From: Centipeda periodontii DSM 2778
GTDB lineage: Bacteria; Bacillota; Negativicutes; Selenomonadales; Selenomonadaceae
Reading direction: 5' to 3'
DNA: 64,000 nucleotides
Assembly (NCBI RefSeq): GCF_000213975.1
Contig: NZ_GL892076.1
Location: 1,501,337 to 1,565,336 of the forward strand
The notes under the pieces were generated by a model that saw only the letters and a list, made by a program, of their open reading frames with translations, did not search any database and was not told the DNA's origin. The position numbers and the translations under genes were made by a program. Below, piece by piece: positions 1 to 64,000 of this stretch (positions are counted from its first letter, which is position 1; each line of letters begins with the position of its first letter).

Positions 1-1
1 G

Positions 2-1126
2 CCCGGAGATGCGGCAGAAATGCGCCATATGGAAAATACGTTGTCCGACTTATTTCGCTCATGGGGTTATGATGAGGTCATCACACCGACCATCGAACAT
101 TTGGAAACGCTTGCTCCACGCATATTGGAAGAGAACTCTCTCTTCATGCTGCTGGGGAATAAGAACAAACTGCTTGCGCTTCGCAATGAAATGACGACAC
201 CCATCGCAAGGCTTGTCAGCACTCGACTGAAGGACGCCCCTGTTCCTCTGAAACTGTCCTATATTTGCAATGTATTTCGTATGGAGCAAACTCAGATGGG
301 GCGTCAGTGCGAGTTTCATCAGGCGGGTGTCGAACTGATGGGGAGCGAAACCCCTGCTTCCGATGCTGAGATTATTTCACTGGCGATCGAATCTGTCCTG
401 CGGTGTGGCATCAAGGATTTTCAGATACACTTGGGGCAGGTTGCCTTTCTGGACGCCATGCTGGCGTATTATGCGATTGAGGAGTCCTTGTGCAGAGCAC
501 TCAAATCCGCCATTGAGCGGCACGATATCGTTCTCATGGATCAGATGATTGACACATTGCCCCTTTCGATCGAGGATCAGGAGAATTTAAAGAAACTCCC
601 GCTCTTAAATGGCAGAGAAGATCTTTTGAAACGCCTCTATGATTTCCCCCTCAACTCGCAAGGTCGCTCTGCTGTTGATAATCTAGCTGAGATTTATGCG
701 CTGATCAAATCCTACGGATATGGCGATTATGTTCGTTTCGATCTGGGCATCATCCGCGATTTTAACTATTATACGGGGATGGTCTTCGAAGGCTATTCCG
801 TTGGTCTGGGCTTTCCTCTGTGCGGCGGCGGGCGCTATGATCGCCTTTTGACCGACTATGGACATCCCCAGCCAGCGACGGGCTTTGCGCTCGGTATGGA
901 GAGAATCCTCTTGGCACTGAATCGTCAAGGGATCCAGATTCCACCTGTGGTGAAGGATGTGTATATCGGATATGCGGATGACTTCATCAAGAATGCAATA
1001 AAGCGGGCGATGGAATTGCGCAGGGAGGGTAAATCAGCAGAGCTCGGGATGCAGGGGCAATCCCGTGAAGAAGCCGAACTTTCCTGTAAGAGGCGCGGAT
1101 ATAGCCGTCTTGAGTATTTCGGATGA
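2..1126 (+). CDS. hisZ: ATP phosphoribosyltransferase regulatory subunit HisZ (5' partial)
   Basis: HisZ is a catalytically dead paralogue of histidyl-tRNA synthetase that binds short-form HisG and gives it histidine feedback control. The reading frame is open to the window edge (it reads PGDAAEMRHMENTLSD), so the true start lies upstream. Class II synthetase landmarks are visible: RNEMTTPIARL, a motif-2-like stretch (CNVFRMEQTQMGRQ followed by EFHQAGVEL) and a motif-3-like GGGRYDRLL with GFALGMERILL. There is no separate anticodon-binding domain. The stop overlaps the next start as ATGA. A short-form hisG lies downstream, which fits the HisG(S)-HisZ type of enzyme, but hisZ is not in the main his operon here. 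Confidence 0.93.
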   Translation, partial: PGDAAEMRHMENTLSDLFRSWGYDEVITPTIEHLETLAPRILEENSLFMLLGNKNKLLALRNEMTTPIARLVSTRLKDAPVPLKLSYICNVFRMEQTQMGRQCEFHQAGVELMGSETPASDAEIISLAIESVLRCGIKDFQIHLGQVAFLDAMLAYYAIEESLCRALKSAIERHDIVLMDQMIDTLPLSIEDQENLKKLPLLNGREDLLKRLYDFPLNSQGRSAVDNLAEIYALIKSYGYGDYVRFDLGIIRDFNYYTGMVFEGYSVGLGFPLCGGGRYDRLLTDYGHPQPATGFALGMERILLALNRQGIQIPPVVKDVYIGYADDFIKNAIKRAMELRREGKSAELGMQGQSREEAELSCKRRGYSRLEYFG

Positions 1127-1659
1127 AACAACGCATACACCAGTTTATACGAGCACTGTGCGGGCGGATGGGTCCAGAAGGACATCTGTTTGTAAGGTCT
1201 TATCTGAGCCTTGCCGAGAGGGATTTGTTCTATGCTATGCATGCGGCAGATCAATATCATGCCTTTCGTGTTGCACTTACGGCAAAGGACCTTTATGCAA
1301 AGCGAGGATGCATGGAGTTGGATACATATATCCTGCTCATTCGCTGTGCGTTGCTCCATGATATCGGTCGCGTAAAGGGCGCGGCGGATATTTGGGGGAA
1401 GGTATTTGCCGTTCTTGCTGATCGTTTCGCGCCGTCCGTAATACCATATTTCATCCGTCGCAAAGATACATATGGTATCTGTGGAAGAATCGGCATGGCA
1501 TTCTACATTTATGTGAGCCATCCGTATATTGGAGCAGATCGGCTACGTGCAATAGGAGACGTGGCAGAGGCGGATATTATTCAATACCATCAAAAAAAAC
1601 CAGCACCAGAGGATTCTCTGGTGCTGTCCATATTAAAGCAGGCAGATGCACAAAACTGA
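1123..1659 (+). CDS. HD-domain phosphohydrolase-like protein
   Basis: A 178-residue protein of the HD superfamily. The metal-binding His-Asp pair is in CALLHDIGRVKGA at about residues 80-90, and upstream histidines (HAADQYHAF) could complete the site. These proteins usually cleave phosphate esters or nucleotides; no substrate can be read from the sequence. The start is translationally coupled to hisZ through an ATGA overlap, so it probably shares the hisZ transcript. Its last ~20 codons run through a perfect hairpin that serves as terminator for the gene on the opposite strand. The coupling suggests, without proving, a role near histidine or nucleotide metabolism. Confidence 0.72.
   Translation: MKQRIHQFIRALCGRMGPEGHLFVRSYLSLAERDLFYAMHAADQYHAFRVALTAKDLYAKRGCMELDTYILLIRCALLHDIGRVKGAADIWGKVFAVLADRFAPSVIPYFIRRKDTYGICGRIGMAFYIYVSHPYIGADRLRAIGDVAEADIIQYHQKKPAPEDSLVLSILKQADAQN
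1592..1625 (-). terminator. Intrinsic terminator of the 2-hydroxyacid dehydrogenase gene, inside the HD gene
   Basis: AGCACCAGAG and CTCTGGTGCT pair perfectly (10 bp, 4-nt loop) and are followed on the minus strand by GG and then eight U. It lies just after the stop of the minus-strand dehydrogenase and within the coding end of the convergent HD-domain gene. Confidence 0.85.
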
Positions 1660-1665
1660 GGCTGG

Positions 1666-2622
1666 TCAATATCCGCGCTGCTTATCGACGACGTTGAGCA
1701 TTCCGATGCGCTGTGGGAAGATCTGCAAGTTGTTTCGAAAAATCTTGAGTGATCGATCCAAATACATTGGTGAGATCGCAGAGTGATGTGGGGTAATGAA
1801 TAGATTCGGCACGTTCCACAGAGGAGAGTCTTCGGGGAGCGGCTCTGTGGTAAAGACATCCAACGAAGCGCCTCGAATACGATTTGTCACAAGAGCTTCA
1901 ACGAGATCGGCTTCCTCGACCACATCACCTCTGGATACATTGATGAAAAAAGAATTTTCTTTCATCATATTAAAAGTATCGGCGTTAAATATTTTCTTTG
2001 TTTGGGGCGTCAGTGGGAGGGTAACGATCACATAGTCGGCACAGGACAGCGCATCCGAGAGATGATCTATGGTGAACAACTGATCTACAAAAGGCTCGGT
2101 CGATTCCTTTTGCTTTACAGCGACAATCCGCATCCCCATGTTTTTGAGATGTTTTGCAATCTCTCTGCCAATGCTGCCCAAACCGATGACAGCAGCCGTC
2201 TTTCCAAACAGCTCGTCCGGCTCGGTCAGGCGTTTCCATACATGCGTCTTCTGGTTCTCCCATGCCTCAATGAGACGGCGGCTGTACGCGAGCATTGTTC
2301 CGAGAACGTGCTCCGCCATGGGAATACCGTGGATTCCGCGCGAATTGGTCAGCAATATATCGGACCGCGTGAAAATTTCATTCGCGAGAAGTTGTTCAAC
2401 ACCGGCGCTGTATGTGTGAATCCATTGTAGATGCGGCATTTGGGGGAGCAGGTTTTTCATATCCATTTGTGAATCGTAGCCCAATAGGATATGAACATCA
2501 GCAAGTGCATCTCCGGCTTCCTTTGGACGTATACATCTGAGATGACAATCCGAATGGCTTTGATGGATCAGTTCCATCTGTTTATCACTCAGCTTCACAA
2601 ATGATAATATTTGAAGTGTCAT
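1666..2622 (-). CDS. D-isomer-specific 2-hydroxyacid dehydrogenase, NAD(P)-binding
   Basis: A 318-residue cytosolic oxidoreductase of the phosphoglycerate/glyoxylate reductase family, which interconverts 2-oxoacids and D-2-hydroxyacids. The Rossmann motif VIGLGSIGREIAKHL is near residues 140-155. The active-site Arg is likely in NVSRGDVVEEADL, the Glu in FTTEPLPEDSPL and the His in ITPHHSAIS. The N-terminal part is divergent and there is no ACT domain, so it is closer to GhrA-like reductases than to SerA. It is monocistronic, preceded by a GGAG site, divergent from hisG and convergent with the HD gene. The substrate is unknown. Confidence 0.85.
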   Translation of the reverse strand: MTLQILSFVKLSDKQMELIHQSHSDCHLRCIRPKEAGDALADVHILLGYDSQMDMKNLLPQMPHLQWIHTYSAGVEQLLANEIFTRSDILLTNSRGIHGIPMAEHVLGTMLAYSRRLIEAWENQKTHVWKRLTEPDELFGKTAAVIGLGSIGREIAKHLKNMGMRIVAVKQKESTEPFVDQLFTIDHLSDALSCADYVIVTLPLTPQTKKIFNADTFNMMKENSFFINVSRGDVVEEADLVEALVTNRIRGASLDVFTTEPLPEDSPLWNVPNLFITPHHSAISPMYLDRSLKIFRNNLQIFPQRIGMLNVVDKQRGY

Positions 2623-2700
2623 CTGTGGCTCCTTTTGTTCGGATGGCTTTTCTATAATAGTGACTATTCGATATAAGAGTTAAAAATCCTTTTTGATTAG

Positions 2701-2729
2701 TTGACCTATTATCTCCAACGTGGTAGTAT
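2701..2729 (+). promoter_or_regulatory. Promoter of the his operon
   Basis: TTGACC, 17-bp spacer, TAGTAT. It lies about 50 bp upstream of hisG, which has a strong AGAGGGG ribosome-binding site. The leader shows no histidine-rich leader peptide and no T-box core. Confidence 0.7.
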
Positions 2730-2776
2730 ACGGTCATATTAGTTCTTTAATTAGCTAAAGGATAAGAGGGGATTAC

Positions 2777-3439
2777 ATGGAGAAATATACAGCCGATTAT
2801 CTAACGATCGCATTGCCAAAGGGAAAGTTGTTCTCTTTGTCCGCGTGCCTGTTTGAAAAAGTTGGAATCACGGCGGAGCATATGAGTGAAAAATCGCGTA
2901 AACTCGTGATTTCAAATCATGATCTCAAGGTTCAATTTATCATCACGAAAACGTCGGATGTACCCACTTATGTAGAATATGGCGCAGCGGATATCGGCAT
3001 TATCGGCAAGGATGTGCTCCTGGAATCTGGACAGGATGTCTATGAACTGCTCGATCTTGGCTTTGGAAAGTGCCGTTTGATGATGGCTGTACCACGCGAA
3101 GAAAAGCGAGCTCATCTTATGGATTACGCACATACAAGGGTGGCGACCAAGTATCCCAATATTGCAGAGCAATTCTTTGCCCGACAGGGAATGCAGATGG
3201 AGTATATAAAGCTGAACGGTTCGATTGAGCTGGGGCCTATCGTTGGGCTTTCCGAGAGCATCGTCGATATTGTGGAAACTGGGACAACACTGGTCGAAAA
3301 CGATTTGGAAGAAATTGCACACATCATGGATGTCAGTGCACGTCTCATTGTCAACCGCGTGAGCTTCAAGCTGAAATTCGACCGTATCTATAAAATTGTA
3401 AACGATCTGAAACAGGTTCTGGAAAGTGGGGAAATCTGA
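2777..3439 (+). CDS. hisG: ATP phosphoribosyltransferase, short form (HisG-S)
   Basis: Catalyses the first step of histidine synthesis, ATP + PRPP to phosphoribosyl-ATP. At 220 residues it lacks the C-terminal regulatory domain of long HisG and therefore needs HisZ, which is encoded about 1.7 kb upstream. The N-terminal IALPKGKLF and the PRPP-binding region ending in DIVETGTTL are both present. It is the first gene of the operon, and its TGA overlaps the hisD ATG by one base. Confidence 0.97.
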   Translation: MEKYTADYLTIALPKGKLFSLSACLFEKVGITAEHMSEKSRKLVISNHDLKVQFIITKTSDVPTYVEYGAADIGIIGKDVLLESGQDVYELLDLGFGKCRLMMAVPREEKRAHLMDYAHTRVATKYPNIAEQFFARQGMQMEYIKLNGSIELGPIVGLSESIVDIVETGTTLVENDLEEIAHIMDVSARLIVNRVSFKLKFDRIYKIVNDLKQVLESGEI

Positions 3440-4794
3440 TGAATATCGTTTCTGTTGCAGATATTGGAATAGAGGTAGCTGAGCGTTTGCTCAAGAAAAA
3501 AGCATTTGATGAGCTTACATTGAACGATCGTATTCGACAGAGTAATGTGGAAATCTTTGGTGAGGACCTTTCTCCGATAGATCTCGTTCATCGTATTGTC
3601 CGAGATGTTCGATACAAGGGGGATGAGGCTCTTTTCCACTATACGAAATTACTGGATCATGTGGACTTGACACCGAAGAATTTGATGGTGTCCGAGGAAG
3701 AGTTTCAGGCGGCTGAACGCAGTGTCAATCCGGACGTTGTTGCCTCGCTCAAGAAGGCTGCCGACAACATCTTTTCGTATCATGAGGAACAAAAACCGCG
3801 CTCATGGATGACGTATCGCGCGCATGGCTCAATTCTTGGACAGGAGGTTCTTCCGCTCTCCCGTGTCGGCATCTACGTTCCGGGAGGGACGGCGGCATAT
3901 CCTTCGTCGGTTCTGATGAATGCGATTCCGGCTCTTGTCGCGGGCGTTGGAGAAATCATTATGGCTGTCCCGACGAAGGATGGAATTATCAACCCCTACG
4001 TTCTCGTGGCAGCTCATTTCCTTGGCATCGATAAGATATTCAAAATGGGGGGAGCACAGGCAATCGCGGCGATGGCGTATGGGACAGAGATTGTTCCGCG
4101 TGTCGATAAGATTACGGGACCCGGAAATATCTTTGTCACCCTTGCCAAAAAAGAAGTATACGGTCATGTAGACATTGATATGCTTGCGGGACCAAGCGAG
4201 ATCTTGATTCTCGCAGATGACAGCGCATCCCCCCAATACATCGCAGCCGATCTCCTCAGCCAGGCAGAGCACGATCCGCTTGCCTCAAGTATTCTCATCA
4301 CCGATGACCGGTCATTGGCAGAGAACACGATGAGCGAAGTGCAGCGTCAGTTGGAAGTGCTTCCGCGCAAGGACATCGCGGGTGCTTCGATCGAAGATAA
4401 TGGACATATCATTGTGACCGAGAATATGGAACAGGCAATAGCTCTTGCAAATGTATCGGGACCTGAGCATATGGAACTTCTCGTAAAAGAGCCTTTTCAT
4501 ATGCTGCCTCAGATCAGATGTGCAGGTGCCATCTTCGTTGGAGCGTATTCGCCGGAACCGCTTGGGGATTATTTCGCGGGCCCCAATCATGTGCTGCCGA
4601 CGGGTGGTACGGCACGCTTCTATTCCGTTTTGAACGTCGAGACCTTTATGAAGCGTACGAGTATTATCTCTTATACGCAGAGGGCGCTTGACGAGGTCAG
4701 TGATGATATTATCCGTCTTGCTGAGGCAGAAGGACTTGATGCCCACGCACGTGCCATTCAGATCAGGAGGGGAGAACATGCTGAATTATCGTGA
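3439..4794 (+). CDS. hisD: Histidinol dehydrogenase
   Basis: Zn- and NAD-dependent enzyme that oxidises L-histidinol to histidine in two steps. At 451 residues it is slightly longer than usual because of an N-terminal stretch. Family signatures are clear: [26 protein letters not shown], the Zn/catalytic region [10 protein letters not shown], and [16 protein letters not shown] near the C-terminus. It overlaps hisG by one base and hisC by 17 bases, so translation is probably coupled along the operon. Confidence 0.97.
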
Positions 4795-5842
4795 CGGTTT
4801 GGCGTCCATGCCAATGTATGACACGCGCGAATTGGATTGGCGTATTAAAGTAAATGCCAACGAATCCAATGTTGGACAGCCTCCCTTGGTCGAGGAGCGT
4901 ATTATGTCGCGCCTGTCACGCGTGGCTTTTGCACGCTATCCCGATGAAGAATACCATTTGCTCTGTGAGCAGATTGGAGAGGCGTACGGTTACCATCCGG
5001 AAAACATTATCATAGGAAATGGCTCCAGTGAAATCATAGAGAAGGTATTCTATGCTTTTGGAGGCGACAAAGACCATAAGATTGTTTATCCGATGCCTTC
5101 ATTCTCTATGTATGGAATCTATGCTGCTTCAGCGGATGCAGAGGGGGTTGCTGTTTCGCTGCGGGATGATTTTACACTGGATGTAGACGCGTTTATTCAG
5201 ACGGTCAATCAAAATGAGGCCTCCCTCGCGGTTATCTGCAATCCGAATAATCCGACAGGGCAGGTGTTGACGATTGAAGAGATTGAACATATTGCAGAGA
5301 ATATTTCATGTGCATTTCTGATTGATGAAGCATATGTCGAGTTTTATGGAAATACATCCATTCCTCTTCTGGAAAAATATCCGCATATGATGATTGCACG
5401 TACCTTTTCAAAGGCGTATGCGCTCGCCTCATGTCGTGTGGGATATATGCTTGCGCATAGTGATGTGATCGCTATGCTTGAAAAGACATATATGCCGTAT
5501 CACATGAACGTATTGTCCTTGGTCACCGCAGATACCGTGTTCCAGATGCGAACGGAGTTTGAGCCGCAGATTCAGATGATCTGTGCAGAGCGCGAGCGTA
5601 TGCGGGAAGACTATGAACGCCTTGCAGGAGTAACTGTCTATCCATCTCGTGCCAACTTTATTCTGCTTCATTATCCTAATGCAGAGGCATTAAATGAAGA
5701 GTTCATCAAATGTGGCATTGGGGTACGGAGTTTTGGAAAGATATCAAGATTAGAGAATATGCTGCGTATTTCCATCGGTCGTCCGGATGAAAATGATGCG
5801 GTATATCGTGTCATGAAATCTTTTGTGGAGGGCAATCCATGA
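4778..5842 (+). CDS. hisC: Histidinol-phosphate aminotransferase
   Basis: PLP-dependent class II aminotransferase that converts imidazole acetol phosphate to histidinol phosphate. The start was placed at the ATG of [11 protein letters not shown] because an AGGAGGGGAG site sits directly before it; a farther upstream in-frame ATG would add 30 implausible residues. Motifs: GNGSSEIIEKVF (cofactor phosphate), CNPNNPTGQVL, DEAYVEF, and the Schiff-base lysine in TFSKAYALASCRVGY. The end overlaps hisB as ATGA. Confidence 0.96.
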   Translation: MLNYRDGLASMPMYDTRELDWRIKVNANESNVGQPPLVEERIMSRLSRVAFARYPDEEYHLLCEQIGEAYGYHPENIIIGNGSSEIIEKVFYAFGGDKDHKIVYPMPSFSMYGIYAASADAEGVAVSLRDDFTLDVDAFIQTVNQNEASLAVICNPNNPTGQVLTIEEIEHIAENISCAFLIDEAYVEFYGNTSIPLLEKYPHMMIARTFSKAYALASCRVGYMLAHSDVIAMLEKTYMPYHMNVLSLVTADTVFQMRTEFEPQIQMICAERERMREDYERLAGVTVYPSRANFILLHYPNAEALNEEFIKCGIGVRSFGKISRLENMLRISIGRPDENDAVYRVMKSFVEGNP

Positions 5843-6438
5843 GTGAGCGCAATGCGGAAATATATCGCAAAACGGCGGAAACAGATGTGCATGTTGCTAT
5901 TGGGCTTGACGGCACGGGAATCTCTGAGATTGATACGGGGATCGGCTTCTTCGATCATATGCTGACACTGTTTGCTTCTCATGGGCGATTTGATTTGACC
6001 GTAAAATGTGATGGTGATATTGAAGTCGATGGACACCACTCCGTTGAGGACATCGGCATTACAATGGGACAGGCATTTCATGCCGCACTTGGTGAAAAAC
6101 GTGGAATAACGAGATATGGCTCGTTCTATCTGCCCATGGATGAGACATTGGTTTTGGCGGCTCTGGATATCAGCGGGCGTCCATTTCTCGTCTACGATCC
6201 AGGGGATACACCGATGACGCCGATGATCGGTGGTTATGATACAGAGCTCACGGAGGAGTTCCTGCGCGCATTTGCCTTTCATGCGGGAATCACACTCCAT
6301 GTGAAGATTCTCTATGGTACGAACTCACATCACAAGGTGGAGGCTGTATTCAAAGCTCTCGCACATGCACTCAGGATTGCTGTAGAAAAGGATGTGCGAC
6401 TGGGGGATATGATTCCATCGACCAAAGGTGTTCTGTAA
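5839..6438 (+). CDS. hisB: Imidazoleglycerol-phosphate dehydratase
   Basis: Mn-dependent dehydratase that makes imidazole acetol phosphate. It is 199 residues, so it is the stand-alone dehydratase and not the fused phosphatase-dehydratase. The metal-binding histidine motifs FFDHML, DGHHSVEDIGI and SHHKVEAVFKALA are present. Histidinol phosphatase is not encoded in this operon and must come from elsewhere. The start overlaps the hisC stop. Confidence 0.97.
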   Translation: MSERNAEIYRKTAETDVHVAIGLDGTGISEIDTGIGFFDHMLTLFASHGRFDLTVKCDGDIEVDGHHSVEDIGITMGQAFHAALGEKRGITRYGSFYLPMDETLVLAALDISGRPFLVYDPGDTPMTPMIGGYDTELTEEFLRAFAFHAGITLHVKILYGTNSHHKVEAVFKALAHALRIAVEKDVRLGDMIPSTKGVL

Positions 6439-6447
6439 GGAAATGCT

Positions 6448-7077
6448 ATGATTACAATTATAAATTACGGAGCTGGAAATTTGTTCAGCGTTGAGAAGGC
6501 TTTTGCGGCATTGGGGGCAGAAGTTCGTGTGAGTGGGAAAGCCGACGACATTCTTTCTTCAGATAAAATTGTTCTACCGGGAGTGGGCGCTTTTGGCGAC
6601 TGCATGAAGCAGCTCAAGGAATCGGGATTGATTCCTGCCATTCAGGAATGCGTTGATCGTGAGGTTCCCTTGCTTGGGATCTGTGTAGGTCTTCAAATTC
6701 TTTTTTCGGGAAGTGAGGAATCTTTCGGTATAGAGGGGCTTGGTTTGCTACGCGGTCATGTGCGAAAAATATCTGCGCCAAATGAAAAAATCCCACATAT
6801 GGGCTGGAATGCGCTCGATATTTCGGAAGCACACAGGGACAAGGGGCTGTTTAAGAGCGTACCGCAGGCTTCGTATGTGTATTTTGTGCACAGCTATCAT
6901 GCGGTCCCTGCAGAGCTTTCTATCATTTCTTCAACGTGTTTCTATGGAGAGAAAATTACGGCGTCCATATCTGCCGGAAATATTATGGCAACACAATTTC
7001 ATCCGGAAAAATCGGGGGATACCGGGTTAAAAGTTATTCAAAATTTTATTCGTAATGGACAGGAGGGAAGCAGGTGA
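6448..7077 (+). CDS. hisH: Imidazole glycerol phosphate synthase, glutaminase subunit HisH
   Basis: Class I glutamine amidotransferase that releases ammonia from glutamine and channels it to HisF. The triad is visible: the nucleophile Cys in LGICVGLQILF and the His-Glu pair in TQFHPEKSGDTG. NYGAGNLFSVEKA at the N-terminus is typical. 209 residues, normal length. Its TGA overlaps the GTG start of hisA. Confidence 0.97.
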   Translation: MITIINYGAGNLFSVEKAFAALGAEVRVSGKADDILSSDKIVLPGVGAFGDCMKQLKESGLIPAIQECVDREVPLLGICVGLQILFSGSEESFGIEGLGLLRGHVRKISAPNEKIPHMGWNALDISEAHRDKGLFKSVPQASYVYFVHSYHAVPAELSIISSTCFYGEKITASISAGNIMATQFHPEKSGDTGLKVIQNFIRNGQEGSR

Positions 7078-7796
7078 TTATTTTTCCTGCCATTGATTTA
7101 CGCGATGGAAAATGTGTCCGTCTGCTTAGAGGTGACTTTGCCAAGGAAACAGTCTACAGCAGCAACCCCGAAGATGTCGCCCTTCGTTGGGTACGGGAGG
7201 GAGCAGAGTACCTGCATGTGGTTGACCTTGATGGAGCACTTGCGGGAAAGCCCCAAAACACTGAGGTAATCAAGAAAATTCTCAGTAGTGTTCAAATTCC
7301 CATTGAGGTTGGCGGCGGTATACGCACTCTCGAAACCATAGAAAATACATTGGAACTTGGCGTAAAGCGTGTGATTCTTGGCTCTGTCGCCGTACAGAAT
7401 CGCAGCCTTATAAAGGAAGCCTGTCAGCGTTATCGTGATCGCATTGTCGTCGGAATTGATGCCAAGGATGGAATTACGGTCATTGATGGATGGGGGGTAT
7501 CGGGCGGAATTCCTGCCGTTGAATTGGCAAAAGAACTTGCTTCATTTGGTCTGAAAACGATCATATACACTGATATATCGCGGGACGGAACGCTCTCAGG
7601 CGTCAATATTGAGGCAACCTCAAAACTGGCAATCGAGTCCGGTGTGGATATCATTGCATCCGGCGGCGTGAAGTCATTGGAAGATATTCATGCACTCAAA
7701 AAACGTGAAGTCGATGGAATCGTCGGTGTAATTGCCGGCAAATCCATTTACGAAGGAACACTTTCTTTATCTGAGGCAATTGTTGCGGCTCGCTGA
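7074..7796 (+). CDS. hisA: ProFAR isomerase HisA
   Basis: A (beta/alpha)8-barrel isomerase (phosphoribosylformimino-5-aminoimidazole carboxamide ribotide isomerase). Starts with GTG in a GTGA overlap with hisH. The two catalytic Asp regions are [13 protein letters not shown] near the N-terminus and [12 protein letters not shown] in the second half; phosphate-binding glycine loops are GGGIRTLE and [11 protein letters not shown]. 240 residues, normal length. Confidence 0.96.
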
Positions 7797-7830
7797 GATG
7801 AATTCATCTTTTGAAAGGGGGAGTTCCATC

Positions 7831-8598
7831 TTGAAGAAAACATTTGCAAAGCGCATTATCCCCTGTCTTGATGTCAAGGATGGTCGTGTTGTTAAGGGGA
7901 CAAACTTTGTCGGATTGAGAGATGCCGGAAGCCCGACGGAATTAGCCGAACGCTATGATAAAGAACGCGCGGATGAACTCGTATTTCTGGATATTACGGC
8001 ATCGAATGAAGAACGGAATACCATGGTTGATGTTGTATCCGACTGTGCTTCAAAAGTTTTTATTCCACTCACTGTAGGCGGCGGGATTCGCAGTTTACAG
8101 GATATGCACCATATGCTGAAAGCAGGGGCAGATAAGATATCTGTCAATACTGCGGCAGTGAAAGATCCGGAAATCATACGCGAGGGAGCTTTGCGATTTG
8201 GAAGTCAGTGCATTGTCGTTGCGATTGATGCACGACGTAATGGCGCAGACTCGTGGGAGGTCTATATTAACGGAGGACGTACACCTACAGGGAAGGACTG
8301 CGTTTCTTGGGCAAAGGATGTTGTTGCGCTTGGTGCTGGAGAAATTTTACTGACAAGCATGGATGCTGACGGTACGAAGGATGGATATGACATTGAGCTT
8401 ACATGGGCTGTCTCTGAGAATGTAAATGTACCTGTGATTGCCTCGGGAGGAGCGGGTGCTCTCGAACATTTTTATGATGTGCTCACGGCAGGGAAAGCAG
8501 ATGCTGTACTCGCTGCATCCTTGTTTCACTATGGGGAACTTTCCATAAAAGAAGTGAAAATGTACTTAAAGTCACGTGGACTGGAGGTTCGATTCTGA
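7831..8598 (+). CDS. hisF: Imidazole glycerol phosphate synthase, cyclase subunit HisF
   Basis: Barrel cyclase that uses ammonia from HisH to make imidazole glycerol phosphate and AICAR; the AICAR feeds the purine pathway also encoded in this window. The start was set at a TTG ([13 protein letters not shown]) because AGGGGGAG lies seven bases upstream and the resulting 255 residues match the family; an ATG 33 bases earlier has no good binding site. Catalytic Asp residues are in [12 protein letters not shown] and [13 protein letters not shown]. Confidence 0.93.
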
Positions 8599-9302
8599 TG
8601 AATGTTGATATCTCAATGGTAAAATTTGATGAGCGTGGTCTTGTTCCTGCTGTTGTGCAGGAAGAGAACAATCAGGTGCTGATGCTCGCGTACATGAATC
8701 GCGAATCGCTTGAAAAAACGATTGAAACGGGATTTGCATGGTATTACAGCCGCCGCCGCAAAAAACTTTGGAAAAAAGGTGAAACCTCCGGAAACGTGCA
8801 GCGCGTGCAGGAGATCTCATATGACTGTGACGGTGATACGATACTTCTTCGTGTAAAACAGACGGGCGTATCTTGTCACACGGGCTCGTATTCGTGCTTT
8901 AGCGGGCGAAAAATTTATCGTGCAAACGAAAACAGCATCGTTCCTGTGAATGCAAATGATGAAATGTCGCTCACGGAGATTCTGTCTGATCTTTATCAGG
9001 TGATCCAGAGCCGTCGGCTTCATCCCGTCGAAGGTTCCTATACCAATTATCTTTTTGACAAAGGTCAAGACAAGATCTTAAAAAAGCTTGGCGAAGAAAC
9101 GGCCGAGACGATCATTGCATCCAAAAACAACATTCGCGAGGATGTGCTTTATGAGATGGGCGATCTCTGGTATCACTGCTTGGTGTTGTTGGCGTATCAT
9201 AATATGACGCCGGAGGATTTGCTTGAGGAATTGAAGCGCAGACATAACGGAGGCAGCTATCATAAATTTTCCGGAAAAACAGGAATGCGGCCAGACATGT
9301 AG
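8598..9302 (+). CDS. hisIE: Bifunctional phosphoribosyl-AMP cyclohydrolase / phosphoribosyl-ATP pyrophosphatase
   Basis: Carries out steps 2 and 3 of histidine synthesis. The N-terminal HisI domain (about residues 1-115) has [19 protein letters not shown], the metal-binding DCDGDT and Zn cysteines in [11 protein letters not shown]. The C-terminal HisE domain (about 125-234) has the pyrophosphohydrolase helix motif [15 protein letters not shown] and [13 protein letters not shown]. It overlaps hisF by one base and is the last gene of the operon. Confidence 0.96.
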
Positions 9303-9318
9303 TTTCACGTTGATTTTC

Positions 9319-9360
9319 CGCCCCAACTATCCATAATGGTAATTATGGATAGTTGGGGCG
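9319..9360 (+). terminator. Long perfect hairpin after hisIE, without a U-tract
   Basis: Two 18-nt arms (starting CGCCCCAACTATCC) pair without mismatch around a 6-nt loop, 16 bases after the hisIE stop. Neither strand has the run of U expected of a classical intrinsic terminator. It may act as a transcript-end stabiliser or a Rho-associated end point. Confidence 0.55.
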
Positions 9361-9415
9361 TGAGAAAACTGGCTGCAAAGCTTGTGTAAAAATATGTGAA
9401 TTTTATAACTTGTCA

Positions 9416-9444
9416 TTGACAATAATCCAATTTGAATCTATAAT
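9416..9444 (+). promoter_or_regulatory. Perfect consensus sigma-70 promoter of the carboxyltransferase gene
   Basis: TTGACA, 17-bp spacer, TATAAT: all twelve hexamer positions match the consensus. It lies about 60 bp before the next start codon, suggesting strong constitutive transcription. Confidence 0.85.
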
Positions 9445-9503
9445 TTAGATGTTGGGTTATATAATTTTTGATTATACTTTTTAATCAAGGAGAGTGTTCT
9501 TTT

Positions 9504-10892
9504 ATGGCAAAGAATCCGGTCAAAATCACTGAGACTGTCCTCCGTGATGGTCACCAGTCACTGTTGGCAACCCGCATGAGAATCTCGGACATGCTTCCGC
9601 AGCTTGCTGCACTGGATGCGATTGGCTACAATTCTCTTGAGGCATGGGGCGGTGCTACGTTTGATAGCTGCCTGCGCTTCCTTGATGAGGATCCGTGGGA
9701 ACGTTTGGATATTTTGAAGAAGAATCTCAAAACGCCGATCCAGATGCTTCTCCGTGGACAAAACTTGCTTGGATATAACCACTACTCCAACGATGTTGTG
9801 GAGAAGTTTGTTCAGAAGGCATCCGAACATGGTGTTGGTGTATTCCGTATTTTTGATGCACTCAACGATATCCGCAACCTCAAGGTTGCGATTGACGCGG
9901 CACTCAAGTGCCCCGAGAAGCCGCATGTTCAGGGTTGTCTGGTCTATACGATCAGTCCTGTTCACACGAATGAGAGCTTTGTTGAGCTTGCTGTTGAACT
10001 TGAAAAGATGGGCTGCCATTCCGTTTGCATTAAGGATATGTCAGGGCTTCTGAAGCCGTATGTGGCAGAAGATCTTGTCAAGAAGCTCAAAGCTGCGGTG
10101 AAGATTCCTATTGATCTTCACACGCACTGCACTTCCGGATTCGGTCATGCGACCTATTTGAAGGCGGTCGAAGCTGGTGTTGACATCATTGATACCGCGC
10201 TTGCCCCCTTCTCAAGTGACACCTCGCAGCCGTGTACGGAGACGATGGTGGCGATGCTTGAGGGTGAGGAGCGTGATACGGGACTCAACCGTCAGGCGAT
10301 GACGCCGATCTCGAAGTATTTCCTCGGAGTCAAGCAGGATCTCATCAAGACATTCAACCTCAAAGGCTATTTCGATGTGAACCCGAACGTGCTGGACTTC
10401 CAGATTCCAGGCGGAATGCTTTCCAACCTCGCAAACCAGCTCAAGGAAGCAGGTATGGAGGACAAGTATCAGGATCTGCTGGATGAGATGCCGCGTGTTC
10501 GCAAAGATGTCGGCTATCCTCCCCTCGTTACGCCGTCCTCGCAGATTGTCGGTACGATGGCGACCTTCAATGTGATGACCGGTGAGCGTTACAAGATGGT
10601 TCCGACTGAGTTCAAAGATCTCGCACGCGGCAAGTTCGGCAGGACCCCTGTTGAGATCGACCGCAAGTTCTTGACTGACACGCTTGGCATTGCACCGGAG
10701 GACATCATTGAGGACTGCTCCATTGAGGATGCAAAGGCAACGACGTTCGCAGAGTTCAAGGAAGAACTGAAAGCCAAGGGATATCTCAACCCCTCGGATG
10801 AGGATGTTCTCTCCTATGCTCTCTTCCCGCAGGTTGCGGAAGAGTTCTTCCAGAAGCATTATAAGCCGATCACTGCTTACGTAAAAGAGTAA
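9504..10892 (+). CDS. Biotin-dependent carboxyltransferase subunit (oxaloacetate decarboxylase alpha / pyruvate carboxylase B / transcarboxylase 5S type)
   Basis: Carboxyltransferase of the HMGL-like TIM-barrel family that moves CO2 between oxaloacetate or pyruvate and carboxybiotin. The start was set at the ATG of MAKNPVKITETVL, which follows AAGGAGAG. Motifs: TETVLRDGHQSLLATRMR, the carbamylated lysine region CIKDMSGLLKP and metal histidines in DLHTHCTSGFGHAT. At 462 residues it holds the barrel and the conserved C-terminal helical part but no biotinyl domain (no AMKM motif), so a separate carrier protein is required. Which acceptor it uses cannot be decided from sequence; succinate-propionate metabolism of Negativicutes makes a transcarboxylase or decarboxylase role plausible. 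Confidence 0.88.
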   Translation: MAKNPVKITETVLRDGHQSLLATRMRISDMLPQLAALDAIGYNSLEAWGGATFDSCLRFLDEDPWERLDILKKNLKTPIQMLLRGQNLLGYNHYSNDVVEKFVQKASEHGVGVFRIFDALNDIRNLKVAIDAALKCPEKPHVQGCLVYTISPVHTNESFVELAVELEKMGCHSVCIKDMSGLLKPYVAEDLVKKLKAAVKIPIDLHTHCTSGFGHATYLKAVEAGVDIIDTALAPFSSDTSQPCTETMVAMLEGEERDTGLNRQAMTPISKYFLGVKQDLIKTFNLKGYFDVNPNVLDFQIPGGMLSNLANQLKEAGMEDKYQDLLDEMPRVRKDVGYPPLVTPSSQIVGTMATFNVMTGERYKMVPTEFKDLARGKFGRTPVEIDRKFLTDTLGIAPEDIIEDCSIEDAKATTFAEFKEELKAKGYLNPSDEDVLSYALFPQVAEEFFQKHYKPITAYVKE

Positions 10893-10907
10893 ACGTAGTT
10901 TGTTTCT

Positions 10908-10947
10908 AAAAAAGCTAGAGCTCTTTGGATAGAGCCCTAGCTTTTTT
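10908..10947. terminator. Bidirectional intrinsic terminator
   Basis: AAAAAAGCTAGAGCTC pairs with GAGCCCTAGCTTTTTT (one mismatch) around an 8-nt loop, giving a U-tract in both directions. It separates the convergent carboxyltransferase and nucleoside kinase genes and overlaps the kinase stop codon by a base. Confidence 0.9.
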
Positions 10948-12563
10948 CATGAGAAGAATACTGACTTGCCAATAAATTCTCGTAAAATGGAGTTATTTGG
11001 AATGTCGTCTATGGCAGAAATCTCATCGACATATTGGAGGAATCGCAGGATGAGGCGCGCCTCGGTATATCCTTCCTCGCCACAGTTGATCTCTTCCAGA
11101 AGAGGTACGGCATATTTCTTTAAGACACCGATCTCATAGATCAGTGCGGAATTGAAGAGCACATCTGCCTCCTCTTGGAACGGGAAGATGTATTTCTCCT
11201 CTCCTGCCCTGACATCCGGCCATTGTCGAATGCTCTTAAGTGCCTTTGCCCCGCGAAATTGATAATCCCGTACGAGTCTGCGTAAAAAGCGCACTTCTGT
11301 CGTTGGTATTCTGTTGTGTGCATCGATATTGAGCTGCGTTAAAGCACTGATATAAATTTTGTACTTATTGATGCGGGGAATATCCTTTGTCAGATATTCA
11401 TTCAACCCATGAATTCCCTCAATAATAATGGGCTGATCTGCTTGTATGGAGAGAAAAGTATCATCCTTCCACTCTCTCATTCCCGTTATAAAATTATATC
11501 GTGGAATTTGGACTTTCTTTCCAGCAAGAAGATCAATCATATCCTGATTAAAGAGCTTTGTATCCAATGCTTCAAGGGACTCATAATCATACTGCCCCTT
11601 TTCATTTAGCGGCGTATCCTCACGGTTGAGAAAATAATCATCCAGAGAGATCATTACCGGACGCAGTCCATTGACACGCAGCTGTATGCGGAGCCTCTGT
11701 GCAAACGATGTTTTTCCAGATGAGGATGGCCCCGCAATCAGGATCAGGCGAATATTTTCGCGGTGGGAAGAAATATGATCTGCAATTTGTGCAATGCGCT
11801 TTTCTTGCAACGCTTCTGAAATACGAATGAGTTCTCCTATTGAATTTTCCTTGTTGATACGATTGAGATCGGAAATAAAGCGGCACTCCAAGATATCTGC
11901 CCACGCTTTCGATTCCGTGAGGATCGAGCCAAATTTGGGCTGGTTGATGCGCTCTCTGATTTGCCCGTTTGTCATTTCGTCCGGTGTTCGGATCAATACA
12001 CCGTCCGGTTCGCAGTCGAGTTCAAAAAGACCAAGTTCTTTTGTTTCATATAGCATTGGTCCATATAGATAGTCCGAATACTCCGCACAGGTATATATGC
12101 TGATAAGGGGCTTGGATAGCGCGGAGAGGAGATTTACTTTTCCCTCACGTCCCAGTTTTTGAAACAGGTCAATCGCATCCTGACGAGGAATATAATGTTT
12201 TACAATGGGAAGGTTCAGCGCAATCATCTTCCTCATTTGACGGTCTATTTCTTGGATAAAAGATGTATCAATCGTACGATTTGGAATTTTGATTTCGCAG
12301 TAAAGTCCCTTATTGACTGTGAATTTTGCAATAACCTCAGCATTTTCCTCTATTTGGTTCAGTGCCGCAATGAGGAGGAACAGCACGGAGCGTCGATATA
12401 TTGTCCAGCCTTGCGATGAGTTGAGCTCAACAAATTGAACAGTATCGCCTTTTGTAAGCGGCGTTTGAATATCGCGTATTTCTCCGTTGATTTTAGCTGC
12501 GACAATCAAACTGGAATAGGAACTTTGAGCCTCTTTTGCCTTCATAATCAAATTGTTGTCCAT
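10947..12563 (-). CDS. TGS-domain uridine kinase-like nucleoside kinase
   Basis: A 538-residue protein. The first ~65 residues resemble a TGS/ubiquitin-like domain, followed by a region like the editing domain of threonyl-tRNA synthetase (about 70-230). The C-terminal half is a uridine-kinase P-loop domain with LIAGPSSSGKTSFAQRL near residue 280 and SLDDYFLNREDTP as the Walker B/nucleoside region. The family is annotated as nucleoside or uridine kinase in Firmicutes and Thermotogae; whether the N-terminal part senses or binds RNA is unknown. It is monocistronic, with a GGGAAGGGG site before the ATG. Confidence 0.85.
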   Translation of the reverse strand: MDNNLIMKAKEAQSSYSSLIVAAKINGEIRDIQTPLTKGDTVQFVELNSSQGWTIYRRSVLFLLIAALNQIEENAEVIAKFTVNKGLYCEIKIPNRTIDTSFIQEIDRQMRKMIALNLPIVKHYIPRQDAIDLFQKLGREGKVNLLSALSKPLISIYTCAEYSDYLYGPMLYETKELGLFELDCEPDGVLIRTPDEMTNGQIRERINQPKFGSILTESKAWADILECRFISDLNRINKENSIGELIRISEALQEKRIAQIADHISSHRENIRLILIAGPSSSGKTSFAQRLRIQLRVNGLRPVMISLDDYFLNREDTPLNEKGQYDYESLEALDTKLFNQDMIDLLAGKKVQIPRYNFITGMREWKDDTFLSIQADQPIIIEGIHGLNEYLTKDIPRINKYKIYISALTQLNIDAHNRIPTTEVRFLRRLVRDYQFRGAKALKSIRQWPDVRAGEEKYIFPFQEEADVLFNSALIYEIGVLKKYAVPLLEEINCGEEGYTEARLILRFLQYVDEISAIDDIPNNSILREFIGKSVFFS

Positions 12564-12597
12564 AAGAATCCCCTTCCCTTTCTCTCTATAGAAAAAT

Positions 12598-12634
12598 AAA
12601 TCCTGCTCGTAATATCGTAATACGAGCAGGATTT
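12598..12634 (-). terminator. Terminator downstream of the phosphate transporter gene
   Basis: AAATCCTGCTCGTA and TACGAGCAGGATTT form a 14-bp perfect stem with a 9-nt loop. The minus-strand side continues into TATTTTTC, matching the end of the Pit operon; the plus-strand side also has five T. Confidence 0.85.
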
Positions 12635-12641
12635 TTCCAAA

Positions 12642-13640
12642 TTAAATAAAAAATGTTACAAACTTATACGTGATCGCACCCATTACTGCAGTACAAGGAA
12701 TCGTCATCACCCACGCGACAACCATCTGTTGCGCAACTCCCCAGCGAACTGCATTGATGCGTTTTGCTGCACCGACACCCATGATCGAGCCAGAAACCAC
12801 ATGTGTTGTACTTACGGGCAGATGCAAAAGGGTTGCACCAAATATGATGATGGAGGAATTCAGATCTGCCGCAAATCCGGAAATCGGCTGGAGCTTGAAT
12901 ATCTTTCCACCGATTGTCTTAATGATACGCCAACCGCCAACAGCCGTTCCACAAGCCATAGCAGTCGCTGCAAGTACCTTGACAAAGGTTGGAACCTCGA
13001 ATACATCAATGTATCCCCCGGCAAGCAACGCCAGTGTCATGATACCCATGGATTTCTGTGCATCGTTCGAGCCGTGCGAAAATGCCATCGTAGCTGCTGT
13101 TAAGATCTGCATTTTCTTGAACTTGCCATTGATGGATGTAGGACGGAAACGACCAAAGAAGCGAAATAGCAACATCATAATGACACATCCCAGTGCCATT
13201 CCAACAAGTGGTGAGAGGATCAGGGAAAGAATAATTTTCCCGATGCCATAGAAATTTAAGCCATTCATGCCGGAAGCAGACATCAGTACCGCACCGATCA
13301 GTCCGCCGATGAGTGCATGCGAGCTGCTCGACGGCATACCAAACCTCCACGTTATGATATTCCATATAACAGAGCCAAAAAGTGCCGCAATCAAAATATG
13401 CTCATCTACATGGGAGGCTGATTTGACAATATCCGATCCAATCGTCTTTGCAACGCCGGTACTATACATGGCACCAAAGAAATTGAGAACCGCAGCCATG
13501 ATGATTGCGTGTTGCGGACGAATCGCCCGCGTCGAAACAGATGTGGCGATTGCATTTGCGGTATCATGAAAGCCGTTGATGAAGTCAAATAGCAGTGCTA
13601 AAAATATGACTAAGAAGATCAAAAGCTGGAAATCAGGCAT
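12642..13640 (-). CDS. pit: Inorganic phosphate transporter, PiT family
   Basis: Membrane carrier that imports phosphate, usually as metal phosphate with protons or sodium. The two family signatures are present: NGFHDTANAIATSVSTR near the N-terminus and FSHGSNDAQKSMGIMTLAL in the middle. The 332-residue chain has about ten hydrophobic segments and matches the short, loop-less Pit form. It overlaps the upstream DUF47 gene by eight bases, so the two are made together. Confidence 0.93.
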   Translation of the reverse strand: MPDFQLLIFLVIFLALLFDFINGFHDTANAIATSVSTRAIRPQHAIIMAAVLNFFGAMYSTGVAKTIGSDIVKSASHVDEHILIAALFGSVIWNIITWRFGMPSSSSHALIGGLIGAVLMSASGMNGLNFYGIGKIILSLILSPLVGMALGCVIMMLLFRFFGRFRPTSINGKFKKMQILTAATMAFSHGSNDAQKSMGIMTLALLAGGYIDVFEVPTFVKVLAATAMACGTAVGGWRIIKTIGGKIFKLQPISGFAADLNSSIIIFGATLLHLPVSTTHVVSGSIMGVGAAKRINAVRWGVAQQMVVAWVMTIPCTAVMGAITYKFVTFFI

Positions 13641-14259
13641 ATTTCATTACCACTCCCCGCAGCATATCCGCAATGAGTTCACAATGATCCAGCGTATCCT
13701 CCAACTGTTCTAAAACATCTTTCCATCGAATGAGCTCGATAGGATCCTTCTCGTTATCGAAAAGATATGCCACCTCACTCCGATAGATGAGATCCCCTTC
13801 GCTCTCATAGCGCTCAATTTTGTGTGAAGCATCCAGTATCTGGACTTGATTTTTTCGTATATTTTCAAGATAGGAAACGGCCCGCACAACCTCTTCTGTG
13901 GCAGAGATCAGGAGTTTTGTCAGATTGACGGCACCCGCCATGGGCTTTCCCATGCGGTACATTTCGTAACGTTGTAGTATCCCCTGCAAGAGATCAACAC
14001 CGTCGTCAAGATCGTTTGCCAAGGCATAGATATCCTCGCGATCAATTGGTGTGATAAAGGTGAGGTTCAGCTTGTCGATGATGCGGTCATTGATGGCATC
14101 TGCTTCATGTTCAATACGGTTGATTTCCTCCACCTTTGCAGCTGCGGAAGTATAATCCTGCATGACATCATTCAAGACGCCTGCCCCTTTTTGAAAGAAC
14201 TTTGCGCTCTCAAGGAACAAGTCAAAGAATTCGTCATCTTTCTGCTTGAAATTAAACAT
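13633..14259 (-). CDS. DUF47 / PhoU-like regulator of Pit
   Basis: A 208-residue, all-helical, soluble protein of the DUF47 (TIGR00153) family, distant kin of PhoU. FDLFLESAKFFQKGAGVLND and the acidic EHEADAINDRIIDKL are typical. Members sit beside Pit genes and are thought to modulate phosphate uptake. It is the first gene of the pair, with AGGGAGGAA before its ATG. Confidence 0.88.
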   Translation of the reverse strand: MFNFKQKDDEFFDLFLESAKFFQKGAGVLNDVMQDYTSAAAKVEEINRIEHEADAINDRIIDKLNLTFITPIDREDIYALANDLDDGVDLLQGILQRYEMYRMGKPMAGAVNLTKLLISATEEVVRAVSYLENIRKNQVQILDASHKIERYESEGDLIYRSEVAYLFDNEKDPIELIRWKDVLEQLEDTLDHCELIADMLRGVVMKYA

Positions 14260-14323
14260 AAATCCAGATTCCTCCCTAAGAAGATTGAAGTTGGAGGGAT
14301 ATACATAAAAAACCTACAACACA

Positions 14324-14352
14324 ATAATATCATTATTTCAGATTGACAGCAA
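14324..14352 (-). promoter_or_regulatory. Probable promoter of the DUF47-pit operon
   Basis: Minus-strand TTGCTG, 17-bp spacer, TATTAT, about 65 bp upstream of the DUF47 start. The -35 is only a moderate match. No clear Pho box was recognised. Confidence 0.45.
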
Positions 14353-14423
14353 GATAAAATTTGAAAACCGCTTATATGGCGATTCAATATTTCTGCAAAA
14401 TAGATTAGAAGGAAGAGCGCATT

Positions 14424-14456
14424 GTAAAAGAGCAGCAAAGATCGCTGCTCTTTTAC
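14424..14456 (-). terminator. Hairpin terminator of the ABC importer operon
   Basis: GTAAAAGAGCAGC and GCTGCTCTTTTAC form a 13-bp perfect stem with a 7-nt loop, about 40 bp after the last ATPase gene. The following minus-strand sequence is AT-rich with a weak U-tract; the stem itself ends in U-rich pairs. Confidence 0.7.
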
Positions 14457-14494
14457 GGTATATTATTTTATCTATCTGTCATTTGAAATGCCGA

Positions 14495-15325
14495 CTACGC
14501 AGGAATTTCTACATCTGGAACAACGATACGCGGAGCTTTCCCCTTCGGCAGAAGAGTGAATACGGATGATAGGAGTTTTCGAGTATAGGGGTGCTTTGCA
14601 TGTGCGAGATCTCGTCCATCCAGCTGCTCCACAACTTTTCCGAAGTACATGACAATAACGCGCGTACAAAGGCGTGATACCAGTGCCAAATCATGACAAA
14701 TGAAGAGAATGGTCAAATTGCGTTCCCGCTGAATACGGACAAGCAGTTCAACAATCGTCTCCTGCACAGAAACATCAAGCGCGCTCGTCGCCTCATCACA
14801 GACCAGAATCTCCGGCTCCAATGCCAGTGCACGCGCAATCCCGACGCGCTGACGCTGTCCCCCGCTCATATTTGCAGGATAGCGTTCGGCAAATTCCTCG
14901 GGCAGATCGACAAGCCGCAATAATTCAGCCGCCTTGTCCCGTGCACTCCCCTTGAGGAGTCCGAAGTTGCGCAGAGGTTCACAGATGATGTCCTTGATCT
15001 TCATCTTTGGATTAAACGATGTCGTCGGATCTTGGAATACCATCTGGATATTGCGCCGCATATTGCGCGCGGCCTCACCTTTCAGCCCCGTGATCTCCTG
15101 ATCCTTAAAGAAAATTTGTCCCTCGGACGGCGCATGCAGCTGCATGAGCGTACGCACAAGCGTACTCTTGCCGCAGCCACTCTCACCGACAATACCGAGA
15201 ATCTCTCCACGATACACGGGAAATGTCACATTGTCACACGCTGTAAGGACCTTGCCGCCCTCCAGAGGAAAGCGCTTCGTTATATGCTCGATGCGAAGAA
15301 TTTTCTCACGCTCCGACTGCGTCAT
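14495..15325 (-). CDS. Opp/Nik-type ABC transporter ATP-binding protein (OppF/DppF-like)
   Basis: Second of two ATPases that power the importer at the inner membrane face. Start at MTQSEREKILRIEHI, placed by a GGAGGGGAG site; further upstream in-frame starts lie inside the neighbouring ATPase gene. Walker A GESGCGKSTLVRT, signature MSGGQRQRVGIARAL, Walker B ILVCDEATSALDVS, switch His in FICHDLALVS. 276 residues. Its start overlaps the end of the upstream ATPase gene by 20 bases. Part of a five-gene operon under a cobalamin riboswitch. Confidence 0.92.
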   Translation of the reverse strand: MTQSEREKILRIEHITKRFPLEGGKVLTACDNVTFPVYRGEILGIVGESGCGKSTLVRTLMQLHAPSEGQIFFKDQEITGLKGEAARNMRRNIQMVFQDPTTSFNPKMKIKDIICEPLRNFGLLKGSARDKAAELLRLVDLPEEFAERYPANMSGGQRQRVGIARALALEPEILVCDEATSALDVSVQETIVELLVRIQRERNLTILFICHDLALVSRLCTRVIVMYFGKVVEQLDGRDLAHAKHPYTRKLLSSVFTLLPKGKAPRIVVPDVEIPA

Positions 15326-16103
15326 AACGCTCCCCTCCAATCTGCGGTACGGCACGCAGGAGTTCCTTTGTGTAAGGATTCTGCGCGTGTTCAATAATCT
15401 CTGCGGCGGTTCCGTGTTCAACGACATTGCCGTTCTGCATGACCAAGATCTGGTCAGACATATAGGCGGCAACGCCGAGATTATGTGTCACAAGGACAAT
15501 CGATGTGCCGTCTTTCTGGCAGATATCCATCATTTCATTAACGACCTGTGCCTGCGTGGTCACGTCCAATGCAGACGTGGGCTCATCGGCAAGCAGAAGT
15601 GCCGGTTTGAAGAACATCGCCATGGCAACGCCGACACGCTGACGCATACCGCCGGAGAGTTCAAACGGAAAACTCTTCATGACGTTCGTAGGATTCGAGA
15701 GATGCATACGCGCGAGCATATCCTGTGCTTGTGCAGTTGCTTCCTTCGTCCCCATCGTGTCATGTGTCTGAATGTACTCTACGAACTGTTCACCGATGGT
15801 TCGGATCGGATCCATCATACTCCCGCTGTCCTGAAAGATCATCGCAGCGGTCTTGCCGCTGACATGACGCCATTCCTCTGCAGAGCATTTCGCCATATCC
15901 TTATCGTCATAGAGGATCTCACCGGCTGTTACTCTGCCGACATGTGGCAGGCAGCCCAGCATCGCCCGAATGACGGTGGTCTTTCCGCTGCCGCTTTCGC
16001 CGACAATGGTCAGAACTTCTCCGCCCTTGAGAGTGAAGTCCACACCGTGCACCATTTCCGTGCCCTCGTATGCGATTTTGAGCCCTCGCACCTCAATTAA
16101 CAT
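15306..16103 (-). CDS. Opp/Nik-type ABC transporter ATP-binding protein (OppD/DppD-like)
   Basis: First ATPase of the importer. Walker A GESGSGKTTVIRAM, signature LSGGMRQRVGVAMAM, Walker B LLLADEPTSALDVT. At 265 residues it is shorter than OppD (about 330) and lacks most of the C-terminal oligopeptide-type extension, a feature shared with nickel-type NikD. That fits a metal or small-ligand importer better than an oligopeptide one, though it is not decisive. Confidence 0.92.
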   Translation of the reverse strand: MLIEVRGLKIAYEGTEMVHGVDFTLKGGEVLTIVGESGSGKTTVIRAMLGCLPHVGRVTAGEILYDDKDMAKCSAEEWRHVSGKTAAMIFQDSGSMMDPIRTIGEQFVEYIQTHDTMGTKEATAQAQDMLARMHLSNPTNVMKSFPFELSGGMRQRVGVAMAMFFKPALLLADEPTSALDVTTQAQVVNEMMDICQKDGTSIVLVTHNLGVAAYMSDQILVMQNGNVVEHGTAAEIIEHAQNPYTKELLRAVPQIGGERYDAVGA

Positions 16104-16121
16104 TCAGGCTTCTCCTCCTTA

Positions 16122-17687
16122 TTACTTTGCAGGTTTGATCTTGTTCGTGATCCAGTAGTAGTCTGCCGGATGCATAATTGCGCCCGTGATCTTCGTGGAG
16201 CTGATGATGTTCGTCTCGGGATAACCGAGGAATAGCGCTGCGCCGTCGTCCAGCAGGATCTGCTGCATATCGATCATCAGCTGACGGCGCTTTGCAGGAT
16301 CAAATTCAACGGCGAGTTCAGCGCACTTCGCATCGTATGCAGGATTGCTGTAACCGGAGCCGTTCTGCGGGTTGTTGCCGTTGATGTTCGTGCGCCAGTA
16401 CCAGTTAAGGTAAATCTCGGGGTCACCCGTATTTGCCGTCGTGATGTTGGAAATCAGCAGGTCATACTCACCATTGATTCCAATTTTATCAAGAAGATTG
16501 TAATCAACCGTCTTGACCTTCACATCGATGCCGACCTTCTTCGCATCTGCCTGGACTGCCTCTGCATAGATCGGCAGCTCAGCACGGCTGTTGTAGATGA
16601 TAAAGTCCACAGACAGCGGTTTGCCGTCCTTATCGCGAATGCCGTCGCCGTCTGTATCCTTCCAGCCTGCCTCGTCGAGGAGCTGCTTTGCGCGGTCGAC
16701 ATTATAGGCATTCGGATCGGTCAGCTGATCGAAACCATAGTCAAGAGAGGGCGGAACCGGAGCCTTTCCCGGGATAAAGGTCCCTTTGAGGATAACCTCA
16801 TTGTACGCCTTGCGGTCCGTCATCGAAATGAACGCAGCGCGTACCTTCGGGTCGCCAAGAATCCCCTTTTGGTTGATGCGCGCCAAAACCGTACGCAGCG
16901 ATGCAATGCGGTCAACATGGAACTTCGCAGTGTCGCTGAAGAGCCCAATATCACCGGCAGCAATGTTGACTGCCATATCGACCTCACCCGATTGGAGAGC
17001 CATCGCGCGTGTATTCGGATCGTCGATGGACGGAATCTCTACCGTTTCAAAGGGAACTTCTCCGCCCCAGTAGTTCGGGTTCTTCTTCATGACGGCCTTT
17101 TCCTTCACGAAGGACTCGCAGATGTACGGACCGGTGCAGATGGGCCCCTGTGTTGCAAAATTGCGTTCCTTTTCGCTCTCGACATCGACGATGAGGAAGA
17201 GGGGGTCTGCGAGATAACCAAGCATACTCGGTGCCGGCTTCTCTGTCGTGATCTTGAGTGTCTGTCCGTCCGCCTCCATATTCGTATACTTGAAGAAGGT
17301 TGCTGCGCGTGTATTCTTCGCAAATGTACGCTCAAGGGATGCCTTGACCGCTGCAGCTGTCAGAGGCCTGCCGTTCGAAAACTTAACATCACGAATTTTG
17401 AATATCCACGTCAGCTTATCGTCACTGATCTCCCAGCTCTCGGCAAGCCACGGCTGGATGTTCATCTTTTCATCAAACTGCGTCAGTGTCTCCCCCATGC
17501 CATAGCGCATGACGACCCATCCAAATGCATTCTCCGTGGGTTCAAGAGAATCCGCAAAATTTGTAACGCCGACCTTCAGCGTCGTTTTGTCGCCTGCGGA
17601 CTGGTTTCCGCCGCCGCAGCCTGTCAGGAGCGCTGCTGCCATACAGCCAGTCAGAAGTGCCGCAAGCCATCTTTTTTTCTTTCCCAT
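16122..17687 (-). CDS. Family 5 solute-binding lipoprotein of the ABC importer
   Basis: Extracytoplasmic receptor for the importer. A lipoprotein signal peptide is clear: KKKR, a hydrophobic core and the lipobox LLTGC at about residues 20-24, then a GGGNQS linker. The mature protein has the family 5 pattern (PWLAESWEISDD, VKFSNGRPLTAAAVKASLERT, NYWGGEVPFETVEI). The ETLTQFDEKMNIQPWLAESWE region, together with FSNGRPLTAAAVK, resembles nickel-type receptors of Firmicutes more than DppA. The ligand is not proven; the upstream cobalamin riboswitch points to cobalt, a corrinoid or another B12-linked solute. Confidence 0.88.
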   Translation of the reverse strand: MGKKKRWLAALLTGCMAAALLTGCGGGNQSAGDKTTLKVGVTNFADSLEPTENAFGWVVMRYGMGETLTQFDEKMNIQPWLAESWEISDDKLTWIFKIRDVKFSNGRPLTAAAVKASLERTFAKNTRAATFFKYTNMEADGQTLKITTEKPAPSMLGYLADPLFLIVDVESEKERNFATQGPICTGPYICESFVKEKAVMKKNPNYWGGEVPFETVEIPSIDDPNTRAMALQSGEVDMAVNIAAGDIGLFSDTAKFHVDRIASLRTVLARINQKGILGDPKVRAAFISMTDRKAYNEVILKGTFIPGKAPVPPSLDYGFDQLTDPNAYNVDRAKQLLDEAGWKDTDGDGIRDKDGKPLSVDFIIYNSRAELPIYAEAVQADAKKVGIDVKVKTVDYNLLDKIGINGEYDLLISNITTANTGDPEIYLNWYWRTNINGNNPQNGSGYSNPAYDAKCAELAVEFDPAKRRQLMIDMQQILLDDGAALFLGYPETNIISSTKITGAIMHPADYYWITNKIKPAK

Positions 17688-17698
17688 TTGTTCCTCCT

Positions 17699-18511
17699 TT
17701 AATTCACCTTGCGCGGGTCCATAATATCCCGCAGACTATCTCCCCAAAGATTAAATACCGCAACGACGATGACAATCGCCAGTCCGGGGAAGATCATAAG
17801 CCAGGGCGCCGTCTGAATCAGCTGGCGGCCCTCATTCAGCATGAGGCCCCATTCCGGCGTCGGCGGCTGTGCGCCGAATCCGAGGAAGGAGAGCCCCGCA
17901 AGCTCCATCATGAGTGCCCCAATATCGAGCGCCGCTGTCACAATGATGATCGGCAGGATGTTCGGCAGGATATGCCGCCGAATCATATCCGCCTGTCGTG
18001 TACCGTTTGTAATGGCGGCAGCCAAATAATCCTGCTGCTTCACTTTCAGGGTCAAGCTGCGTGCGAGGCGTGCATACTTCGTCCAACCGACAACCACAAT
18101 GGCCAGGACTGCATTGACAGCACTGCCGCCAAGCACACCTGCAATTGCAATCGCAAGCACAATGCCCGGAAATGCCAGAAAAATATCAGCAAGCCGCATG
18201 ATTACTGTATCGACCTTGCCGCCGACATAGGCGGAGATGACACCTATCAGCGTGCCAAGCCCCGCAATGAGAACGACAACAAACAGTGTCATTGTCAACG
18301 AAACCCGTGCACCATAGAGCACTCGAGTAAAGAGATCACGCCCCAGCTTATCCGTTCCGAAGTAGTGCTCGGCAGATGGCTGGAGCAGAGACATCTGAAT
18401 CTGCGATTCATATGGATCATACGAAGTAAGCAAAGGCGCAAAGATTGCAGCGAGCGCAATCAACAGGATCAGCCCCGTATAGAGACGAAAGAGAAGCGCA
18501 TCTCTTGTCAT
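17699..18511 (-). CDS. ABC transporter permease (DppC/NikC-like)
   Basis: Inner-membrane permease of 270 residues. A first transmembrane segment (LILLIALAAIFAPLLTSYDP) is followed by the OppC-type N-terminal region and five further segments. The ATPase-docking EAA loop is seen around YLAAAITNGTRQADMIRRHILPN. It pairs with the DppB-like permease upstream, with which it overlaps by four bases (ATGA). Confidence 0.92.
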   Translation of the reverse strand: MTRDALLFRLYTGLILLIALAAIFAPLLTSYDPYESQIQMSLLQPSAEHYFGTDKLGRDLFTRVLYGARVSLTMTLFVVVLIAGLGTLIGVISAYVGGKVDTVIMRLADIFLAFPGIVLAIAIAGVLGGSAVNAVLAIVVVGWTKYARLARSLTLKVKQQDYLAAAITNGTRQADMIRRHILPNILPIIIVTAALDIGALMMELAGLSFLGFGAQPPTPEWGLMLNEGRQLIQTAPWLMIFPGLAIVIVVAVFNLWGDSLRDIMDPRKVN

Positions 18512-19452
18512 GATTTCGCCCCCTTTCGCAGTCTCGGATCCAGATAGGTATAGGATATATCAACAATCAGATTCACAATCATATAGAGCGTTGCAATCCA
18601 GAGGACAAAGCCCTGCAGGAGCGGGTAGTCGCGTGTCTCAATCGCACGCACAGCAAGACGTCCGATGCCCGGCCACGAGAATACAATCTCAATAACGGCA
18701 ACACCACCGAGCAGCCAGCCAATGGCAAGACCGAGCAGTGTGATGAGCGGCAGGAAAGCATTTGGCAAGACATGACGCAGGAGAATTCGTGACATCGCCA
18801 TACCGCGTGCCTTAAGACCCGTGACATAGTCCTGTCCGAGCTCCTCAAGCACAGCCGTGCGCACCTGCCGCGTATACTTCGATGAGAGCAGGATCGCAAG
18901 CGTAAAGGCAGGAAGAATCATACGATCCAGACTTACCTCGCCGCCCGCAATCGGGAAAAGCCCCAGTTTTAGACCAAAGACATAGAGCAGAATGAGTCCC
19001 ACCCAAAAGCTTGGCATGGAGACACCGAGAAAGGTGAAGATGCGGATGATCTGATCCGGCCAGCGGTTGCGATAAAGTGCCGACACAACGCCTGCCGGAA
19101 TGGAAATCAGCAGCATCATAATAACCGCTGTTCCTGCCAAGAGCAGTGTCCCCGGCAGATTCTGGAGAAGCTTATCCTTCACAGGGATCTTCGCAGAATA
19201 GGACATTCCCATATCGCCATGTACAACCCCATCCAGCCAGCGAATATACTGCTGATGAAACGGAAGATCGAGCCCGAGCTCATGGCGTGTTCGCTCGATT
19301 GTCTCCTGCGAAACAATGGTATCGCCCGTCTCCAAGATCGCATCCACAGGATCACCTGGAGCAAAAAATGTCAGCGCAAATGTTAAGAACGTTACACCCA
19401 ATAACGTGAGCAGCATTTGGCCAAGACGCATCAGCAAGGCTTTTGCACTCAA
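18508..19452 (-). CDS. ABC transporter permease (DppB/NikB-like)
   Basis: First gene of the importer operon and the partner permease. Starts with TTG (SAKALLMRLGQ) eight bases after AAAGGAG. 314 residues with six transmembrane segments; EAA loop at DYVTGLKARGMAMSRILLRH; SWPGIGRLAVRAIETRDYPLL is the conserved C-terminal DppB pattern. The leader of this gene contains the cobalamin riboswitch. Confidence 0.92.
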   Translation of the reverse strand: MSAKALLMRLGQMLLTLLGVTFLTFALTFFAPGDPVDAILETGDTIVSQETIERTRHELGLDLPFHQQYIRWLDGVVHGDMGMSYSAKIPVKDKLLQNLPGTLLLAGTAVIMMLLISIPAGVVSALYRNRWPDQIIRIFTFLGVSMPSFWVGLILLYVFGLKLGLFPIAGGEVSLDRMILPAFTLAILLSSKYTRQVRTAVLEELGQDYVTGLKARGMAMSRILLRHVLPNAFLPLITLLGLAIGWLLGGVAVIEIVFSWPGIGRLAVRAIETRDYPLLQGFVLWIATLYMIVNLIVDISYTYLDPRLRKGAKS

Positions 19453-19480
19453 CTCCCCAACTCCTTTGTAATTATTGCAT

Positions 19481-19513
19481 ATTAAAACCGCTTATCTCAT
19501 AAGAAAAAGCGGC
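19481..19513 (-). terminator. Possible expression-platform terminator of the riboswitch
   Basis: Minus-strand GCCGCTT pairs with AAGCGGT over a 13-nt loop and is followed by TTTAAT, about 30 bp before the first permease start. Just upstream another hairpin (GCAATGATGTGTCT with AGACATATCATTGC) could act as the competing structure. This is a reading by eye, not a folding calculation. Confidence 0.5.
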
Positions 19514-19589
19514 ACAAACAAGCTGCAATGATATGTCTCTGTGCAAGACACATCATTGCCTTATTCATCTCCCCATCTCTCGTGAGTCC

Positions 19590-19790
19590 AGCAATGAATC
19601 CTATTGCGAGCAGGCTTTCCGGCTCATAGATCAGCGCGTTCCTCCGCCTTCCCGGTTTGCACCAGTGACTTTACGGGCACAGGCTCTGTGCCTGTGGAAG
19701 AACACTCCCTATTTACGGCTGCGGGACAGCATGGGCATCACACCCATTTTCCTCTCATCGCACAACGGACATTTTCAAAGTACAAAGTAC
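19590..19790 (-). ncRNA. Cobalamin (adenosylcobalamin) riboswitch
   Basis: Read on the minus strand, the leader has the conserved order of the B12 riboswitch: GAGAGGAAAATGGGTG, GATGCCCATGCTGTCCCGC and AGCCGTAA (the GGGAA..GGTG..CCC..CTGTCCCGC..TGTAA core), then CACTGGTGCAAACCGGG, and finally the B12-box-like GAGCCGGAAAGCCTGCTCGC. It starts roughly 50 bp after a good promoter and ends about 140 bp before the permease gene. B12 riboswitches normally turn genes off when adenosylcobalamin is plentiful. The exact ends are approximate. Confidence 0.87.
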
Positions 19791-19844
19791 ATTGTCCATT
19801 GACACTCGCAACGTATTATTTAATTTTATAATAACACAAAATGT

Positions 19845-19873
19845 AGTATATCCATATCTGGTATACTTGTCAA
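19845..19873 (-). promoter_or_regulatory. Promoter of the riboswitch-importer operon, with inverted repeat
   Basis: Minus-strand TTGACA, 17-bp spacer, TATACT. The spacer begins AGTATACCA and the -10 region ends TGGATATACT, so AGTATA...TATACT forms an inverted repeat over 19845-19867 that covers the -10. This could be an operator for a repressor. Confidence 0.72.
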
Positions 19874-19940
19874 TACATTTATTCCAGATTATTTCGTTTG
19901 GATAGTCAATAAGTCCTTTATCTGCTGTTATTATTCGTGC

Positions 19941-21275
19941 TTAGAATAGTTTCCATGTGCCGTGGTAATTTTTTTGATATACACCGTACAAGAGGAGCCC
20001 GGCACATGCGGCACGTATACTTTGATCCAGTACGAGAGACATCCATGCTCCCTCAAGTCCCATATTGAGTTTATAGAGGAATATATATGTGATGATGGGG
20101 CGAAGTACCGTAATGCTCACAAAGGAGTACGCAGCGACCTGCGTTGTTTTTTCACTGGCACGCAGAATTCCCGTACATACCATCTGATATGCCTCCGGAA
20201 AGCTCACGACAGCGACATATGCGATGATCAGACTTCCGAGCGGCACGAGTGACGAATCATGAGCATAGATGCCGAAGATTTCCTCACGCAGGAGAAATGT
20301 TATGAGAAATGCTGCGATGGAAAAAATCAAACTCCAGCGCATTCCACTCCAGAGATAGCGCCTCCACTCATCCTGCTTATGTATATCCCGATTGTGCCCT
20401 GCGAGGACTGTACTCGCCTTGCCCATCCCATTGCAGAAACTGTAATAGAAATCACAGAAGTTCATAGCGATTGCATGGACAGCATAGGGTATTGTCCCAA
20501 GTTCGGCGACCATGCGTGTATAAACAACCATACCGATGCGCTCAAATCCCTGTTCGCTGAAAATCCCACCGAATACGCTGAGAAATTCACGCATATATGT
20601 GCGTGTCAGATAATAATTCCCTTGATTGAAGATGCCCCATATATAGAGCACACGCAGGGTGAGGCAGAATGACCATATAGAGCCTCCGACCGTCCCGAGT
20701 GCGGCGCCAAGTACACCAAGCTGTGGGAATGGACCGAGCCCAAAGATGAGAAGTGCATTGAGGACGACATTGATAACATTTCCTTGTATATTGATCGAGA
20801 GGACGCGCATGGATTCTCCACGACCAAACATGACTGCCTGCATGAGTGTTGTGACAGATGTGATAAAGACGGCGGGTAATGTCCAGAGACCGTAAATCAT
20901 GGCATCCGTTAAATAGTCCTGTTGTGCGCCCATCCAGAGAAGAATAGAATCAAGGTAGATAAAGAAGCCGACATGAGCAAGTCCAAGAACGACGATAACC
21001 AGAACCATCGTTTTTTTGAGAATATCGCCATAGGTGTCGTGTTCATCCCGGCCGAATCGTTCAGCAATCAGTATGGTAACGGTGGCCGCGACTGAACGTG
21101 CCACGGTGAGGAGCATCATGCGAGGTTGTGTAAAGATACTGACTGCCGCAATGGCGCCTGTTCCGAGCATGCCAACCATAATGATGTCGGCATTGCTCAG
21201 AAAAATCATCAGGACGCCTTCCAACGCCGCAGGAAGTCCGATCTTCAAATAGTTTTTGTCATAGGATGTCAGCAC
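19941..21275 (-). CDS. MATE family efflux transporter
   Basis: Inner-membrane exporter of 444 residues with about twelve transmembrane segments in two homologous halves; such proteins usually expel cationic drugs or metabolites in exchange for Na+ or H+. GLPAALEGVLMIFLSNADIIMVGMLG at the N-terminus is the conserved MatE start and VSFPEAYQMVCTGILRA marks the second half. GTG start behind GGAGAGGA. It is transcribed alone and ends about 70 bp before the riboswitch promoter, with no obvious terminator between. The substrate is unknown. Confidence 0.88.
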   Translation of the reverse strand: MLTSYDKNYLKIGLPAALEGVLMIFLSNADIIMVGMLGTGAIAAVSIFTQPRMMLLTVARSVAATVTILIAERFGRDEHDTYGDILKKTMVLVIVVLGLAHVGFFIYLDSILLWMGAQQDYLTDAMIYGLWTLPAVFITSVTTLMQAVMFGRGESMRVLSINIQGNVINVVLNALLIFGLGPFPQLGVLGAALGTVGGSIWSFCLTLRVLYIWGIFNQGNYYLTRTYMREFLSVFGGIFSEQGFERIGMVVYTRMVAELGTIPYAVHAIAMNFCDFYYSFCNGMGKASTVLAGHNRDIHKQDEWRRYLWSGMRWSLIFSIAAFLITFLLREEIFGIYAHDSSLVPLGSLIIAYVAVVSFPEAYQMVCTGILRASEKTTQVAAYSFVSITVLRPIITYIFLYKLNMGLEGAWMSLVLDQSIRAACAGLLLYGVYQKNYHGTWKLF

Positions 21276-21358
21276 AGTATCCTCTCCCTGCTCCCTAAAT
21301 CACATTTCAACAAGCTATCACAAAATGATAATACTTGTCAATAATATGAGAATATGAA

Positions 21359-21387
21359 TTGACATTTCAGCTCCAATACGGTAGTTT
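21359..21387 (+). promoter_or_regulatory. Probable promoter of the HAD phosphatase gene
   Basis: TTGACA, 17-bp spacer, TAGTTT, 45 bp before the chosen start. The -35 is perfect and the -10 is weak. Confidence 0.5.
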
Positions 21388-21431
21388 TGATTTAGTGAGA
21401 ATATATGAGAGAAATCGGAGGAATACAGTCT

Positions 21432-22190
21432 ATGAAAATAGCGTTCAGTGATTACGACGGCACACTATCTGTTCCAGAAGAGGGTGTTGCTACAGAAACC
21501 ATTGCATCCATTCACGCTTGGCGTGATGCAGGAAATAAATTCGGAATTGTTACGGGCAGAGACTACAGTTTAATTGACAAAGAAGCGAGGGCTTATCAGA
21601 TTCCCGTAGATTTCTATATCTGCTGCAACGGCGCAGCGATTCATGAAACGGACGGGTCGGTCATTTCGTCAACGCCACTCTCCTATGATATTATGAAAGC
21701 TTTTTTTCCTTCGCAACATGTTCTGAACTATACGGACGGAATGCTCTTTTTTACACCCGAGCAAGCCTACACATATCGTCTTCGCACGGATGTTCCTGCC
21801 TCCTTTTTAACGCCGCTTAACAGCATCGAAGATGCAATGAACCTCAAGGATGTTGTCCAAATCGGGATGCGGTTTCGTGACACTGAGGAAGCTGTTAAAG
21901 CCTTTGCAGCAATCGAAGAAGACTTTCCACAGCAATTCACAGGAAATATAAATCGGCAGTTCCTCGATCTGAATCATGCCAGTGTAAACAAGAGTACGGG
22001 CATCGAAACACTTATTCAATGGAAGCGGTGGGATAGTGCTGAACTTCTCATCATTGGAGATGATCGCAATGATCTCGTCATGATTGAGAAATATAAAGGA
22101 TTTACTGTACAGCGTGCACAATCATTTATGCACGAAGCGGCATATGCTGTCTATGGTTCTGTCGGTGCAATGCTACGCGATCATCTCTAA
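21432..22190 (+). CDS. Cof-type HAD-IIB sugar/nucleotide phosphatase
   Basis: A 252-residue cytosolic phosphatase. Motif I is FSDYDGTLS with the Asp nucleophile, motif II lies in KFGIVTGRDYS, and motif IV is IIGDDRNDLVMIEKY. The type IIB cap occupies about residues 80-185. The start follows a GGAGG site; an ATG 27 bases earlier has none. Members hydrolyse sugar phosphates or PLP and FMN; the substrate cannot be read from sequence. It is a single-gene unit. Confidence 0.85.
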   Translation: MKIAFSDYDGTLSVPEEGVATETIASIHAWRDAGNKFGIVTGRDYSLIDKEARAYQIPVDFYICCNGAAIHETDGSVISSTPLSYDIMKAFFPSQHVLNYTDGMLFFTPEQAYTYRLRTDVPASFLTPLNSIEDAMNLKDVVQIGMRFRDTEEAVKAFAAIEEDFPQQFTGNINRQFLDLNHASVNKSTGIETLIQWKRWDSAELLIIGDDRNDLVMIEKYKGFTVQRAQSFMHEAAYAVYGSVGAMLRDHL

Positions 22191-22246
22191 AAAATATGGG
22201 TCTGTTGCACGAAGTTTTTACCTTCGTACAACAGACCCATATTTTT
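22191..22246. terminator. Bidirectional terminator between the HAD gene and purD
   Basis: A stem of more than 20 bp, AAATATGGGTCTGTTG-c-ACGAAG with CTTCGT-a-CAACAGACCCATATTT, closed by a 7- to 8-nt loop, with U-rich ends on both strands. It ends both convergent units. Confidence 0.92.
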
Positions 22247-22255
22247 ATTGACTGA

Positions 22256-23515
22256 TTAGCGATTCAATGCACGATGTGCAATGTCTTTGCGATGATAAAC
22301 ATTCTTAAAGGAGATCTTTTCGACAGCCTCATATGTCTTTTTTACCGCAGCTGTGATATCCTTCCCCATGCCGACAACACCAAGTACACGCCCACCGTTC
22401 GTGACAATGTTCCCATCCTTCGCTGCTGTGCCCGCATGAAACACAAGTGCGCCGGCATTCTCTGCGTCCGGAATTCCGTGAATCACATCCCCTCTTTCAT
22501 AGGAGGCAGGATATCCGCCTGCCGCGAGGACAACGCACACCGCTGCTCCATCCTTCCAATGAATGGGAACATCGGCAAGGGTTCCGTCCGCGCAGGCACA
22601 CATAATCTGAACGAGATCACCATCGAGCAGCGGCAGGACGACCTGCGTTTCCGGATCGCCAAAACGTGCGTTGAACTCGACAACCTTTGGACCTTCGTGC
22701 GTAACCATCAGACCGAGATAGAGGCAGCCGCGGTAGGGGCATCCCTCTTTTTCCATAGCTGCAATGGTCGGTTTCAGGATCTCCTCCACTGCGCGCTCCG
22801 TCATTTCCGGTGTCATGACCGGCGCAGGAGCGTAGGTACCCATGCCGCCTGTATTCGGCCCTAGATCCCCATCAAAGGCGCGCTTGTGATCCTGTGCGCT
22901 GATCATGGGACGAATGATTTTTCCGTCCGTAAAGGCAAGAAGAGATGCCTCCTCCCCCTCCATGAACTCCTCAATGACGACGCGTGCTCCTGCATCACCA
23001 AAGGTGTTGTCTTCCATGATGGCGTTGACGGCGTCAAGCGCCTCCCATTCTGTCATGGCGACAATGACGCCTTTTCCGGCGGCAAGTCCGTCCGCCTTGA
23101 CGACAATCGGTGCACCCGTGCGACGAACGTATGCGCGTGCAGGTTCTGCTTCGGTAAACACTTCATAGCGTGCGGTTGGAATCCCATATTTCTTCATGAG
23201 GTTCTTTGCGAAGGCCTTCGATCCTTCGATCTGAGCGGCATTTGCACGCGGACCGAATGCACGAATGCCCGCCTTCTCCAGATCATCAACGAGACCATTG
23301 ATGAGAGGAACCTCTGGACCGACTACTACAAGACCGATCTCCTTCTCTTTAGCAAAGCGCAGAATTGCCGCATTATCCGTTACGGAGATGTCCACCGTCT
23401 CTCCCATGCCCGGATTGCCGGGAATCGCATAGATTTTGTCCGCTTGCGGACTTTCTTTGAGTTTCCAAAAAAGAGCGTGTTCACGCCCTCCCGATCCAAT
23501 TACGAGAATGTTCAC
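22256..23515 (-). CDS. purD: Phosphoribosylamine-glycine ligase
   Basis: ATP-grasp enzyme that makes GAR from phosphoribosylamine and glycine. GTG start (NILVIGSGGREHAL) behind GAGGAAG. ATP-grasp features: PIVVKADGLAAGKGVIVA, EEFMEGEEASLLAF, and FNARFGDPETQVVLPLL. 419 residues, normal length. Last gene of the pur operon, starting ten bases after the stop of the one-domain purH. Confidence 0.97.
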   Translation of the reverse strand: MNILVIGSGGREHALFWKLKESPQADKIYAIPGNPGMGETVDISVTDNAAILRFAKEKEIGLVVVGPEVPLINGLVDDLEKAGIRAFGPRANAAQIEGSKAFAKNLMKKYGIPTARYEVFTEAEPARAYVRRTGAPIVVKADGLAAGKGVIVAMTEWEALDAVNAIMEDNTFGDAGARVVIEEFMEGEEASLLAFTDGKIIRPMISAQDHKRAFDGDLGPNTGGMGTYAPAPVMTPEMTERAVEEILKPTIAAMEKEGCPYRGCLYLGLMVTHEGPKVVEFNARFGDPETQVVLPLLDGDLVQIMCACADGTLADVPIHWKDGAAVCVVLAAGGYPASYERGDVIHGIPDAENAGALVFHAGTAAKDGNIVTNGGRVLGVVGMGKDITAAVKKTYEAVEKISFKNVYHRKDIAHRALNR

Positions 23516-23525
23516 GTCATCTTCC

Positions 23526-24119
23526 TCATTTTTTCAACTGACCGGCAAGATATGCATTGATAGCACTGTCATAGTCTGCCGTATGTGCAAATGCCTCATG
23601 GGCAAGTTTCATACGCGTCATACCATCGACCGCACCGTCCTTCTCAATCTTCTCCGCAATCTCTGTATAGCGCGTAGGATTTGTAATCACAGTGACAAAT
23701 TTGAAGTTCTTTGCTGCTGCACGAATCATGGCAGGACCTCCAATGTCGATCTGTTCAACGGCTTCGGCAAGCGTGACATTGGGACTCGCAACGGTTTCCT
23801 TAAAGGGATAGAGATTGACGGCAACGAGATCGATCGGTGTGATCTTTAGTTCACGCAGTGCTTTTTCATGTGTCTGGTTCCCCCGCACTGCAAGAATCCC
23901 CCCGTGAACGAACGGATGCAGCGTCTTGACGCGCCCATCCATGATTTCAGGGAAACCTGTCACATCACTGACGTAGATCACGGGAATACCGGCCTCGCGC
24001 AGCGTCTTCATCGTACCGCCGGTGGAGATAATCTCGACTCCCGACCTGTTCAGTACACGCGCGAAGTCTACAACGCCGGTCTTGTCGGATACACTGATCA
24101 GAGCACGCTTTATCTTCAT
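23526..24119 (-). CDS. purH: IMP cyclohydrolase, single-domain PurH
   Basis: Catalyses the last step to IMP, ring closure of FAICAR. It is only 197 residues: the MGS-like cyclohydrolase domain is complete ([23 protein letters not shown]-type region replaced by [54 protein letters not shown]), and the ~310-residue AICAR transformylase domain of ordinary PurH is absent. The stop is followed at once by purD, so this is not a frameshift remnant with the second domain downstream. Starts in an ATGA overlap with purN. Confidence 0.92.
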
Positions 24120-24748
24120 AATGATTCTCCTTCAGCGGCGGGCAGGATATGCACCTTTCGCCCATCCGTATGCAGTCGTCCTTCGACGTAGAGTTTGATT
24201 GCTTCAGGAAATATTCGATGTTCCTGCGAAAGGACACGCTCTGCAAGTGTTTCCTCTGTATCGCCCTCCATCACAGGAACAGCAGCCTGCAGGATGATGG
24301 GACCGGAATCCATGCCCTCATCCACAAAGTGAACAGTGCAACCACTGACCTTCACTCCGTAAGCAAGTGCATCGCGATGAGCGTGTGCTCCCGGAAAACT
24401 TGGCAGAAGTGCCGGATGGATGTTTAGTATGCGTCCTGTATACGCATGGACAAAGACGGGAGACAGGATGCGCATGAATCCCGCAAGAACGACAAGGGTT
24501 ACATCGTGGGCACGCAGCTCTGCAATCAGGGCTCGTTCAAAGTCTGCACGTTCCGGATAGTCCCGATAGACGACAGCAATGGAAGGAATTCCTTTCTCAC
24601 GTGCACGCTCCAGTGCGTAGGCATCGATCTTGTCAGAGATGACGACGGCGATTTCGGCACGAATCTCGCCACGTTCAATTGCTTCGACGATGGATGCCAG
24701 ATTGGAACCTCGCCCTGAGCAGAGAATGCCCAGTTTTTCCTTACGCAT
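24116..24748 (-). CDS. purN: Phosphoribosylglycinamide formyltransferase PurN
   Basis: Transfers a formyl group from 10-formyl-THF to GAR. Start placed at [16 protein letters not shown], which overlaps the purM end by eight bases and gives the normal ~210 residues. Motifs: [15 protein letters not shown], the catalytic [16 protein letters not shown] and [17 protein letters not shown]. Cytosolic, mid-operon. Confidence 0.95.
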
Positions 24749-25790
24749 CAAAGACACCGCCCTTGATGACGACCTCATGAGCCCCCTCCGTTACATGACC
24801 AATACGATAGACCGCTTCTCCTTGTGCATGCAGATGTGCCTCCACGTGCTCTGCTTCCTCAGGCGAAAGAATGAGTATCATGCCGATCCCCATGTTGAAC
24901 GTACGGTACATCTCCGGCCAATCCACATTTCCCCACTCCTGAAGGAGCTGGAAGATCGGCGGCATTTCCCATGCTGCATCGTTCACCTCTGCTCCCATAT
25001 GTTCGGGCAGGGCGCGTGGAATATTCTCGTAGAAACCACCGCCTGTGATATGCACCATGCCGTGAATATCGAACTCTCGAATAAGTGGTAGGCAAACGCG
25101 AGGATAGAGGCGGGTCGGTGTCAGCAGCTCCTCCCCAATCGTTTTGCCAAGCATCTCCATGTATTCATCGCCCTTGAATTCCTTGTGCTCAAAGACGATT
25201 TTTCGTACAAGGGAGTATCCATTTGAGTGAACGCCTGAGGAGGGCAGGCCAAGCAATATATCTCCTGCGTTTACACGTGCGCTCGTGATAAGTTTGGAAC
25301 GTTCCGCAACGCCGACTGAAAACCCTGCAATATCATACTCTCCGATGGGATAGAAGCCCGCCATCTCGGCGGTTTCACCGCCGATCAGGGCGCAGCCGGA
25401 CTCCTTGCACGCCCGCGCGACACCTGTTACCACTTCGGCAACCTGTGTCGGTTCGAGTTTGCCGACGGCAAGATAGTCAAGGAAGAAAAGGGGTTCCGCT
25501 CCCTGTACGAGAATATCGTTGACGCACATTGCGACAGCATCCTGTCCGATCGTATCATGTTTGTTCAGCAGAAAGGCAAGGCGCAGTTTTGTACCGACAC
25601 CATCCGTACCGGAAACGAGAACAGGTTCTTTGTATGACTTTGTATCGAGAGCGAACAATCCCCCAAAGCCGCCGAGATCACCCAGTACTTCGGGACGATA
25701 GGTCGCGCGCACGGCGTCCTTAATCATCGACACGGATTTATTTCCTGCGTCGATATCAACTCCTGCGCTGCGATAGGTCATTTTCTCCAT
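24741..25790 (-). CDS. purM: Phosphoribosylformylglycinamidine cyclo-ligase PurM
   Basis: Makes AIR from FGAM with ATP. 349 residues with the AIRS pattern: GVDIDAGNKSVSMIK, LVSGTDGVGTKLRLAF, ALIGGETAEMAGFY, GLPSSGVHSNGYSLVRK and the C-terminal HITGGGFYENIPR. Located between purF and purN, the standard order. Confidence 0.97.
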   Translation of the reverse strand: MEKMTYRSAGVDIDAGNKSVSMIKDAVRATYRPEVLGDLGGFGGLFALDTKSYKEPVLVSGTDGVGTKLRLAFLLNKHDTIGQDAVAMCVNDILVQGAEPLFFLDYLAVGKLEPTQVAEVVTGVARACKESGCALIGGETAEMAGFYPIGEYDIAGFSVGVAERSKLITSARVNAGDILLGLPSSGVHSNGYSLVRKIVFEHKEFKGDEYMEMLGKTIGEELLTPTRLYPRVCLPLIREFDIHGMVHITGGGFYENIPRALPEHMGAEVNDAAWEMPPIFQLLQEWGNVDWPEMYRTFNMGIGMILILSPEEAEHVEAHLHAQGEAVYRIGHVTEGAHEVVIKGGVFDA

Positions 25791-25796
25791 CGGCTC

Positions 25797-27248
25797 TCAG
25801 AGCCCCCTTTCACGCTGTGCAATCCGACGCCGCTCGAGGATGATCTTGTCAGCCTCATCAAGGGTAGCGTCTTCCTCGGGAACGGGGTAATCATTGTTGA
25901 AACAGGCATAGCACATGTGATCCGGATTGAGCGCGGGAACACATTGCCGCAGCCCCTCAATCGAGATGAAATGCAGGGAATCCGCCCCGATGAAGGAACA
26001 GATCTCCTCGACACTTTTCGTCGCTGAGATCAGCTCCTTACGAATGGACGTATCGATTCCGTAGTAGCAGGGATCCGTAATCGGCGGGCTGCTGATGCAG
26101 ACGTGAATCTCCCGTGCTCCCGCATTTCGAAGCAGACGTACAATCTTCCCACTCGTTGTTCCACGCACGATAGAGTCGTCAACCATAATGACCGATTTTC
26201 CTGCTACGACTGAGTGCACCGGACTCAGCTTAAGCTTGACCGCTGCATCACGTTGTTTCTGGGTGGGCTGAATGAAGGTGCGACCGATGTAGCGATTCTT
26301 GATCAGTCCCTCCGCAAACGGAATCCCCGTTTCATAGGCAAATCCTGTTGCTGCCGTCGTCCCGGAATCCGGTACGGAGATGACAACATCTCCGCGGAGG
26401 CCGGACTCCCGTGCCAGAACACGTCCCATCTCAAAGCGCGCCGCATGGACACTCTGTCCGTCAATGATGGAGTCCGGGCGCGCGAAATAGATGTATTCAA
26501 AAATGCAGGAAGCAATGTCTTCCCCATTGGAAAAGCGATAGGATTTCAGCCCATCGCTGTCAACGACAATCATTTCGCCAGGCAATACATCGCGCACAAA
26601 TTCAGCGCCATTGACCTCAAGGGCGCATGTTTCAGAGGAGAGGATCCACCCGCCATCCGGCGTCTTCCCGATGCACAATGGACGGAATCCCTGTGGATCG
26701 CGCACACCAATCAGTTTATCCTCTGTCATAATCGAAAGGCAGAAAGCACCGCGCACGACCTTGACCGCCTCAAGAATACGCTCCTCAATGGATGTCTTCT
26801 GTGAACGCGCGATTAGGTGGACAAAGACCTCGGAGTCAATCGTCGTTTGAAAGACGGTTCCCTGAAGTTCAAGATCACGGCGGATCAGTGCGGCATTTGT
26901 GAGATCACCATTGTGCGCGAGTGCAAGTGCACCTCCCGCATAGTTGACGCGGAGTGGTTGGGCATTCGCCGCAAGGCTGAAGCCCGTCGTTGCATAGCGG
27001 ACATGACCAATGGCGATCTTGGCATTGTCAAGATGTGGGAGCTGTTCGCGAAAGACCTCGCTGACAAGCCCCATCCCCTTTTTCACATCGATCCAATAGC
27101 CATCCGTGAGAGCGATGCCAGCGCTCTCCTGTCCGCGGTGCTGGAGCGCAAAGAGACCGAGATACGTCATCTCGGCTACATCCTCTGCATGGGAGTATAC
27201 TCCGTAGATTCCGCACTCTTCCTTCCACTTTGGCACTTTTTCGTACAT
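25797..27248 (-). CDS. purF: Amidophosphoribosyltransferase PurF
   Basis: Committed step of purine synthesis, PRPP + glutamine to phosphoribosylamine. The nucleophile is Cys12 in EECGIYGVYSH, implying removal of an 11-residue propeptide. The PRPP loop is SVIMVDDSIVRGTTSG. C-terminal cysteines in MCYACFNNDYP, plus others such as ISSPPITDPCYYG, match the Fe-S-cluster type known from Bacillus. 483 residues. Confidence 0.97.
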   Translation of the reverse strand: MYEKVPKWKEECGIYGVYSHAEDVAEMTYLGLFALQHRGQESAGIALTDGYWIDVKKGMGLVSEVFREQLPHLDNAKIAIGHVRYATTGFSLAANAQPLRVNYAGGALALAHNGDLTNAALIRRDLELQGTVFQTTIDSEVFVHLIARSQKTSIEERILEAVKVVRGAFCLSIMTEDKLIGVRDPQGFRPLCIGKTPDGGWILSSETCALEVNGAEFVRDVLPGEMIVVDSDGLKSYRFSNGEDIASCIFEYIYFARPDSIIDGQSVHAARFEMGRVLARESGLRGDVVISVPDSGTTAATGFAYETGIPFAEGLIKNRYIGRTFIQPTQKQRDAAVKLKLSPVHSVVAGKSVIMVDDSIVRGTTSGKIVRLLRNAGAREIHVCISSPPITDPCYYGIDTSIRKELISATKSVEEICSFIGADSLHFISIEGLRQCVPALNPDHMCYACFNNDYPVPEEDATLDEADKIILERRRIAQRERGL

Positions 27249-27253
27249 TGTGC

Positions 27254-27967
27254 TTATGCTTCTCCCGTCAGTCTGTGGAGCATTTCCTTGTAGGCATCCT
27301 CTACATTGCCGAGGTCACGGCGGAAACGATCCTTATCCAGCTTTTCCTTCGTATCGCTGTCCCAGAAACGGCAGTTATCCGGCGAGATTTCATCGGCAAG
27401 GATGATGTTCCCGTCCACATCTTTGCCGAACTCAAGTTTGAAGTCAATGAGATCGACGCGCTTCGTTTTGAGGAATTTTGTAAGTACATCGTTGATCTTC
27501 AGCGACATATGCTCAATCTCGTCCAACTCTGCATCTGTTGCAATCTTCATTGCCCGAATATGATAGCGGTTAAGCATCGGATCGCCAAGATCGTCGTTCT
27601 TGTAGCAGTACTCAATGACTGGGAACGGCATGGGAACACCTTCCTCAAGCCCGAGGCGTTGGGCAAGTGACCCTGCTGCTACATTGCGGATGATGACCTC
27701 GAGTGGGATGATCGTGAGTTTTTTCACGATCATCTCGCGATCACTCGGCATAGAAATATAGTGATGTGGAATCCCTTCCTTTGCCAGAAGATCAAAGAAG
27801 AATGCCGTCATCTTATTGTTCATGATGCCTTTATCTGCAATCGTACCGCGCTTTGCACCGTTCCCTGCCGTTGCATCATCCTTGTAGTAAACGAGATACT
27901 CGTCCGGACGATCCGTTGCATAGATAATCTTTGCCTTACCCTCGTAAAGAGCCTCTTTTCGCTCCAT
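27254..27967 (-). CDS. purC: SAICAR synthetase PurC
   Basis: Joins aspartate to CAIR with ATP. Start at MERKEALYEGKAKIIY, which has a GGAAAGGGAGG site; an in-frame ATG 30 bases earlier is less well placed. Motifs: EGKAKIIYATD, EVIIRNVAAGSLAQR, LIDFKLEFGKD and ILADEISPDNCRFWD. 237 residues, normal length. Confidence 0.96.
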   Translation of the reverse strand: MERKEALYEGKAKIIYATDRPDEYLVYYKDDATAGNGAKRGTIADKGIMNNKMTAFFFDLLAKEGIPHHYISMPSDREMIVKKLTIIPLEVIIRNVAAGSLAQRLGLEEGVPMPFPVIEYCYKNDDLGDPMLNRYHIRAMKIATDAELDEIEHMSLKINDVLTKFLKTKRVDLIDFKLEFGKDVDGNIILADEISPDNCRFWDSDTKEKLDKDRFRRDLGNVEDAYKEMLHRLTGEA

Positions 27968-28031
27968 TTTATAGGCCTCCCTTTCCATGTTCCTCAATTA
28001 CAGGAAAACACTCCCATGTACTACATTCAGA

Positions 28032-28520
28032 TTAAAGTTGTGCGGCAACCCGATCCGCTTTCGCCTCCACTTCAAGAACCATCTTTTCTCGATAGTCCAT
28101 GAGAGCTTCCGCAATGGAAGAATCGTATACTGCGAGAATTTCTGCAGCAAATATAGCGGCATTCTTTGCACCGTTGATCGCCATCGACGCAACGGGAACT
28201 CCCGAGGGCATCTGTACCGTGCTGAGCAGCGCATCCATACCGTTCAGAGGTGTTGCGTTGACCGGAATGCCAATGACGGGCTTAATGGTATAGCTTGCTA
28301 CAACCCCTGCAAGATGTGCTGCCGCGCCCGCTGCAACAATGAATGCGGCAAACTCTTTTTTGTGATCTGCCTCCATGACAAAATCACGCACGTTTGACGG
28401 CGTACGATGTGCCGAGGCAACCTTGACTACAGGCTCAATGCCAAATTGCTTCAGAAGCTCAACCGCCGGCTTTAAGATTGGCCAATCAGAGTCGCTTCCC
28501 ATGAGGACTGCTACCTTCAT
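28032..28520 (-). CDS. purE: N5-CAIR mutase PurE
   Basis: Moves the carboxyl group of N5-CAIR to give [21 protein letters not shown] and the catalytic [11 protein letters not shown] are visible, as is [13 protein letters not shown]. 162 residues, class I type. First gene of the operon, with AGGAGAT before its ATG. No purK is present in the window; either it lies elsewhere or the enzyme is supplied by bicarbonate chemistry. Confidence 0.96.
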
Positions 28521-28541
28521 TTTACCATCTCCTTAACCTCT

Positions 28542-28570
28542 ATGATAACGAGAATTTAGAGTCATGTCAA
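28542..28570 (-). promoter_or_regulatory. Promoter of the pur operon
   Basis: Minus-strand TTGACA, 17-bp spacer, TATCAT. Transcription would start about 15 bp before the purE start, leaving no space for a purine riboswitch; a PurR-type operator was not recognised. Confidence 0.72.
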
Positions 28571-28583
28571 TAGAACGAACAAA

Positions 28584-28611
28584 GGACTGCCATACAGTGG
28601 TACAGCAGCCC
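28584..28611 (-). terminator. Weak terminator after cheV
   Basis: Minus-strand GGGCTGC pairs with GCAGTCC (one G-U) around a 14-nt loop and is followed by TTTG. It lies between the cheV stop and the purE promoter. Confidence 0.55.
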
Positions 28612-28626
28612 TTACATCATATTAAT

Positions 28627-29577
28627 TTAGTTTTCATCGCTGACATCGTGGAGAGGTTCACCGAAAGTGAGCGTATCCAAAAGGTCAATGAGTTGGTTGA
28701 TCTCCGGCTTGGAGACCTGTCCGGACGCGCCCAGACTGTCGCCCTTGCGCCTCATCTCCTCACTGATGAGGGAGGAGAACAAGACGAGCGGAACCTCGCC
28801 CAGACGGTTATCTTCACGCACGAGTTTCAAGAGGCGATGTCCATCCATCTTTGGCATCTCTACGTCAGAGATAATGATGCGCACATGGTTCTCAATCGGT
28901 CCGTTCTTACGTGCAAGATCCTGCAGATAGTCCCATGCATCCTGTCCGTTTCCAAAGTCGCGGATGAACTTGTATCCAGCCTCATGAAGTGTCGTGACCA
29001 ACAGATCACGAAGCATCTTGGAGTCCTCTGCAACGACGATATGAGCTGTTCCACGACGTGTCTTAGCATCCTGCGTCGCCTCCGCGACTGTCGTGAGTTT
29101 CTGGTTGATCTCAGGATTGATCTCGGCAATGATGGTTTCAAAGTCGAGTAGGAGGACGATACGATCTTCCATCTTGATGATACCGACCACACGCGATCCC
29201 TCACCAACGTTCGGGGCGGGCTCCATATTCTTCCACGAAATGCGGTGAATGCGATAGACACTGCCAACGAGGAAGCCGATATCGTAATTATTGATCTCTG
29301 TGACAATGATGTTCTGCAATTCGTCCACTGTCTGGAGATTGAGGCAACGTGCCATGTTGACAAGCGGAATCGCCTTGCCGCGCAGGGTAAACAGACCGTC
29401 GACATAGGGATGTGCCTCGGGCATAGCCGTGACTGGCGCACGCGTAATAACCTCGCGCACCTTCGCAACATTAATGCCGTAGTTCACCTTTCCAATACTG
29501 AACTCGACAATTTCAAATTCATTCGTTCCTGTTTCAAGCAGGATTCCTTTTCTCTCTTCAGTGACCGTCTCTGCCAT
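28627..29577 (-). CDS. cheV: Chemotaxis adaptor CheV (CheW + receiver domains)
   Basis: Couples chemoreceptors to CheA and tunes adaptation. The CheW domain spans about residues 15-160 (EIVEFSIGKVNYGINVAKV, VDGLFTLRGKAIPLVNMA); the receiver spans about 180-305 with acidic residues in IVVAEDSKM, the phospho-acceptor Asp in IIISDVEMPKMDGHR and a Ser-Ser pair in VLFSSLIS. 316 residues. No other chemotaxis gene is in the window; its presence implies a motile cell. Confidence 0.94.
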   Translation of the reverse strand: MAETVTEERKGILLETGTNEFEIVEFSIGKVNYGINVAKVREVITRAPVTAMPEAHPYVDGLFTLRGKAIPLVNMARCLNLQTVDELQNIIVTEINNYDIGFLVGSVYRIHRISWKNMEPAPNVGEGSRVVGIIKMEDRIVLLLDFETIIAEINPEINQKLTTVAEATQDAKTRRGTAHIVVAEDSKMLRDLLVTTLHEAGYKFIRDFGNGQDAWDYLQDLARKNGPIENHVRIIISDVEMPKMDGHRLLKLVREDNRLGEVPLVLFSSLISEEMRRKGDSLGASGQVSKPEINQLIDLLDTLTFGEPLHDVSDEN

Positions 29578-29666
29578 TTATCTCTCTCCCCCATGCTTGT
29601 AAACATTGTTTGCTATGCTCTCTATTCGCCCTTCGGGGGGAAAATCCTGCCTATCTTAAGAAAAAA

Positions 29667-30575
29667 CTAGGACTTTTTGTTTTCCTCAGACAAATAGGTC
29701 CAACCATCCCGCTGCTCGATGAGACCGTCCTTGAGTAATCGTCCCAGCGCCCGTTTGAATGCAGCTTTGCTGATATGAAAGCGATCCTGAATGACGGCAG
29801 GCGATGTGGAATCGGTATAGGGCATCTTGCCGTTATGCTCCTTCAAGAGTTTGAGAAGTCGATCCGCGTCCTCCAATCGCGCCTCTTCCTTTGGGGGACG
29901 CAAAGAGGCGTTCAGTCGTCCATCCTCACGAAGATAGGTCACACGCATCTCGACGGTTTCACCCACACGCGGACGATGCGGAATCTCACGATGATCAATG
30001 AAGACAATATAGCGTTCCTCCGTAAAGAGGAATGCGCCGCGCTCGGTGATATTGTAGACCGAGCCCTTGAGGCGGTCTCCTACACGTACCCCCTCTGCGG
30101 GGCGTGAGGCACGGCGCAGCTCATCTTCGACCTCCATCGTTACGGCAAGGCGCCCGGATTTATCCGTATAGAGCTTTGCCCAAACGGTTTCTCCGATCTG
30201 CGGGCGCCCACGCATTCCTGCATAGGGCAGAAAAATGCCGCGCTCCGCACCGACATCGAGAAATGCGCCTTCCTTCGTGACATTGATGACACGCAGACGG
30301 GCAACCTGTCCCTCCTTCATGCGGGGCGTACGCATACTTGCGGTAAGTCTCCGCTTCGGGTCGAGATAGAGAAAGACGCGGACACGATCACCGACCTTGA
30401 CGGGAGCCGTCTGCTGAACCGTATGGAGCAAGATATCATCATTCGTATTACCTGTCTCTGCGTCCAGAAATACGCCAAGTTCACTCTCACGTACAGCGGT
30501 GAGCTCCGCGACCTGACTCGGACCATACTTGCAGGAGCGTTTTAGGTATTCCGGCTTTCGTGTTTGTTCCTGCAT
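29667..30575 (-). CDS. CvfB-like RNA-binding protein with S1 domains and winged helix
   Basis: A 302-residue protein. Three S1-like OB folds are seen at about 10-70, 75-145 (RLRVINVTKEGAFLDVGAERG) and 150-225 (GSVYNITERGAFLFTEER), followed by a C-terminal winged helix (FHISKAAFKRALGRLLKDGLI) that ends before residue 300. This is the layout of CvfB/YitL. Members bind RNA and affect virulence gene expression in Staphylococcus; the role here is unknown. It follows rsfS by seven bases. Confidence 0.88.
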   Translation of the reverse strand: MQEQTRKPEYLKRSCKYGPSQVAELTAVRESELGVFLDAETGNTNDDILLHTVQQTAPVKVGDRVRVFLYLDPKRRLTASMRTPRMKEGQVARLRVINVTKEGAFLDVGAERGIFLPYAGMRGRPQIGETVWAKLYTDKSGRLAVTMEVEDELRRASRPAEGVRVGDRLKGSVYNITERGAFLFTEERYIVFIDHREIPHRPRVGETVEMRVTYLREDGRLNASLRPPKEEARLEDADRLLKLLKEHNGKMPYTDSTSPAVIQDRFHISKAAFKRALGRLLKDGLIEQRDGWTYLSEENKKS

Positions 30576-30582
30576 AGGCTGT

Positions 30583-30927
30583 TTACTCCTCGTATGGAGT
30601 CAACTTTGCATCCCCCCACAGGCGCTCCAATGCGTAGTATTCGCGGGCTTCCTGTTGGAAGACATGTGCGACAGTATCGCCGTAGTCGAGCAAGATCCAC
30701 TCGCCCTCACGATAACCTTCCTTGTGAAGAAAAGAAATGCCGGCTTCTTCCATTTTCTCTTCGATGTTGTCTGCAATCGCGCGCACCTGTGTCGCGGTAT
30801 TTGCCGAGCAGATGACAAAATAATCGTTCGTCGACATGAGCCCGATCATATCCATCTGCACGATATCGCGTGCCTTTTTCTCATCTGCCGCCTTGCAAAT
30901 CACACGGCATTTTTCCTGCTCTGTCAA
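30583..30927 (-). CDS. rsfS: Ribosomal silencing factor RsfS
   Basis: Binds ribosomal protein uL14 and blocks subunit joining in slow growth. TTG start (TEQEKCRVICKAAD) behind AGGAGGGA. DIVQMDMIGLMSTNDYFVI, the nucleotidyltransferase-like RAIADNIEEKM, and EWILLDYGDTVAHVFQ are typical. 114 residues. It lies in the standard nadD-yqeK-LCP-rsfS order. Confidence 0.95.
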   Translation of the reverse strand: MTEQEKCRVICKAADEKKARDIVQMDMIGLMSTNDYFVICSANTATQVRAIADNIEEKMEEAGISFLHKEGYREGEWILLDYGDTVAHVFQQEAREYYALERLWGDAKLTPYEE

Positions 30928-30941
30928 GCTGTTCCCTCCTG

Positions 30942-31991
30942 CTACTCTGTTCCCGCTTCTTCCGGCGGGAAAAGTTCATGAATAATTTCATCCGTTGCCG
31001 CACGATCCATAATCCAAACGGTATCATCATCACGTGAGAAATCGCCGGGCAGCATGATCGTGCGTGGTGGCTCGATGCTCAGTTTTCGAATGACATTGCC
31101 GATGTGCACGGAGTCAAAGAGTTCCGCACTTGTTGTGACATTTTGTTTTATAATATCTGCAATTGCCGGCACCTTCGGTAATGTATCGACGCGCAGGAGC
31201 TTGGCGTAGAATGCTTTGACAAACTTCTGCTGCCGCTGTGTACGCCCGAGATCGCCGAGATCGTCGCTCCGATAGCGCAGATAGTGCTCCGCTCCTTTTC
31301 CATCCAGATGGCGGTATCCTTGACGCATATGGATGAAAAGCCCTGCCTCGGGATCGTCATAATCCATATTCTGTTCGACATAGAGATCGATGCCACCAAC
31401 AGCGTCTACAATCTGTCCGAATGTCGCAAGATCGATGACAACATATTGATGAATAGAAATATCGAACATTTGGTTGATTGTTCGTACCATCAGTGGGGCT
31501 CCACCGACCGCATAGACATGGGAGAGTCTGGTCTCTCCCTTGTTCTGTGGCATCACAGCCCAAGTATCGCGCGGAATATTGAGGATACGCACTTTGCCCG
31601 TGGCGTTTTCCATGCTGATCAGGAGGATTGCGTCGGCACGTTTCTCCTCGGCATTGTCCACATTAACGGAATCATCCAGACCAAGCACCAGAACATTGGT
31701 ATAACCGTCGAAACGAATGTCAACCTCACCGCGATTTGCTTCCTGTCGGATCAGATACGCCTCGTACATATCGTGCACATCACGATATGCCTGTATACCC
31801 CATCCGATCAGATAATACCCGGCAATACTGATTGCTACAAGGAGAACGAGGGTACAGATGAGGCGAAAGATCCCACGCAGAAATGCGATGCGGCGTTTGC
31901 GTTTTCGTTCGTTGCGGCGTTTTTTTATATTTTCACGCGAATTTTCACTTTGGAGTTGAGCAGCAAGTTCCTCTGCATCGTATTCCGACAT
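30942..31991 (-). CDS. LytR-CpsA-Psr (LCP) family protein
   Basis: Membrane-anchored phosphotransferase family that attaches glycopolymers to peptidoglycan. A basic N-terminal cytosolic stretch (KKRRNERKRKRR) precedes one transmembrane helix (LICTLVLLVAISIAGYYLIGW, about residues 42-62). The LCP domain follows: LGLDDS, RADAILLISM, ILNIPRDTWAVM, DLATFGQIVDAVGGIDLYV and LRYRSDDLGDLGRTQRQQ. 349 residues. In a diderm the acceptor polymer is uncertain. Confidence 0.92.
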   Translation of the reverse strand: MSEYDAEELAAQLQSENSRENIKKRRNERKRKRRIAFLRGIFRLICTLVLLVAISIAGYYLIGWGIQAYRDVHDMYEAYLIRQEANRGEVDIRFDGYTNVLVLGLDDSVNVDNAEEKRADAILLISMENATGKVRILNIPRDTWAVMPQNKGETRLSHVYAVGGAPLMVRTINQMFDISIHQYVVIDLATFGQIVDAVGGIDLYVEQNMDYDDPEAGLFIHMRQGYRHLDGKGAEHYLRYRSDDLGDLGRTQRQQKFVKAFYAKLLRVDTLPKVPAIADIIKQNVTTSAELFDSVHIGNVIRKLSIEPPRTIMLPGDFSRDDDTVWIMDRAATDEIIHELFPPEEAGTE

Positions 31992-32028
31992 CGCCTCCCC
32001 CTCTCCTTTTTATAAAATACCATTCTGT

Positions 32029-32604
32029 TCAGTGTTGTTCAAGCAGAAGTTCATTCCGTGCGGTCACGGTATCGGGATGAATAAGGCCGCCCTTCTGTGC
32101 AACGAAGAGAATGGACTCGGTCAGTCCGACGAGCATCATCTCATCCAATGATGCGGTACGTGCGAGCTCACGCAACCGCTCCACCTCCGGGTAAGTTCTG
32201 GACGGTTCAATCATATCCGCAAAATAGATGATTTTGTCGAGTGCCGTCATGTTTGCGCCGCCGACGGTATGCCGCCAGATTGCCTGCGCAATTGCAGCAT
32301 CATTGACGCCATAGACTTCGTAGATCAAATACGCCCCCACATAGGCATGAAGCAAAAGCGGCATCGCAGACTCGATTTTTCCGATCGGAATTCCGCGTCG
32401 TCGTGCCTCCAGCGGAAGCTCTGTGACCTCATATGTGCGTCCACAGTCATGCAGGAGCCCCGCAACGCGTGCGCGCTCCTCATTCATTCCAAAGCGTCGT
32501 GCCAGTGAGGCAGCCGTATCTGCGACCCCCAGAGAATGACGATAGCGGCCTTCCGTCAGCTGCTGCTCAAGAATAGTGCGCATTTCCTCATAGCTCTTTG
32601 TCAT
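32029..32604 (-). CDS. yqeK: YqeK-type HD-domain nucleotide hydrolase
   Basis: HD-domain protein of the YqeK family, members of which hydrolyse diadenosine tetraphosphate symmetrically. GRYRHSLGVADTAASLARR, the HD pair in VAGLLHDCGRTYE, LLHAYVGAYLIYEVYG, AIWRHTVGG and KIIYFADMIEPSR give the metal and substrate site. The start (MTKSYEEMRTIL) overlaps nadD by 17 bases; the binding site is weak and a later ATG is possible. About 191 residues. Confidence 0.9.
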   Translation of the reverse strand: MTKSYEEMRTILEQQLTEGRYRHSLGVADTAASLARRFGMNEERARVAGLLHDCGRTYEVTELPLEARRRGIPIGKIESAMPLLLHAYVGAYLIYEVYGVNDAAIAQAIWRHTVGGANMTALDKIIYFADMIEPSRTYPEVERLRELARTASLDEMMLVGLTESILFVAQKGGLIHPDTVTARNELLLEQH

Positions 32605-33208
32605 GCTCACGATACAGCCCCCTTTTCTCAATATACTCTTCTACCGTGCGTGGCACGAGGTATCTGATGGAGAGTCCTTCTCGTATCCGTGCACGGATCG
32701 TACTCGATGCGATTTCCAAGTGCGGCGTTGGCAGAACCTGAATGTGACTGCGTTCCTCTGCCGTAAACTTTTCCGCAAGTAAGAGTTCATCGAGCGGAAC
32801 CCCCTGCCGTGTCGCAACAATAAATTGACAGGAGCGTAGCAGACGTTTCGGCTCATGCCAGAGGTAGAGATCATTCATCGCATCTGCTCCGGTAATGAAG
32901 AAAAGCGTTGCTCCGTGTGATCGACTTTGAAGTTCTGCGATTGTATCCACCGTATAGGAAAGACCATCTCTCTTCAGTTCGATATCCGACACAGAAAAAT
33001 GAGGATTCTCCTGCACGGCACGTTTCGTCATAGCCAGCCGGTCTTCGGGGGATGCGGCGCGTGTCCCATCCTTGTGCGGCGGCCGAGCAGACGGGATAAA
33101 CAACACTTCATCCAATGGCACTGCACAACGCACCATTTCCGCTGTAATGAGATGTCCCATATGGATCGGGTCAAATGTTCCGCCCATAATTCCGATTCGT
33201 CTTTCCAC
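32588..33208 (-). CDS. nadD: Nicotinate-nucleotide adenylyltransferase NadD
   Basis: Makes deamido-NAD from nicotinate mononucleotide and ATP. GTG start (ERRIGIMGGTFDPIHMGHL) behind GAGGTG. The nucleotidyltransferase motifs GGTFDPIHMGHL and SSTIRARIREG are clear, plus TGADAMNDLYLWHEP. 206 residues, normal length. Confidence 0.95.
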   Translation of the reverse strand: MERRIGIMGGTFDPIHMGHLITAEMVRCAVPLDEVLFIPSARPPHKDGTRAASPEDRLAMTKRAVQENPHFSVSDIELKRDGLSYTVDTIAELQSRSHGATLFFITGADAMNDLYLWHEPKRLLRSCQFIVATRQGVPLDELLLAEKFTAEERSHIQVLPTPHLEIASSTIRARIREGLSIRYLVPRTVEEYIEKRGLYREHDKEL

Positions 33209-33215
33209 GTCGTTT

Positions 33216-33365
33216 TCACCTCACAAGATTGAGGATCACAAATACAAGGGTTATAATGAGAAAAAATATGCCGGCAGCAAGCAAATAGTCGAGGATATCA
33301 TGCCGTCCTTTTGGTGTTTTTGCATATTGGAACAGTGTACGAAGATAGCCGATCAGTTGCCGCAT
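33216..33365 (-). CDS. Small single-span membrane protein
   Basis: About 49 residues: a basic amphipathic N-terminus (MRQLIGYLRTLFQYAKTPKG), then one hydrophobic helix of ~20 residues (LAAGIFFLIITLVFVILNLV) and an Arg end. It starts five bases after the proA stop and ends eight bases before nadD, so it is in the operon. A longer version using an upstream TTG would overlap proA; neither start has a strong binding site. I do not recognise the family. Confidence 0.55.
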   Translation of the reverse strand: MRQLIGYLRTLFQYAKTPKGRHDILDYLLAAGIFFLIITLVFVILNLVR

Positions 33366-33369
33366 TCGT

Positions 33370-34626
33370 TCATTCTCGAATCTGCCCTTCACCGTAGACA
33401 AGATACTTTGTACTCGTTAGTGCGTCCAGACCCATTGGACCACGGACATGGAGCTTCTGTGTGCTGATACCGATCTCTGCGCCAAATCCGAACTCAAATC
33501 CGTCTGTGAAGCGTGTTGAGGCATTGACGTAGACCGTCGAGGCATCAACGCGTTGCTGGAAATCATGTGCTACGCGGATGTCATTCGTGACAATTGTCTC
33601 GGAGTGTCCCGTATTATAGCGATTGATATGGAAGATTGCCGCATCCATATCCTCGACAACACGAATCGAAAGAATAAGATCACCATACTCAGTCGCCCAA
33701 TCTTCCTCTGTCGCCGCCGCAATGTCCGGAAGAATGACACGGGTTTTGGAACAGCCGTGCAACTCCACTCCATCGGCGGAAAGTATTGCTGCCATCTGCG
33801 GCAGAAACTCTGCCGCAATTTCCTCATGAACAAGAAGAGTTTCTGCCGCATTGCATACAGACGGGCGCGACACCTTTGCATTTTGAACAATACGGAGCGC
33901 CATCGGGAGATCCGCTACGCGATCCACATAGATGTGACAGACGCCGGCACCCGTTTCAATCACGGGTACACAGCTGTTCTCTACAATATGCCGGATGAGT
34001 CCTGCACCTCCGCGTGGAATGATAACATCGAGCAGACCTGTCAGATGCGTCATGACATCGACGGCGGCACGTTCCTTCATGGCAAGTAGTTGGATTGCTC
34101 CTGTCGGAATTCCGGAATCATATGCGACGCAGGAGAGAATATCGGCAATAACACGATTGGAGCGAAGTGCGTCCGAACCGCCGCGCAGGAGAACTGCGTT
34201 GCCCGATTTCAGACAGAGTCCGATTGCATCCGCTGTCACATTCGGCCGTGCCTCGTAGATCATCCCAATCACGCCGAGAGGAACGCGTAGCCGCCTGATC
34301 TCAAGACCATTCGGGCGACGTACCGAATAATCTTCACGTCCCAGAGGATCCGGAAGAGCCGCCGTCAGACGAAGCGCTTCTGACATCGCTTCCATACGTT
34401 TCGCATCAAGGCGCAGACGATCCAGATAGGAGGCTCGTGTTCCTGCAGCTTTCGCTTCCGCAACGTCTGCCGCATTTTCATGAAGAATGGATTCGGTATG
34501 CTGCATCAATGCATCTGCCATTGCATGAAGTGCTCTGTTACGCACGTCTGATCGAAGTGATGCGAGTTGATAGGAGGCTGCCTTTGCCGCCTCTGCCTGC
34601 GTGCGAATCTCCTGCTCGATCATCAT
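33370..34626 (-). CDS. proA: Gamma-glutamyl phosphate reductase
   Basis: NADPH-dependent reduction of gamma-glutamyl phosphate, second step of proline synthesis. 418 residues of the aldehyde dehydrogenase superfamily: GVIGMIYEARPNVTADA, LLRGGSDALRSN, the catalytic Cys in PSVCNAAETLLVH and VNASTRFTDGFEFGFGAEIG. Two adjacent ATG codons follow GGAGG. It starts ten bases after proB. Confidence 0.97.
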   Translation of the reverse strand: MMIEQEIRTQAEAAKAASYQLASLRSDVRNRALHAMADALMQHTESILHENAADVAEAKAAGTRASYLDRLRLDAKRMEAMSEALRLTAALPDPLGREDYSVRRPNGLEIRRLRVPLGVIGMIYEARPNVTADAIGLCLKSGNAVLLRGGSDALRSNRVIADILSCVAYDSGIPTGAIQLLAMKERAAVDVMTHLTGLLDVIIPRGGAGLIRHIVENSCVPVIETGAGVCHIYVDRVADLPMALRIVQNAKVSRPSVCNAAETLLVHEEIAAEFLPQMAAILSADGVELHGCSKTRVILPDIAAATEEDWATEYGDLILSIRVVEDMDAAIFHINRYNTGHSETIVTNDIRVAHDFQQRVDASTVYVNASTRFTDGFEFGFGAEIGISTQKLHVRGPMGLDALTSTKYLVYGEGQIRE

Positions 34627-34635
34627 CGCTCCTCC

Positions 34636-35760
34636 TTATACCATCAGCACCATATTGTCCCGATGGATGATTTCCTCATGTGCCGCATCCGCAATGATTT
34701 CTTGATAGTCAGCGGTCTGATGTCCCATCAGGCGTGCAACATCCGTTGCGTCATATGCTGCAATACCACGCGCAATCTCCTGTCCGGAGGGGCTGAGGAC
34801 ACGCACCGTCTCTCCCGCAGAGAAATCTCCATAAACCGCCGTCACACCAACTGCCAAAAGACTTGCTCCGCGCCGCATGGCAGCAATGCACCCATCATCT
34901 ACGGAGATTTCACCCATCAGCCGCTTACCGAATGCGAGCCAGCTCTTGCGTGCGCGAAGGTGCGCTTCACGTGCAGGAAAGAGTGTTCCGATTTCCTCAC
35001 CGCGCAAAATGGAACGGATTGTGCCATCCTCATTGCCACGCGCAATCACCATCGTTACACCAGCGTTCTGAGCAATCTTCGCCGCTTCGATTTTGGTCTG
35101 CATGCCGCCTGTCCCCTGTGCGGAGCCTGCACTACCTGCAAGCTGTTCGATCTCAGGTGTAATCTCCGGAATCTCAGAAATTAGAGTTGCGGATGTGTCC
35201 GTGCGCGGGTTCGCCGTATAGACTCCATCAATATCTGAGAGGATAATCAGTGCATCTGCATCAACGAGTGCCGCAACTACGGCTGACAGATTGTCGTTGT
35301 CCCCGATCTTGATCTCATCGACCGCTACCGCATCATTTTCATTGATAACTGGAATGACGTTCATACCGAGGAGTGCGAGCAGCGTATTGCGTGAATTCAT
35401 ATATTGGTGATGGCGCGCTGCATTCTCCTTTGTGAGGAGAACCTGTGCCATCGTCCGTCCATACTCATGAAAGAACTTCTCATAGATATGCAGAAGTGCC
35501 CCCTGCCCAATCGCCGCCAGCGCCTGTCGTGCGGGGATACCTGCGGGACGCTCTTTCAGCCCAAGTGTATTCATCCCTGCCGCAATCGCGCCAGAGGATA
35601 CCAGCAGGATGTCCTTGCCCTGATTCGCCTCATCAATCAGTTCCCGCACAAGATGATCGATCCGATGGAGATTCATCCCACCCGACGGATGCGTGAGGGT
35701 GCTGGTTCCCACCTTGACCACAATACGTTTCGCCTCGCGCAGACGATCTCTTGCACTCAT
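34636..35760 (-). CDS. proB: Glutamate 5-kinase with PUA domain
   Basis: First step of proline synthesis. The kinase domain (about 1-255) shows VVKVGTSTLTHPSGGMN, VSSGAIAAGMNTLGL, NENDAVAVDEIKIGDNDNLSA and GTGGMQTKIEAAKIA; a PUA domain covers the C-terminal ~100 residues (GCIAAMRRGASLLAVGV). 374 residues. ATGA overlap with yhbY. Confidence 0.97.
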   Translation of the reverse strand: MSARDRLREAKRIVVKVGTSTLTHPSGGMNLHRIDHLVRELIDEANQGKDILLVSSGAIAAGMNTLGLKERPAGIPARQALAAIGQGALLHIYEKFFHEYGRTMAQVLLTKENAARHHQYMNSRNTLLALLGMNVIPVINENDAVAVDEIKIGDNDNLSAVVAALVDADALIILSDIDGVYTANPRTDTSATLISEIPEITPEIEQLAGSAGSAQGTGGMQTKIEAAKIAQNAGVTMVIARGNEDGTIRSILRGEEIGTLFPAREAHLRARKSWLAFGKRLMGEISVDDGCIAAMRRGASLLAVGVTAVYGDFSAGETVRVLSPSGQEIARGIAAYDATDVARLMGHQTADYQEIIADAAHEEIIHRDNMVLMV

Positions 35761-36056
35761 AGTTCGATCCTCGGCTTCTCGAAATTCCGCCGAAAGAGCA
35801 GCCCATTTCTGCCAATGATCTGAACAAGGTTGGCATCTGCACGCTCCGCAAGAACGGTAATGGCATCTGCCGGATCCTCCGGCGCATTCTGAAGAACGCG
35901 TACCTTAATGAGTTCGCGCTTTTTGATTGCTTCGCGTGCAGAGGCAACGACCGTCGGCGTCACACCTTCTTTGCCGATCATGACGATGACCTCCTCCGTC
36001 ATGCCGAGTGAGCGCAGTTTTCGAATCTGCTTACTGTTCAGCGAGTTTCGCAGCAA
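35757..36056 (-). CDS. yhbY: YhbY-type CRM-domain RNA-binding protein
   Basis: A 99-residue protein made of one CRM domain, associated with large-subunit ribosome assembly. NSKQIRKLRSL, the GxxG loop in IGKEGVTPTVVAS, and LIKVRVLQNA are typical. TTG start behind GGGGGA. It lies between obgE and proB, as in many Firmicutes. Confidence 0.92.
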   Translation of the reverse strand: MLRNSLNSKQIRKLRSLGMTEEVIVMIGKEGVTPTVVASAREAIKKRELIKVRVLQNAPEDPADAITVLAERADANLVQIIGRNGLLFRRNFEKPRIEL

Positions 36057-36069
36057 AGTATTTCCCCCA

Positions 36070-37353
36070 TTAATCCTGATAGTCGAATGCCATATCTCCG
36101 ATGTGAACGGTCATGCCTTCTTTGATGCCGCGTGCGCGGAGTTTTTCATCCAGACCCTTGAGCCGCCAAATATATTGGAAACGTCGTACCGCCTCGTCGT
36201 TATTGAAGTTTGTCATCACAACGAGTTTTTCGATCGCTTTGCCGGATACAATGAAATCACCCGCATCGTTGCGCGAGATTGTCACCTTCTCGTCGTCCTC
36301 GGCGTTCTGGTCATAGACCGCGACATCCTCCTCCTCTGCCTCGGGTTCCGGGACGTAAGCCTCCAACCATGCACCGACATGATCGATCAGTTCCTGCACG
36401 CCTACGCGCGTTGCCGCAGAGATGGCAAAGAACTCCAGCCCTTCGCGTTGTGCAAGTTCCTTGAGGCGTGGCAGATTCTCCTCTGCGGACGGCAGATCAA
36501 TCTTATTTGCTACGAGAATCTGTGTGCGTTTTGCAATCTTTTCACTGTAGCGCGCGAGTTCCTTGTTGATCTTGTGATAATCCTCCACGGGATCGCGTCC
36601 CTCGATACCGGAAGCATCCACGATATGCAGAATGAGACGCGTGCGTTCCACATGGCGGAGGAAGTCATGCCCGAGTCCAACGCCGTCGGCAGCTCCCTCA
36701 ATGAGTCCAGGAATGTCTGCCATGACGAAGCTCTTCTCATAGTCCGTCTGCACAACGCCAAGCACGGGGGTCAGCGTTGTAAAGTGGTAATCCGCAATCT
36801 CAGGACGCGCTGCCGAGCACGATGCGACAAGGCTCGACTTGCCAACGCTCGGATAGCCGACAAGTCCGACATCCGCGAGCAGCTTAAGTTCTAAGCGGAG
36901 CTTGCGGCTCTCCCCCGGCTCGCCGAACTCGGCAAAGGACGGTGCACGGTTCGCGGCGTTGGCAAATTTTGCGTTGCCGCGTCCCCCGCGTCCGCCGCGT
37001 GCAATCACCGTTTCCATACCGACCTCTGTGAGATCGGCAAGGACCTCGCCCGTTGCCTCATCGGTCACAAGTGTCCCCGGAGGAACATCGACATAGAGAG
37101 GCTGTGCATTTTTTCCGTACTGATTCTTGTGTTCACCATTTTCCCCGTTTTTCGCTAGGAATTTACGATGAAACCGAAACGAGAGAAGCGTATTCAGGTT
37201 ACGGTCAGCACGAAAGATCACATCTCCGCCGCGTCCGCCGTCACCGCCCGACGGACCGCCCTTTGGCATGAATTTTTCATGGCGGAACGCGGATTTCCCG
37301 TGTCCGCCGTCTCCTGCCTTCACCGTAATCTGTGCGCGGTCAATGAACTGCAT
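36070..37353 (-). CDS. obgE: GTPase ObgE/CgtA
   Basis: Ribosome-assembly and stress GTPase. Glycine-rich Obg fold at about 1-158 (VKAGDGGHGKSAFRHEKF, GGPSGGDGGRGGDV), G domain at about 160-330 with GYPSVGKSSLVAS, DIPGLIEGA and NKIDL, and a C-terminal OCT domain (about 350-427). 427 residues, the long Firmicute form. ATG follows AGAGGGGGG. Confidence 0.97.
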   Translation of the reverse strand: MQFIDRAQITVKAGDGGHGKSAFRHEKFMPKGGPSGGDGGRGGDVIFRADRNLNTLLSFRFHRKFLAKNGENGEHKNQYGKNAQPLYVDVPPGTLVTDEATGEVLADLTEVGMETVIARGGRGGRGNAKFANAANRAPSFAEFGEPGESRKLRLELKLLADVGLVGYPSVGKSSLVASCSAARPEIADYHFTTLTPVLGVVQTDYEKSFVMADIPGLIEGAADGVGLGHDFLRHVERTRLILHIVDASGIEGRDPVEDYHKINKELARYSEKIAKRTQILVANKIDLPSAEENLPRLKELAQREGLEFFAISAATRVGVQELIDHVGAWLEAYVPEPEAEEEDVAVYDQNAEDDEKVTISRNDAGDFIVSGKAIEKLVVMTNFNNDEAVRRFQYIWRLKGLDEKLRARGIKEGMTVHIGDMAFDYQD

Positions 37354-37417
37354 ACGTCCCCCCTCTTATAGAAAAGAGCCTGTACCCCCAAGGTACAGGC
37401 ATCCGCATAGAACAAAA

Positions 37418-37720
37418 TTAAACAGCGGCCTCCGTGAGCGGATACACACTGATCTGGCGCTGATGACGCCCCTTGCGCTCAAAGGCAACTTTGCCGTCAA
37501 TCTTCGCAAAGATCGTATCGTCCTTGCCGATACCGACATTATGCCCCGGATGGAAATGCGTGCCGCGCTGACGAACAATAATACTGCCAGCCGTCACATG
37601 CGTGCCTGCCTGCTCCTTCACGCCGAGGCGCTTGGAGTGGCTGTCACGACCATTGCGCGTCGAGCTGACACCCTTCTTATGTGCAAAAAGCTGCAAATCA
37701 AACGAGAACAATCTGTTCAC
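37418..37720 (-). CDS. rpmA: Ribosomal protein bL27 with cleavable N-terminal extension
   Basis: Large-subunit protein whose N-terminal tail reaches the peptidyl transferase centre. The gene product begins [17 protein letters not shown]: the LQLF-AHKKG junction is the known Firmicute cleavage site removed by the protease Prp, which is encoded just upstream. GTG start overlapping the prp stop (GTGA). 100 residues before processing. Confidence 0.96.
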
Positions 37721-38037
37721 CCCTTTACTTCCTGAATTTGAATGTCCTTCGGGCTGATCTTCTCAATTTCTGCGAGACCCATATACATGGTGCGCAAAAT
37801 TGCTTCCGTACAATCATCCGGCGGCTCAGAGAACCGCATTTCGAGATTCCCGCTCGCAATGTCATAGATGACGGTGCGATGCAGATACTCCATGATCCCG
37901 AGAAGCGCAGACTGGGTCAGAGCCGATACACCGGCACAGACGATATCATGTCCGTGCTCTGCCGTACCACTGTGTCCTTTGACACGATACCCTATAATCA
38001 TCCCATCCGCATTTGTGAAGATCTCAACTGAAATCAC
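37717..38037 (-). CDS. prp: Ribosomal processing cysteine protease Prp
   Basis: A 106-residue cysteine protease that trims the N-terminus of bL27. Catalytic His is in [18 protein letters not shown] and the Cys in [13 protein letters not shown]. Always found between rplU and rpmA, as here. GTG start three bases after the rplU stop. Confidence 0.94.
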
Positions 38038-38040
38038 AGA

Positions 38041-38352
38041 TTATGCCTCGATCTTCTCGATGACAACCTTCGTGAACGGCTGACGATGACCCTGACGCTT
38101 GCGGTAGTTGGACTTTGCCTTATACTTGAAGACCAGAATTTTCTTGCCCTTGCCGTGTGCCATGACCTTACCCGTCACCTTTGCACCGTCCACCATCGGA
38201 CGACCGACCTTGACACTGCCGTCATTCACAACGGTCAGAACCTGATCGAACACAACGGTTTCGCCCTCGCCTGCCTCGAGCTTCTCCACAAAAATGGTAT
38301 CACCCTCAGCGACCTTGTACTGCTTGCCGCCCGTCTTTACGATTGCATACAT
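38041..38352 (-). CDS. rplU: Ribosomal protein bL21
   Basis: Binds 23S rRNA in the large subunit. 103 residues with [48 protein letters not shown] at the C-terminus, all family-typical. First gene of the rplU-prp-rpmA-obgE run; AGGGAGGTG before its ATG. Confidence 0.97.
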
Positions 38353-38465
38353 GAAAACACCTCCCTATATCGTTACTCGCCGGCTATGGTTCAGCAGAGC
38401 TGATTACATGACCTCGCCGCGCGGTTGGGAATGAGCTCACGCCCAAACAGGCTATACGCCTATGT
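38353..38465 (-). promoter_or_regulatory. rplU leader, possible L21 autoregulatory element
   Basis: About 110 nt of transcribed leader between the promoter and rplU, rich in short complementary G/C tracts (GGGCGTGAGC, CCGCGCGGCGAGG). Firmicute rplU genes often have an L21 leader at this position; I could not verify the consensus by eye. Confidence 0.4.
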
Positions 38466-38471
38466 CAGTGG

Positions 38472-38500
38472 ATAATATCATATTCGTTGATTGCTGTCAA
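38472..38500 (-). promoter_or_regulatory. Promoter of the rplU operon
   Basis: Minus-strand TTGACA, 17-bp spacer, TATTAT. It is divergent from the rplM promoter about 100 bp away. Confidence 0.8.
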
Positions 38501-38595
38501 GGCTCGTCGCAGTGGCTTTTTGTCAAAGTTCATTGTGGTCCTTGATATTGCAATTTAGGTCCGTGAAACGCCCCTGGTGCGATGAATAAAACAAC

Positions 38596-38624
38596 TTGAC
38601 ATTCCAGTAAAAATTTCATAGAAT
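38596..38624 (+). promoter_or_regulatory. Promoter of rplM-rpsI
   Basis: TTGACA, 17-bp spacer, TAGAAT, about 120 bp upstream of rplM. Confidence 0.8.
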
Positions 38625-38634
38625 AGCGACGTGT

Positions 38635-38740
38635 GATATTTTTCATGTATCCATTAGCCCCGGAGGCATGAGCAGATATTGCATCAACTTATCATATCAA
38701 CTCAATCATAATTGAATGCTCTTACTCTCTAGGGGGGAAT
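38635..38740 (+). promoter_or_regulatory. rplM leader, possible L13 autoregulatory element
   Basis: Transcribed leader of ~105 nt with a potential long-range pairing (GAGCA near 38670 with TGCTC near 38728) around an AT-rich interior, ending in a GGGGGG ribosome-binding site. Its place matches the L13 leader of Firmicutes; the consensus was not confirmed. Confidence 0.4.
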
Positions 38741-38743
38741 TAC

Positions 38744-39184
38744 GTGAAAACCACGGTTATGGCAAAAGCCGCCGATATTGAACGCAAGTGGTATGTGGTA
38801 GACGCTGAGAATCAGACGGTCGGACGCCTCGCAGCAGAGATTGCAAAGATTCTGCGCGGAAAGAACAAGCCCATCTATACACCGCATGTTGACACCGGCG
38901 ATTATGTCATTGTTATCAATGCTGAGAAAGTGAAATTCACGGGAAAGAAGCTGACGGACAAGACCTATTTCCGTCACTCCGGCTATCAGGGCGGCACAAC
39001 CTTTACGACTGCCGGTCAGATGCTCGAGCGCTTCCCCACCCGTGTCATCGAACACGCTGTCAAGGGGATGTTGCCGAAGAACAGCCTCGGTGCGCAGATT
39101 TTCCGCAAACTCAACGTCTATGTTGGACCGGAACATCCCCATGCAGCACAGAAGCCTGAACCGCTGGCGTTTGATATTCGCTGA
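38744..39184 (+). CDS. rplM: Ribosomal protein uL13
   Basis: Early-assembly large-subunit protein. GTG start ([19 protein letters not shown]) behind a G-rich site. [43 protein letters not shown] and GMLPKNSLG are typical. 146 residues. Cotranscribed with rpsI, as almost always. Confidence 0.97.
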
Positions 39185-39210
39185 GTTTCGTAAAAGGAGG
39201 AATCTGTTCG

Positions 39211-39603
39211 ATGGCACAAGTCACATACTACGGCACAGGTCGCCGCAAGACATCGGTCGCACGCGTTCGTCTCGTTCCGGGCGACGGCAAGGTTACGATT
39301 AATGGTCGTGAAATGGCAGAATACTTTGGTCTCAAGACACTCGAGTTGATTGTTCGTCAGCCGCTCAACCTGACAGAGACCATCGATAAATACGATGTGA
39401 TCGCCAATGTATCCGGTGGCGGTGCGTCCGGTCAGGCCGGTGCAATTCGTCACGGTATCACGCGCGCACTCATCGAGATGGATGCAGAACTGCGCCCTGC
39501 GCTCAAGAAGGCAGGTTTCGTGACACGTGATCCGCGTGAGAAGGAGCGCCGTAAGTACGGTCTCAAGAAAGCACGTAAGGCGTCTCAGTTCTCGAAGCGC
39601 TAA
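39211..39603 (+). CDS. rpsI: Ribosomal protein uS9
   Basis: Small-subunit protein whose C-terminal tail contacts P-site tRNA. 130 residues: [38 protein letters not shown], and the invariant [12 protein letters not shown] end. AAAGGAGG precedes the ATG. Confidence 0.97.
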
Positions 39604-39616
39604 TTCATTTTCTACA

Positions 39617-39654
39617 ACAAAAATCCCTTCTTCATCTAAGAAGGGATTTTTTGT
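39617..39654 (+). terminator. Terminator of rplM-rpsI
   Basis: ACAAAAATCCCTTCTT pairs with AAGAAGGGATTTTTTGT around a 5-nt loop, with a T-run in the 3' arm, 15 bases after the rpsI stop. Confidence 0.92.
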
Positions 39655-39724
39655 TTGACATTTTTGGAGTTTTAACATATTATATGGACAGAAAAACTAT
39701 GTTTTACTGAAAGAGGATAAATCC

Positions 39725-40168
39725 ATGAAGATTTCCGCAAAAGGTCGCTATGGCATCGCAGCAATGGTATTTTTGGCACGAAACTACGATGCTTCCTCAC
39801 CCATTACGATCATCAGTATATCAGAGCATCTTGGCATCTCGAAGATCTATCTTGAACAGGTCTTTTCCCTGCTCAAGCGCAGCAAGCTGGTCAACTCAAT
39901 CAAAGGCTCTCAGGGCGGCTATCAGCTCTCCCGTCCTCCACGGCAGATTACTGCCTATGACATCCTCTCTTCCATTGAGATTTCCCTGATCGAAAAGACC
40001 GGTTCTTCCTCTGAAAAGATGGAGTCTCTAAATCATATTCTTGCCCGTGATGTATTTGATCTGTTGGACAAGAGTATTTTTGAAACATTGAATGCCGTTA
40101 CACTGGAAGATCTCCTATCTGCACTGAATCATGAGGAAAGCAACGAAAATCTCATGTACTTTATCTGA
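39725..40168 (+). CDS. Rrf2-family transcriptional regulator
   Basis: Winged-helix regulator of 147 residues. MKISAKGRYGIAAMVFLAR and the recognition region ISEHLGISKIYLEQVFSLLKR with KGSQGGYQLSRPP are classic Rrf2. It has no cysteine at all, so it cannot hold an Fe-S cluster as IscR does; it is closer to CymR-type regulators. No cysteine or Fe-S genes are adjacent, so its target is unknown. AGAGGAT site before ATG; the end lies four bases from the convergent DUF445 gene. Confidence 0.87.
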   Translation: MKISAKGRYGIAAMVFLARNYDASSPITIISISEHLGISKIYLEQVFSLLKRSKLVNSIKGSQGGYQLSRPPRQITAYDILSSIEISLIEKTGSSSEKMESLNHILARDVFDLLDKSIFETLNAVTLEDLLSALNHEESNENLMYFI

Positions 40169-40172
40169 TTTC

Positions 40173-41462
40173 TCACGAGAAAAGACTCATGCAGACAAAG
40201 AGAATGAAACCGATGCATCCACCGACAAGCGAGCCGTTGATACGGATCCAGAGCAGATCCTCCTCTACCTTGTCATAGATGAGATGATTGAGTTCCTCAT
40301 CGGTCAGGCGCGACAGGACATTCCCGACAATAACGCCGACGAGCGTCTGTGCATGAAGTGCCGAGCGGGCCAAGAGGTCGTAAAGCACCTTAGTAATGAT
40401 CTTTTGGAGTTCCGGACGCTCCTCGACAAGAGTGAGCATATGCTGATACTCGACATGAAGTATGGTTTGTAAATGTGTGTAGAAGGCCGGCATATGCTCC
40501 GCGATCGGATCTACTTCGCGCTTCAGATCCATTTGGAAATGTTTTCGCAGGTCATGGAAGAGCCGGGCAAGGGTTTCATCAAGGGGGAGTTCCTGCGCAA
40601 GCCGCTCCTGCAAGTCACGAACAACTTGCAGCAGTTCTGCGTCTTGACGAAGATCCGACAGGCAGTCATGCAGGAGTGCAAGGGCATTTTCTTGGAGTGG
40701 AGAATGATCCCTTCCAAGTTCATTCAGCAGGTTACAGGTGTGCCGCTGAATCAGTTCTGTCCCCTCATCCAGATTGACTGTATTGGTGACCTCGAGAAGA
40801 CGCGATAAAAATCCATCTCCAATTTTCTCACGCTCCAGTTCCGCCAATGTTTCTCGAATGGACTGCCGCGTTTCCTCCGTGGACACCTCCTGTGCAAGGA
40901 GCACGGCTATGCGGGCGAGCGCCTTCTGATCCCATGCATTGCTTCTGGACAGTACATCAAAACGATACATAAGTTCCGATGGATCTTCTTGCAGAAGCAG
41001 CTTCTTAATGCGTGCCGACAGATAGGCAATCGCCTTTTTATTTTTCTTACGCAGAAATGTTGCGCGAATAAAGTGAAGAACGGTTCCTGTCAGCTGTTCC
41101 TCGGTTTCCCTTTTGTGTAAAAATGCCTCCATCATCGGAATTAAATGGATCTTCTCAATATGTCGGAAAATCTTACGTCGTGAGAAAAACTCCTTTTGCA
41201 CCATAACGACAATCGCTTGGATAAAGCTGTCCCGTCGACGCGGCAATATCGCCGTATGGTAGGGAAATCCGAGAGGTTTCCGAAAGAGTGCCGTAACCGC
41301 GAACCAGTCGGCGACACCACCGACCAGAGCCGCCTCACTGACCATAAGCATACCGTCCGCCCAAAGTGTAGAGGGGAAATGCAGATGCAGATACAGCGAA
41401 ATAAGAAAGAGAAAGAATGAACTCAAAAGGGCTGTATTCGCCTTGTTCCACGCTTGGATCAT
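40173..41462 (-). CDS. DUF445 membrane protein (second copy)
   Basis: A 429-residue protein of the DUF445/YjiN-like family. Short hydrophobic segments lie near both ends (TALLSSFFLFLISLYLHL at the start, GSLVGGCIGFILFVCMSLF at the end) and a long helical soluble region lies between. EAALVGGVADWFAVTALFRKPLGFPYHTAILPR is the family signature. Start set at the ATG that overlaps the upstream stop (ATGA). Function unknown; a paralogue lies directly upstream. Confidence 0.85.
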   Translation of the reverse strand: MIQAWNKANTALLSSFFLFLISLYLHLHFPSTLWADGMLMVSEAALVGGVADWFAVTALFRKPLGFPYHTAILPRRRDSFIQAIVVMVQKEFFSRRKIFRHIEKIHLIPMMEAFLHKRETEEQLTGTVLHFIRATFLRKKNKKAIAYLSARIKKLLLQEDPSELMYRFDVLSRSNAWDQKALARIAVLLAQEVSTEETRQSIRETLAELEREKIGDGFLSRLLEVTNTVNLDEGTELIQRHTCNLLNELGRDHSPLQENALALLHDCLSDLRQDAELLQVVRDLQERLAQELPLDETLARLFHDLRKHFQMDLKREVDPIAEHMPAFYTHLQTILHVEYQHMLTLVEERPELQKIITKVLYDLLARSALHAQTLVGVIVGNVLSRLTDEELNHLIYDKVEEDLLWIRINGSLVGGCIGFILFVCMSLFS

Positions 41463-42688
41463 AGCCCCCACATCCTTTCCGCAAAGCTCACAACGAGTGA
41501 CAGAGCCATGCCGACAAAGGCACCGACGATGGCGCCATTGATGCGAATCATCTGCAAATCGGTGCGCACCTTGCTCTCGACAAAGAGGATGAGTTCATCG
41601 TCCGTTTTTTGATTCAGATAGTCACGGACAAAATCCGCGATCATTCCATGATGTTTGTCCACCTCACCGGCAGCCAGCGCCTTGATCCAGCGATCAACAC
41701 GACTCTGCCAGCTTTCCGAATGCACGAACAGATCTAGTTTTTCATTCAGAAGTTCTCTCACGTAGGGAATCCAAAAGGGGTGATTTCCCTTCATACGATG
41801 CTCAATAAAGTCCGCCAGCATATTCTCAATATCTATATTATCTATGACATGAAGTTTATACCGATGAAGTGCTTCATGCAAATTTGGATTCGTTCGCAGT
41901 GATGTGACAAAAGAAGAAAGTGCTTGAACACCATCCCTATGCCTCTGGTCATCATGCGTCATCGCAGATGTCAATAACTCCTCCAAACGACTGGTCAGCC
42001 ACGCGGCAATCATCTCATTATCAAAAAAAGACAAGACAAAGGCGCGTACCATTCCATCGCCCTCATATTCCGTTCGAATGGATGCGATACTTTCACGGAG
42101 CATATCCTGAAAGACTTGTGTCCGAACGAGCTGCAACCCCATGCGAATCAGCATATTAAAGATACGATCTGCATGGGGCTCTTCTGTCAGGACATTCAGA
42201 AGTTCGGCAAAACTCTCCTCCAAGGGGAGTGCATGGAGCGCCTGAATCACATAGGGTGTCAATTCCTTTGAAATATGGTGACTGTCCACATCGGAGGCCA
42301 CGTTTCGGAGAATATCCACAGTAGCATCAATGAGGCGTTCCCGCCCGCCGCGATGCTGTAGATACTCCACGACAAGCGCACCAATCTGTTCCCGTTCGAT
42401 GACATCCATGATATTTTTTTTACTGAGCAGATCATCAGAGGAAAAGAGGACGAGCGACTCCATGATGCGCGCACGGTTCCGACGCAGAATATCCGTCCGA
42501 TGAGAAATCCCGAGGGGCCGCCCGAAGATTGCCTTTACCGCGAACCAGTCTGCAAGACCGCCGATCGTCGCTGCCAGAAAACCATGATGAAGAGTCGTAA
42601 CGAGGAGAGAACTCCCCTGCCCCGCCGTTCCAATTGCGCCGAACACACTGACAGCAAGCGCAAGATTTGCCTGATTTTCCTTCTGCAA
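41459..42688 (-). CDS. DUF445 membrane protein (first copy)
   Basis: 409 residues with the same plan as its downstream neighbour: N-terminal membrane segment, the signature GGLADWFAVKAIFGRPLGISHRTDILRR, a long helical middle, and a C-terminal segment (INGAIVGAFVGMALSLVVSF). TTG start eight bases after GAGG. The two copies share the signature and termini but are strongly diverged in the middle. In an apparent galU-DUF445-DUF445 operon, hinting at an envelope role. Confidence 0.85.
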   Translation of the reverse strand: MQKENQANLALAVSVFGAIGTAGQGSSLLVTTLHHGFLAATIGGLADWFAVKAIFGRPLGISHRTDILRRNRARIMESLVLFSSDDLLSKKNIMDVIEREQIGALVVEYLQHRGGRERLIDATVDILRNVASDVDSHHISKELTPYVIQALHALPLEESFAELLNVLTEEPHADRIFNMLIRMGLQLVRTQVFQDMLRESIASIRTEYEGDGMVRAFVLSFFDNEMIAAWLTSRLEELLTSAMTHDDQRHRDGVQALSSFVTSLRTNPNLHEALHRYKLHVIDNIDIENMLADFIEHRMKGNHPFWIPYVRELLNEKLDLFVHSESWQSRVDRWIKALAAGEVDKHHGMIADFVRDYLNQKTDDELILFVESKVRTDLQMIRINGAIVGAFVGMALSLVVSFAERMWGL

Positions 42689-42698
42689 TCGGATCGCC

Positions 42699-43589
42699 TC
42701 ACAGTGTTTCCACGAGTCTCTTCAGATATTTCCTGAAATCAGCACCGAGGTCCTCACGGCGCAGTGCAAATTCAACTGTCGCCTCTAAGAACCCCAGCTT
42801 GTCCCCAAGATCGTAGCGTTTTCCCTCAAAGTCATAGGCATAGACAGCCTCACGCTGCGCCAGCACCTTAAGTGCATCCGTGAGCTGTATCTCACCGCCC
42901 TTTCCCGGTTTCGTTTCAGACAGGATGGTAAAGATCTCGGGACTGATAATGTAGCGTCCGAGTACAGCCATGCGGCTGGGTGCCTCCTCAAGGGATGGCT
43001 TCTCTACCATGTCGGAAACACGCATCAGGCGTGCATTCCCTGTCATATCCCCCGCAACAATGCCATACGATGATACCTGTTCATCCGATACCACCTGACA
43101 TCCGAGAACGGATCCACCTCTCTCCTCGTATACGTCAATCAACTGACGCAGGGCAGACTTCTTCGGATGATAGACAACATCATCACCAAGGAGCACAGCG
43201 AACGGCTCGTTTCCAACAAAGCTGCGCGCACAGAGGATAGCATCTCCGAGTCCGCGCATATATTTCTGTCGCACATAGTGCACATTGACATCCGTCGTCT
43301 CTCGTATGAGCCTCAGTAGGTCTTCCTTTCCCTTCCGTTCCAGCTCATGCTCGAGTGCCGGTGCCGAATCAAAGTGATCCTCAATGGCACGCTTGCCGTG
43401 ACCACTGATGATCAATATATCCTCAATACCGCTTGCAAGTGCCTCTTCCACAATATATTGTATGGTCGGCTTATCTACAATGGGCAGCATCTCCTTCGGT
43501 GTTGCCTTGGTTGCAGGGAGAAATCGTGTTCCATATCCTGCCGCGGGAATGACAGCTTTACGAATGCGCTTTTCTTTCATCTCATGCAC
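42699..43589 (-). CDS. galU: UTP-glucose-1-phosphate uridylyltransferase
   Basis: Makes UDP-glucose for envelope polysaccharides. Nucleotide-binding AVIPAAGYGTRFLPATKA followed by KEMLPIVDKPTIQYIVEEA, then VLLGDDVVY, LMRVSDMVEKPS and YIISPEIF. 296 residues. The start (MHEMKEKRIRK) follows GGAG by five bases. It leads the DUF445 pair. Confidence 0.95.
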   Translation of the reverse strand: MHEMKEKRIRKAVIPAAGYGTRFLPATKATPKEMLPIVDKPTIQYIVEEALASGIEDILIISGHGKRAIEDHFDSAPALEHELERKGKEDLLRLIRETTDVNVHYVRQKYMRGLGDAILCARSFVGNEPFAVLLGDDVVYHPKKSALRQLIDVYEERGGSVLGCQVVSDEQVSSYGIVAGDMTGNARLMRVSDMVEKPSLEEAPSRMAVLGRYIISPEIFTILSETKPGKGGEIQLTDALKVLAQREAVYAYDFEGKRYDLGDKLGFLEATVEFALRREDLGADFRKYLKRLVETL

Positions 43590-43609
43590 GCTCCATCCTT
43601 TATGTAAAT

Positions 43610-43640
43610 AGAGCGCGAGGTCGAGCCTCGCGCTTTTTCT
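43610..43640. terminator. Terminator between the dehydrogenase gene and galU
   Basis: AGCGCGAGG and CCTCGCGCT form a 9-bp GC stem with a 5-nt loop. The minus strand continues CTATTT, so it can end the dehydrogenase transcript; the plus strand has five T. Confidence 0.7.
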
Positions 43641-43652
43641 GATATTTTTCGC

Positions 43653-44717
43653 TCAGCGCTCCAAAATCTCAAGAATCGCTGCGCCGATCTCCGATGTCTT
43701 GGCACTGCCGCCCAGATCCGGTGTGAGTGTCCTCCGCTCCACAAGAAGTGTTTCGATTGCAGACAGGATACGCTCTGCCCACTCCTGTTCATGGAGAAAC
43801 TCGAGCATCTGACTGATGGACCAGATGGAAGCAAGCGGATTTGCAGTCTCCTGACCCGCAATGTCCGGTGCACTCCCATGGATCGGTTCAAACATCGACG
43901 GGTATTTTCGCTCAGGGTTGAGATTTGCACCTGCCGCAAGCCCCATTCCCCCCGCAATCGCTGCACCGAGATCCGTCAGTATATCGCCGAACAGATTGCT
44001 GGTCACAACGATCTCAAAGCGCCCCGGATCCTTGACGAAGAACATGCTCGCAGCATCGACGAGAAGGCTGTGCGTCTCCACGTCTGGGTATTCCCGACCG
44101 ATCTCTGCGAAGATTTCATCCCAGAACACCATCGAGTAGCGCAGTGCATTCCCCTTGGAGATTGAGGTGAGAGAGCGTTTTTCAAGGCGTGCGAGCTCAT
44201 ACGCATAGCGTATGACACGTTCGCAGCCATGGCGGGAAAACACCCCCGTCTGAAGCGCCATCTCACGCTCTGTCCCGGGATAGAGATGCGCACCGACATT
44301 TGCGTACTCTCCCTCACTGTTTTCACGCACGACAATCATATTGATGTCGTCCGGCAGAACATTTGCGAGCGGGCATGGTGCACCTTTCAAAAGGCGAACA
44401 GGACGAAGATTGATATACTCATCGAATCCGCGTCGAATTTGAAGCAGAAGTCCGCCGAGGGAAACGTGATCCGGAACCCCCGGATAGCCAACCGCACCAA
44501 GATAGATGGCATCGAACGGCTTCAGGATATCCAGCCCGTCTGTCGGCATCATTTCGCCCGTTTTCAGATAGTATTCGCAGCCCCATGGGAAATCCTCGAA
44601 GGAAACCGAAAAACCGCCGTCCATCTCAGCAATTCCGGAGAATACTTTTTTTCCTTCGGCAATGACCTCGGGACCGATTCCGTCCCCCGCAATCACCGCA
44701 ATATTAAAATGCTTCAT
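43653..44717 (-). CDS. Isopropylmalate/tartrate/D-malate dehydrogenase family protein
   Basis: NAD-dependent beta-decarboxylating dehydrogenase, 354 residues. Start MKHFNIAVIAGDGIGPEV behind GGGGGA. GAVGYPGVPDHVSLGGLLL, INLRPVRLLKG, VVRENSEGEYANVG and the NAD/metal region FGDILTDLGAAIAGGMG are present. The GCEYYLKTGEMMPTDGLD segment is the pattern of tartrate/D-malate dehydrogenases (DmlA, TtuC), not of LeuB. No leu genes adjoin it, supporting a non-leucine role. Confidence 0.83.
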   Translation of the reverse strand: MKHFNIAVIAGDGIGPEVIAEGKKVFSGIAEMDGGFSVSFEDFPWGCEYYLKTGEMMPTDGLDILKPFDAIYLGAVGYPGVPDHVSLGGLLLQIRRGFDEYINLRPVRLLKGAPCPLANVLPDDINMIVVRENSEGEYANVGAHLYPGTEREMALQTGVFSRHGCERVIRYAYELARLEKRSLTSISKGNALRYSMVFWDEIFAEIGREYPDVETHSLLVDAASMFFVKDPGRFEIVVTSNLFGDILTDLGAAIAGGMGLAAGANLNPERKYPSMFEPIHGSAPDIAGQETANPLASIWSISQMLEFLHEQEWAERILSAIETLLVERRTLTPDLGGSAKTSEIGAAILEILER

Positions 44718-44740
44718 AGCTGTCCCCCATCCGGTTCCTG

Positions 44741-46315
44741 TCAAAATGATTCTGCAATCGTCTTGATGAGAAGTGCTTCCTGCTGACGCGGGAGACCACT
44801 ACGGTGCAGTGCGCGTCCAAAACCAATGAGGAAGTCAATCTTCTGCAAACGTGTCAGTGTTGTATTCTCGCGCAGTACTTTCGTAATGGCGCGCATCCCT
44901 GCAACGCTCGGATCCCTCTGAAGCTGAACCTCCATGGCAAGCTGACCGGCCAGAATATGACGGCGCACCTCATCCGAAATGCCGGCAAGATCATCCACAT
45001 TATTCTGCGTTACCTGCCGCGGAGACAACGCAGGAACACCCTCCGGACGCACAGAACGTTCCACCGCTGGTGCCACATCTTTGACAGCTGGGGCAATAGG
45101 TCTTTGTGCAGGCATACCCCCAAGGGCTTCGAATTTCTCCGGCTGTCTCGGCGCTGCGCCGTTCTCTGCAGCAGGTGTCAGAGAAAACTCTTCATGCGGA
45201 AGCTGGGAATAATGCGAGCGTGAGGGGCGCTGTTCCACCTCTGCGACCGCTCCTGCAGAGGAGACTGTTGCAGACGGCAGCGTCGAGGAAGGGGTCTGTG
45301 CCATTCTCTCTGCCTGCTGCATGATATCCGGAGATGGCGTATTCGATGAGGTGATCGTATTGGGGGCAGTTTGTGATACGTATCCATGCTGTGCAGATCC
45401 GGGAGTCTGTTGGTCGGTATGCTGCGCGTTAAACGATGCATAAGCCTGACCTGACGCAACAGCTACCTGTTCAGACATCTGCCGCCCCGAACCGGAAGAA
45501 GGGGTCTGTGCCATTCTCTCTGCCTGCTGCATAATATCCGGAGATGGCGTATTCGATGAGGTGACCGTATTGGGGGCAGTTTGTGATATGTATCCATGCT
45601 GCGTAGATCCGGGAGCCTGTTGGTCGGTATGCTGCGCGTTAAATGGTGCATAAGCCTGACCTGACGCAACAGCTGCCTGTTCAGACATCTGCCGCCCCGA
45701 ACCGGAAGGAGTCCGATACATCTCATTCGATGCAGCAGATGCCTGCGCAGAACGCGGATGGTCTGTGGAAGACATTGCATTGGTGGATGTGGATGCCGCA
45801 GCCCCATTCACATAACTCTCTGCCTCGGTATGAGATGTTGATTTCTTTGGTCTTGGCGGCGGTACCGGACGATTCATATTCACGTCGCCGACAAGCTCAC
45901 GGACAGGACGCCCCTCTTTCGCCGCGAGCTTCTCCTCACGACGGATATCTTCCGCTGTGATGATGACAGGCTTTGCCTTTTGTGCGGAAAGATTGAAGGA
46001 GGGCTCATTATTGCGCGCTGCAAGGCGTGCATCAACACTCTCCCAACGAAGCCGCGCGGGCTTTACCTGCGTAGATGTTTCCGGCGCCTGTGCAGATGAA
46101 GATGTCTTCTTTTGTCCTGAAATCGACGCCTCATACTGATCGCCTACAGAAGTTTCCTCTACCGCAGGATTCTTAGCAGGATCTGTCACCAGTCGATTGG
46201 CATGAAACAGATCCTGTGAATCCACCGTTTCCGGCGTAGCAGCATATGTAGTCCCCGATGAAAGTGTAACAAGCACCGCAGCGGTGAGCATTGTTTTCCT
46301 TGATGACATCTTCAT
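44741..46315 (-). CDS. Secreted low-complexity protein with a 70-residue tandem repeat
   Basis: 524 residues, family not recognised. Signal peptide: MKMSSRKTMLTAAVLVTLSS with an Ala-X-Ala type end (TTYAA, about residue 26). The middle is rich in Ser, Thr, Gln, Pro and Ala and carries two near-identical 70-residue repeats (each from about SGRQMSEQ to AERMAQTPSS). The C-terminal ~90 residues are different: helical, charged and probably folded (DEVRRHILAGQLAMEVQLQRD, IDFLIGFGRALHRSG). Strong AAGGAG site. It lies in an operon after another secreted protein. Confidence 0.72.
   Translation of the reverse strand: MKMSSRKTMLTAAVLVTLSSGTTYAATPETVDSQDLFHANRLVTDPAKNPAVEETSVGDQYEASISGQKKTSSSAQAPETSTQVKPARLRWESVDARLAARNNEPSFNLSAQKAKPVIITAEDIRREEKLAAKEGRPVRELVGDVNMNRPVPPPRPKKSTSHTEAESYVNGAAASTSTNAMSSTDHPRSAQASAASNEMYRTPSGSGRQMSEQAAVASGQAYAPFNAQHTDQQAPGSTQHGYISQTAPNTVTSSNTPSPDIMQQAERMAQTPSSGSGRQMSEQVAVASGQAYASFNAQHTDQQTPGSAQHGYVSQTAPNTITSSNTPSPDIMQQAERMAQTPSSTLPSATVSSAGAVAEVEQRPSRSHYSQLPHEEFSLTPAAENGAAPRQPEKFEALGGMPAQRPIAPAVKDVAPAVERSVRPEGVPALSPRQVTQNNVDDLAGISDEVRRHILAGQLAMEVQLQRDPSVAGMRAITKVLRENTTLTRLQKIDFLIGFGRALHRSGLPRQQEALLIKTIAESF
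45289..45708 (-). repeat. 210-bp direct tandem repeat, two copies
   Basis: The blocks 45289-45498 and 45499-45708 align without gaps and differ at a handful of bases. The unit is an exact multiple of three, so it duplicates 70 codons inside the secreted protein gene without breaking the frame. The near-identity indicates a recent duplication. Confidence 0.9.
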
Positions 46316-46358
46316 TGATATTTCTCCTTCAATTCTCTATCGTTATGAAAACAACTGC

Positions 46359-47009
46359 TCACATCCGTGCGTGCAGTGTACGTGCCCCGGCCAAAAAAGA
46401 AGCGACAGATGCGGCACGCAAATCCGGATTGTCGATAAGCTCGAGTCCGTAGCGCTCTCCGTTTTCGCCGCGGAAAAACAAGACTGCCATTTGATTGTCT
46501 GCCGTCGCAGTGGCATCTGTTATACCATCACCATCTTCATCAATTTCAACCTCTTTGGCTGTGGTGGCAAAGATCGCCTTATTGTTCTCAGTCAGTTTGA
46601 CAAGCATGATCCCTTCATAACCATTGCTTCCCATAATGCGTGCCAAAAGTGTGGTAGCTTCCTCGGGATCAATGCGATTGAGATCGGGCAGAGCTTCCTC
46701 GGGAAATGCATTGATGAGAACAACCCACGCATTTTTGATGTGATATTCTTCGTTCTCAAAAATCAGAATCTCACCTGTGCGATTTTCAAACAGCGTACTG
46801 GCAGGAATGACTCCGACAGGTGGTTTCGGACACAGGATCTGATAACCGTAAGCCTCACTCTTATAGGAGTAGGAAAGTTCCGGTACCGATTGTCCCACAG
46901 CCTGCACAGTCTCCACATCTGCTGCCTCAGCAGAAAATGCATATGATGCACTGGATAAAACCGCCGAAGCAAAGACGGTTGCAGCTATTTTTCGATACCT
47001 CTTTATCAT
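46359..47009 (-). CDS. Secreted protein of unknown function
   Basis: 216 residues. A signal peptide is clear (MIKRYRKIAATVFASAVLSS, cleavage near YAFSAEA). The mature part contains SYKSEAYGYQILCPKPPVG, a repeated ILIFENEEYHIKNAWVVLIN-like beta pattern and an acidic DEDGDGITDAT stretch resembling a calcium-binding loop. I do not recognise a named family. ATGA overlap with pncC, AAGGAG site. Next in the operon is the repeat-bearing secreted protein. Confidence 0.7.
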   Translation of the reverse strand: MIKRYRKIAATVFASAVLSSASYAFSAEAADVETVQAVGQSVPELSYSYKSEAYGYQILCPKPPVGVIPASTLFENRTGEILIFENEEYHIKNAWVVLINAFPEEALPDLNRIDPEEATTLLARIMGSNGYEGIMLVKLTENNKAIFATTAKEVEIDEDGDGITDATATADNQMAVLFFRGENGERYGLELIDNPDLRAASVASFLAGARTLHARM

Positions 47010-47497
47010 GTGGTTCTCCTTATCACGTTGCAGATCATGGCAAGTGCTTTTTCAACTGCCGCTTGTTTATTTTCTATCCGTGTTCCGGAAAAATTATTTT
47101 TTCGGACAACTGTATGTGTGTGGTCGGCTACCGCAATATAAACCAGTCCGACGGGCTTTTCTGCCGAACCGCCGCCAGGACCTGCAATTCCCGTAATTCC
47201 CACTCCAATGTCCGTCTGTATCAGTTGACGCACATTTTCTGCCATCTCTCGCGCCGTCTCCTCCGAAACGGCACCGTAAACGGTAAGAGTCTCCTCAGAA
47301 ACGTGGAGGATACGTGCCTTCACATGATTGGCGTAGGATACAATGCTTCCCATGACATAGCTGGAACTGCCGGACATATCTGTGAGCGTACTTGTAAGGA
47401 GTCCTCCGGTACAGGATTCCGCACAGGCAATCGTCAATCCCGCCTCATGCAGTTCCCGCCCCGTCCTCTCAGACAGCGTTTCATCTGCAAAAGCCAT
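47006..47497 (-). CDS. pncC: Nicotinamide-nucleotide amidase (CinA C-terminal domain protein)
   Basis: Deamidates NMN to nicotinate mononucleotide, recycling the product of NAD-dependent ligase into the pathway served by NadD in this window. 163 residues: ACAESCTGGLLTSTLTDMSGSS, GSIVSYANHVKARIL, and VGITGIAGPGGGSAEKPVGLV. Only the amidase domain is present, without the CinA N-terminal part. The start overlaps the rimO stop (TGATG). Confidence 0.93.
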   Translation of the reverse strand: MAFADETLSERTGRELHEAGLTIACAESCTGGLLTSTLTDMSGSSSYVMGSIVSYANHVKARILHVSEETLTVYGAVSEETAREMAENVRQLIQTDIGVGITGIAGPGGGSAEKPVGLVYIAVADHTHTVVRKNNFSGTRIENKQAAVEKALAMICNVIRRTT

Positions 47498-48825
47498 CAG
47501 TGCACCCTCTCACCCACAATGTCATAGGTAAATCCCTGAAGGAGGCGGACGCGTACAATATCGCCCACACGACTCACTGTATCGTCCTCGATGTAGATCT
47601 GCCCGTCCACCTCAGGAGCTTCCCGATAGGAACGTCCAACCGCAATCGCCTGCTGTTCTGAATCACGCCCCTCGATCAGGACATCCATTTCCTGATTTTC
47701 GAAACTGATATTAATCTCCTCCGAGATCTTGCTCTGGAGGCTCATCAAATCATGATAGCGTTCCTGCATAACCTCCTCGGAGACCTTATGCGCCATATTT
47801 GCTGCAGGCGTACCCTCCTCCTCGGAGTAAGTAAAGATTCCAACTTTATCGAAACGCTGCTCCTCCACAAAGGAACGAAGCGCTTGGTAATGTGTGTCTG
47901 TCTCGCCGGGAAAGCCAACAATGAAGGTCGAGCGAATCGCCACCCCCGGAATGCGGTCACGCAGCTTTTTGATCAGCTTATCCACACCTTCACGCGTATC
48001 TGGGCGGTTCATCGACCGCAGGACGGCATTATGTGCATGTTGAAGAGGAAGATCCACATATTTTACAACCTTGGGCTCGGTTGCAAACACCTCGATGAGT
48101 TCATCCGTAAAGTATTTCGGATAGCTGTATAATACGCGAACCCATGCAATTTTCTCAATCTTCGCCAGCTCCCGCAAAAGCGCTGGAAGCATTGGCTTTT
48201 TATAGCGATCCAGACCATAGTTTGCGCTGTCCTGCGCAATCAAAATGAGCTCGCGCACACCGTTCTCTGCCAGTTCCTGCGCCTCCGCAATAATATCCTC
48301 CATATCCCGGCTTCGGAAGCTGCCGCGAATCAGTGGAATCGCACAGAATGCACACCGATGATCGCAGCCCTCTGCGATCTTCACATAGGCAGTATAGTTG
48401 GGCGTTGTACGCACGCGCGGAGTCTTGGCATCATAGATGGTCTCGTCCTTCCCCGCAATCAAAAGCCGTCGGCCCTTCAGCGTTTCTTGGATAACCTCCA
48501 TGATGCGACTCCACGCTCCCGTGCCGATGATGGCATTGGCCTCCGGAATCTCATCGAGCAGTTGCTGCCCGTACCGCTGCCCGAGACACCCCGCAACAAT
48601 GAGACTGCGGCAGCGCCCTGTTTCCTTATAGTCCGCCATCCCGAGTACTGTTGTAATGGATTCTTCCTTTGCAGATTGGATGAAGGCGCAGGTGTTGACG
48701 ATCAGGATATCCGCCTCTGCCGGCTCATTGGTGATCTCAATTCCATGCTCCCGCATAATGCCGAGCATGACCTCAGTATCAACAAGGTTCTTTGCACAAC
48801 CGAGACTGATAAAACCCGCTTTCAC
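47497..48825 (-). CDS. rimO: Ribosomal protein uS12 methylthiotransferase RimO
   Basis: Radical SAM enzyme that adds a methylthio group to an Asp of uS12. 442 residues. N-terminal MTTase domain with cluster cysteines in FISLGCAKNLVD, VNTCAF and IVAGCLGQRY; radical SAM motif EGCDHRCAFCAIP; C-terminal TRAM domain (about 375-442). GTG start behind GAGGAGAG. First gene of the operon with pncC. Confidence 0.95.
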   Translation of the reverse strand: MKAGFISLGCAKNLVDTEVMLGIMREHGIEITNEPAEADILIVNTCAFIQSAKEESITTVLGMADYKETGRCRSLIVAGCLGQRYGQQLLDEIPEANAIIGTGAWSRIMEVIQETLKGRRLLIAGKDETIYDAKTPRVRTTPNYTAYVKIAEGCDHRCAFCAIPLIRGSFRSRDMEDIIAEAQELAENGVRELILIAQDSANYGLDRYKKPMLPALLRELAKIEKIAWVRVLYSYPKYFTDELIEVFATEPKVVKYVDLPLQHAHNAVLRSMNRPDTREGVDKLIKKLRDRIPGVAIRSTFIVGFPGETDTHYQALRSFVEEQRFDKVGIFTYSEEEGTPAANMAHKVSEEVMQERYHDLMSLQSKISEEINISFENQEMDVLIEGRDSEQQAIAVGRSYREAPEVDGQIYIEDDTVSRVGDIVRVRLLQGFTYDIVGERVH

Positions 48826-48849
48826 TGATAAACTCTCCTCTGGCTTCCG

Positions 48850-49899
48850 TTACTCTTCATAGAACCGTACCTCTTTGATCCAGCGATCCAGGAGGATCTC
48901 CTTTTCCTCCTTGCTAAAATACGGTCTGCTCCTAAAAATATTGATATTCTTCCCCGCAAACATCTGATAGGAAAGCGTCATGGGATTCGTCGTCAGGAAA
49001 TAGAAGCGATGCTGCGCAAGTGCAAGCTGTGCCTCATCCGACAGCAGCCAGTCCGCAAACACCTCTGCCGCGCGCGCATCACGCTCCGGCGAGCGAAATG
49101 CAATGCCCGTGCCATAGATGACAGCAGACGTCCCATCTGTAGGATAAAGAATGCGAATGGGATATTCGTCGTGCACATAGCGGAGCGTTTCGCTCAAAAC
49201 TGCCACCGAAAGATCCACCTCGCCCATTCCCGCCTGTCGTACTGGTGTATGCAGATATTTAGAGTACTGCATAATCTTCGGCTGTATTCTGCGCCAAATT
49301 TCAAAGGCACGCTGATCCCCATACTCGGCAATCATACTGTAGAGCAGATTCGAGGAGGCATCTGCCGCCATGAAATCTGTTGTTCCGATGCGGACGTCGC
49401 GCTGCTGTGCGAGTTGTTGCCACGAGTTTGGCAGGTCGAGATGAGTCCGCAGATAATCCTGATTCACCGCAAAAACCACAGGATCGTACCATACTCCTGT
49501 CCAGTAGCGATTTGGATGACGGAACGAATCTGCAACCTGATCACTTTTCTCTGAGATATATGGCATGAGATAGCCGGCAGCAGCCGCACGATCCAGTGTC
49601 TCACGGTCTGCCAGAATGAGCGCCGCCTTGCCATCACTTTCACCAAGAGACTGCTCACGCAGACGTCTTAGAATCTGTTCGGATGACAGCTGAACGAAGT
49701 TGACACGGATATTATACTCTTTTTCATATTCCTCGGACAGCACCGCCGCAACCTCTGCCGGAAACGATGTATAGGCTGTAATTTCCTGCATGGGATGGCG
49801 CTGGACACCACGCCCCCCCGACGACAGATATGCAGACCCCACAGCAAACAGTGTCACGAGGATGACTGTTATCATGATAAACAGAGTATACCGCTTCAT
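48850..49899 (-). CDS. Orphan extracellular solute-binding protein (family 1, iron/anion type)
   Basis: 349 residues. An N-terminal signal or signal-anchor (RYTLFIMITVILVTLFAVG) without a lipobox Cys. The rest has the periplasmic binding fold: ITAYTSFPAEVAAVLSEEYEKEYN, ALILADRETLDRAAAAGYL, VWYDPVVFAVNQDYL and RAAEVFADWLLSDEAQLALA, closest in pattern to ferric-iron-type receptors. No permease or ATPase is beside it. Start follows AAAGAGGA. The ligand is unknown. Confidence 0.78.
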   Translation of the reverse strand: MKRYTLFIMITVILVTLFAVGSAYLSSGGRGVQRHPMQEITAYTSFPAEVAAVLSEEYEKEYNIRVNFVQLSSEQILRRLREQSLGESDGKAALILADRETLDRAAAAGYLMPYISEKSDQVADSFRHPNRYWTGVWYDPVVFAVNQDYLRTHLDLPNSWQQLAQQRDVRIGTTDFMAADASSNLLYSMIAEYGDQRAFEIWRRIQPKIMQYSKYLHTPVRQAGMGEVDLSVAVLSETLRYVHDEYPIRILYPTDGTSAVIYGTGIAFRSPERDARAAEVFADWLLSDEAQLALAQHRFYFLTTNPMTLSYQMFAGKNINIFRSRPYFSKEEKEILLDRWIKEVRFYEE

Positions 49900-50005
49900 G
49901 AAAAATCCTCTTTCGGTTAGAAAAATTAGCCTTTGTATATTATAAACAATTCCTCCAAAATCCACAAGCCATTTTATCCGTACGAGGCAAGCTACTCTTG
50001 TGCAA

Positions 50006-50037
50006 TAAAAAGACGCCTCTACAAAGGTAAAAGCGCC
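50006..50037 (-). terminator. Terminator of the transketolase operon
   Basis: Minus-strand GGCGCTTTTAC pairs with GTAGAGGCGTC (three G-U pairs) around a 4-nt loop and is followed by TTTTTATT. It lies beyond the inserted repeat element, about 175 bp after the tktB stop. Confidence 0.72.
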
Positions 50038-50049
50038 CTTCCAAATTTA

Positions 50050-50208
50050 GGAACCACTGATAAATTCAGCCCGCCATCTTGACGTATCTTTTTTGCCCAC
50101 ACTTCGTCGACAAATCCTCCACATAGCTTTGGCTATGCGTCCGGTTTGCCTCCTCAATCGGACGAAAAAATCTACGCCAATCTGAGGGTCTATTTTATCA
50201 GCGATTCC
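50050..50208 (-). mobile_element. MITE-like repeat element, copy 1
   Basis: A 159-bp non-coding element. Terminal inverted repeats GGAACCACTGATAAA and TTTATCAGCGATTCC match at 13 of 15 positions, and the arms stay loosely complementary for about 40 bp inward, so the whole can fold into a long hairpin. It is flanked by TTA on both sides, a possible target duplication. The second copy in the window is about 90% identical. It starts five bases after the tktB stop and lies before that gene's terminator. No transposase is encoded. Confidence 0.82.
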
Positions 50209-50212
50209 TTAC

Positions 50213-51160
50213 TTATTTTCCAACGAGTGTCTTTGTCTGTGCCACAATATGCTCTGCAGTGAGTCCGAACTGTTTCAGCAGCTCCGCTGCAGGTCCAGAA
50301 TGACCGAACTCATCCCGAACGCCAATGCGGTGCACAAGTGTCGGACATTTCTCTGCGAGAACAGCAGCAACAGCCTCGCCCAAGCCACCAAGAATATTGT
50401 GTTCCTCAACCGTCACAACACGTCCACAGTCCTGAGCTGCCTGAATGATAAGTTCCTCATCTAGGGGTTTGATCGTCGCCATATTGATCACGCGAGCATG
50501 AATCCCCTCGGCTACAAGACGTTTTCCCGCCTCGATCGCCTCGGGAACGAGAATGCCCGTTGCAATAATCGCTACATCCTTACCTTCTTGAAGGACCTCT
50601 CCCTTGCCTACCTTAAACGTGAAGGACTCATCATGGTAAACCGGCGTTGCTGCACGACCGAAGCGAATGTATACAGGCCCATCCATCTCGTATGCAACGT
50701 GCACCATCTTTCGTGCCTCGACATCGTCCGAGGGACACATAACCGTCATCCCAGGAATCGTGCGCATCAGTGCAAAGTCCTCACAGCACTGATGAGAGGC
50801 TCCATCTTCGCCGACCGAGATACCGCCGTGTGTCGCGCAAATCTTGACATTCAGATGCGGGTAGCCGATGGTATTGCGCACCTGCTCATAGGCACGTCCC
50901 GCCGCAAACATGGCAAAGGTTGACACAAATGGAACAAGTCCCATCGTCGAGAGTCCCGCGCCGACATCGACCATATCACATTCTGCAATTCCACAGTTGA
51001 AATGACGATCCGGAAATGCTTTCTTAAAGGTTCCGCTCTTCGTTGCACCTGCAAGATCCGCATCTAGGACAACGACATCCGTGTGTTCCTTGCCAAGTTC
51101 TACAAGTGCATTCCCGTAACTGTCACGCGTTGCAATTTTCTTTACGTCTGCCATGCTCAT
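50213..51160 (-). CDS. Transketolase, C-terminal subunit
   Basis: Second half of a split transketolase, which moves two-carbon units in the pentose phosphate pathway. 315 residues: pyrimidine-binding and C-terminal domains, with VVLDADLAGATKSGTF, FNCGIAECDMVDVGAGLS and THGGISVGEDGASHQCCED. ATGA overlap with the N-terminal subunit gene ensures equal production. Confidence 0.94.
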   Translation of the reverse strand: MSMADVKKIATRDSYGNALVELGKEHTDVVVLDADLAGATKSGTFKKAFPDRHFNCGIAECDMVDVGAGLSTMGLVPFVSTFAMFAAGRAYEQVRNTIGYPHLNVKICATHGGISVGEDGASHQCCEDFALMRTIPGMTVMCPSDDVEARKMVHVAYEMDGPVYIRFGRAATPVYHDESFTFKVGKGEVLQEGKDVAIIATGILVPEAIEAGKRLVAEGIHARVINMATIKPLDEELIIQAAQDCGRVVTVEEHNILGGLGEAVAAVLAEKCPTLVHRIGVRDEFGHSGPAAELLKQFGLTAEHIVAQTKTLVGK

Positions 51161-52008
51161 GCCTCCTCAATCGCCTTGCGAATCGCAGCAAGTTCCTCGA
51201 GTCCCTGTGCGAGTTCGTCATCATTGGGTGCCTTGCCATGCCAGCTGGCCTTGTTCTCCATGAAGGAGATATCCTTGCCCTTCACCGTTTTCATCAAAAT
51301 CGCCGTCGGCTTGCCCGTCCCTTTATTCGCATGGAACGTCTTGAACGCTTCCTCGAGGGCATTGTAGTCGTGTCCATCAATCGAGATGACCGCACAGCCA
51401 AATGCCTCGAATTTCTTATCAACGGGAGCTGTATTCATGACATCTGCCGTCGCTCCATCAATTTGAAGCCCGTTGATATCCACCGCAATGCAGAGATTGT
51501 CGAGCTTAAAATGGGCGGAGAACATGAGTGCCTCCCAGACCTGCCCCTCAGCAAGTTCGCCGTCACCAAGGAGTGTATAGACATTGATGTCCTTCCCCAG
51601 ATACTTTGCGCCCTTTGCCATTCCTGCCGCTGTCGAGATTCCCTGCCCAAGCGAGCCTGTAGACATATCAACACCCGGCGTGAGGTTCATGTTCGGATGC
51701 CCCTGCAGACGCGAATCGATATGACGGAGTGTCAGGAGTTCCTCCACCGGAAAAAAGCCACGATTGGCAAGCGTTGCATAGAGACCGGGTGCAACATGCC
51801 CCTTCGAGAGGACAAAACGATCTCGATTCGGATCGTGTGGGTTCTTCGGATCTACGCGAAGCTCTCGGTTGTAAAGATAGGTAAAGTACTCCGTCGATGA
51901 AAGTGAGCCACCCGGATGACCACTCTTTGCCGCGTGCGTGCCGCGCAAAATCCCCTCACGCACCTTCACCGCAAAAAGCCGGAGCTCCTTCTGTTCAGCT
52001 GCCGTCAT
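51157..52008 (-). CDS. Transketolase, N-terminal subunit
   Basis: Thiamine-diphosphate-binding half of the split transketolase. Start at MTAAEQKELRLFAVK behind AAGGAGGAG. GTHAAKSGHPGGSLSSTEYF, LSKGHVAPGLYA, GSLGQGISTAAGMAKGAKYL and the TPP motif LGDGELAEGQVWEA ending in the NGLQIDG metal region are present. 283 residues. Split enzymes are common in Firmicutes and archaea. Confidence 0.95.
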   Translation of the reverse strand: MTAAEQKELRLFAVKVREGILRGTHAAKSGHPGGSLSSTEYFTYLYNRELRVDPKNPHDPNRDRFVLSKGHVAPGLYATLANRGFFPVEELLTLRHIDSRLQGHPNMNLTPGVDMSTGSLGQGISTAAGMAKGAKYLGKDINVYTLLGDGELAEGQVWEALMFSAHFKLDNLCIAVDINGLQIDGATADVMNTAPVDKKFEAFGCAVISIDGHDYNALEEAFKTFHANKGTGKPTAILMKTVKGKDISFMENKASWHGKAPNDDELAQGLEELAAIRKAIEEA

Positions 52009-52119
52009 AAAACTCCTCCTTGCCCCAATCAAATTATTATCGATACTGCATTCATTTTACCTTTTTTTCTTTTGCCTGCAATATACATAAAGTCACATTT
52101 TTTCTGAAATATTTACAAA

Positions 52120-52147
52120 TGAAAAAGTCACCCCAAGAAGGCGACTT
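52120..52147 (-). terminator. Terminator of the RNase J gene
   Basis: Minus-strand AAGTCGCC pairs with GGTGACTT (one G-U) around a 7-nt loop and runs into TTTTTC, about 20 bp after the stop. Confidence 0.75.
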
Positions 52148-52165
52148 CCTCTCTATGAAACTATC

Positions 52166-53854
52166 TCAGATCTCCATAATGATGGGCAGAATCATCGGGC
52201 GACGGCGTGTCTTATCGAAGAGATAACGGCTGAGCGCATCGCGTACATTCGATTTAATCGCCGACCATTCGCGCACGTTTTCATCCTCACAGCGATCAAG
52301 CGCCTGTTGAACGCGCGCTCGTGCCTCCTCCATCAGAGCTTCCGACTCACGCACATAGACGAATCCGCGTGAAACAATGTCAGGTCCCGAAACCACGCGA
52401 TTATTCTGCCGATCCATCGTAACTACAATAATGAGGATACCATCCTGCGAGAGCTGACGGCGGTCACGCAAAACGATGTTGCCAACGTCACCGACACCGA
52501 GACCGTCAACCATCACCATGCCGGACTGCACGCGCCCAACGACCTGCCCCTTCTCCTTCGTGAATTCGAGAATCTGACCGTTCTCGCTGATGAAAATATT
52601 TTCCTTCGGCATGCCAAGCTCGCGCGCAAGACTCGCGTGCTGGACAAGGTGATGGTACTCACCATGAACAGGCATAAAGAACTTCGGTCGCACGAGGTTG
52701 TGCATGAGTTTGAGCTCCTCACGGCTACCGTGTCCCGAAACGTGGATGCCCTTGTCGCGCCCATAGATGACATTTGCGCCAAGCTTCATCAGATTATCCA
52801 CAGTCTTGGAAACCAGCTTCTCGTTGCCTGGAATCGGTGTCGCCGAGATGATGACAGTATCGCCCGGCACAATTGTGATCTTCCGATGATCGGACGCCGC
52901 CATGCGCGAGAGCGCGGACATCGGTTCGCCCTGACTGCCCGTCGTCACGATGACGATCTGTTCGGGACGGAAGTTGTTGACCTCATCAATGCCGATGATT
53001 GTGCCCTCCGGCGCATTCAGATAGCCAAGTTCAAGGGAGATACCGACGACATTCTCCATGCTGCGACCAAGCACGGCAACGCGGCGTTTGTACTTCACTG
53101 CCGTATCGATAACCTGCTGGATGCGATGCACATTCGAGGAGAACGTCGCGACGATGATGCGCCCACGCACGTTATGAAACGACTTATCGAACGCCGCACC
53201 GACCGTACGCTCACTCGCCGTATGCCCCTCACGCTCTGCATTCGTACTGTCCGCAAGAAGGAGCAGAACCCCTTTGTTGCCGAGGTCGGAGAAGCGGCGA
53301 AAGTCCGTCATCTGCCCGTCCACCGGCGTGTAGTCCAGCTTGAAGTCGCCCGTGTGGACGATCATGCCGACGGGCGTCTTGATCGAAAGCCCGACGGCAT
53401 CGGGAATCGAATGGTTCACGCGGATAAAGCCGACGCTGAAGCATCCAATGTTGATGATATCCCCTGCCATCACGGAGTGCAGATTGCTCGAATCTACACC
53501 GTTTTCTTTGAGACGCCCCTCAAGGATACCGAGCGTCAGCCGTGTCCCGTAGACAGGGACGGGGATTTGCTTCATCACATAGGGCAGAGCACCGATATGA
53601 TCCTCATGCCCATGCGTCAGGACGATTGCCTTGACCTTGTCCCGATTCTCGATCAAATACGTGATATCCGGAATGACGAGATCAATGCCGAGCATATCCT
53701 CCTCCGGGAACATAAGCCCGGAGTCCACAACGAGAATCTCATCATCCACGCGGATGGCAGTCATGTTCTTTCCGATCTCGCCAAGACCGCCAAGCGGTAT
53801 GACCTGTACCTTCTGCACATTTTTCCCATGATTGCCATTACGATTTAACGACAA
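52166..53854 (-). CDS. rnj: Ribonuclease J
   Basis: Metallo-beta-lactamase RNase with endonuclease and 5'-3' exonuclease activity, central to mRNA decay in Firmicutes. Metal motif TLTHGHEDHIGALPY-like (LTHGHEDHIGALP), VVDSGLMFPEED, HTGDFKLDYTPVDG, LLLADSTNAEREGHT and HVSGHGSREELK. The start was set at a TTG (SLNRNGNHGKN) eight bases after GGAGG; an upstream ATG is part of that binding site. 562 residues. A ~230-nt leader precedes it. Confidence 0.94.
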   Translation of the reverse strand: MSLNRNGNHGKNVQKVQVIPLGGLGEIGKNMTAIRVDDEILVVDSGLMFPEEDMLGIDLVIPDITYLIENRDKVKAIVLTHGHEDHIGALPYVMKQIPVPVYGTRLTLGILEGRLKENGVDSSNLHSVMAGDIINIGCFSVGFIRVNHSIPDAVGLSIKTPVGMIVHTGDFKLDYTPVDGQMTDFRRFSDLGNKGVLLLLADSTNAEREGHTASERTVGAAFDKSFHNVRGRIIVATFSSNVHRIQQVIDTAVKYKRRVAVLGRSMENVVGISLELGYLNAPEGTIIGIDEVNNFRPEQIVIVTTGSQGEPMSALSRMAASDHRKITIVPGDTVIISATPIPGNEKLVSKTVDNLMKLGANVIYGRDKGIHVSGHGSREELKLMHNLVRPKFFMPVHGEYHHLVQHASLARELGMPKENIFISENGQILEFTKEKGQVVGRVQSGMVMVDGLGVGDVGNIVLRDRRQLSQDGILIIVVTMDRQNNRVVSGPDIVSRGFVYVRESEALMEEARARVQQALDRCEDENVREWSAIKSNVRDALSRYLFDKTRRRPMILPIIMEI

Positions 53855-54090
53855 AAAACACACCTCCATAGTATGCGGGACATCTTCACTGTATCCCTAT
53901 TTCAATAAATGCTCATCCATTCGATCATGAAATCAGAATTCATCCACACGAAAATATAGCGACCGGAGGAAATCCTCCATTGTCGCCACATGGGAAAGCG
54001 CCGTTTCCGACATCATTGCTGTGAAAAAAAACGACCGCACAGCAACTCGAAAACCGCAAGAAAAATGATCCGATCCATTCACTTAGGGCT
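53855..54090 (-). promoter_or_regulatory. Long structured leader of the RNase J gene
   Basis: No convincing gene lies in this stretch. On the minus strand it holds two clear hairpins: TTGCTGTG with CACAGCAA around a U-rich 14-nt loop (54016-54045), and GCGAC...GGAGGA with TCCTCC...GTCGC (about 53959-53987). Such a leader could be a target for autoregulation by RNase J itself; that is inference. Confidence 0.5.
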
Positions 54091-54119
54091 ATTCTACCAT
54101 TCCAAGACCAACAATGCAA
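54091..54119 (-). promoter_or_regulatory. Probable promoter of the RNase J gene
   Basis: Minus-strand TTGCAT, 17-bp spacer, TAGAAT, about 240 bp before the start codon. Confidence 0.55.
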
Positions 54120-54140
54120 ATAAAATTTAGCAGCACGCAT

Positions 54141-54171
54141 AAAAAGACACCCTCCATGTGCGGAGAGTGTC
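54141..54171 (-). terminator. Terminator of the small barrel protein gene
   Basis: Minus-strand GACACTCTCC pairs with GGAGGGTGTC (one G-U) around a 6-nt loop, followed by TTTTT, 18 bases after the stop. Confidence 0.88.
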
Positions 54172-54188
54172 CAATTGTACAATAGGGA

Positions 54189-54698
54189 TCAGAAACGCAT
54201 CGTAAGACCGACGCCGACACCGTTCTCATGCTTTCCGTGATCCGGTTTGAAATTGTGATAGTTTACATTGAGATCCAGATTTGCGATCAGGGATTTGTTG
54301 AGGCCAACCTGAGACTCGTTGAAATCCTTACCCGCAATGTAGGATGCATAGGCATTGAATCCAATGACTGGTATTGTGGGCGTGCTGAGAGCCAATCCGC
54401 CATAAGCATTGTCCTTGTTTGTCTGCCCCATATCCCAACGATAGCCGCCGAGCAGACGGATGTTCTGTCCGAGGACATTGTACTGCAGATAAACATCCTT
54501 CGGATTGCCATACTCATCGCGGTCATTACGACCCACGCCGATCGTAATCTCATCCGTCGCCTTATGCTCAATGTAGGCTTCTTTCGTACCGACGCCGACA
54601 GCGGTATCATGTGCACCGAGATGATTGATCGGCGCTGCCATCGCTGCCGAAGATAGAGAAAGACCGATCGCCGCAGCCAGTATCGCACATTTCTTCAT
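54189..54698 (-). CDS. Small putative outer-membrane beta-barrel protein
   Basis: 169 residues. Signal peptide MKKCAILAAAIGLSLSSAAMAA with cleavage near residue 22. The mature part alternates polar and hydrophobic residues in short strands (EITIGVGRND, DVYLQYNVLG, NIRLLGGYRWDMG, FNAYASYIAG, LDLNVNYHNF) and ends GVGVGLTMRF, with the terminal Phe typical of BamA substrates. About 8 strands would fit an OmpX/OmpW-sized barrel. The family is not identified. Monocistronic with its own terminator. Confidence 0.75.
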   Translation of the reverse strand: MKKCAILAAAIGLSLSSAAMAAPINHLGAHDTAVGVGTKEAYIEHKATDEITIGVGRNDRDEYGNPKDVYLQYNVLGQNIRLLGGYRWDMGQTNKDNAYGGLALSTPTIPVIGFNAYASYIAGKDFNESQVGLNKSLIANLDLNVNYHNFKPDHGKHENGVGVGLTMRF

Positions 54699-54805
54699 CG
54701 AAACTCCTCCTTTTCTGTCATTTCCTATTATCTGTCCCTATGTTTTGACAGCTCTTAACAGTGTATTACTCTTTGATAAATCTTTAGCACTTAGCGCCAA
54801 AGAGC

Positions 54806-56230
54806 TTAGAGTACTTCCTGCTTCTTTGTAAGGGCAGAAATGAGATCCTGCTCCTCCGTCATCAGCTCTTGCGCCGCATTCAGTTGCATTGCTGTCTGTT
54901 CATACGAGGTTCCGCCATAGGAGTTTCGACAGGAAACGCAGGTTTCCGGACGAATTGCCTCATACACATCTTCCTCGAAGAGCGCGGAAAGCTTCTGATA
55001 GTCCCCAAGGGAGAGATCCGCGAGCCAAATGCCGCGCTCAATGCAGAGTGCGACCGCCTGTCCCGAAACGCTGTGTGCTTGACGGAACGGCATTCCCTTG
55101 CGCACAAGATAATCTGCAAGATCGGTCGCATTCGAGAAATCCTCCTCGACGGCATGGCGCATAACATCCGCACGCACCTTCATGCCGCGGATGAGCTGGG
55201 CATAGACTGCAAGGCTGAACTTCACCGTGTCGATGGCGTCAAACAGCCCCTCCTTGTCCTCCTGCAAATCCTTGTTGTAGGCAAGCGGAAGCCCCTTGAC
55301 TGCAGTGAGCATCGCCATGAGATGACCGACAACGCGTCCCGTTTTGCCGCGTACAAGCTCAGAGACATCAGGATTTTTCTTCTGTGGCATCATGGACGAG
55401 CCAGTGCAGTGCGCGTCATCCAGTTCCACGAAGGAAAACTCACGAGAACACCAGAGGATGATCTCCTCCGAGAGGCGCGAGAGGTGAACCATAAGGATAG
55501 AGGCTGCCGAGAGGAATTCAAGGATGTAATCGCGGTCACTGACCGCATCCATGCTGTTCATATAGATGCGCTCGAAGTTCAATTTTTTCGCGACAAACGC
55601 ACGATCGATCGGCAGGGTTGTGCCCGCGAGTGCGCCGGCACCAAGCGGCATGATGTCTGTCCGCGCATAGACGCCCTGAAAACGCTCAAAATCCCGCGTA
55701 AGCATGCAAAAATATGCCATAAGATGATGCGCGAAGAGGATGGGCTGAGCACGCTGCAGATGCGTGTACCCCGGCATGATAACATCCTTATTTGCGGATG
55801 CAGTCTCCACAAATGCCTGCTGTAGTTCTCTGATAGACCCCAGCACTTCCACGACAGCATGGCGCACAAACATATGTGTATCAAGTGCTACCTGATCGTT
55901 GCGGCTGCGCGCCGTGTGCAGACGACTGCCTGCATCGCCGATCGCGTCCGTGAGGCGTTTTTCGATATTCATATGAATATCTTCGAGTTCTACACTGAAC
56001 GAAAATTCTCCGTGCTCGATCTGCGCGAGGATATCACGCAGTCCCTTCTCGATTGCCGCACAATCCTCTTTCGAGAGAATACCCGCCTTGGCAAGCATGG
56101 CGGCGTGCGCAAGCGAACCTGCGATGTCCTCGCGGTACATGCGACGATCAAATCCAATGGATGCCTGAAACTCGTTGATCATCTCATCGGTCGTCTTGGA
56201 AAAGCGACCACCCCAGAGCTTTTCGCTCAT
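54806..56230 (-). CDS. argH: Argininosuccinate lyase
   Basis: Splits argininosuccinate into arginine and fumarate. 474 residues of the fumarase/aspartase superfamily: [55 protein letters not shown] and the signature [23 protein letters not shown] overlap with argG. Last gene of the arginine operon. Confidence 0.97.
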
Positions 56231-57441
56231 TTACTCTGCTCCTCCTGCATGAGTGCGCGCACCTTGAGCGGCAGCCCGAAGAGGTTGATAAAGCCCGTCG
56301 CGTCCGCCTGATTATAGACATCGTCGTGCTCGAACGTGACAAATTCTTTGCTATAGAGAGAATACGGCGACGTTGCACCCGCAGAGATGATGTTACCCTT
56401 GTAGAGCTTGAGGCGCACCTCGCCCGTCACACTTTCCTGCGTGCTGTCCACGAATGCGGCAAGCGCCTCGCGCAGCTGACAGAACCACATGCCATCATAG
56501 ACAAGCTCGCCGTAGCGAATTGCAAGCCCTTCCTTGTAGTGATAGGTCGCACGATCAAGACAGAGGTATTCGAGTTCGCGGTGTGCATAGTAGAGGATCG
56601 AGCCACCCGGATTCTCATAGACACCGCGCGACTTCATGCCGACGAGACGATTCTCGCAGATATCGACGATGCCAACGCCGTTGCGTGCACCGATCTCATT
56701 GAGCTTGGTCAGGAGTTCGACCGCGCCGAGTTTCTCACCGTTGACGGCAATGGGAACCCCCTGCTCGAACGAGATGGAGACGTATTCCGGTGCATCCGGC
56801 GCATCCTCCGGTGCACAGGAGATGAGGAACATGGAGTTCTTCGGTTCGTTTGCAGGATCCTCGAGATCAGACCCCTCATGGGAGAGATGCCAGATGTTTC
56901 GATCCATGCTGTACGTCTTGTTGTCCTCTGCAACCGGAATGCCATGCTTCTTGGCATATGCGATCTCAGCCGTGCGGGAGTCAAGATCCCACTCACGCCA
57001 AGGGGCGATGATCTCAAGGTTCGGTGCGAGCGCCTTTACGGTCAACTCAAAGCGCACCTGATCGTTCCCCTTGCCTGTTGCGCCATGTGCAATCGCGTCG
57101 GCACCCTCGCGCTTGGCGATATCGACAAGTGCCTTTGCAATCACGGGACGTGCAAACGATGTACCAAGCAGATACTTTCCCTCGTAGACCGCGCCCGCCT
57201 TGAGTGTCGGCCAGACATACTCCTCGAGGAACTCCCTCGTCAGATCAACGATGTGCACCTTCGAGGCACCGGAGGCAAGTGCCTTGTCATGCACCGGATC
57301 GAGTTCCTCACCCTGCCCGATATCGGCACAGACAGCAATAACTTCACAACCATCATAATGCTCCTTCAACCACGGAATGATAACCGAGGTATCAAGGCCA
57401 CCAGAATACGCAAGAACTACCTTTTTGATCTGCTTTGCCAT
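56227..57441 (-). CDS. argG: Argininosuccinate synthase
   Basis: Joins citrulline and aspartate with ATP. 404 residues: PP-loop [32 protein letters not shown] and the C-terminal [21 protein letters not shown] precedes the ATG. The MITE-like element lies just upstream, between argF and argG, so argG may be read from a transcript that includes the element. Confidence 0.97.
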
Positions 57442-57466
57442 ATTTGAAACATCTCCTTAATATTAT

Positions 57467-57626
57467 GGAAGCACTGATAAATTCAGCACCGCCATCTTGA
57501 CGCATCTTTTTTGCCCGCACAACGCCTGCAAATCCTCCACATAGCTTTGTCTATGCGTCCGGTTTGCCTCCTTGTTCGGACGAAAAAATCTACGTCAATC
57601 TGAGGGTCTATTTTATCAGCGATTCC
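57467..57626 (-). mobile_element. MITE-like repeat element, copy 2
   Basis: 160 bp, same orientation as copy 1 and about 90% identical to it. Ends GGAAGCACTGATAAA and TTTATCAGCGATTCC are inverted repeats. TTAT flanks both sides (57463-57466 and 57627-57630), a good candidate target duplication. It begins four bases after the argF stop and ends about 25 bases before the argG start, inside the arginine operon. Most differences between copies cluster in the centre, while the termini and the CTCCACATAGCTTTG core are kept. Confidence 0.85.
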
Positions 57627-57629
57627 TTA

Positions 57630-58568
57630 TCAGTCGCCCATAACGAGCGCCATGATTGCCTTTTGAACGTGGAGGCGATTCTCCGCCTCGTCAAAGATCA
57701 CATCGGCAAACTCCTCAAAGACATCCTCCGTGATCTCCTCTCCCCGATATGCCGGCAGACAGTGCATGACAATGCAGCGCGCATCGCCTGACTCGGCAAC
57801 GAGTTCCCAATTCACCTGATAGGGACGGAAGACCGCCGTGCGTGCGTCGTGCTCCGCCTCCTGCCCCATGCTCGCCCACGTGTCCGTGACGATGACATTT
57901 GCGCCCGCAACCGCTTCCATCGGATTGTGCGTGACCGTGATGGTCGCACCCGTCGCCTTCGCATCTGCCTTCGCATTTGCTACGACCTCGGCATTCGGCT
58001 CATATCCCTCGGGTGTCGCTGCCGCGAAGTGCATGCCGACCTTTGACGCGGCATACATGAGCGAATGGGTCATATTGTTGCCGTCTCCGACATATGCCAT
58101 CTTGAGCCCCGCAAGATTTTTGCCCTTGTGCTCACGGATCGTGAGCAGATCGGTCAGTGCCTGACAGGGATGCAGGAGATCGCTGAGCGCGTTGATAACG
58201 GGAATATCCGCATAGCGCGCCAGCTCCTCAATGCGTTCATGCCCGTAGGTGCGGATCATGATGCCGTCGAGATACCGTGAGAGCACACGCGCCGTATCCT
58301 TGATCGGCTCACCGCGCCCGAGCTGCAGGTCCCGGCTGCTGAGAAAGAGCGCCTGTCCGCCGAGCTGGTACATGCCGACCTCGAAGGACACGCGTGTCCG
58401 CGTCGAAGATTTCTCGAAGATCATGCCGAGTGTCTTGCCCTGAAGCAGCGGATGCGGAATACCCGCTTTCTGCTTTGCCTTAAGCTCTTCGGCAAGAATA
58501 AGAATCTCCTCCACGTCGTCTGTACTGAGCTCATGGATGGAGAGTAAGTCCATACCCTTGTTCATCAT
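57630..58568 (-). CDS. argF: Ornithine carbamoyltransferase
   Basis: Makes citrulline from ornithine and carbamoyl phosphate. Start MMNKGMDLLSIHELS behind AGGGAGGA, overlapping argD (ATGA). Carbamoyl-phosphate site FEKSSTRTRVSFEVGMY, HPCQALTDL, ornithine site DTWASMGQE and HCLPAYRGEEI. 312 residues. The stop is directly followed by the MITE-like element. Confidence 0.96.
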   Translation of the reverse strand: MMNKGMDLLSIHELSTDDVEEILILAEELKAKQKAGIPHPLLQGKTLGMIFEKSSTRTRVSFEVGMYQLGGQALFLSSRDLQLGRGEPIKDTARVLSRYLDGIMIRTYGHERIEELARYADIPVINALSDLLHPCQALTDLLTIREHKGKNLAGLKMAYVGDGNNMTHSLMYAASKVGMHFAAATPEGYEPNAEVVANAKADAKATGATITVTHNPMEAVAGANVIVTDTWASMGQEAEHDARTAVFRPYQVNWELVAESGDARCIVMHCLPAYRGEEITEDVFEEFADVIFDEAENRLHVQKAIMALVMGD

Positions 58569-59782
58569 AATCCTCCCTTGCCACATATGTCAAGAACGCA
58601 GTGATCCAATACCGCGATCAATTCATCCACTTCATTCTTTGAGAAAATCAGCGGTGGAATAAAGCGCAGGACATTGCCTGCCGTGCAGTTGATAATGACG
58701 CCCTGCTCAAGCATGCGGCGCACAATTGCAGCTGCATCCTCGCTCTCTTTCATCTCCATGCCGAGAATCAGCCCCGTACCCCTCACCTCGACAATGTGTG
58801 CGGGATATTTTTTTTGCAAATTCGTGAGTGCCTGCTTGAAGTGTGCTCCCACATCTCGCACCCCCGCAAGGAAATCATCATTCGCAATCGTATTGAGCAC
58901 GACATTCGCCGCCGCGCAGGCGAGCGGATTCCCCCCGAACGTAGAGCCATGGTCACCCGCATGAAATGCCGCAGCGATCTTCTCTGTGACGATGAATGCT
59001 CCGGTCGGAACACCGCCTGCAAGCCCCTTTGCAAGTGTTACGATGTCGGGCGTTACACCATACATCTTATAGGCATAGAAACTGCCCGTGCGCCCCATCC
59101 CCGTCTGGATCTCGTCGAAGATCAGAAGGGCGTCGTATTTGTCACAGAGTTCACGCACCTGCTGCAAATAACCATCCGCAGGAGTACGAACACCGCCTTC
59201 CCCCTGAATTGGCTCGAGCATAACCGCTGCCGTGTTCTCATTCATCTGTGTTTCGAGCGCGGCAATGTCATTGAACGGCACGTAATCGAATCCCTGCGGT
59301 AGCGGCTCAAAGCCCCTGTGGAACTTCTCCTGCCCCGTCGCCGTCAGCGTTGCGATCGTACGCCCATGAAAGCTGCCAAGCGCTGTGATGATCTGCGATT
59401 TGTTCGGGCGGATCGTATGCGCGTATTTGCGCGCCGCCTTGATTGCGCCCTCGTTCGCCTCGGCACCCGAGTTCCCGAAGAACACCTTGCCGCCTGCCGT
59501 CAGCCCTGACAGCTTTGCGGCGGCATCCGCCTGCGGCTCAGTGTAGTAGAGATTCGATACGTGGATGAGCCGCTTTGCCTGATCGCCAATCGCGTTTACG
59601 AGCGGCGCATAGTTGTGACCGAGCACATTGACCGCGATTCCACCGAGCGCATCGAGATATTTGCGCCCGTTCACATCCCATACATACGAACCGTCCCCAT
59701 GATCGAGGACAATCGGATAGCGTGAGAAAACGGGAAGATAACTCTCTTGATCCCGTGTGATAATTTCGCTTTCTTTTTTCAT
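58565..59782 (-). CDS. argD: Acetylornithine aminotransferase
   Basis: PLP enzyme that makes N-acetylornithine. 405 residues: YLDALGGIAVNVLGHNY, GNSGAEANEGAIKAARKYA, GSFHGRTIATL, LIFDEIQTGMGRTGSFYAY and the Schiff-base lysine in TLAKGLAGGVPTGAF. Twelve bases after argB. Confidence 0.96.
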   Translation of the reverse strand: MKKESEIITRDQESYLPVFSRYPIVLDHGDGSYVWDVNGRKYLDALGGIAVNVLGHNYAPLVNAIGDQAKRLIHVSNLYYTEPQADAAAKLSGLTAGGKVFFGNSGAEANEGAIKAARKYAHTIRPNKSQIITALGSFHGRTIATLTATGQEKFHRGFEPLPQGFDYVPFNDIAALETQMNENTAAVMLEPIQGEGGVRTPADGYLQQVRELCDKYDALLIFDEIQTGMGRTGSFYAYKMYGVTPDIVTLAKGLAGGVPTGAFIVTEKIAAAFHAGDHGSTFGGNPLACAAANVVLNTIANDDFLAGVRDVGAHFKQALTNLQKKYPAHIVEVRGTGLILGMEMKESEDAAAIVRRMLEQGVIINCTAGNVLRFIPPLIFSKNEVDELIAVLDHCVLDICGKGGL

Positions 59783-59794
59783 CGTCGCTCCTGT

Positions 59795-60679
59795 CTACGG
59801 AAGCACCATTGTTCCGATACCGCGTGAGGTAAAAATCTCCAAGATGATCGAGTGCGCCAGACGCCCGTCGATGATATGTGCCTTGTGCGCTCCCGCTTCA
59901 AGTGCCCTGAGGCATGCCTCCACCTTCGGGATCATACCGCCGTCGATGACGCCGCTACGGATGTATTCCTTTGCTTCATCCATACGAAGCTGGGAGATCA
60001 GGCTCCCCTTGTCTGTAAAGTCTTGATAGACACCCTCGACATCTGTGAGGAGCAGCATTTTTTCCGCCCGCATGGCGCCCGCAATCTCTGCCGCAACATA
60101 GTCTGCGTTGATGTTGTAGCTCTCCCCGTGCTCTCCCATACCGATAGGGGCAATGACCGGAACATAGCCTTGATTCAGGAGATCCGTGATGAGTGCAGTG
60201 TCAATCTCTGTAACCGCACCGACATAGCCGATATCAACCTCATGTTCCATATCGTTTTCATATACGGTCGCGAGCTTCTTCTTAGCCTTGATGAGCCCTG
60301 CATCCTTCCCACTGAGTCCGACAGCACGCACGCCGCGCAGATTGAGGAGTCCCACGATCTCCGAGTTCAGCTTGCCGTCGAGAACCATCTCGGCAATCTC
60401 CACCGTCTCCTCATCCGTTACGCGAAGACCGGAAACAAACGAGGATTCCTTGCCGACTTTTTTGAGGAAGCCCGTGATCTCTGGACCTCCCCCGTGTACA
60501 AGAATCGGACGGATTCCGACAAATTTCATCAGCGCTACATCGCGCATGACATTTTCCTTGAGTGCGTCATTGATCATGGCGTTGCCGCCGTATTTGATGA
60601 CAACAGTCGTCCCGTAAAACTCCTGAATGTAGGGCAGTGCGTCTACAAGGATCTCCGCTTTGTCCTTATCAGAGTACAT
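59795..60679 (-). CDS. argB: Acetylglutamate kinase
   Basis: Phosphorylates N-acetylglutamate. Start MYSDKDKAEILVDALPYI behind GAGAGGAGG. VVIKYGGNAMINDAL, ILVHGGGPEITGFL, GLSGKDAGLIKA and NINADYVAAEIAGAMRAEK are typical. 294 residues; the N-terminal helix before the kinase core suggests the hexameric, arginine-inhibited type, as expected when ArgJ recycles acetyl groups. Confidence 0.96.
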   Translation of the reverse strand: MYSDKDKAEILVDALPYIQEFYGTTVVIKYGGNAMINDALKENVMRDVALMKFVGIRPILVHGGGPEITGFLKKVGKESSFVSGLRVTDEETVEIAEMVLDGKLNSEIVGLLNLRGVRAVGLSGKDAGLIKAKKKLATVYENDMEHEVDIGYVGAVTEIDTALITDLLNQGYVPVIAPIGMGEHGESYNINADYVAAEIAGAMRAEKMLLLTDVEGVYQDFTDKGSLISQLRMDEAKEYIRSGVIDGGMIPKVEACLRALEAGAHKAHIIDGRLAHSIILEIFTSRGIGTMVLP

Positions 60680-60692
60680 GGCGTTCCTCCTC

Positions 60693-61904
60693 TCAGGTGT
60701 GATACTCACCGTTGATCTTTACGTATTCATAGGAGAAATCACATGTCCAGACCTTTGCTTCGGAATCCCCATCCTTCAGATCAATCTCAACAACGATATC
60801 ATGCGCCGTCATAACCGTACGCAGCGCATCGGCATCATAGGAAGCACCGACACCGTCTGCATAGACAGGAATACCGCCGAACTTCACCGTCGTGTGGTTC
60901 GGATCCATCGGCACGCCCGCATAGCCGACCGCACAGATCACGCGCCCCCAGTTTGGATCCTCACCGAAGAACGCCGTCTTCACGAGTGGACTGTTCGCAA
61001 CGCTCATTCCAACCGTCTTTGCGTCAGAAAACGATTTCGCACCCTTCACATGAACAGTGATGAATTTGGTTGCACCCTCGCCGTCTGCCGCGATCTTTTC
61101 CGAGATACCCTGACAGAGTACGAGCAATGTCTCCTTGAACATCTCGTAATCCGCATTCTTCTCCGTGATTTTCGGATTCCCGGCGGCACCATTGGCGAGC
61201 ACAATCGCCATATCGTTCGTACTCATATCGCCGTCGATCGAGATCATATTGAGGCTGTGTTCAATGACCTCGGAAAGTGCTTCCTGCAGGAGAACGCCGT
61301 CAATGTCCGCATCCGTTGTGATGAAGCAGAGCACTGTCGCCATATCGGGGCGAATCATGCCGGAGCCCTTCGCGATAATGCCGAAGCGGACTTCTTTTCC
61401 CCCGATCGTGACGGAGGTCGCGCCCGCCTTTGAATATGTATCCGTCGTGATGATCGCGTTGCCCGCGTTCATGCTTCCATCCACCGACAGCTCTTTTACC
61501 GCCGCTTTGATTCCCTGATCCACCTTGTCCATTGGTAGAAGCTGACCAATGATGCCCGTCGAGCCGACAATAACATCATCCGGCGTACAGCCGAGCGCAT
61601 TTGCCGCGATCTGCTGCATAGCGGCGGCATCCTTTTCCCCCTGTGCACCCGTGCATGCATTCGCACAGCCGGCATTTGCGACGATGGCATGTGCCGCATG
61701 CGTCGCAACCACTTTTTTGGAAACGTGTACGGGTGCCGCCGCAACTGCGTTCTTCGTAAATGTTCCCGCAGTTGCGGCTTCCTTTTCAGTGTAGATCACG
61801 GCAACATCGAGATTGCCGCTCTTCTTGATGCCCGCCTTGACGCCGGCTGCCTGAAATCCCTTTGGGAATGTAACACCCGCTTTGGCATTCGCTTCACTAA
61901 ACAT
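60693..61904 (-). CDS. argJ: Bifunctional glutamate N-acetyltransferase/ornithine acetyltransferase
   Basis: Recycles the acetyl group from acetylornithine to glutamate. Start MFSEANAKAGVTFPKGF behind TGGAGGAAA. The precursor self-cleaves before the Thr in KGSGMIRPDMATVLCFITTD, giving alpha and beta chains. 403 residues. Whether it is mono- or bifunctional cannot be told from sequence; no argA was seen in the window. Confidence 0.96.
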   Translation of the reverse strand: MFSEANAKAGVTFPKGFQAAGVKAGIKKSGNLDVAVIYTEKEAATAGTFTKNAVAAAPVHVSKKVVATHAAHAIVANAGCANACTGAQGEKDAAAMQQIAANALGCTPDDVIVGSTGIIGQLLPMDKVDQGIKAAVKELSVDGSMNAGNAIITTDTYSKAGATSVTIGGKEVRFGIIAKGSGMIRPDMATVLCFITTDADIDGVLLQEALSEVIEHSLNMISIDGDMSTNDMAIVLANGAAGNPKITEKNADYEMFKETLLVLCQGISEKIAADGEGATKFITVHVKGAKSFSDAKTVGMSVANSPLVKTAFFGEDPNWGRVICAVGYAGVPMDPNHTTVKFGGIPVYADGVGASYDADALRTVMTAHDIVVEIDLKDGDSEAKVWTCDFSYEYVKINGEYHT

Positions 61905-61935
61905 ATATTTCCTCCATTCGCTTACGGAACCACTC

Positions 61936-62970
61936 TTACGGATACATGGGCACGAGATCGAGTCCCGTGCGTTCATCCAGCCCAAAGGCAATGTTCATAT
62001 TTTGAATCGCCTGACCTGCCGCACCCTTGACCAGATTATCAATGGCAGAGAATACGATGACGCGGTGTGTGCGCGGGTCGATATGCCATGCAATATCGCA
62101 GTAATTCGTGCCGCGCACCTGCTTCGTTGCGGGGTATGCACCGCGGCCAAGCAGACGGACAAAGAACTCATCCGCGTACAGCGACACGAACGCCTCGTCA
62201 ATCTCGTCTGCAGATATGCCCTCATGTAGCGTCGCATAGCATGTCGTCAGAATTCCACGCGAGATTGGCGCGAGATGCGGCGTAAAATTGATCGTGATGT
62301 TTTCACCGCCAACATCGTGCAGAGCCTGTTCAATCTCCGGCGTATGGCGATGACTCACGGCACCATATGCCGTAAAACTGTCGTAGAACTCCGGGTAATG
62401 TGTGCTCTCCTTCGGGGAGCGTCCCGCACCTGATACACCGGACACCGCATCGACAAGGATCGAGTCCGTGTTGACAAGGTGTGCCTTGACGAGCGGCGCC
62501 AATGCAAGAATGCTCGCCGTCGTATAGCAGCCAGCATTGCCGATGATGCGCGCCGAGCGCACCTGCTCACGATAGAGTTCTGAAAGCCCATAGGCACGAT
62601 CTGCATGCGTGTCAATATGCTCCACATGGTACCATTCCTCATATACGGCAGTATCTGTAAAACGGTAGTCCGCACCCAGATCAATGATGCGCACGGGCAG
62701 CTCTGCAAGTTCTTTTACAATCTTCATTGCATGCCCATGAGGAAGCGCAATGAAGAGCACATCACTGCCCTCGGCAATGCGGCGAACATTCTCCATGGAT
62801 TCGAATTCATTCTCATAAATATTCTTCAAATGTGGATAAAGTTTCGATATGCGTTCCCCCGTATGCCGCTCCGAGGTCAGATGAGCGATCTCGACATTCG
62901 GATGTCCATGCAGCAGACGAATAAGTTCTTCTCCCGCATAACCAGATGCTCCCACAATACTTGCTTTCAT
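61936..62970 (-). CDS. argC: N-acetyl-gamma-glutamyl-phosphate reductase
   Basis: NADPH-dependent reduction to the semialdehyde. 344 residues: ASIVGASGYAGEELIRLLHGHP at the N-terminus (read as two parts of the dinucleotide fold), LPHGHAM, and the catalytic Cys in IIGNAGCYTTASILAL. First gene of the operon argC-J-B-D-F-G-H; GGAGATGAG before the ATG. Confidence 0.97.
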   Translation of the reverse strand: MKASIVGASGYAGEELIRLLHGHPNVEIAHLTSERHTGERISKLYPHLKNIYENEFESMENVRRIAEGSDVLFIALPHGHAMKIVKELAELPVRIIDLGADYRFTDTAVYEEWYHVEHIDTHADRAYGLSELYREQVRSARIIGNAGCYTTASILALAPLVKAHLVNTDSILVDAVSGVSGAGRSPKESTHYPEFYDSFTAYGAVSHRHTPEIEQALHDVGGENITINFTPHLAPISRGILTTCYATLHEGISADEIDEAFVSLYADEFFVRLLGRGAYPATKQVRGTNYCDIAWHIDPRTHRVIVFSAIDNLVKGAAGQAIQNMNIAFGLDERTGLDLVPMYP

Positions 62971-63007
62971 CTCATCTCCTCCATTTCATCTCCGAAAAGA
63001 TTTAATA

Positions 63008-63037
63008 ATTATACATCTAGAGTGTATAATTTTTCAA
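63008..63037 (-). promoter_or_regulatory. Arginine operon promoter with ArgR-like palindrome
   Basis: Minus-strand TTGAAA, 18-bp spacer, TATAAT. Across the spacer and -10 lies the inverted repeat ATTATACA-7 nt-TGTATAAT (63008-63030), and the flanks (TTGAAAAATTATACA, TGTATAATTATTAAA) look like two degenerate ARG boxes. Repression by ArgR with arginine is the likely logic. Confidence 0.62.
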
Positions 63038-63046
63038 CCCTTTTTT

Positions 63047-63103
63047 CAAAAAAATTTGCCGGTTCCACAGCCATTCGGCAAATGTGCTGTGAAAACCGGC
63101 AAA
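63047..63103 (-). terminator. Terminator of thrB
   Basis: Minus-strand TTTGCCGGTT-TT-CACAGC pairs with GCTGTG-G-AACCGGCAAA, followed by TTTTTTT. A strong two-part stem just after the thrB stop and upstream of the arg promoter. Confidence 0.92.
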
Positions 63104-63105
63104 CG

Positions 63106-64000
63106 TCATTGTTTCGAGGCGGCTGTATCCTTGCGGCGCAGGACGCGTGCCCCCTTCGTATCGAGGCGCAGATGAAGCGGACGTGCCTCGATATCATGTG
63201 CACGGAACGCTTCCTGCATGGCAGCTGCCACATCCTCTGTGCAGTTGCGTTGTTCGGGAACAAAGGCAATCAGGCAGGGGCCCGCACCGCTGAGCGCGGC
63301 GCCGTATGCTCCCGCTTTCTTCGCTGCCGCAAAGACATCAAACATCCCCGGGATCAGCGATGCACGATAGTTTTGATGAAGGGCATCTGCAAATGCATTA
63401 TGGAGATGCTTTTCCGAACCGCGTGCAAGTGCAGCCACCATCATCGCCGCATGACTGATATTGAACACGGCATCCTTCATCGGTACCTCGACCGGCAACA
63501 CCTGTCGCGCAGATTTCGTCGAGAGATAGAAGTCCGGAACCATGACGACAAAGCGCAGAAAGATACGCGGCAAAAACGAAAAGCACTCCACACGACCATT
63601 CGTCACCGTATTCACTGTAAAGCCACCGTAGATCGCGGGCGCCACATTATCGGGATGCCCCTCGATATCCGTTGCAAGCTGCAGGAGATCATCGCGACTG
63701 AACAGACTGTCAATCAAGGCATTTGCCGCCGTGAGTCCTGCGACAATAGCCGTAGCACTGCTGCCAAGCCCCCGCGAAAGGGGAATTCGATTGCTCATAC
63801 GAATGCGGGCGCCCTGAAACTCCTCCGCGCAACCTGCACGCTGCAGAAGATACTGAATGGACTTCCATACGATATTGCGCTCATCGCCCGGAATATAGGC
63901 AGCCCCCTCACCACGCGCAGAGATATGAAGCCCCGGCTCATGCGTGAGGGTCAGCGTCATTTCATTGTAGAGCGTACAGGCAATCCCCAGCGCATCAAAG
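63106..64000 (-). CDS. thrB: Homoserine kinase (5' partial)
   Basis: GHMP-family kinase that phosphorylates homoserine for threonine synthesis. The frame is open to the window edge, where it reads FDALGIACTLYNEMTLTL, matching the N-terminal GHMP region, so the start lies outside. ATP-binding IPLSRGLGSSATAIVAGLTAAN, VAPAIYGGFTV, and the C-terminal GAYGAALSGAGPCLIAFV are visible. The internal ATG of MTLTLTHEP is not the start. Confidence 0.95.
   Translation of the reverse strand, partial: FDALGIACTLYNEMTLTLTHEPGLHISARGEGAAYIPGDERNIVWKSIQYLLQRAGCAEEFQGARIRMSNRIPLSRGLGSSATAIVAGLTAANALIDSLFSRDDLLQLATDIEGHPDNVAPAIYGGFTVNTVTNGRVECFSFLPRIFLRFVVMVPDFYLSTKSARQVLPVEVPMKDAVFNISHAAMMVAALARGSEKHLHNAFADALHQNYRASLIPGMFDVFAAAKKAGAYGAALSGAGPCLIAFVPEQRNCTEDVAAAMQEAFRAHDIEARPLHLRLDTKGARVLRRKDTAASKQ

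Follow-up and report, generated by a model that had tools for sequence, protein, structure and literature searches.

A predicted B12-repressed Nik-type cobalt importer behind a cobalamin riboswitch in Centipeda periodontii

The ECF importer CbiMNQO, often under the control of B12 riboswitches, takes up cobalt for B12 synthesis; E. coli imports nickel by the five-subunit ABC importer NikABCDE. A 2009 paper that cites Rodionov et al. (2006) describes the NikABCDE systems of Clostridium tetani and Desulfitobacterium hafniense, which lie behind predicted B12 riboswitches, as predicted cobalt importers, and distinguishes them from nickel-specific ones (PMC2667541). In a Negativicute, the cobalamin riboswitch of Sporomusa ovata nikA was tested in 2022 in a B. 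subtilis reporter and is described as promiscuous (PMC9600662). The accessible portions of four other papers contain no further Nik case (PMC4285132, PMC3766115, PMC8123684, PMC7689651). The locus described here, found in a 64,000-nucleotide stretch of the C. periodontii DSM 2778 genome (hereafter the window, to which all positions refer), belongs to a kind already predicted, i.e., the B12-riboswitch Nik-type cobalt importer; its MATE-family neighbour is less familiar. As far as the published descriptions allow the comparison, it differs from the C. tetani and D. hafniense systems in its lineage, in its gene order B-C-A-D-E, in its occurrence in many genomes and in the cbiK, MATE or SLH-domain genes found in some units (PMC2667541). 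The S. ovata riboswitch (PMC9600662) is likened to it here by gene name, and an orthologue of the importer is present in Sporomusa sp. KB1 (locus L100).

The features of the locus, listed in the direction of transcription, are as follows.

19941..21275, minus strand: MATE-family transporter (PF01554), upstream of the riboswitch
19845..19873, minus strand: promoter-like site TTGACA-17-TATACT, 11/12 matches; weak alone
19592..19811, minus strand: cobalamin riboswitch aptamer (cmscan match 19592-19791 plus P1 stem found by eye)
19525..19559, minus strand: 15-pair hairpin between the aptamer and the terminator-like hairpin, with a weak T-rich tail (RNA fold; passes the strict terminator rule)
19484..19513, minus strand: terminator-like hairpin CCGCTT..AAGCGG followed by TTTT, with a bulged stem (RNA fold)
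18508..19452, minus strand: permease of NikB/Opp2B class, 314 aa, TTG start (NF045470 Opp2B, 394.6 bits, cut-off 350)
17699..18511, minus strand: permease of NikC/Opp2C class, 270 aa (NF045474 Opp2C, 328.6 bits, cut-off 300)
16122..17687, minus strand: receptor of SBP_bac_5 family, NikA-like, 521 aa (PF00496, 301 bits; Opp5A_nikA, 318 bits, cut-off 600)
15306..16103, minus strand: ATPase D, NikD-like, short, 265 aa (TIGR02770, 239.5 bits, below the cut-off of 318.7)
14495..15325, minus strand: ATPase E, NikE/OppF-like (OppF NF011659, 261.2 bits; NikE TIGR02769, 253.4 bits; both below cut-offs)

The B12 riboswitch that the initial annotation had placed on the minus strand was confirmed by the covariance-model search proposed there: cmscan matched the Cobalamin family RF00174 over model positions 1-189 with 68.3 bits (gathering score 31.5, E 9.6e-15), and this was the sole Rfam match at gathering score within the window. 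The riboswitch lies 140 nt upstream of the nikB-like gene, and its aptamer should start about 20 nt ahead of the cmscan match, because by eye TTGCGAG (19811-19805) pairs with CTCGCAA (19610-19604) as the P1 stem. It is the lowest-scoring of the eight Cobalamin riboswitches in the genome, the others ranging from 85.0 to 106.8 bits. The good promoter noted earlier was recovered with 11 of 12 consensus matches, but is weak evidence alone because the scan gave 4 such sites against 1.5 (sd 1.1) in shuffled sequences. Judged from predicted folding, the hairpin at 19484..19513 is likely the expression platform and the more probable terminator of the two. It fails the strict terminator rule with its bulged stem, and the leader meets this rule solely via the weak-tailed 15-pair hairpin, a putative terminator or alternative-pairing element; two other leaders (L089 and L091) likewise have a bulged terminator-like hairpin, and both fail the strict rule. 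Terminator-like hairpins were found in 45 of 55 related leaders, compared to 2.45 in shuffles.

The five-gene importer of the nickel/peptide class was also as first described, with all genes on the minus strand and the operon ending at 14495; the interval then singled out (16122-19873) takes in only B, C and A, and D and E lie beyond it. The class assignment (NikABCDE type) follows the B and C permeases, both of which pass curated NCBIfam cut-offs. The top NCBIfam model for ATPase D is NikD, closely followed by CntF and CntD at a distance of at most 3 bits. D is indeed short, as previously suggested of an OppD-like ATPase: its oligo_HPY match covers only 32 of 65 positions and stays below the cut-off. 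The ATG start of ATPase E was picked by reading within an open reading frame that extends to 15472.

We propose, with a probability of roughly 0.8, that this operon encodes a Nik-type ABC importer repressed by B12 and that cobalt is its main cargo, taken up as Co2+ or in a small chelate. Under corrinoid shortage, the leader would be read through and the operon expressed; the receptor would pass cobalt to the B-C permease, for which the D and E ATPases would supply the energy, and CbiK, itself controlled by a separate B12 riboswitch, would insert the metal into the corrin ring. With ample corrinoid, the aptamer would fold and the leader would stop at an intrinsic terminator.

The association of riboswitch and operon is widely conserved. 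The window riboswitch was aligned with 27 others. In related genomes a riboswitch was found at 23 of 24 operons, 21 of them 110-265 nt before the nikB match and two with intervening genes, and was undetected at one. In the named set of 80 loci (L087-L166), 72 were informative after exclusion of L120, L134, L156 and L164 (no nikB) and L101, L115, L123 and L161 (contig edge). A riboswitch preceded the operon in 62 of them, 55 at 112-282 nt and seven with intervening genes, and was undetected in 10. The count for named loci relies on model R1, which has 18 base pairs and whose 28 source riboswitches come in part from the genomes of these loci; an Rfam recheck confirmed 11 of 11 R1 positives, mostly the weakest ones, and gave no Cobalamin match at 11 loci without an R1 match, 10 of which were counted, while L161 has too little upstream DNA. 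Adjacency was counted only on loci scanned with Rfam or R1 and not by joining the riboswitch and receptor positions listed for 60 genomes, because that riboswitch list was limited to strong matches. The loci are not phylogenetically independent; several genomes are common to the sets L052-L075 and L087-L166, and the riboswitch counts of the two are not summed. No Cobalamin riboswitch was detected at the six scanned loci with Nik operons of this family that are not orthologous to the importer.

Cobalt as the cargo is well supported by genomic context. The arrangement that marks a B12-controlled cobalt importer, a riboswitch ahead of importer genes in a B12 maker, is present: the genome encodes CbiD and, judging by reading, additional cbi/cob-like genes, and its gene for the cobalt chelatase CbiK follows a different Cobalamin riboswitch at a distance of about 300 nt. 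In Propionispira arboris the unit reads riboswitch-cbiK-MATE-BCADE (CbiK, 261 bits with Pfam), and in two S. ruminantium genomes (L122 and L135) it reads riboswitch-BCADE-cbiK-MATE, with cbiK at 46 and 44% by tblastn; cbiD lies upstream of the importer in three more named genomes (L102, L103 and L160). The search for alternative cobalt importers covered CbiM and NicO and gave no CbiM/NikM or NicO match in the genome; CbiM (PF01891) likewise had no match in the 14 genomes of the genus that were searched. Among 56 CbiD-positive genomes, CbiM was found in 2 of 25 with the importer vs. 18 of 31 without it (Fisher p 9e-5), and by genus in 2 of 14 vs. 16 of 27 (p 0.008), both statistics ignoring relatedness. 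One of the two CbiM matches in importer genomes is probably NikM, because a NikR match is found 95 bp away. Neither the importer nor CbiM was found in 13 of the 56 CbiD-positive genomes, two of them in the same genus (G010 and G011), and other cobalt routes must therefore exist. The C. periodontii genome also encodes another, more distantly related Nik-like importer behind a B12 riboswitch, and cobalt could enter by that one instead.

The receptor, whose N-terminus reads as that of a lipoprotein, bears less directly on the cargo. The metal-type pattern first ascribed to it holds for its sequence class: its best NCBIfam models are NikA models, although it misses the cut-offs of the NikA equivalogs NF045468 (318 of 600 bits) and TIGR02294 (199 of 393 bits). 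The pattern does not extend to the binding site. In a single phmmer alignment against a mutant E. coli NikA chain, at about 25% identity, where single positions may be off, none of six chelate-site residues is kept (97, 100, 137, 398, 402 and 416 align to A128, F131, L163, T417, G421 and I435). The best solved relative is 3t66. With an AlphaFold2 model (mean pLDDT 75.4; 305-315, 415-421 and 435-445 under 50), Foldseek placed NikA entries on top (2noo and 1zlq), and VIA-align placed the B. anthracis family-5 protein 5u4o on top (Z 36.9, 2.3 A, 459 aligned), followed by NikZ (36.0) and YliB (35.9), with DppA reaching 35.1. Since NikA and peptide binders align equally well with the model, the fold was dropped as an argument for either receptor type. 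The locus shares with E. coli NikABCDE the five subunits, fold class and sequence models, and differs from it in its B12 riboswitch, in a genome without a NikR match and in the receptor site. Because the receptor lacks the E. coli nickel-site residues, the assignment to cobalt rests on context and not on the pocket.

Transport of nickel, alone or on a par with cobalt, by an importer to which the riboswitch only adds B12 control is unlikely, but accounts for several observations. Nickel could also be a second cargo beside cobalt. NikA-type receptors take Ni and Co with chelators; the models Opp2B and Opp2C that the permeases pass are 'nickel' models; and the genome gave a full-length match to a NiFe hydrogenase but none to CbiM/NikM, NicO or NikR, and no other nickel importer was found. 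It also lacks the other Nik paralogue (receptor 36-39% identical) that is present in 13 of 13 genus mates. NikR was matched in only 4 of 60 genomes, none of them in the genus. Against nickel, B12 is no signal of nickel need, a cobalt chelatase gene or cbiD is part of some of the importer gene strings, and incidental inspection of the neighbours brought no nickel enzyme to notice. At none of six scanned loci does a riboswitch accompany the other Nik paralogue, a possible nickel importer; three of these loci belong to the genus (L078, L079 and L083).

A corrinoid or corrinoid precursor is a highly improbable cargo. Corrinoid uptake is often under B12 riboswitches, and another riboswitch of this genome precedes a TonB receptor gene together with genes that read as Btu-like. 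These same genes, however, seem to cover corrinoid uptake, the receptor is NikA-like, and the cbiK linkage favours a metal. A TonB-receptor query against 101 operon loci gave one weak match on the opposite strand, in one genome (L062, the same as L092), and an SLH-domain protein gene adjoins the operon at 15 of the 101, which also argues against a corrinoid. An ordinary oligopeptide importer that gained a B12 riboswitch is the least probable of all, for although the SBP_bac_5/BPD_transp_1 family is common to Opp and Dpp systems, the modelled receptor fold aligns with peptide binders as well as with NikA and OppF is ahead of NikE for ATPase E (261 vs. 253 bits), nickel-type models score above Opp/Dpp models for A, B, C and D, and the cobalt chelatase linkage and the negative association with CbiM speak against peptides. 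The initial annotation had left the choice among cobalt, a cobalt chelate and a corrinoid precursor, and had set peptides aside; this is supported, and cobalt or its chelate is preferred over a corrinoid precursor because of the cbiK strings in three named genomes and cbiD upstream in three, because the importer tends to occur where CbiM is absent, and because the TonB receptor and Btu-like genes are behind a riboswitch of their own. A cobalt importer of this type could offer a cobalt route to many Negativicutes that make B12 without CbiMNQO, a CbiMNQO-like role filled by an unrelated transporter, and suggests that genes of Selenomonas, Veillonella, Pelosinus and Anaerovibrio likely annotated as nickel or peptide importers are cobalt importers.

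The MATE gene of the window lies outside the transcript of the riboswitch, as in most of the genus. Of the 76 named loci with nikB, 40 have a MATE gene next to the operon, always on the same strand, and 8 have an SLH-domain protein gene there; some MATE matches are weak or distant (L094, 23% identity; L092, 3.5 kb off), and short contigs may conceal neighbours in both counts. Pooled over 101 loci (both sets and the window), MATE occurs in 56, all on the same strand by first match. At other Nik loci none of 10 was matched by MATE. We consider it improbable that MATE exports a small cobalt-binding molecule under B12 shortage and that the Nik importer retakes the complex, which would cross the outer membrane by the porin-like SLH-domain protein of some operons; if true, the two transporters would form a cycle dedicated to a cobalt chelator. 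Against this, the window's MATE gene is not part of the riboswitch transcript, and the clustered operon neighbourhoods showed no biosynthesis gene that is conserved. The opine dehydrogenase family was matched in 0 of 60 genomes, an uninformative result since the control of that search also matched nowhere. A literature search returned no mention of a cobaltophore and nothing relevant linking a cobalamin riboswitch with MATE. The MATE and SLH-domain partners provide a lead on what else B12 makers turn on under cobalt shortage. The MATE neighbours form two subgroups that were not joined by BLAST, and they vary in position: MATE lies between the riboswitch and nikB in five loci, and six more riboswitch loci have it a short way past nikE, either next to that gene or with cbiK in between.

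The window contained a single Rfam match at gathering score, a Cobalamin riboswitch (RF00174), which confirmed the B12 riboswitch proposed in the initial annotation. Five importer genes (BCADE) lay downstream of it on the same strand, overlapping or separated by short gaps. The range originally assigned to the importer covered B, C and A, but it ended after A and left D and E outside.

Features of the riboswitch and importer operon in the window
19941-21275, MATE gene upstream of the riboswitch
19873-19845, minus strand, promoter-like site TTGACA-17-TATACT (about 1.5 such sites expected by chance in the stretch)
19811-19805 paired with 19610-19604, minus strand, riboswitch closing stem P1, read from the sequence
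19592-19791, minus strand, Cobalamin riboswitch RF00174 (68.3 bits against a gathering score of 31.5, E 9.6e-15)
18508-19452, minus strand, B (nikB), permease; NCBIfam Opp2B nickel-type, cut-off passed; Pfam BPD_transp_1
17699-18511, minus strand, C, permease; NCBIfam Opp2C nickel-type, cut-off passed; Pfam BPD_transp_1
16122-17687, minus strand, A, receptor; best model NikA, below cut-off; Pfam SBP_bac_5
15306-16103, minus strand, D, ATPase; best model NikD, below cut-off; Pfam ABC_tran
14495-15325 (start chosen by us), minus strand, E (nikE), ATPase; best models OppF/NikE, below cut-offs; Pfam ABC_tran

Among 60 related genomes, including that of the window, 25 contained an orthologue of the receptor with 68-100% identity (orthology by our reading; one, G014, only in part). 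The identity of the next receptor group was at most 41%, except for an extra lone copy at 59%. In G006, the receptor gene was in two pieces with overlapping frames (L074:3532-5147), a frameshift or sequencing error. In the neighborhoods fetched for the 24 orthologue-bearing genomes besides the window's, the order B-C-A-D-E was found in every complete locus (L075 stops inside A), and an Rfam Cobalamin riboswitch was found at 23 of the 24 loci, 21 of them with the riboswitch 110-265 nt before the nikB match; genes lay between riboswitch and operon in L066 and L075, and L073 had no Rfam Cobalamin riboswitch. A scan of named genomes, in which 80 of 121 loci were kept, extended the operon to Selenomonas, Pelosinus, Anaerospora, Sporomusa, Propionispira, Megamonas, Mitsuokella, Anaerovibrio, Schwartzia, Veillonella and less well named relatives. 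Eight of the 80 loci were uninformative; in the remaining 72, the riboswitch lay 112-282 nt before nikB in 55, was separated from it by intervening genes in 7 and was absent from 10. All 11 riboswitch positives rechecked with Rfam were confirmed. No riboswitch was found in six Nik operons of the non-orthologous group (L078, L079, L081, L082, L083 and L085), and one further divergent Nik operon (L080) carries its own.

The leader RNA of the window was folded into a 15-pair hairpin, followed by a bulged CCGCTT..AAGCGG hairpin and TTTT. Terminator-like hairpins (at least 7 pairs with G-T allowed, at least 3 G-C, a loop of 3-9 and 5 T in 8) were found in 45 of the 55 leaders of named relatives with the riboswitch directly before nikB, compared to a mean of 2.45 leaders in 20 mononucleotide shuffles, and this form was kept despite very different stem sequences (e.g., L093, L160 and L138). 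The window leader satisfied the rule only via its 15-pair hairpin, with a weak tail, while L089 and L091, with a bulged stem like that of the window, failed it. We infer that the operon is controlled by transcription attenuation.

Cobalt, one of the cargoes proposed in the initial annotation, is most likely the substrate of this importer, as predicted from genomic context. The 2.76-Mb genome of the window contained CbiD, in a set of clustered genes read as cbiDETFGHJC, cbiA, cobU, cbiP, cbiB and cobS (CbiD alone was family-searched), and a CbiK match beginning about 300 nt downstream of another Cobalamin riboswitch. Searches for CbiM/NikM, NicO and NikR found no match. The gene order was riboswitch, cbiK (PF06180, 261 bits), MATE and BCADE in Propionispira arboris (L066 and L099), and riboswitch, BCADE, cbiK and MATE in two S. 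ruminantium genomes (L122 and L135), where the B and C genes of another Nik operon came next and the locus ended. In L102, L103, L160 and L067, cbiD was upstream of the MATE gene, riboswitch and BCADE. CbiM was found in 2 of 25 CbiD-positive genomes with the importer vs. 18 of 31 without it (n = 56; Fisher p 9e-5) and, by genus, in 2 of 14 vs. 16 of 27 (p 0.008), relatedness being ignored in both comparisons. In G036, one of the two genomes with both, the CbiM match is probably NikM, because it is 95 bp from a NikR match. The cbi/cob cluster itself (L077) had no Rfam Cobalamin hit in 19.9 kb, though cbiK and the importers have one.

Several observations count against the cobalt reading. Six site residues of E. 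coli NikA are absent from the window receptor, 13 CbiD-positive genomes (two in the window's genus) had neither the importer nor CbiM, and 11 operons (10 named and one other) had no riboswitch. The window's genome also encodes a second, divergent Nik-like importer (L010:3175-9619; G000:C1:1118174 on), which immediately follows a Cobalamin riboswitch and precedes an M20 amidohydrolase gene. L084 had a similar operon and riboswitch. Nickel, too, may be carried by this importer: the genome contained a full-length NiFe hydrogenase match (G000:C1:622519-624240), no other nickel importer was found (NikM, NicO and NikR gave no match), and a Nik paralogue present in its 13 genus mates is missing.

What most merits follow-up here is the set of MATE and SLH partners. 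A MATE gene was near the operon in 40 of the 76 named loci with nikB, always on the same strand, and no MATE match was found at ten other Nik-type loci (one a lone receptor). Given about six MATE genes in the window's genome, a chance MATE neighbor should be rare. The MATE neighbors (L087-L166) formed two sequence subgroups in several positions, including between riboswitch and nikB (L099, L112, L137, L144 and L162) and closely after nikE or behind cbiK (L107, L109, L110, L122, L126 and L135). When all 101 loci were pooled, an SLH-domain protein was a same-strand neighbor in 15; among the 76 named loci, it was one in 8. Both neighbors tested with Pfam contained SLH, one also Porin_5. SLH genes were in or after the operon in L063, L065, L069, L070, L071, L073, L075, L096, L097, L100, L112, L117, L126, L132 and L137, and between riboswitch and nikB in L075, L100, L112, L126 and L137.

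PMC2667541, citing Rodionov et al. (2006), states that a B12 riboswitch element was predicted upstream of NikABCDE in C. tetani and D. hafniense, and separates these systems from nickel-specific ones. PMC9600662, in which 38 functional riboswitches were compared in B. subtilis, uses an S. ovata nikA riboswitch, called promiscuous. Thus, both the concept and an example of such a switch have already been published. The operon described here is a widely conserved member with stronger context, and its novelty is modest. A Cobalamin riboswitch was also found at about 9400-9630 (minus strand) before L013:6793-8976, which reads as a gene for methylmalonyl-CoA mutase, a B12-dependent enzyme. This pairing is known in kind, since a V. 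parvula mutA riboswitch is named in PMC9600662. In five Veillonella loci (L157, L159, L161, L163 and L165), nikE was followed by all or part of a second receptor gene (38-53% identical), as though two receptors shared a single ATPase/permease core.
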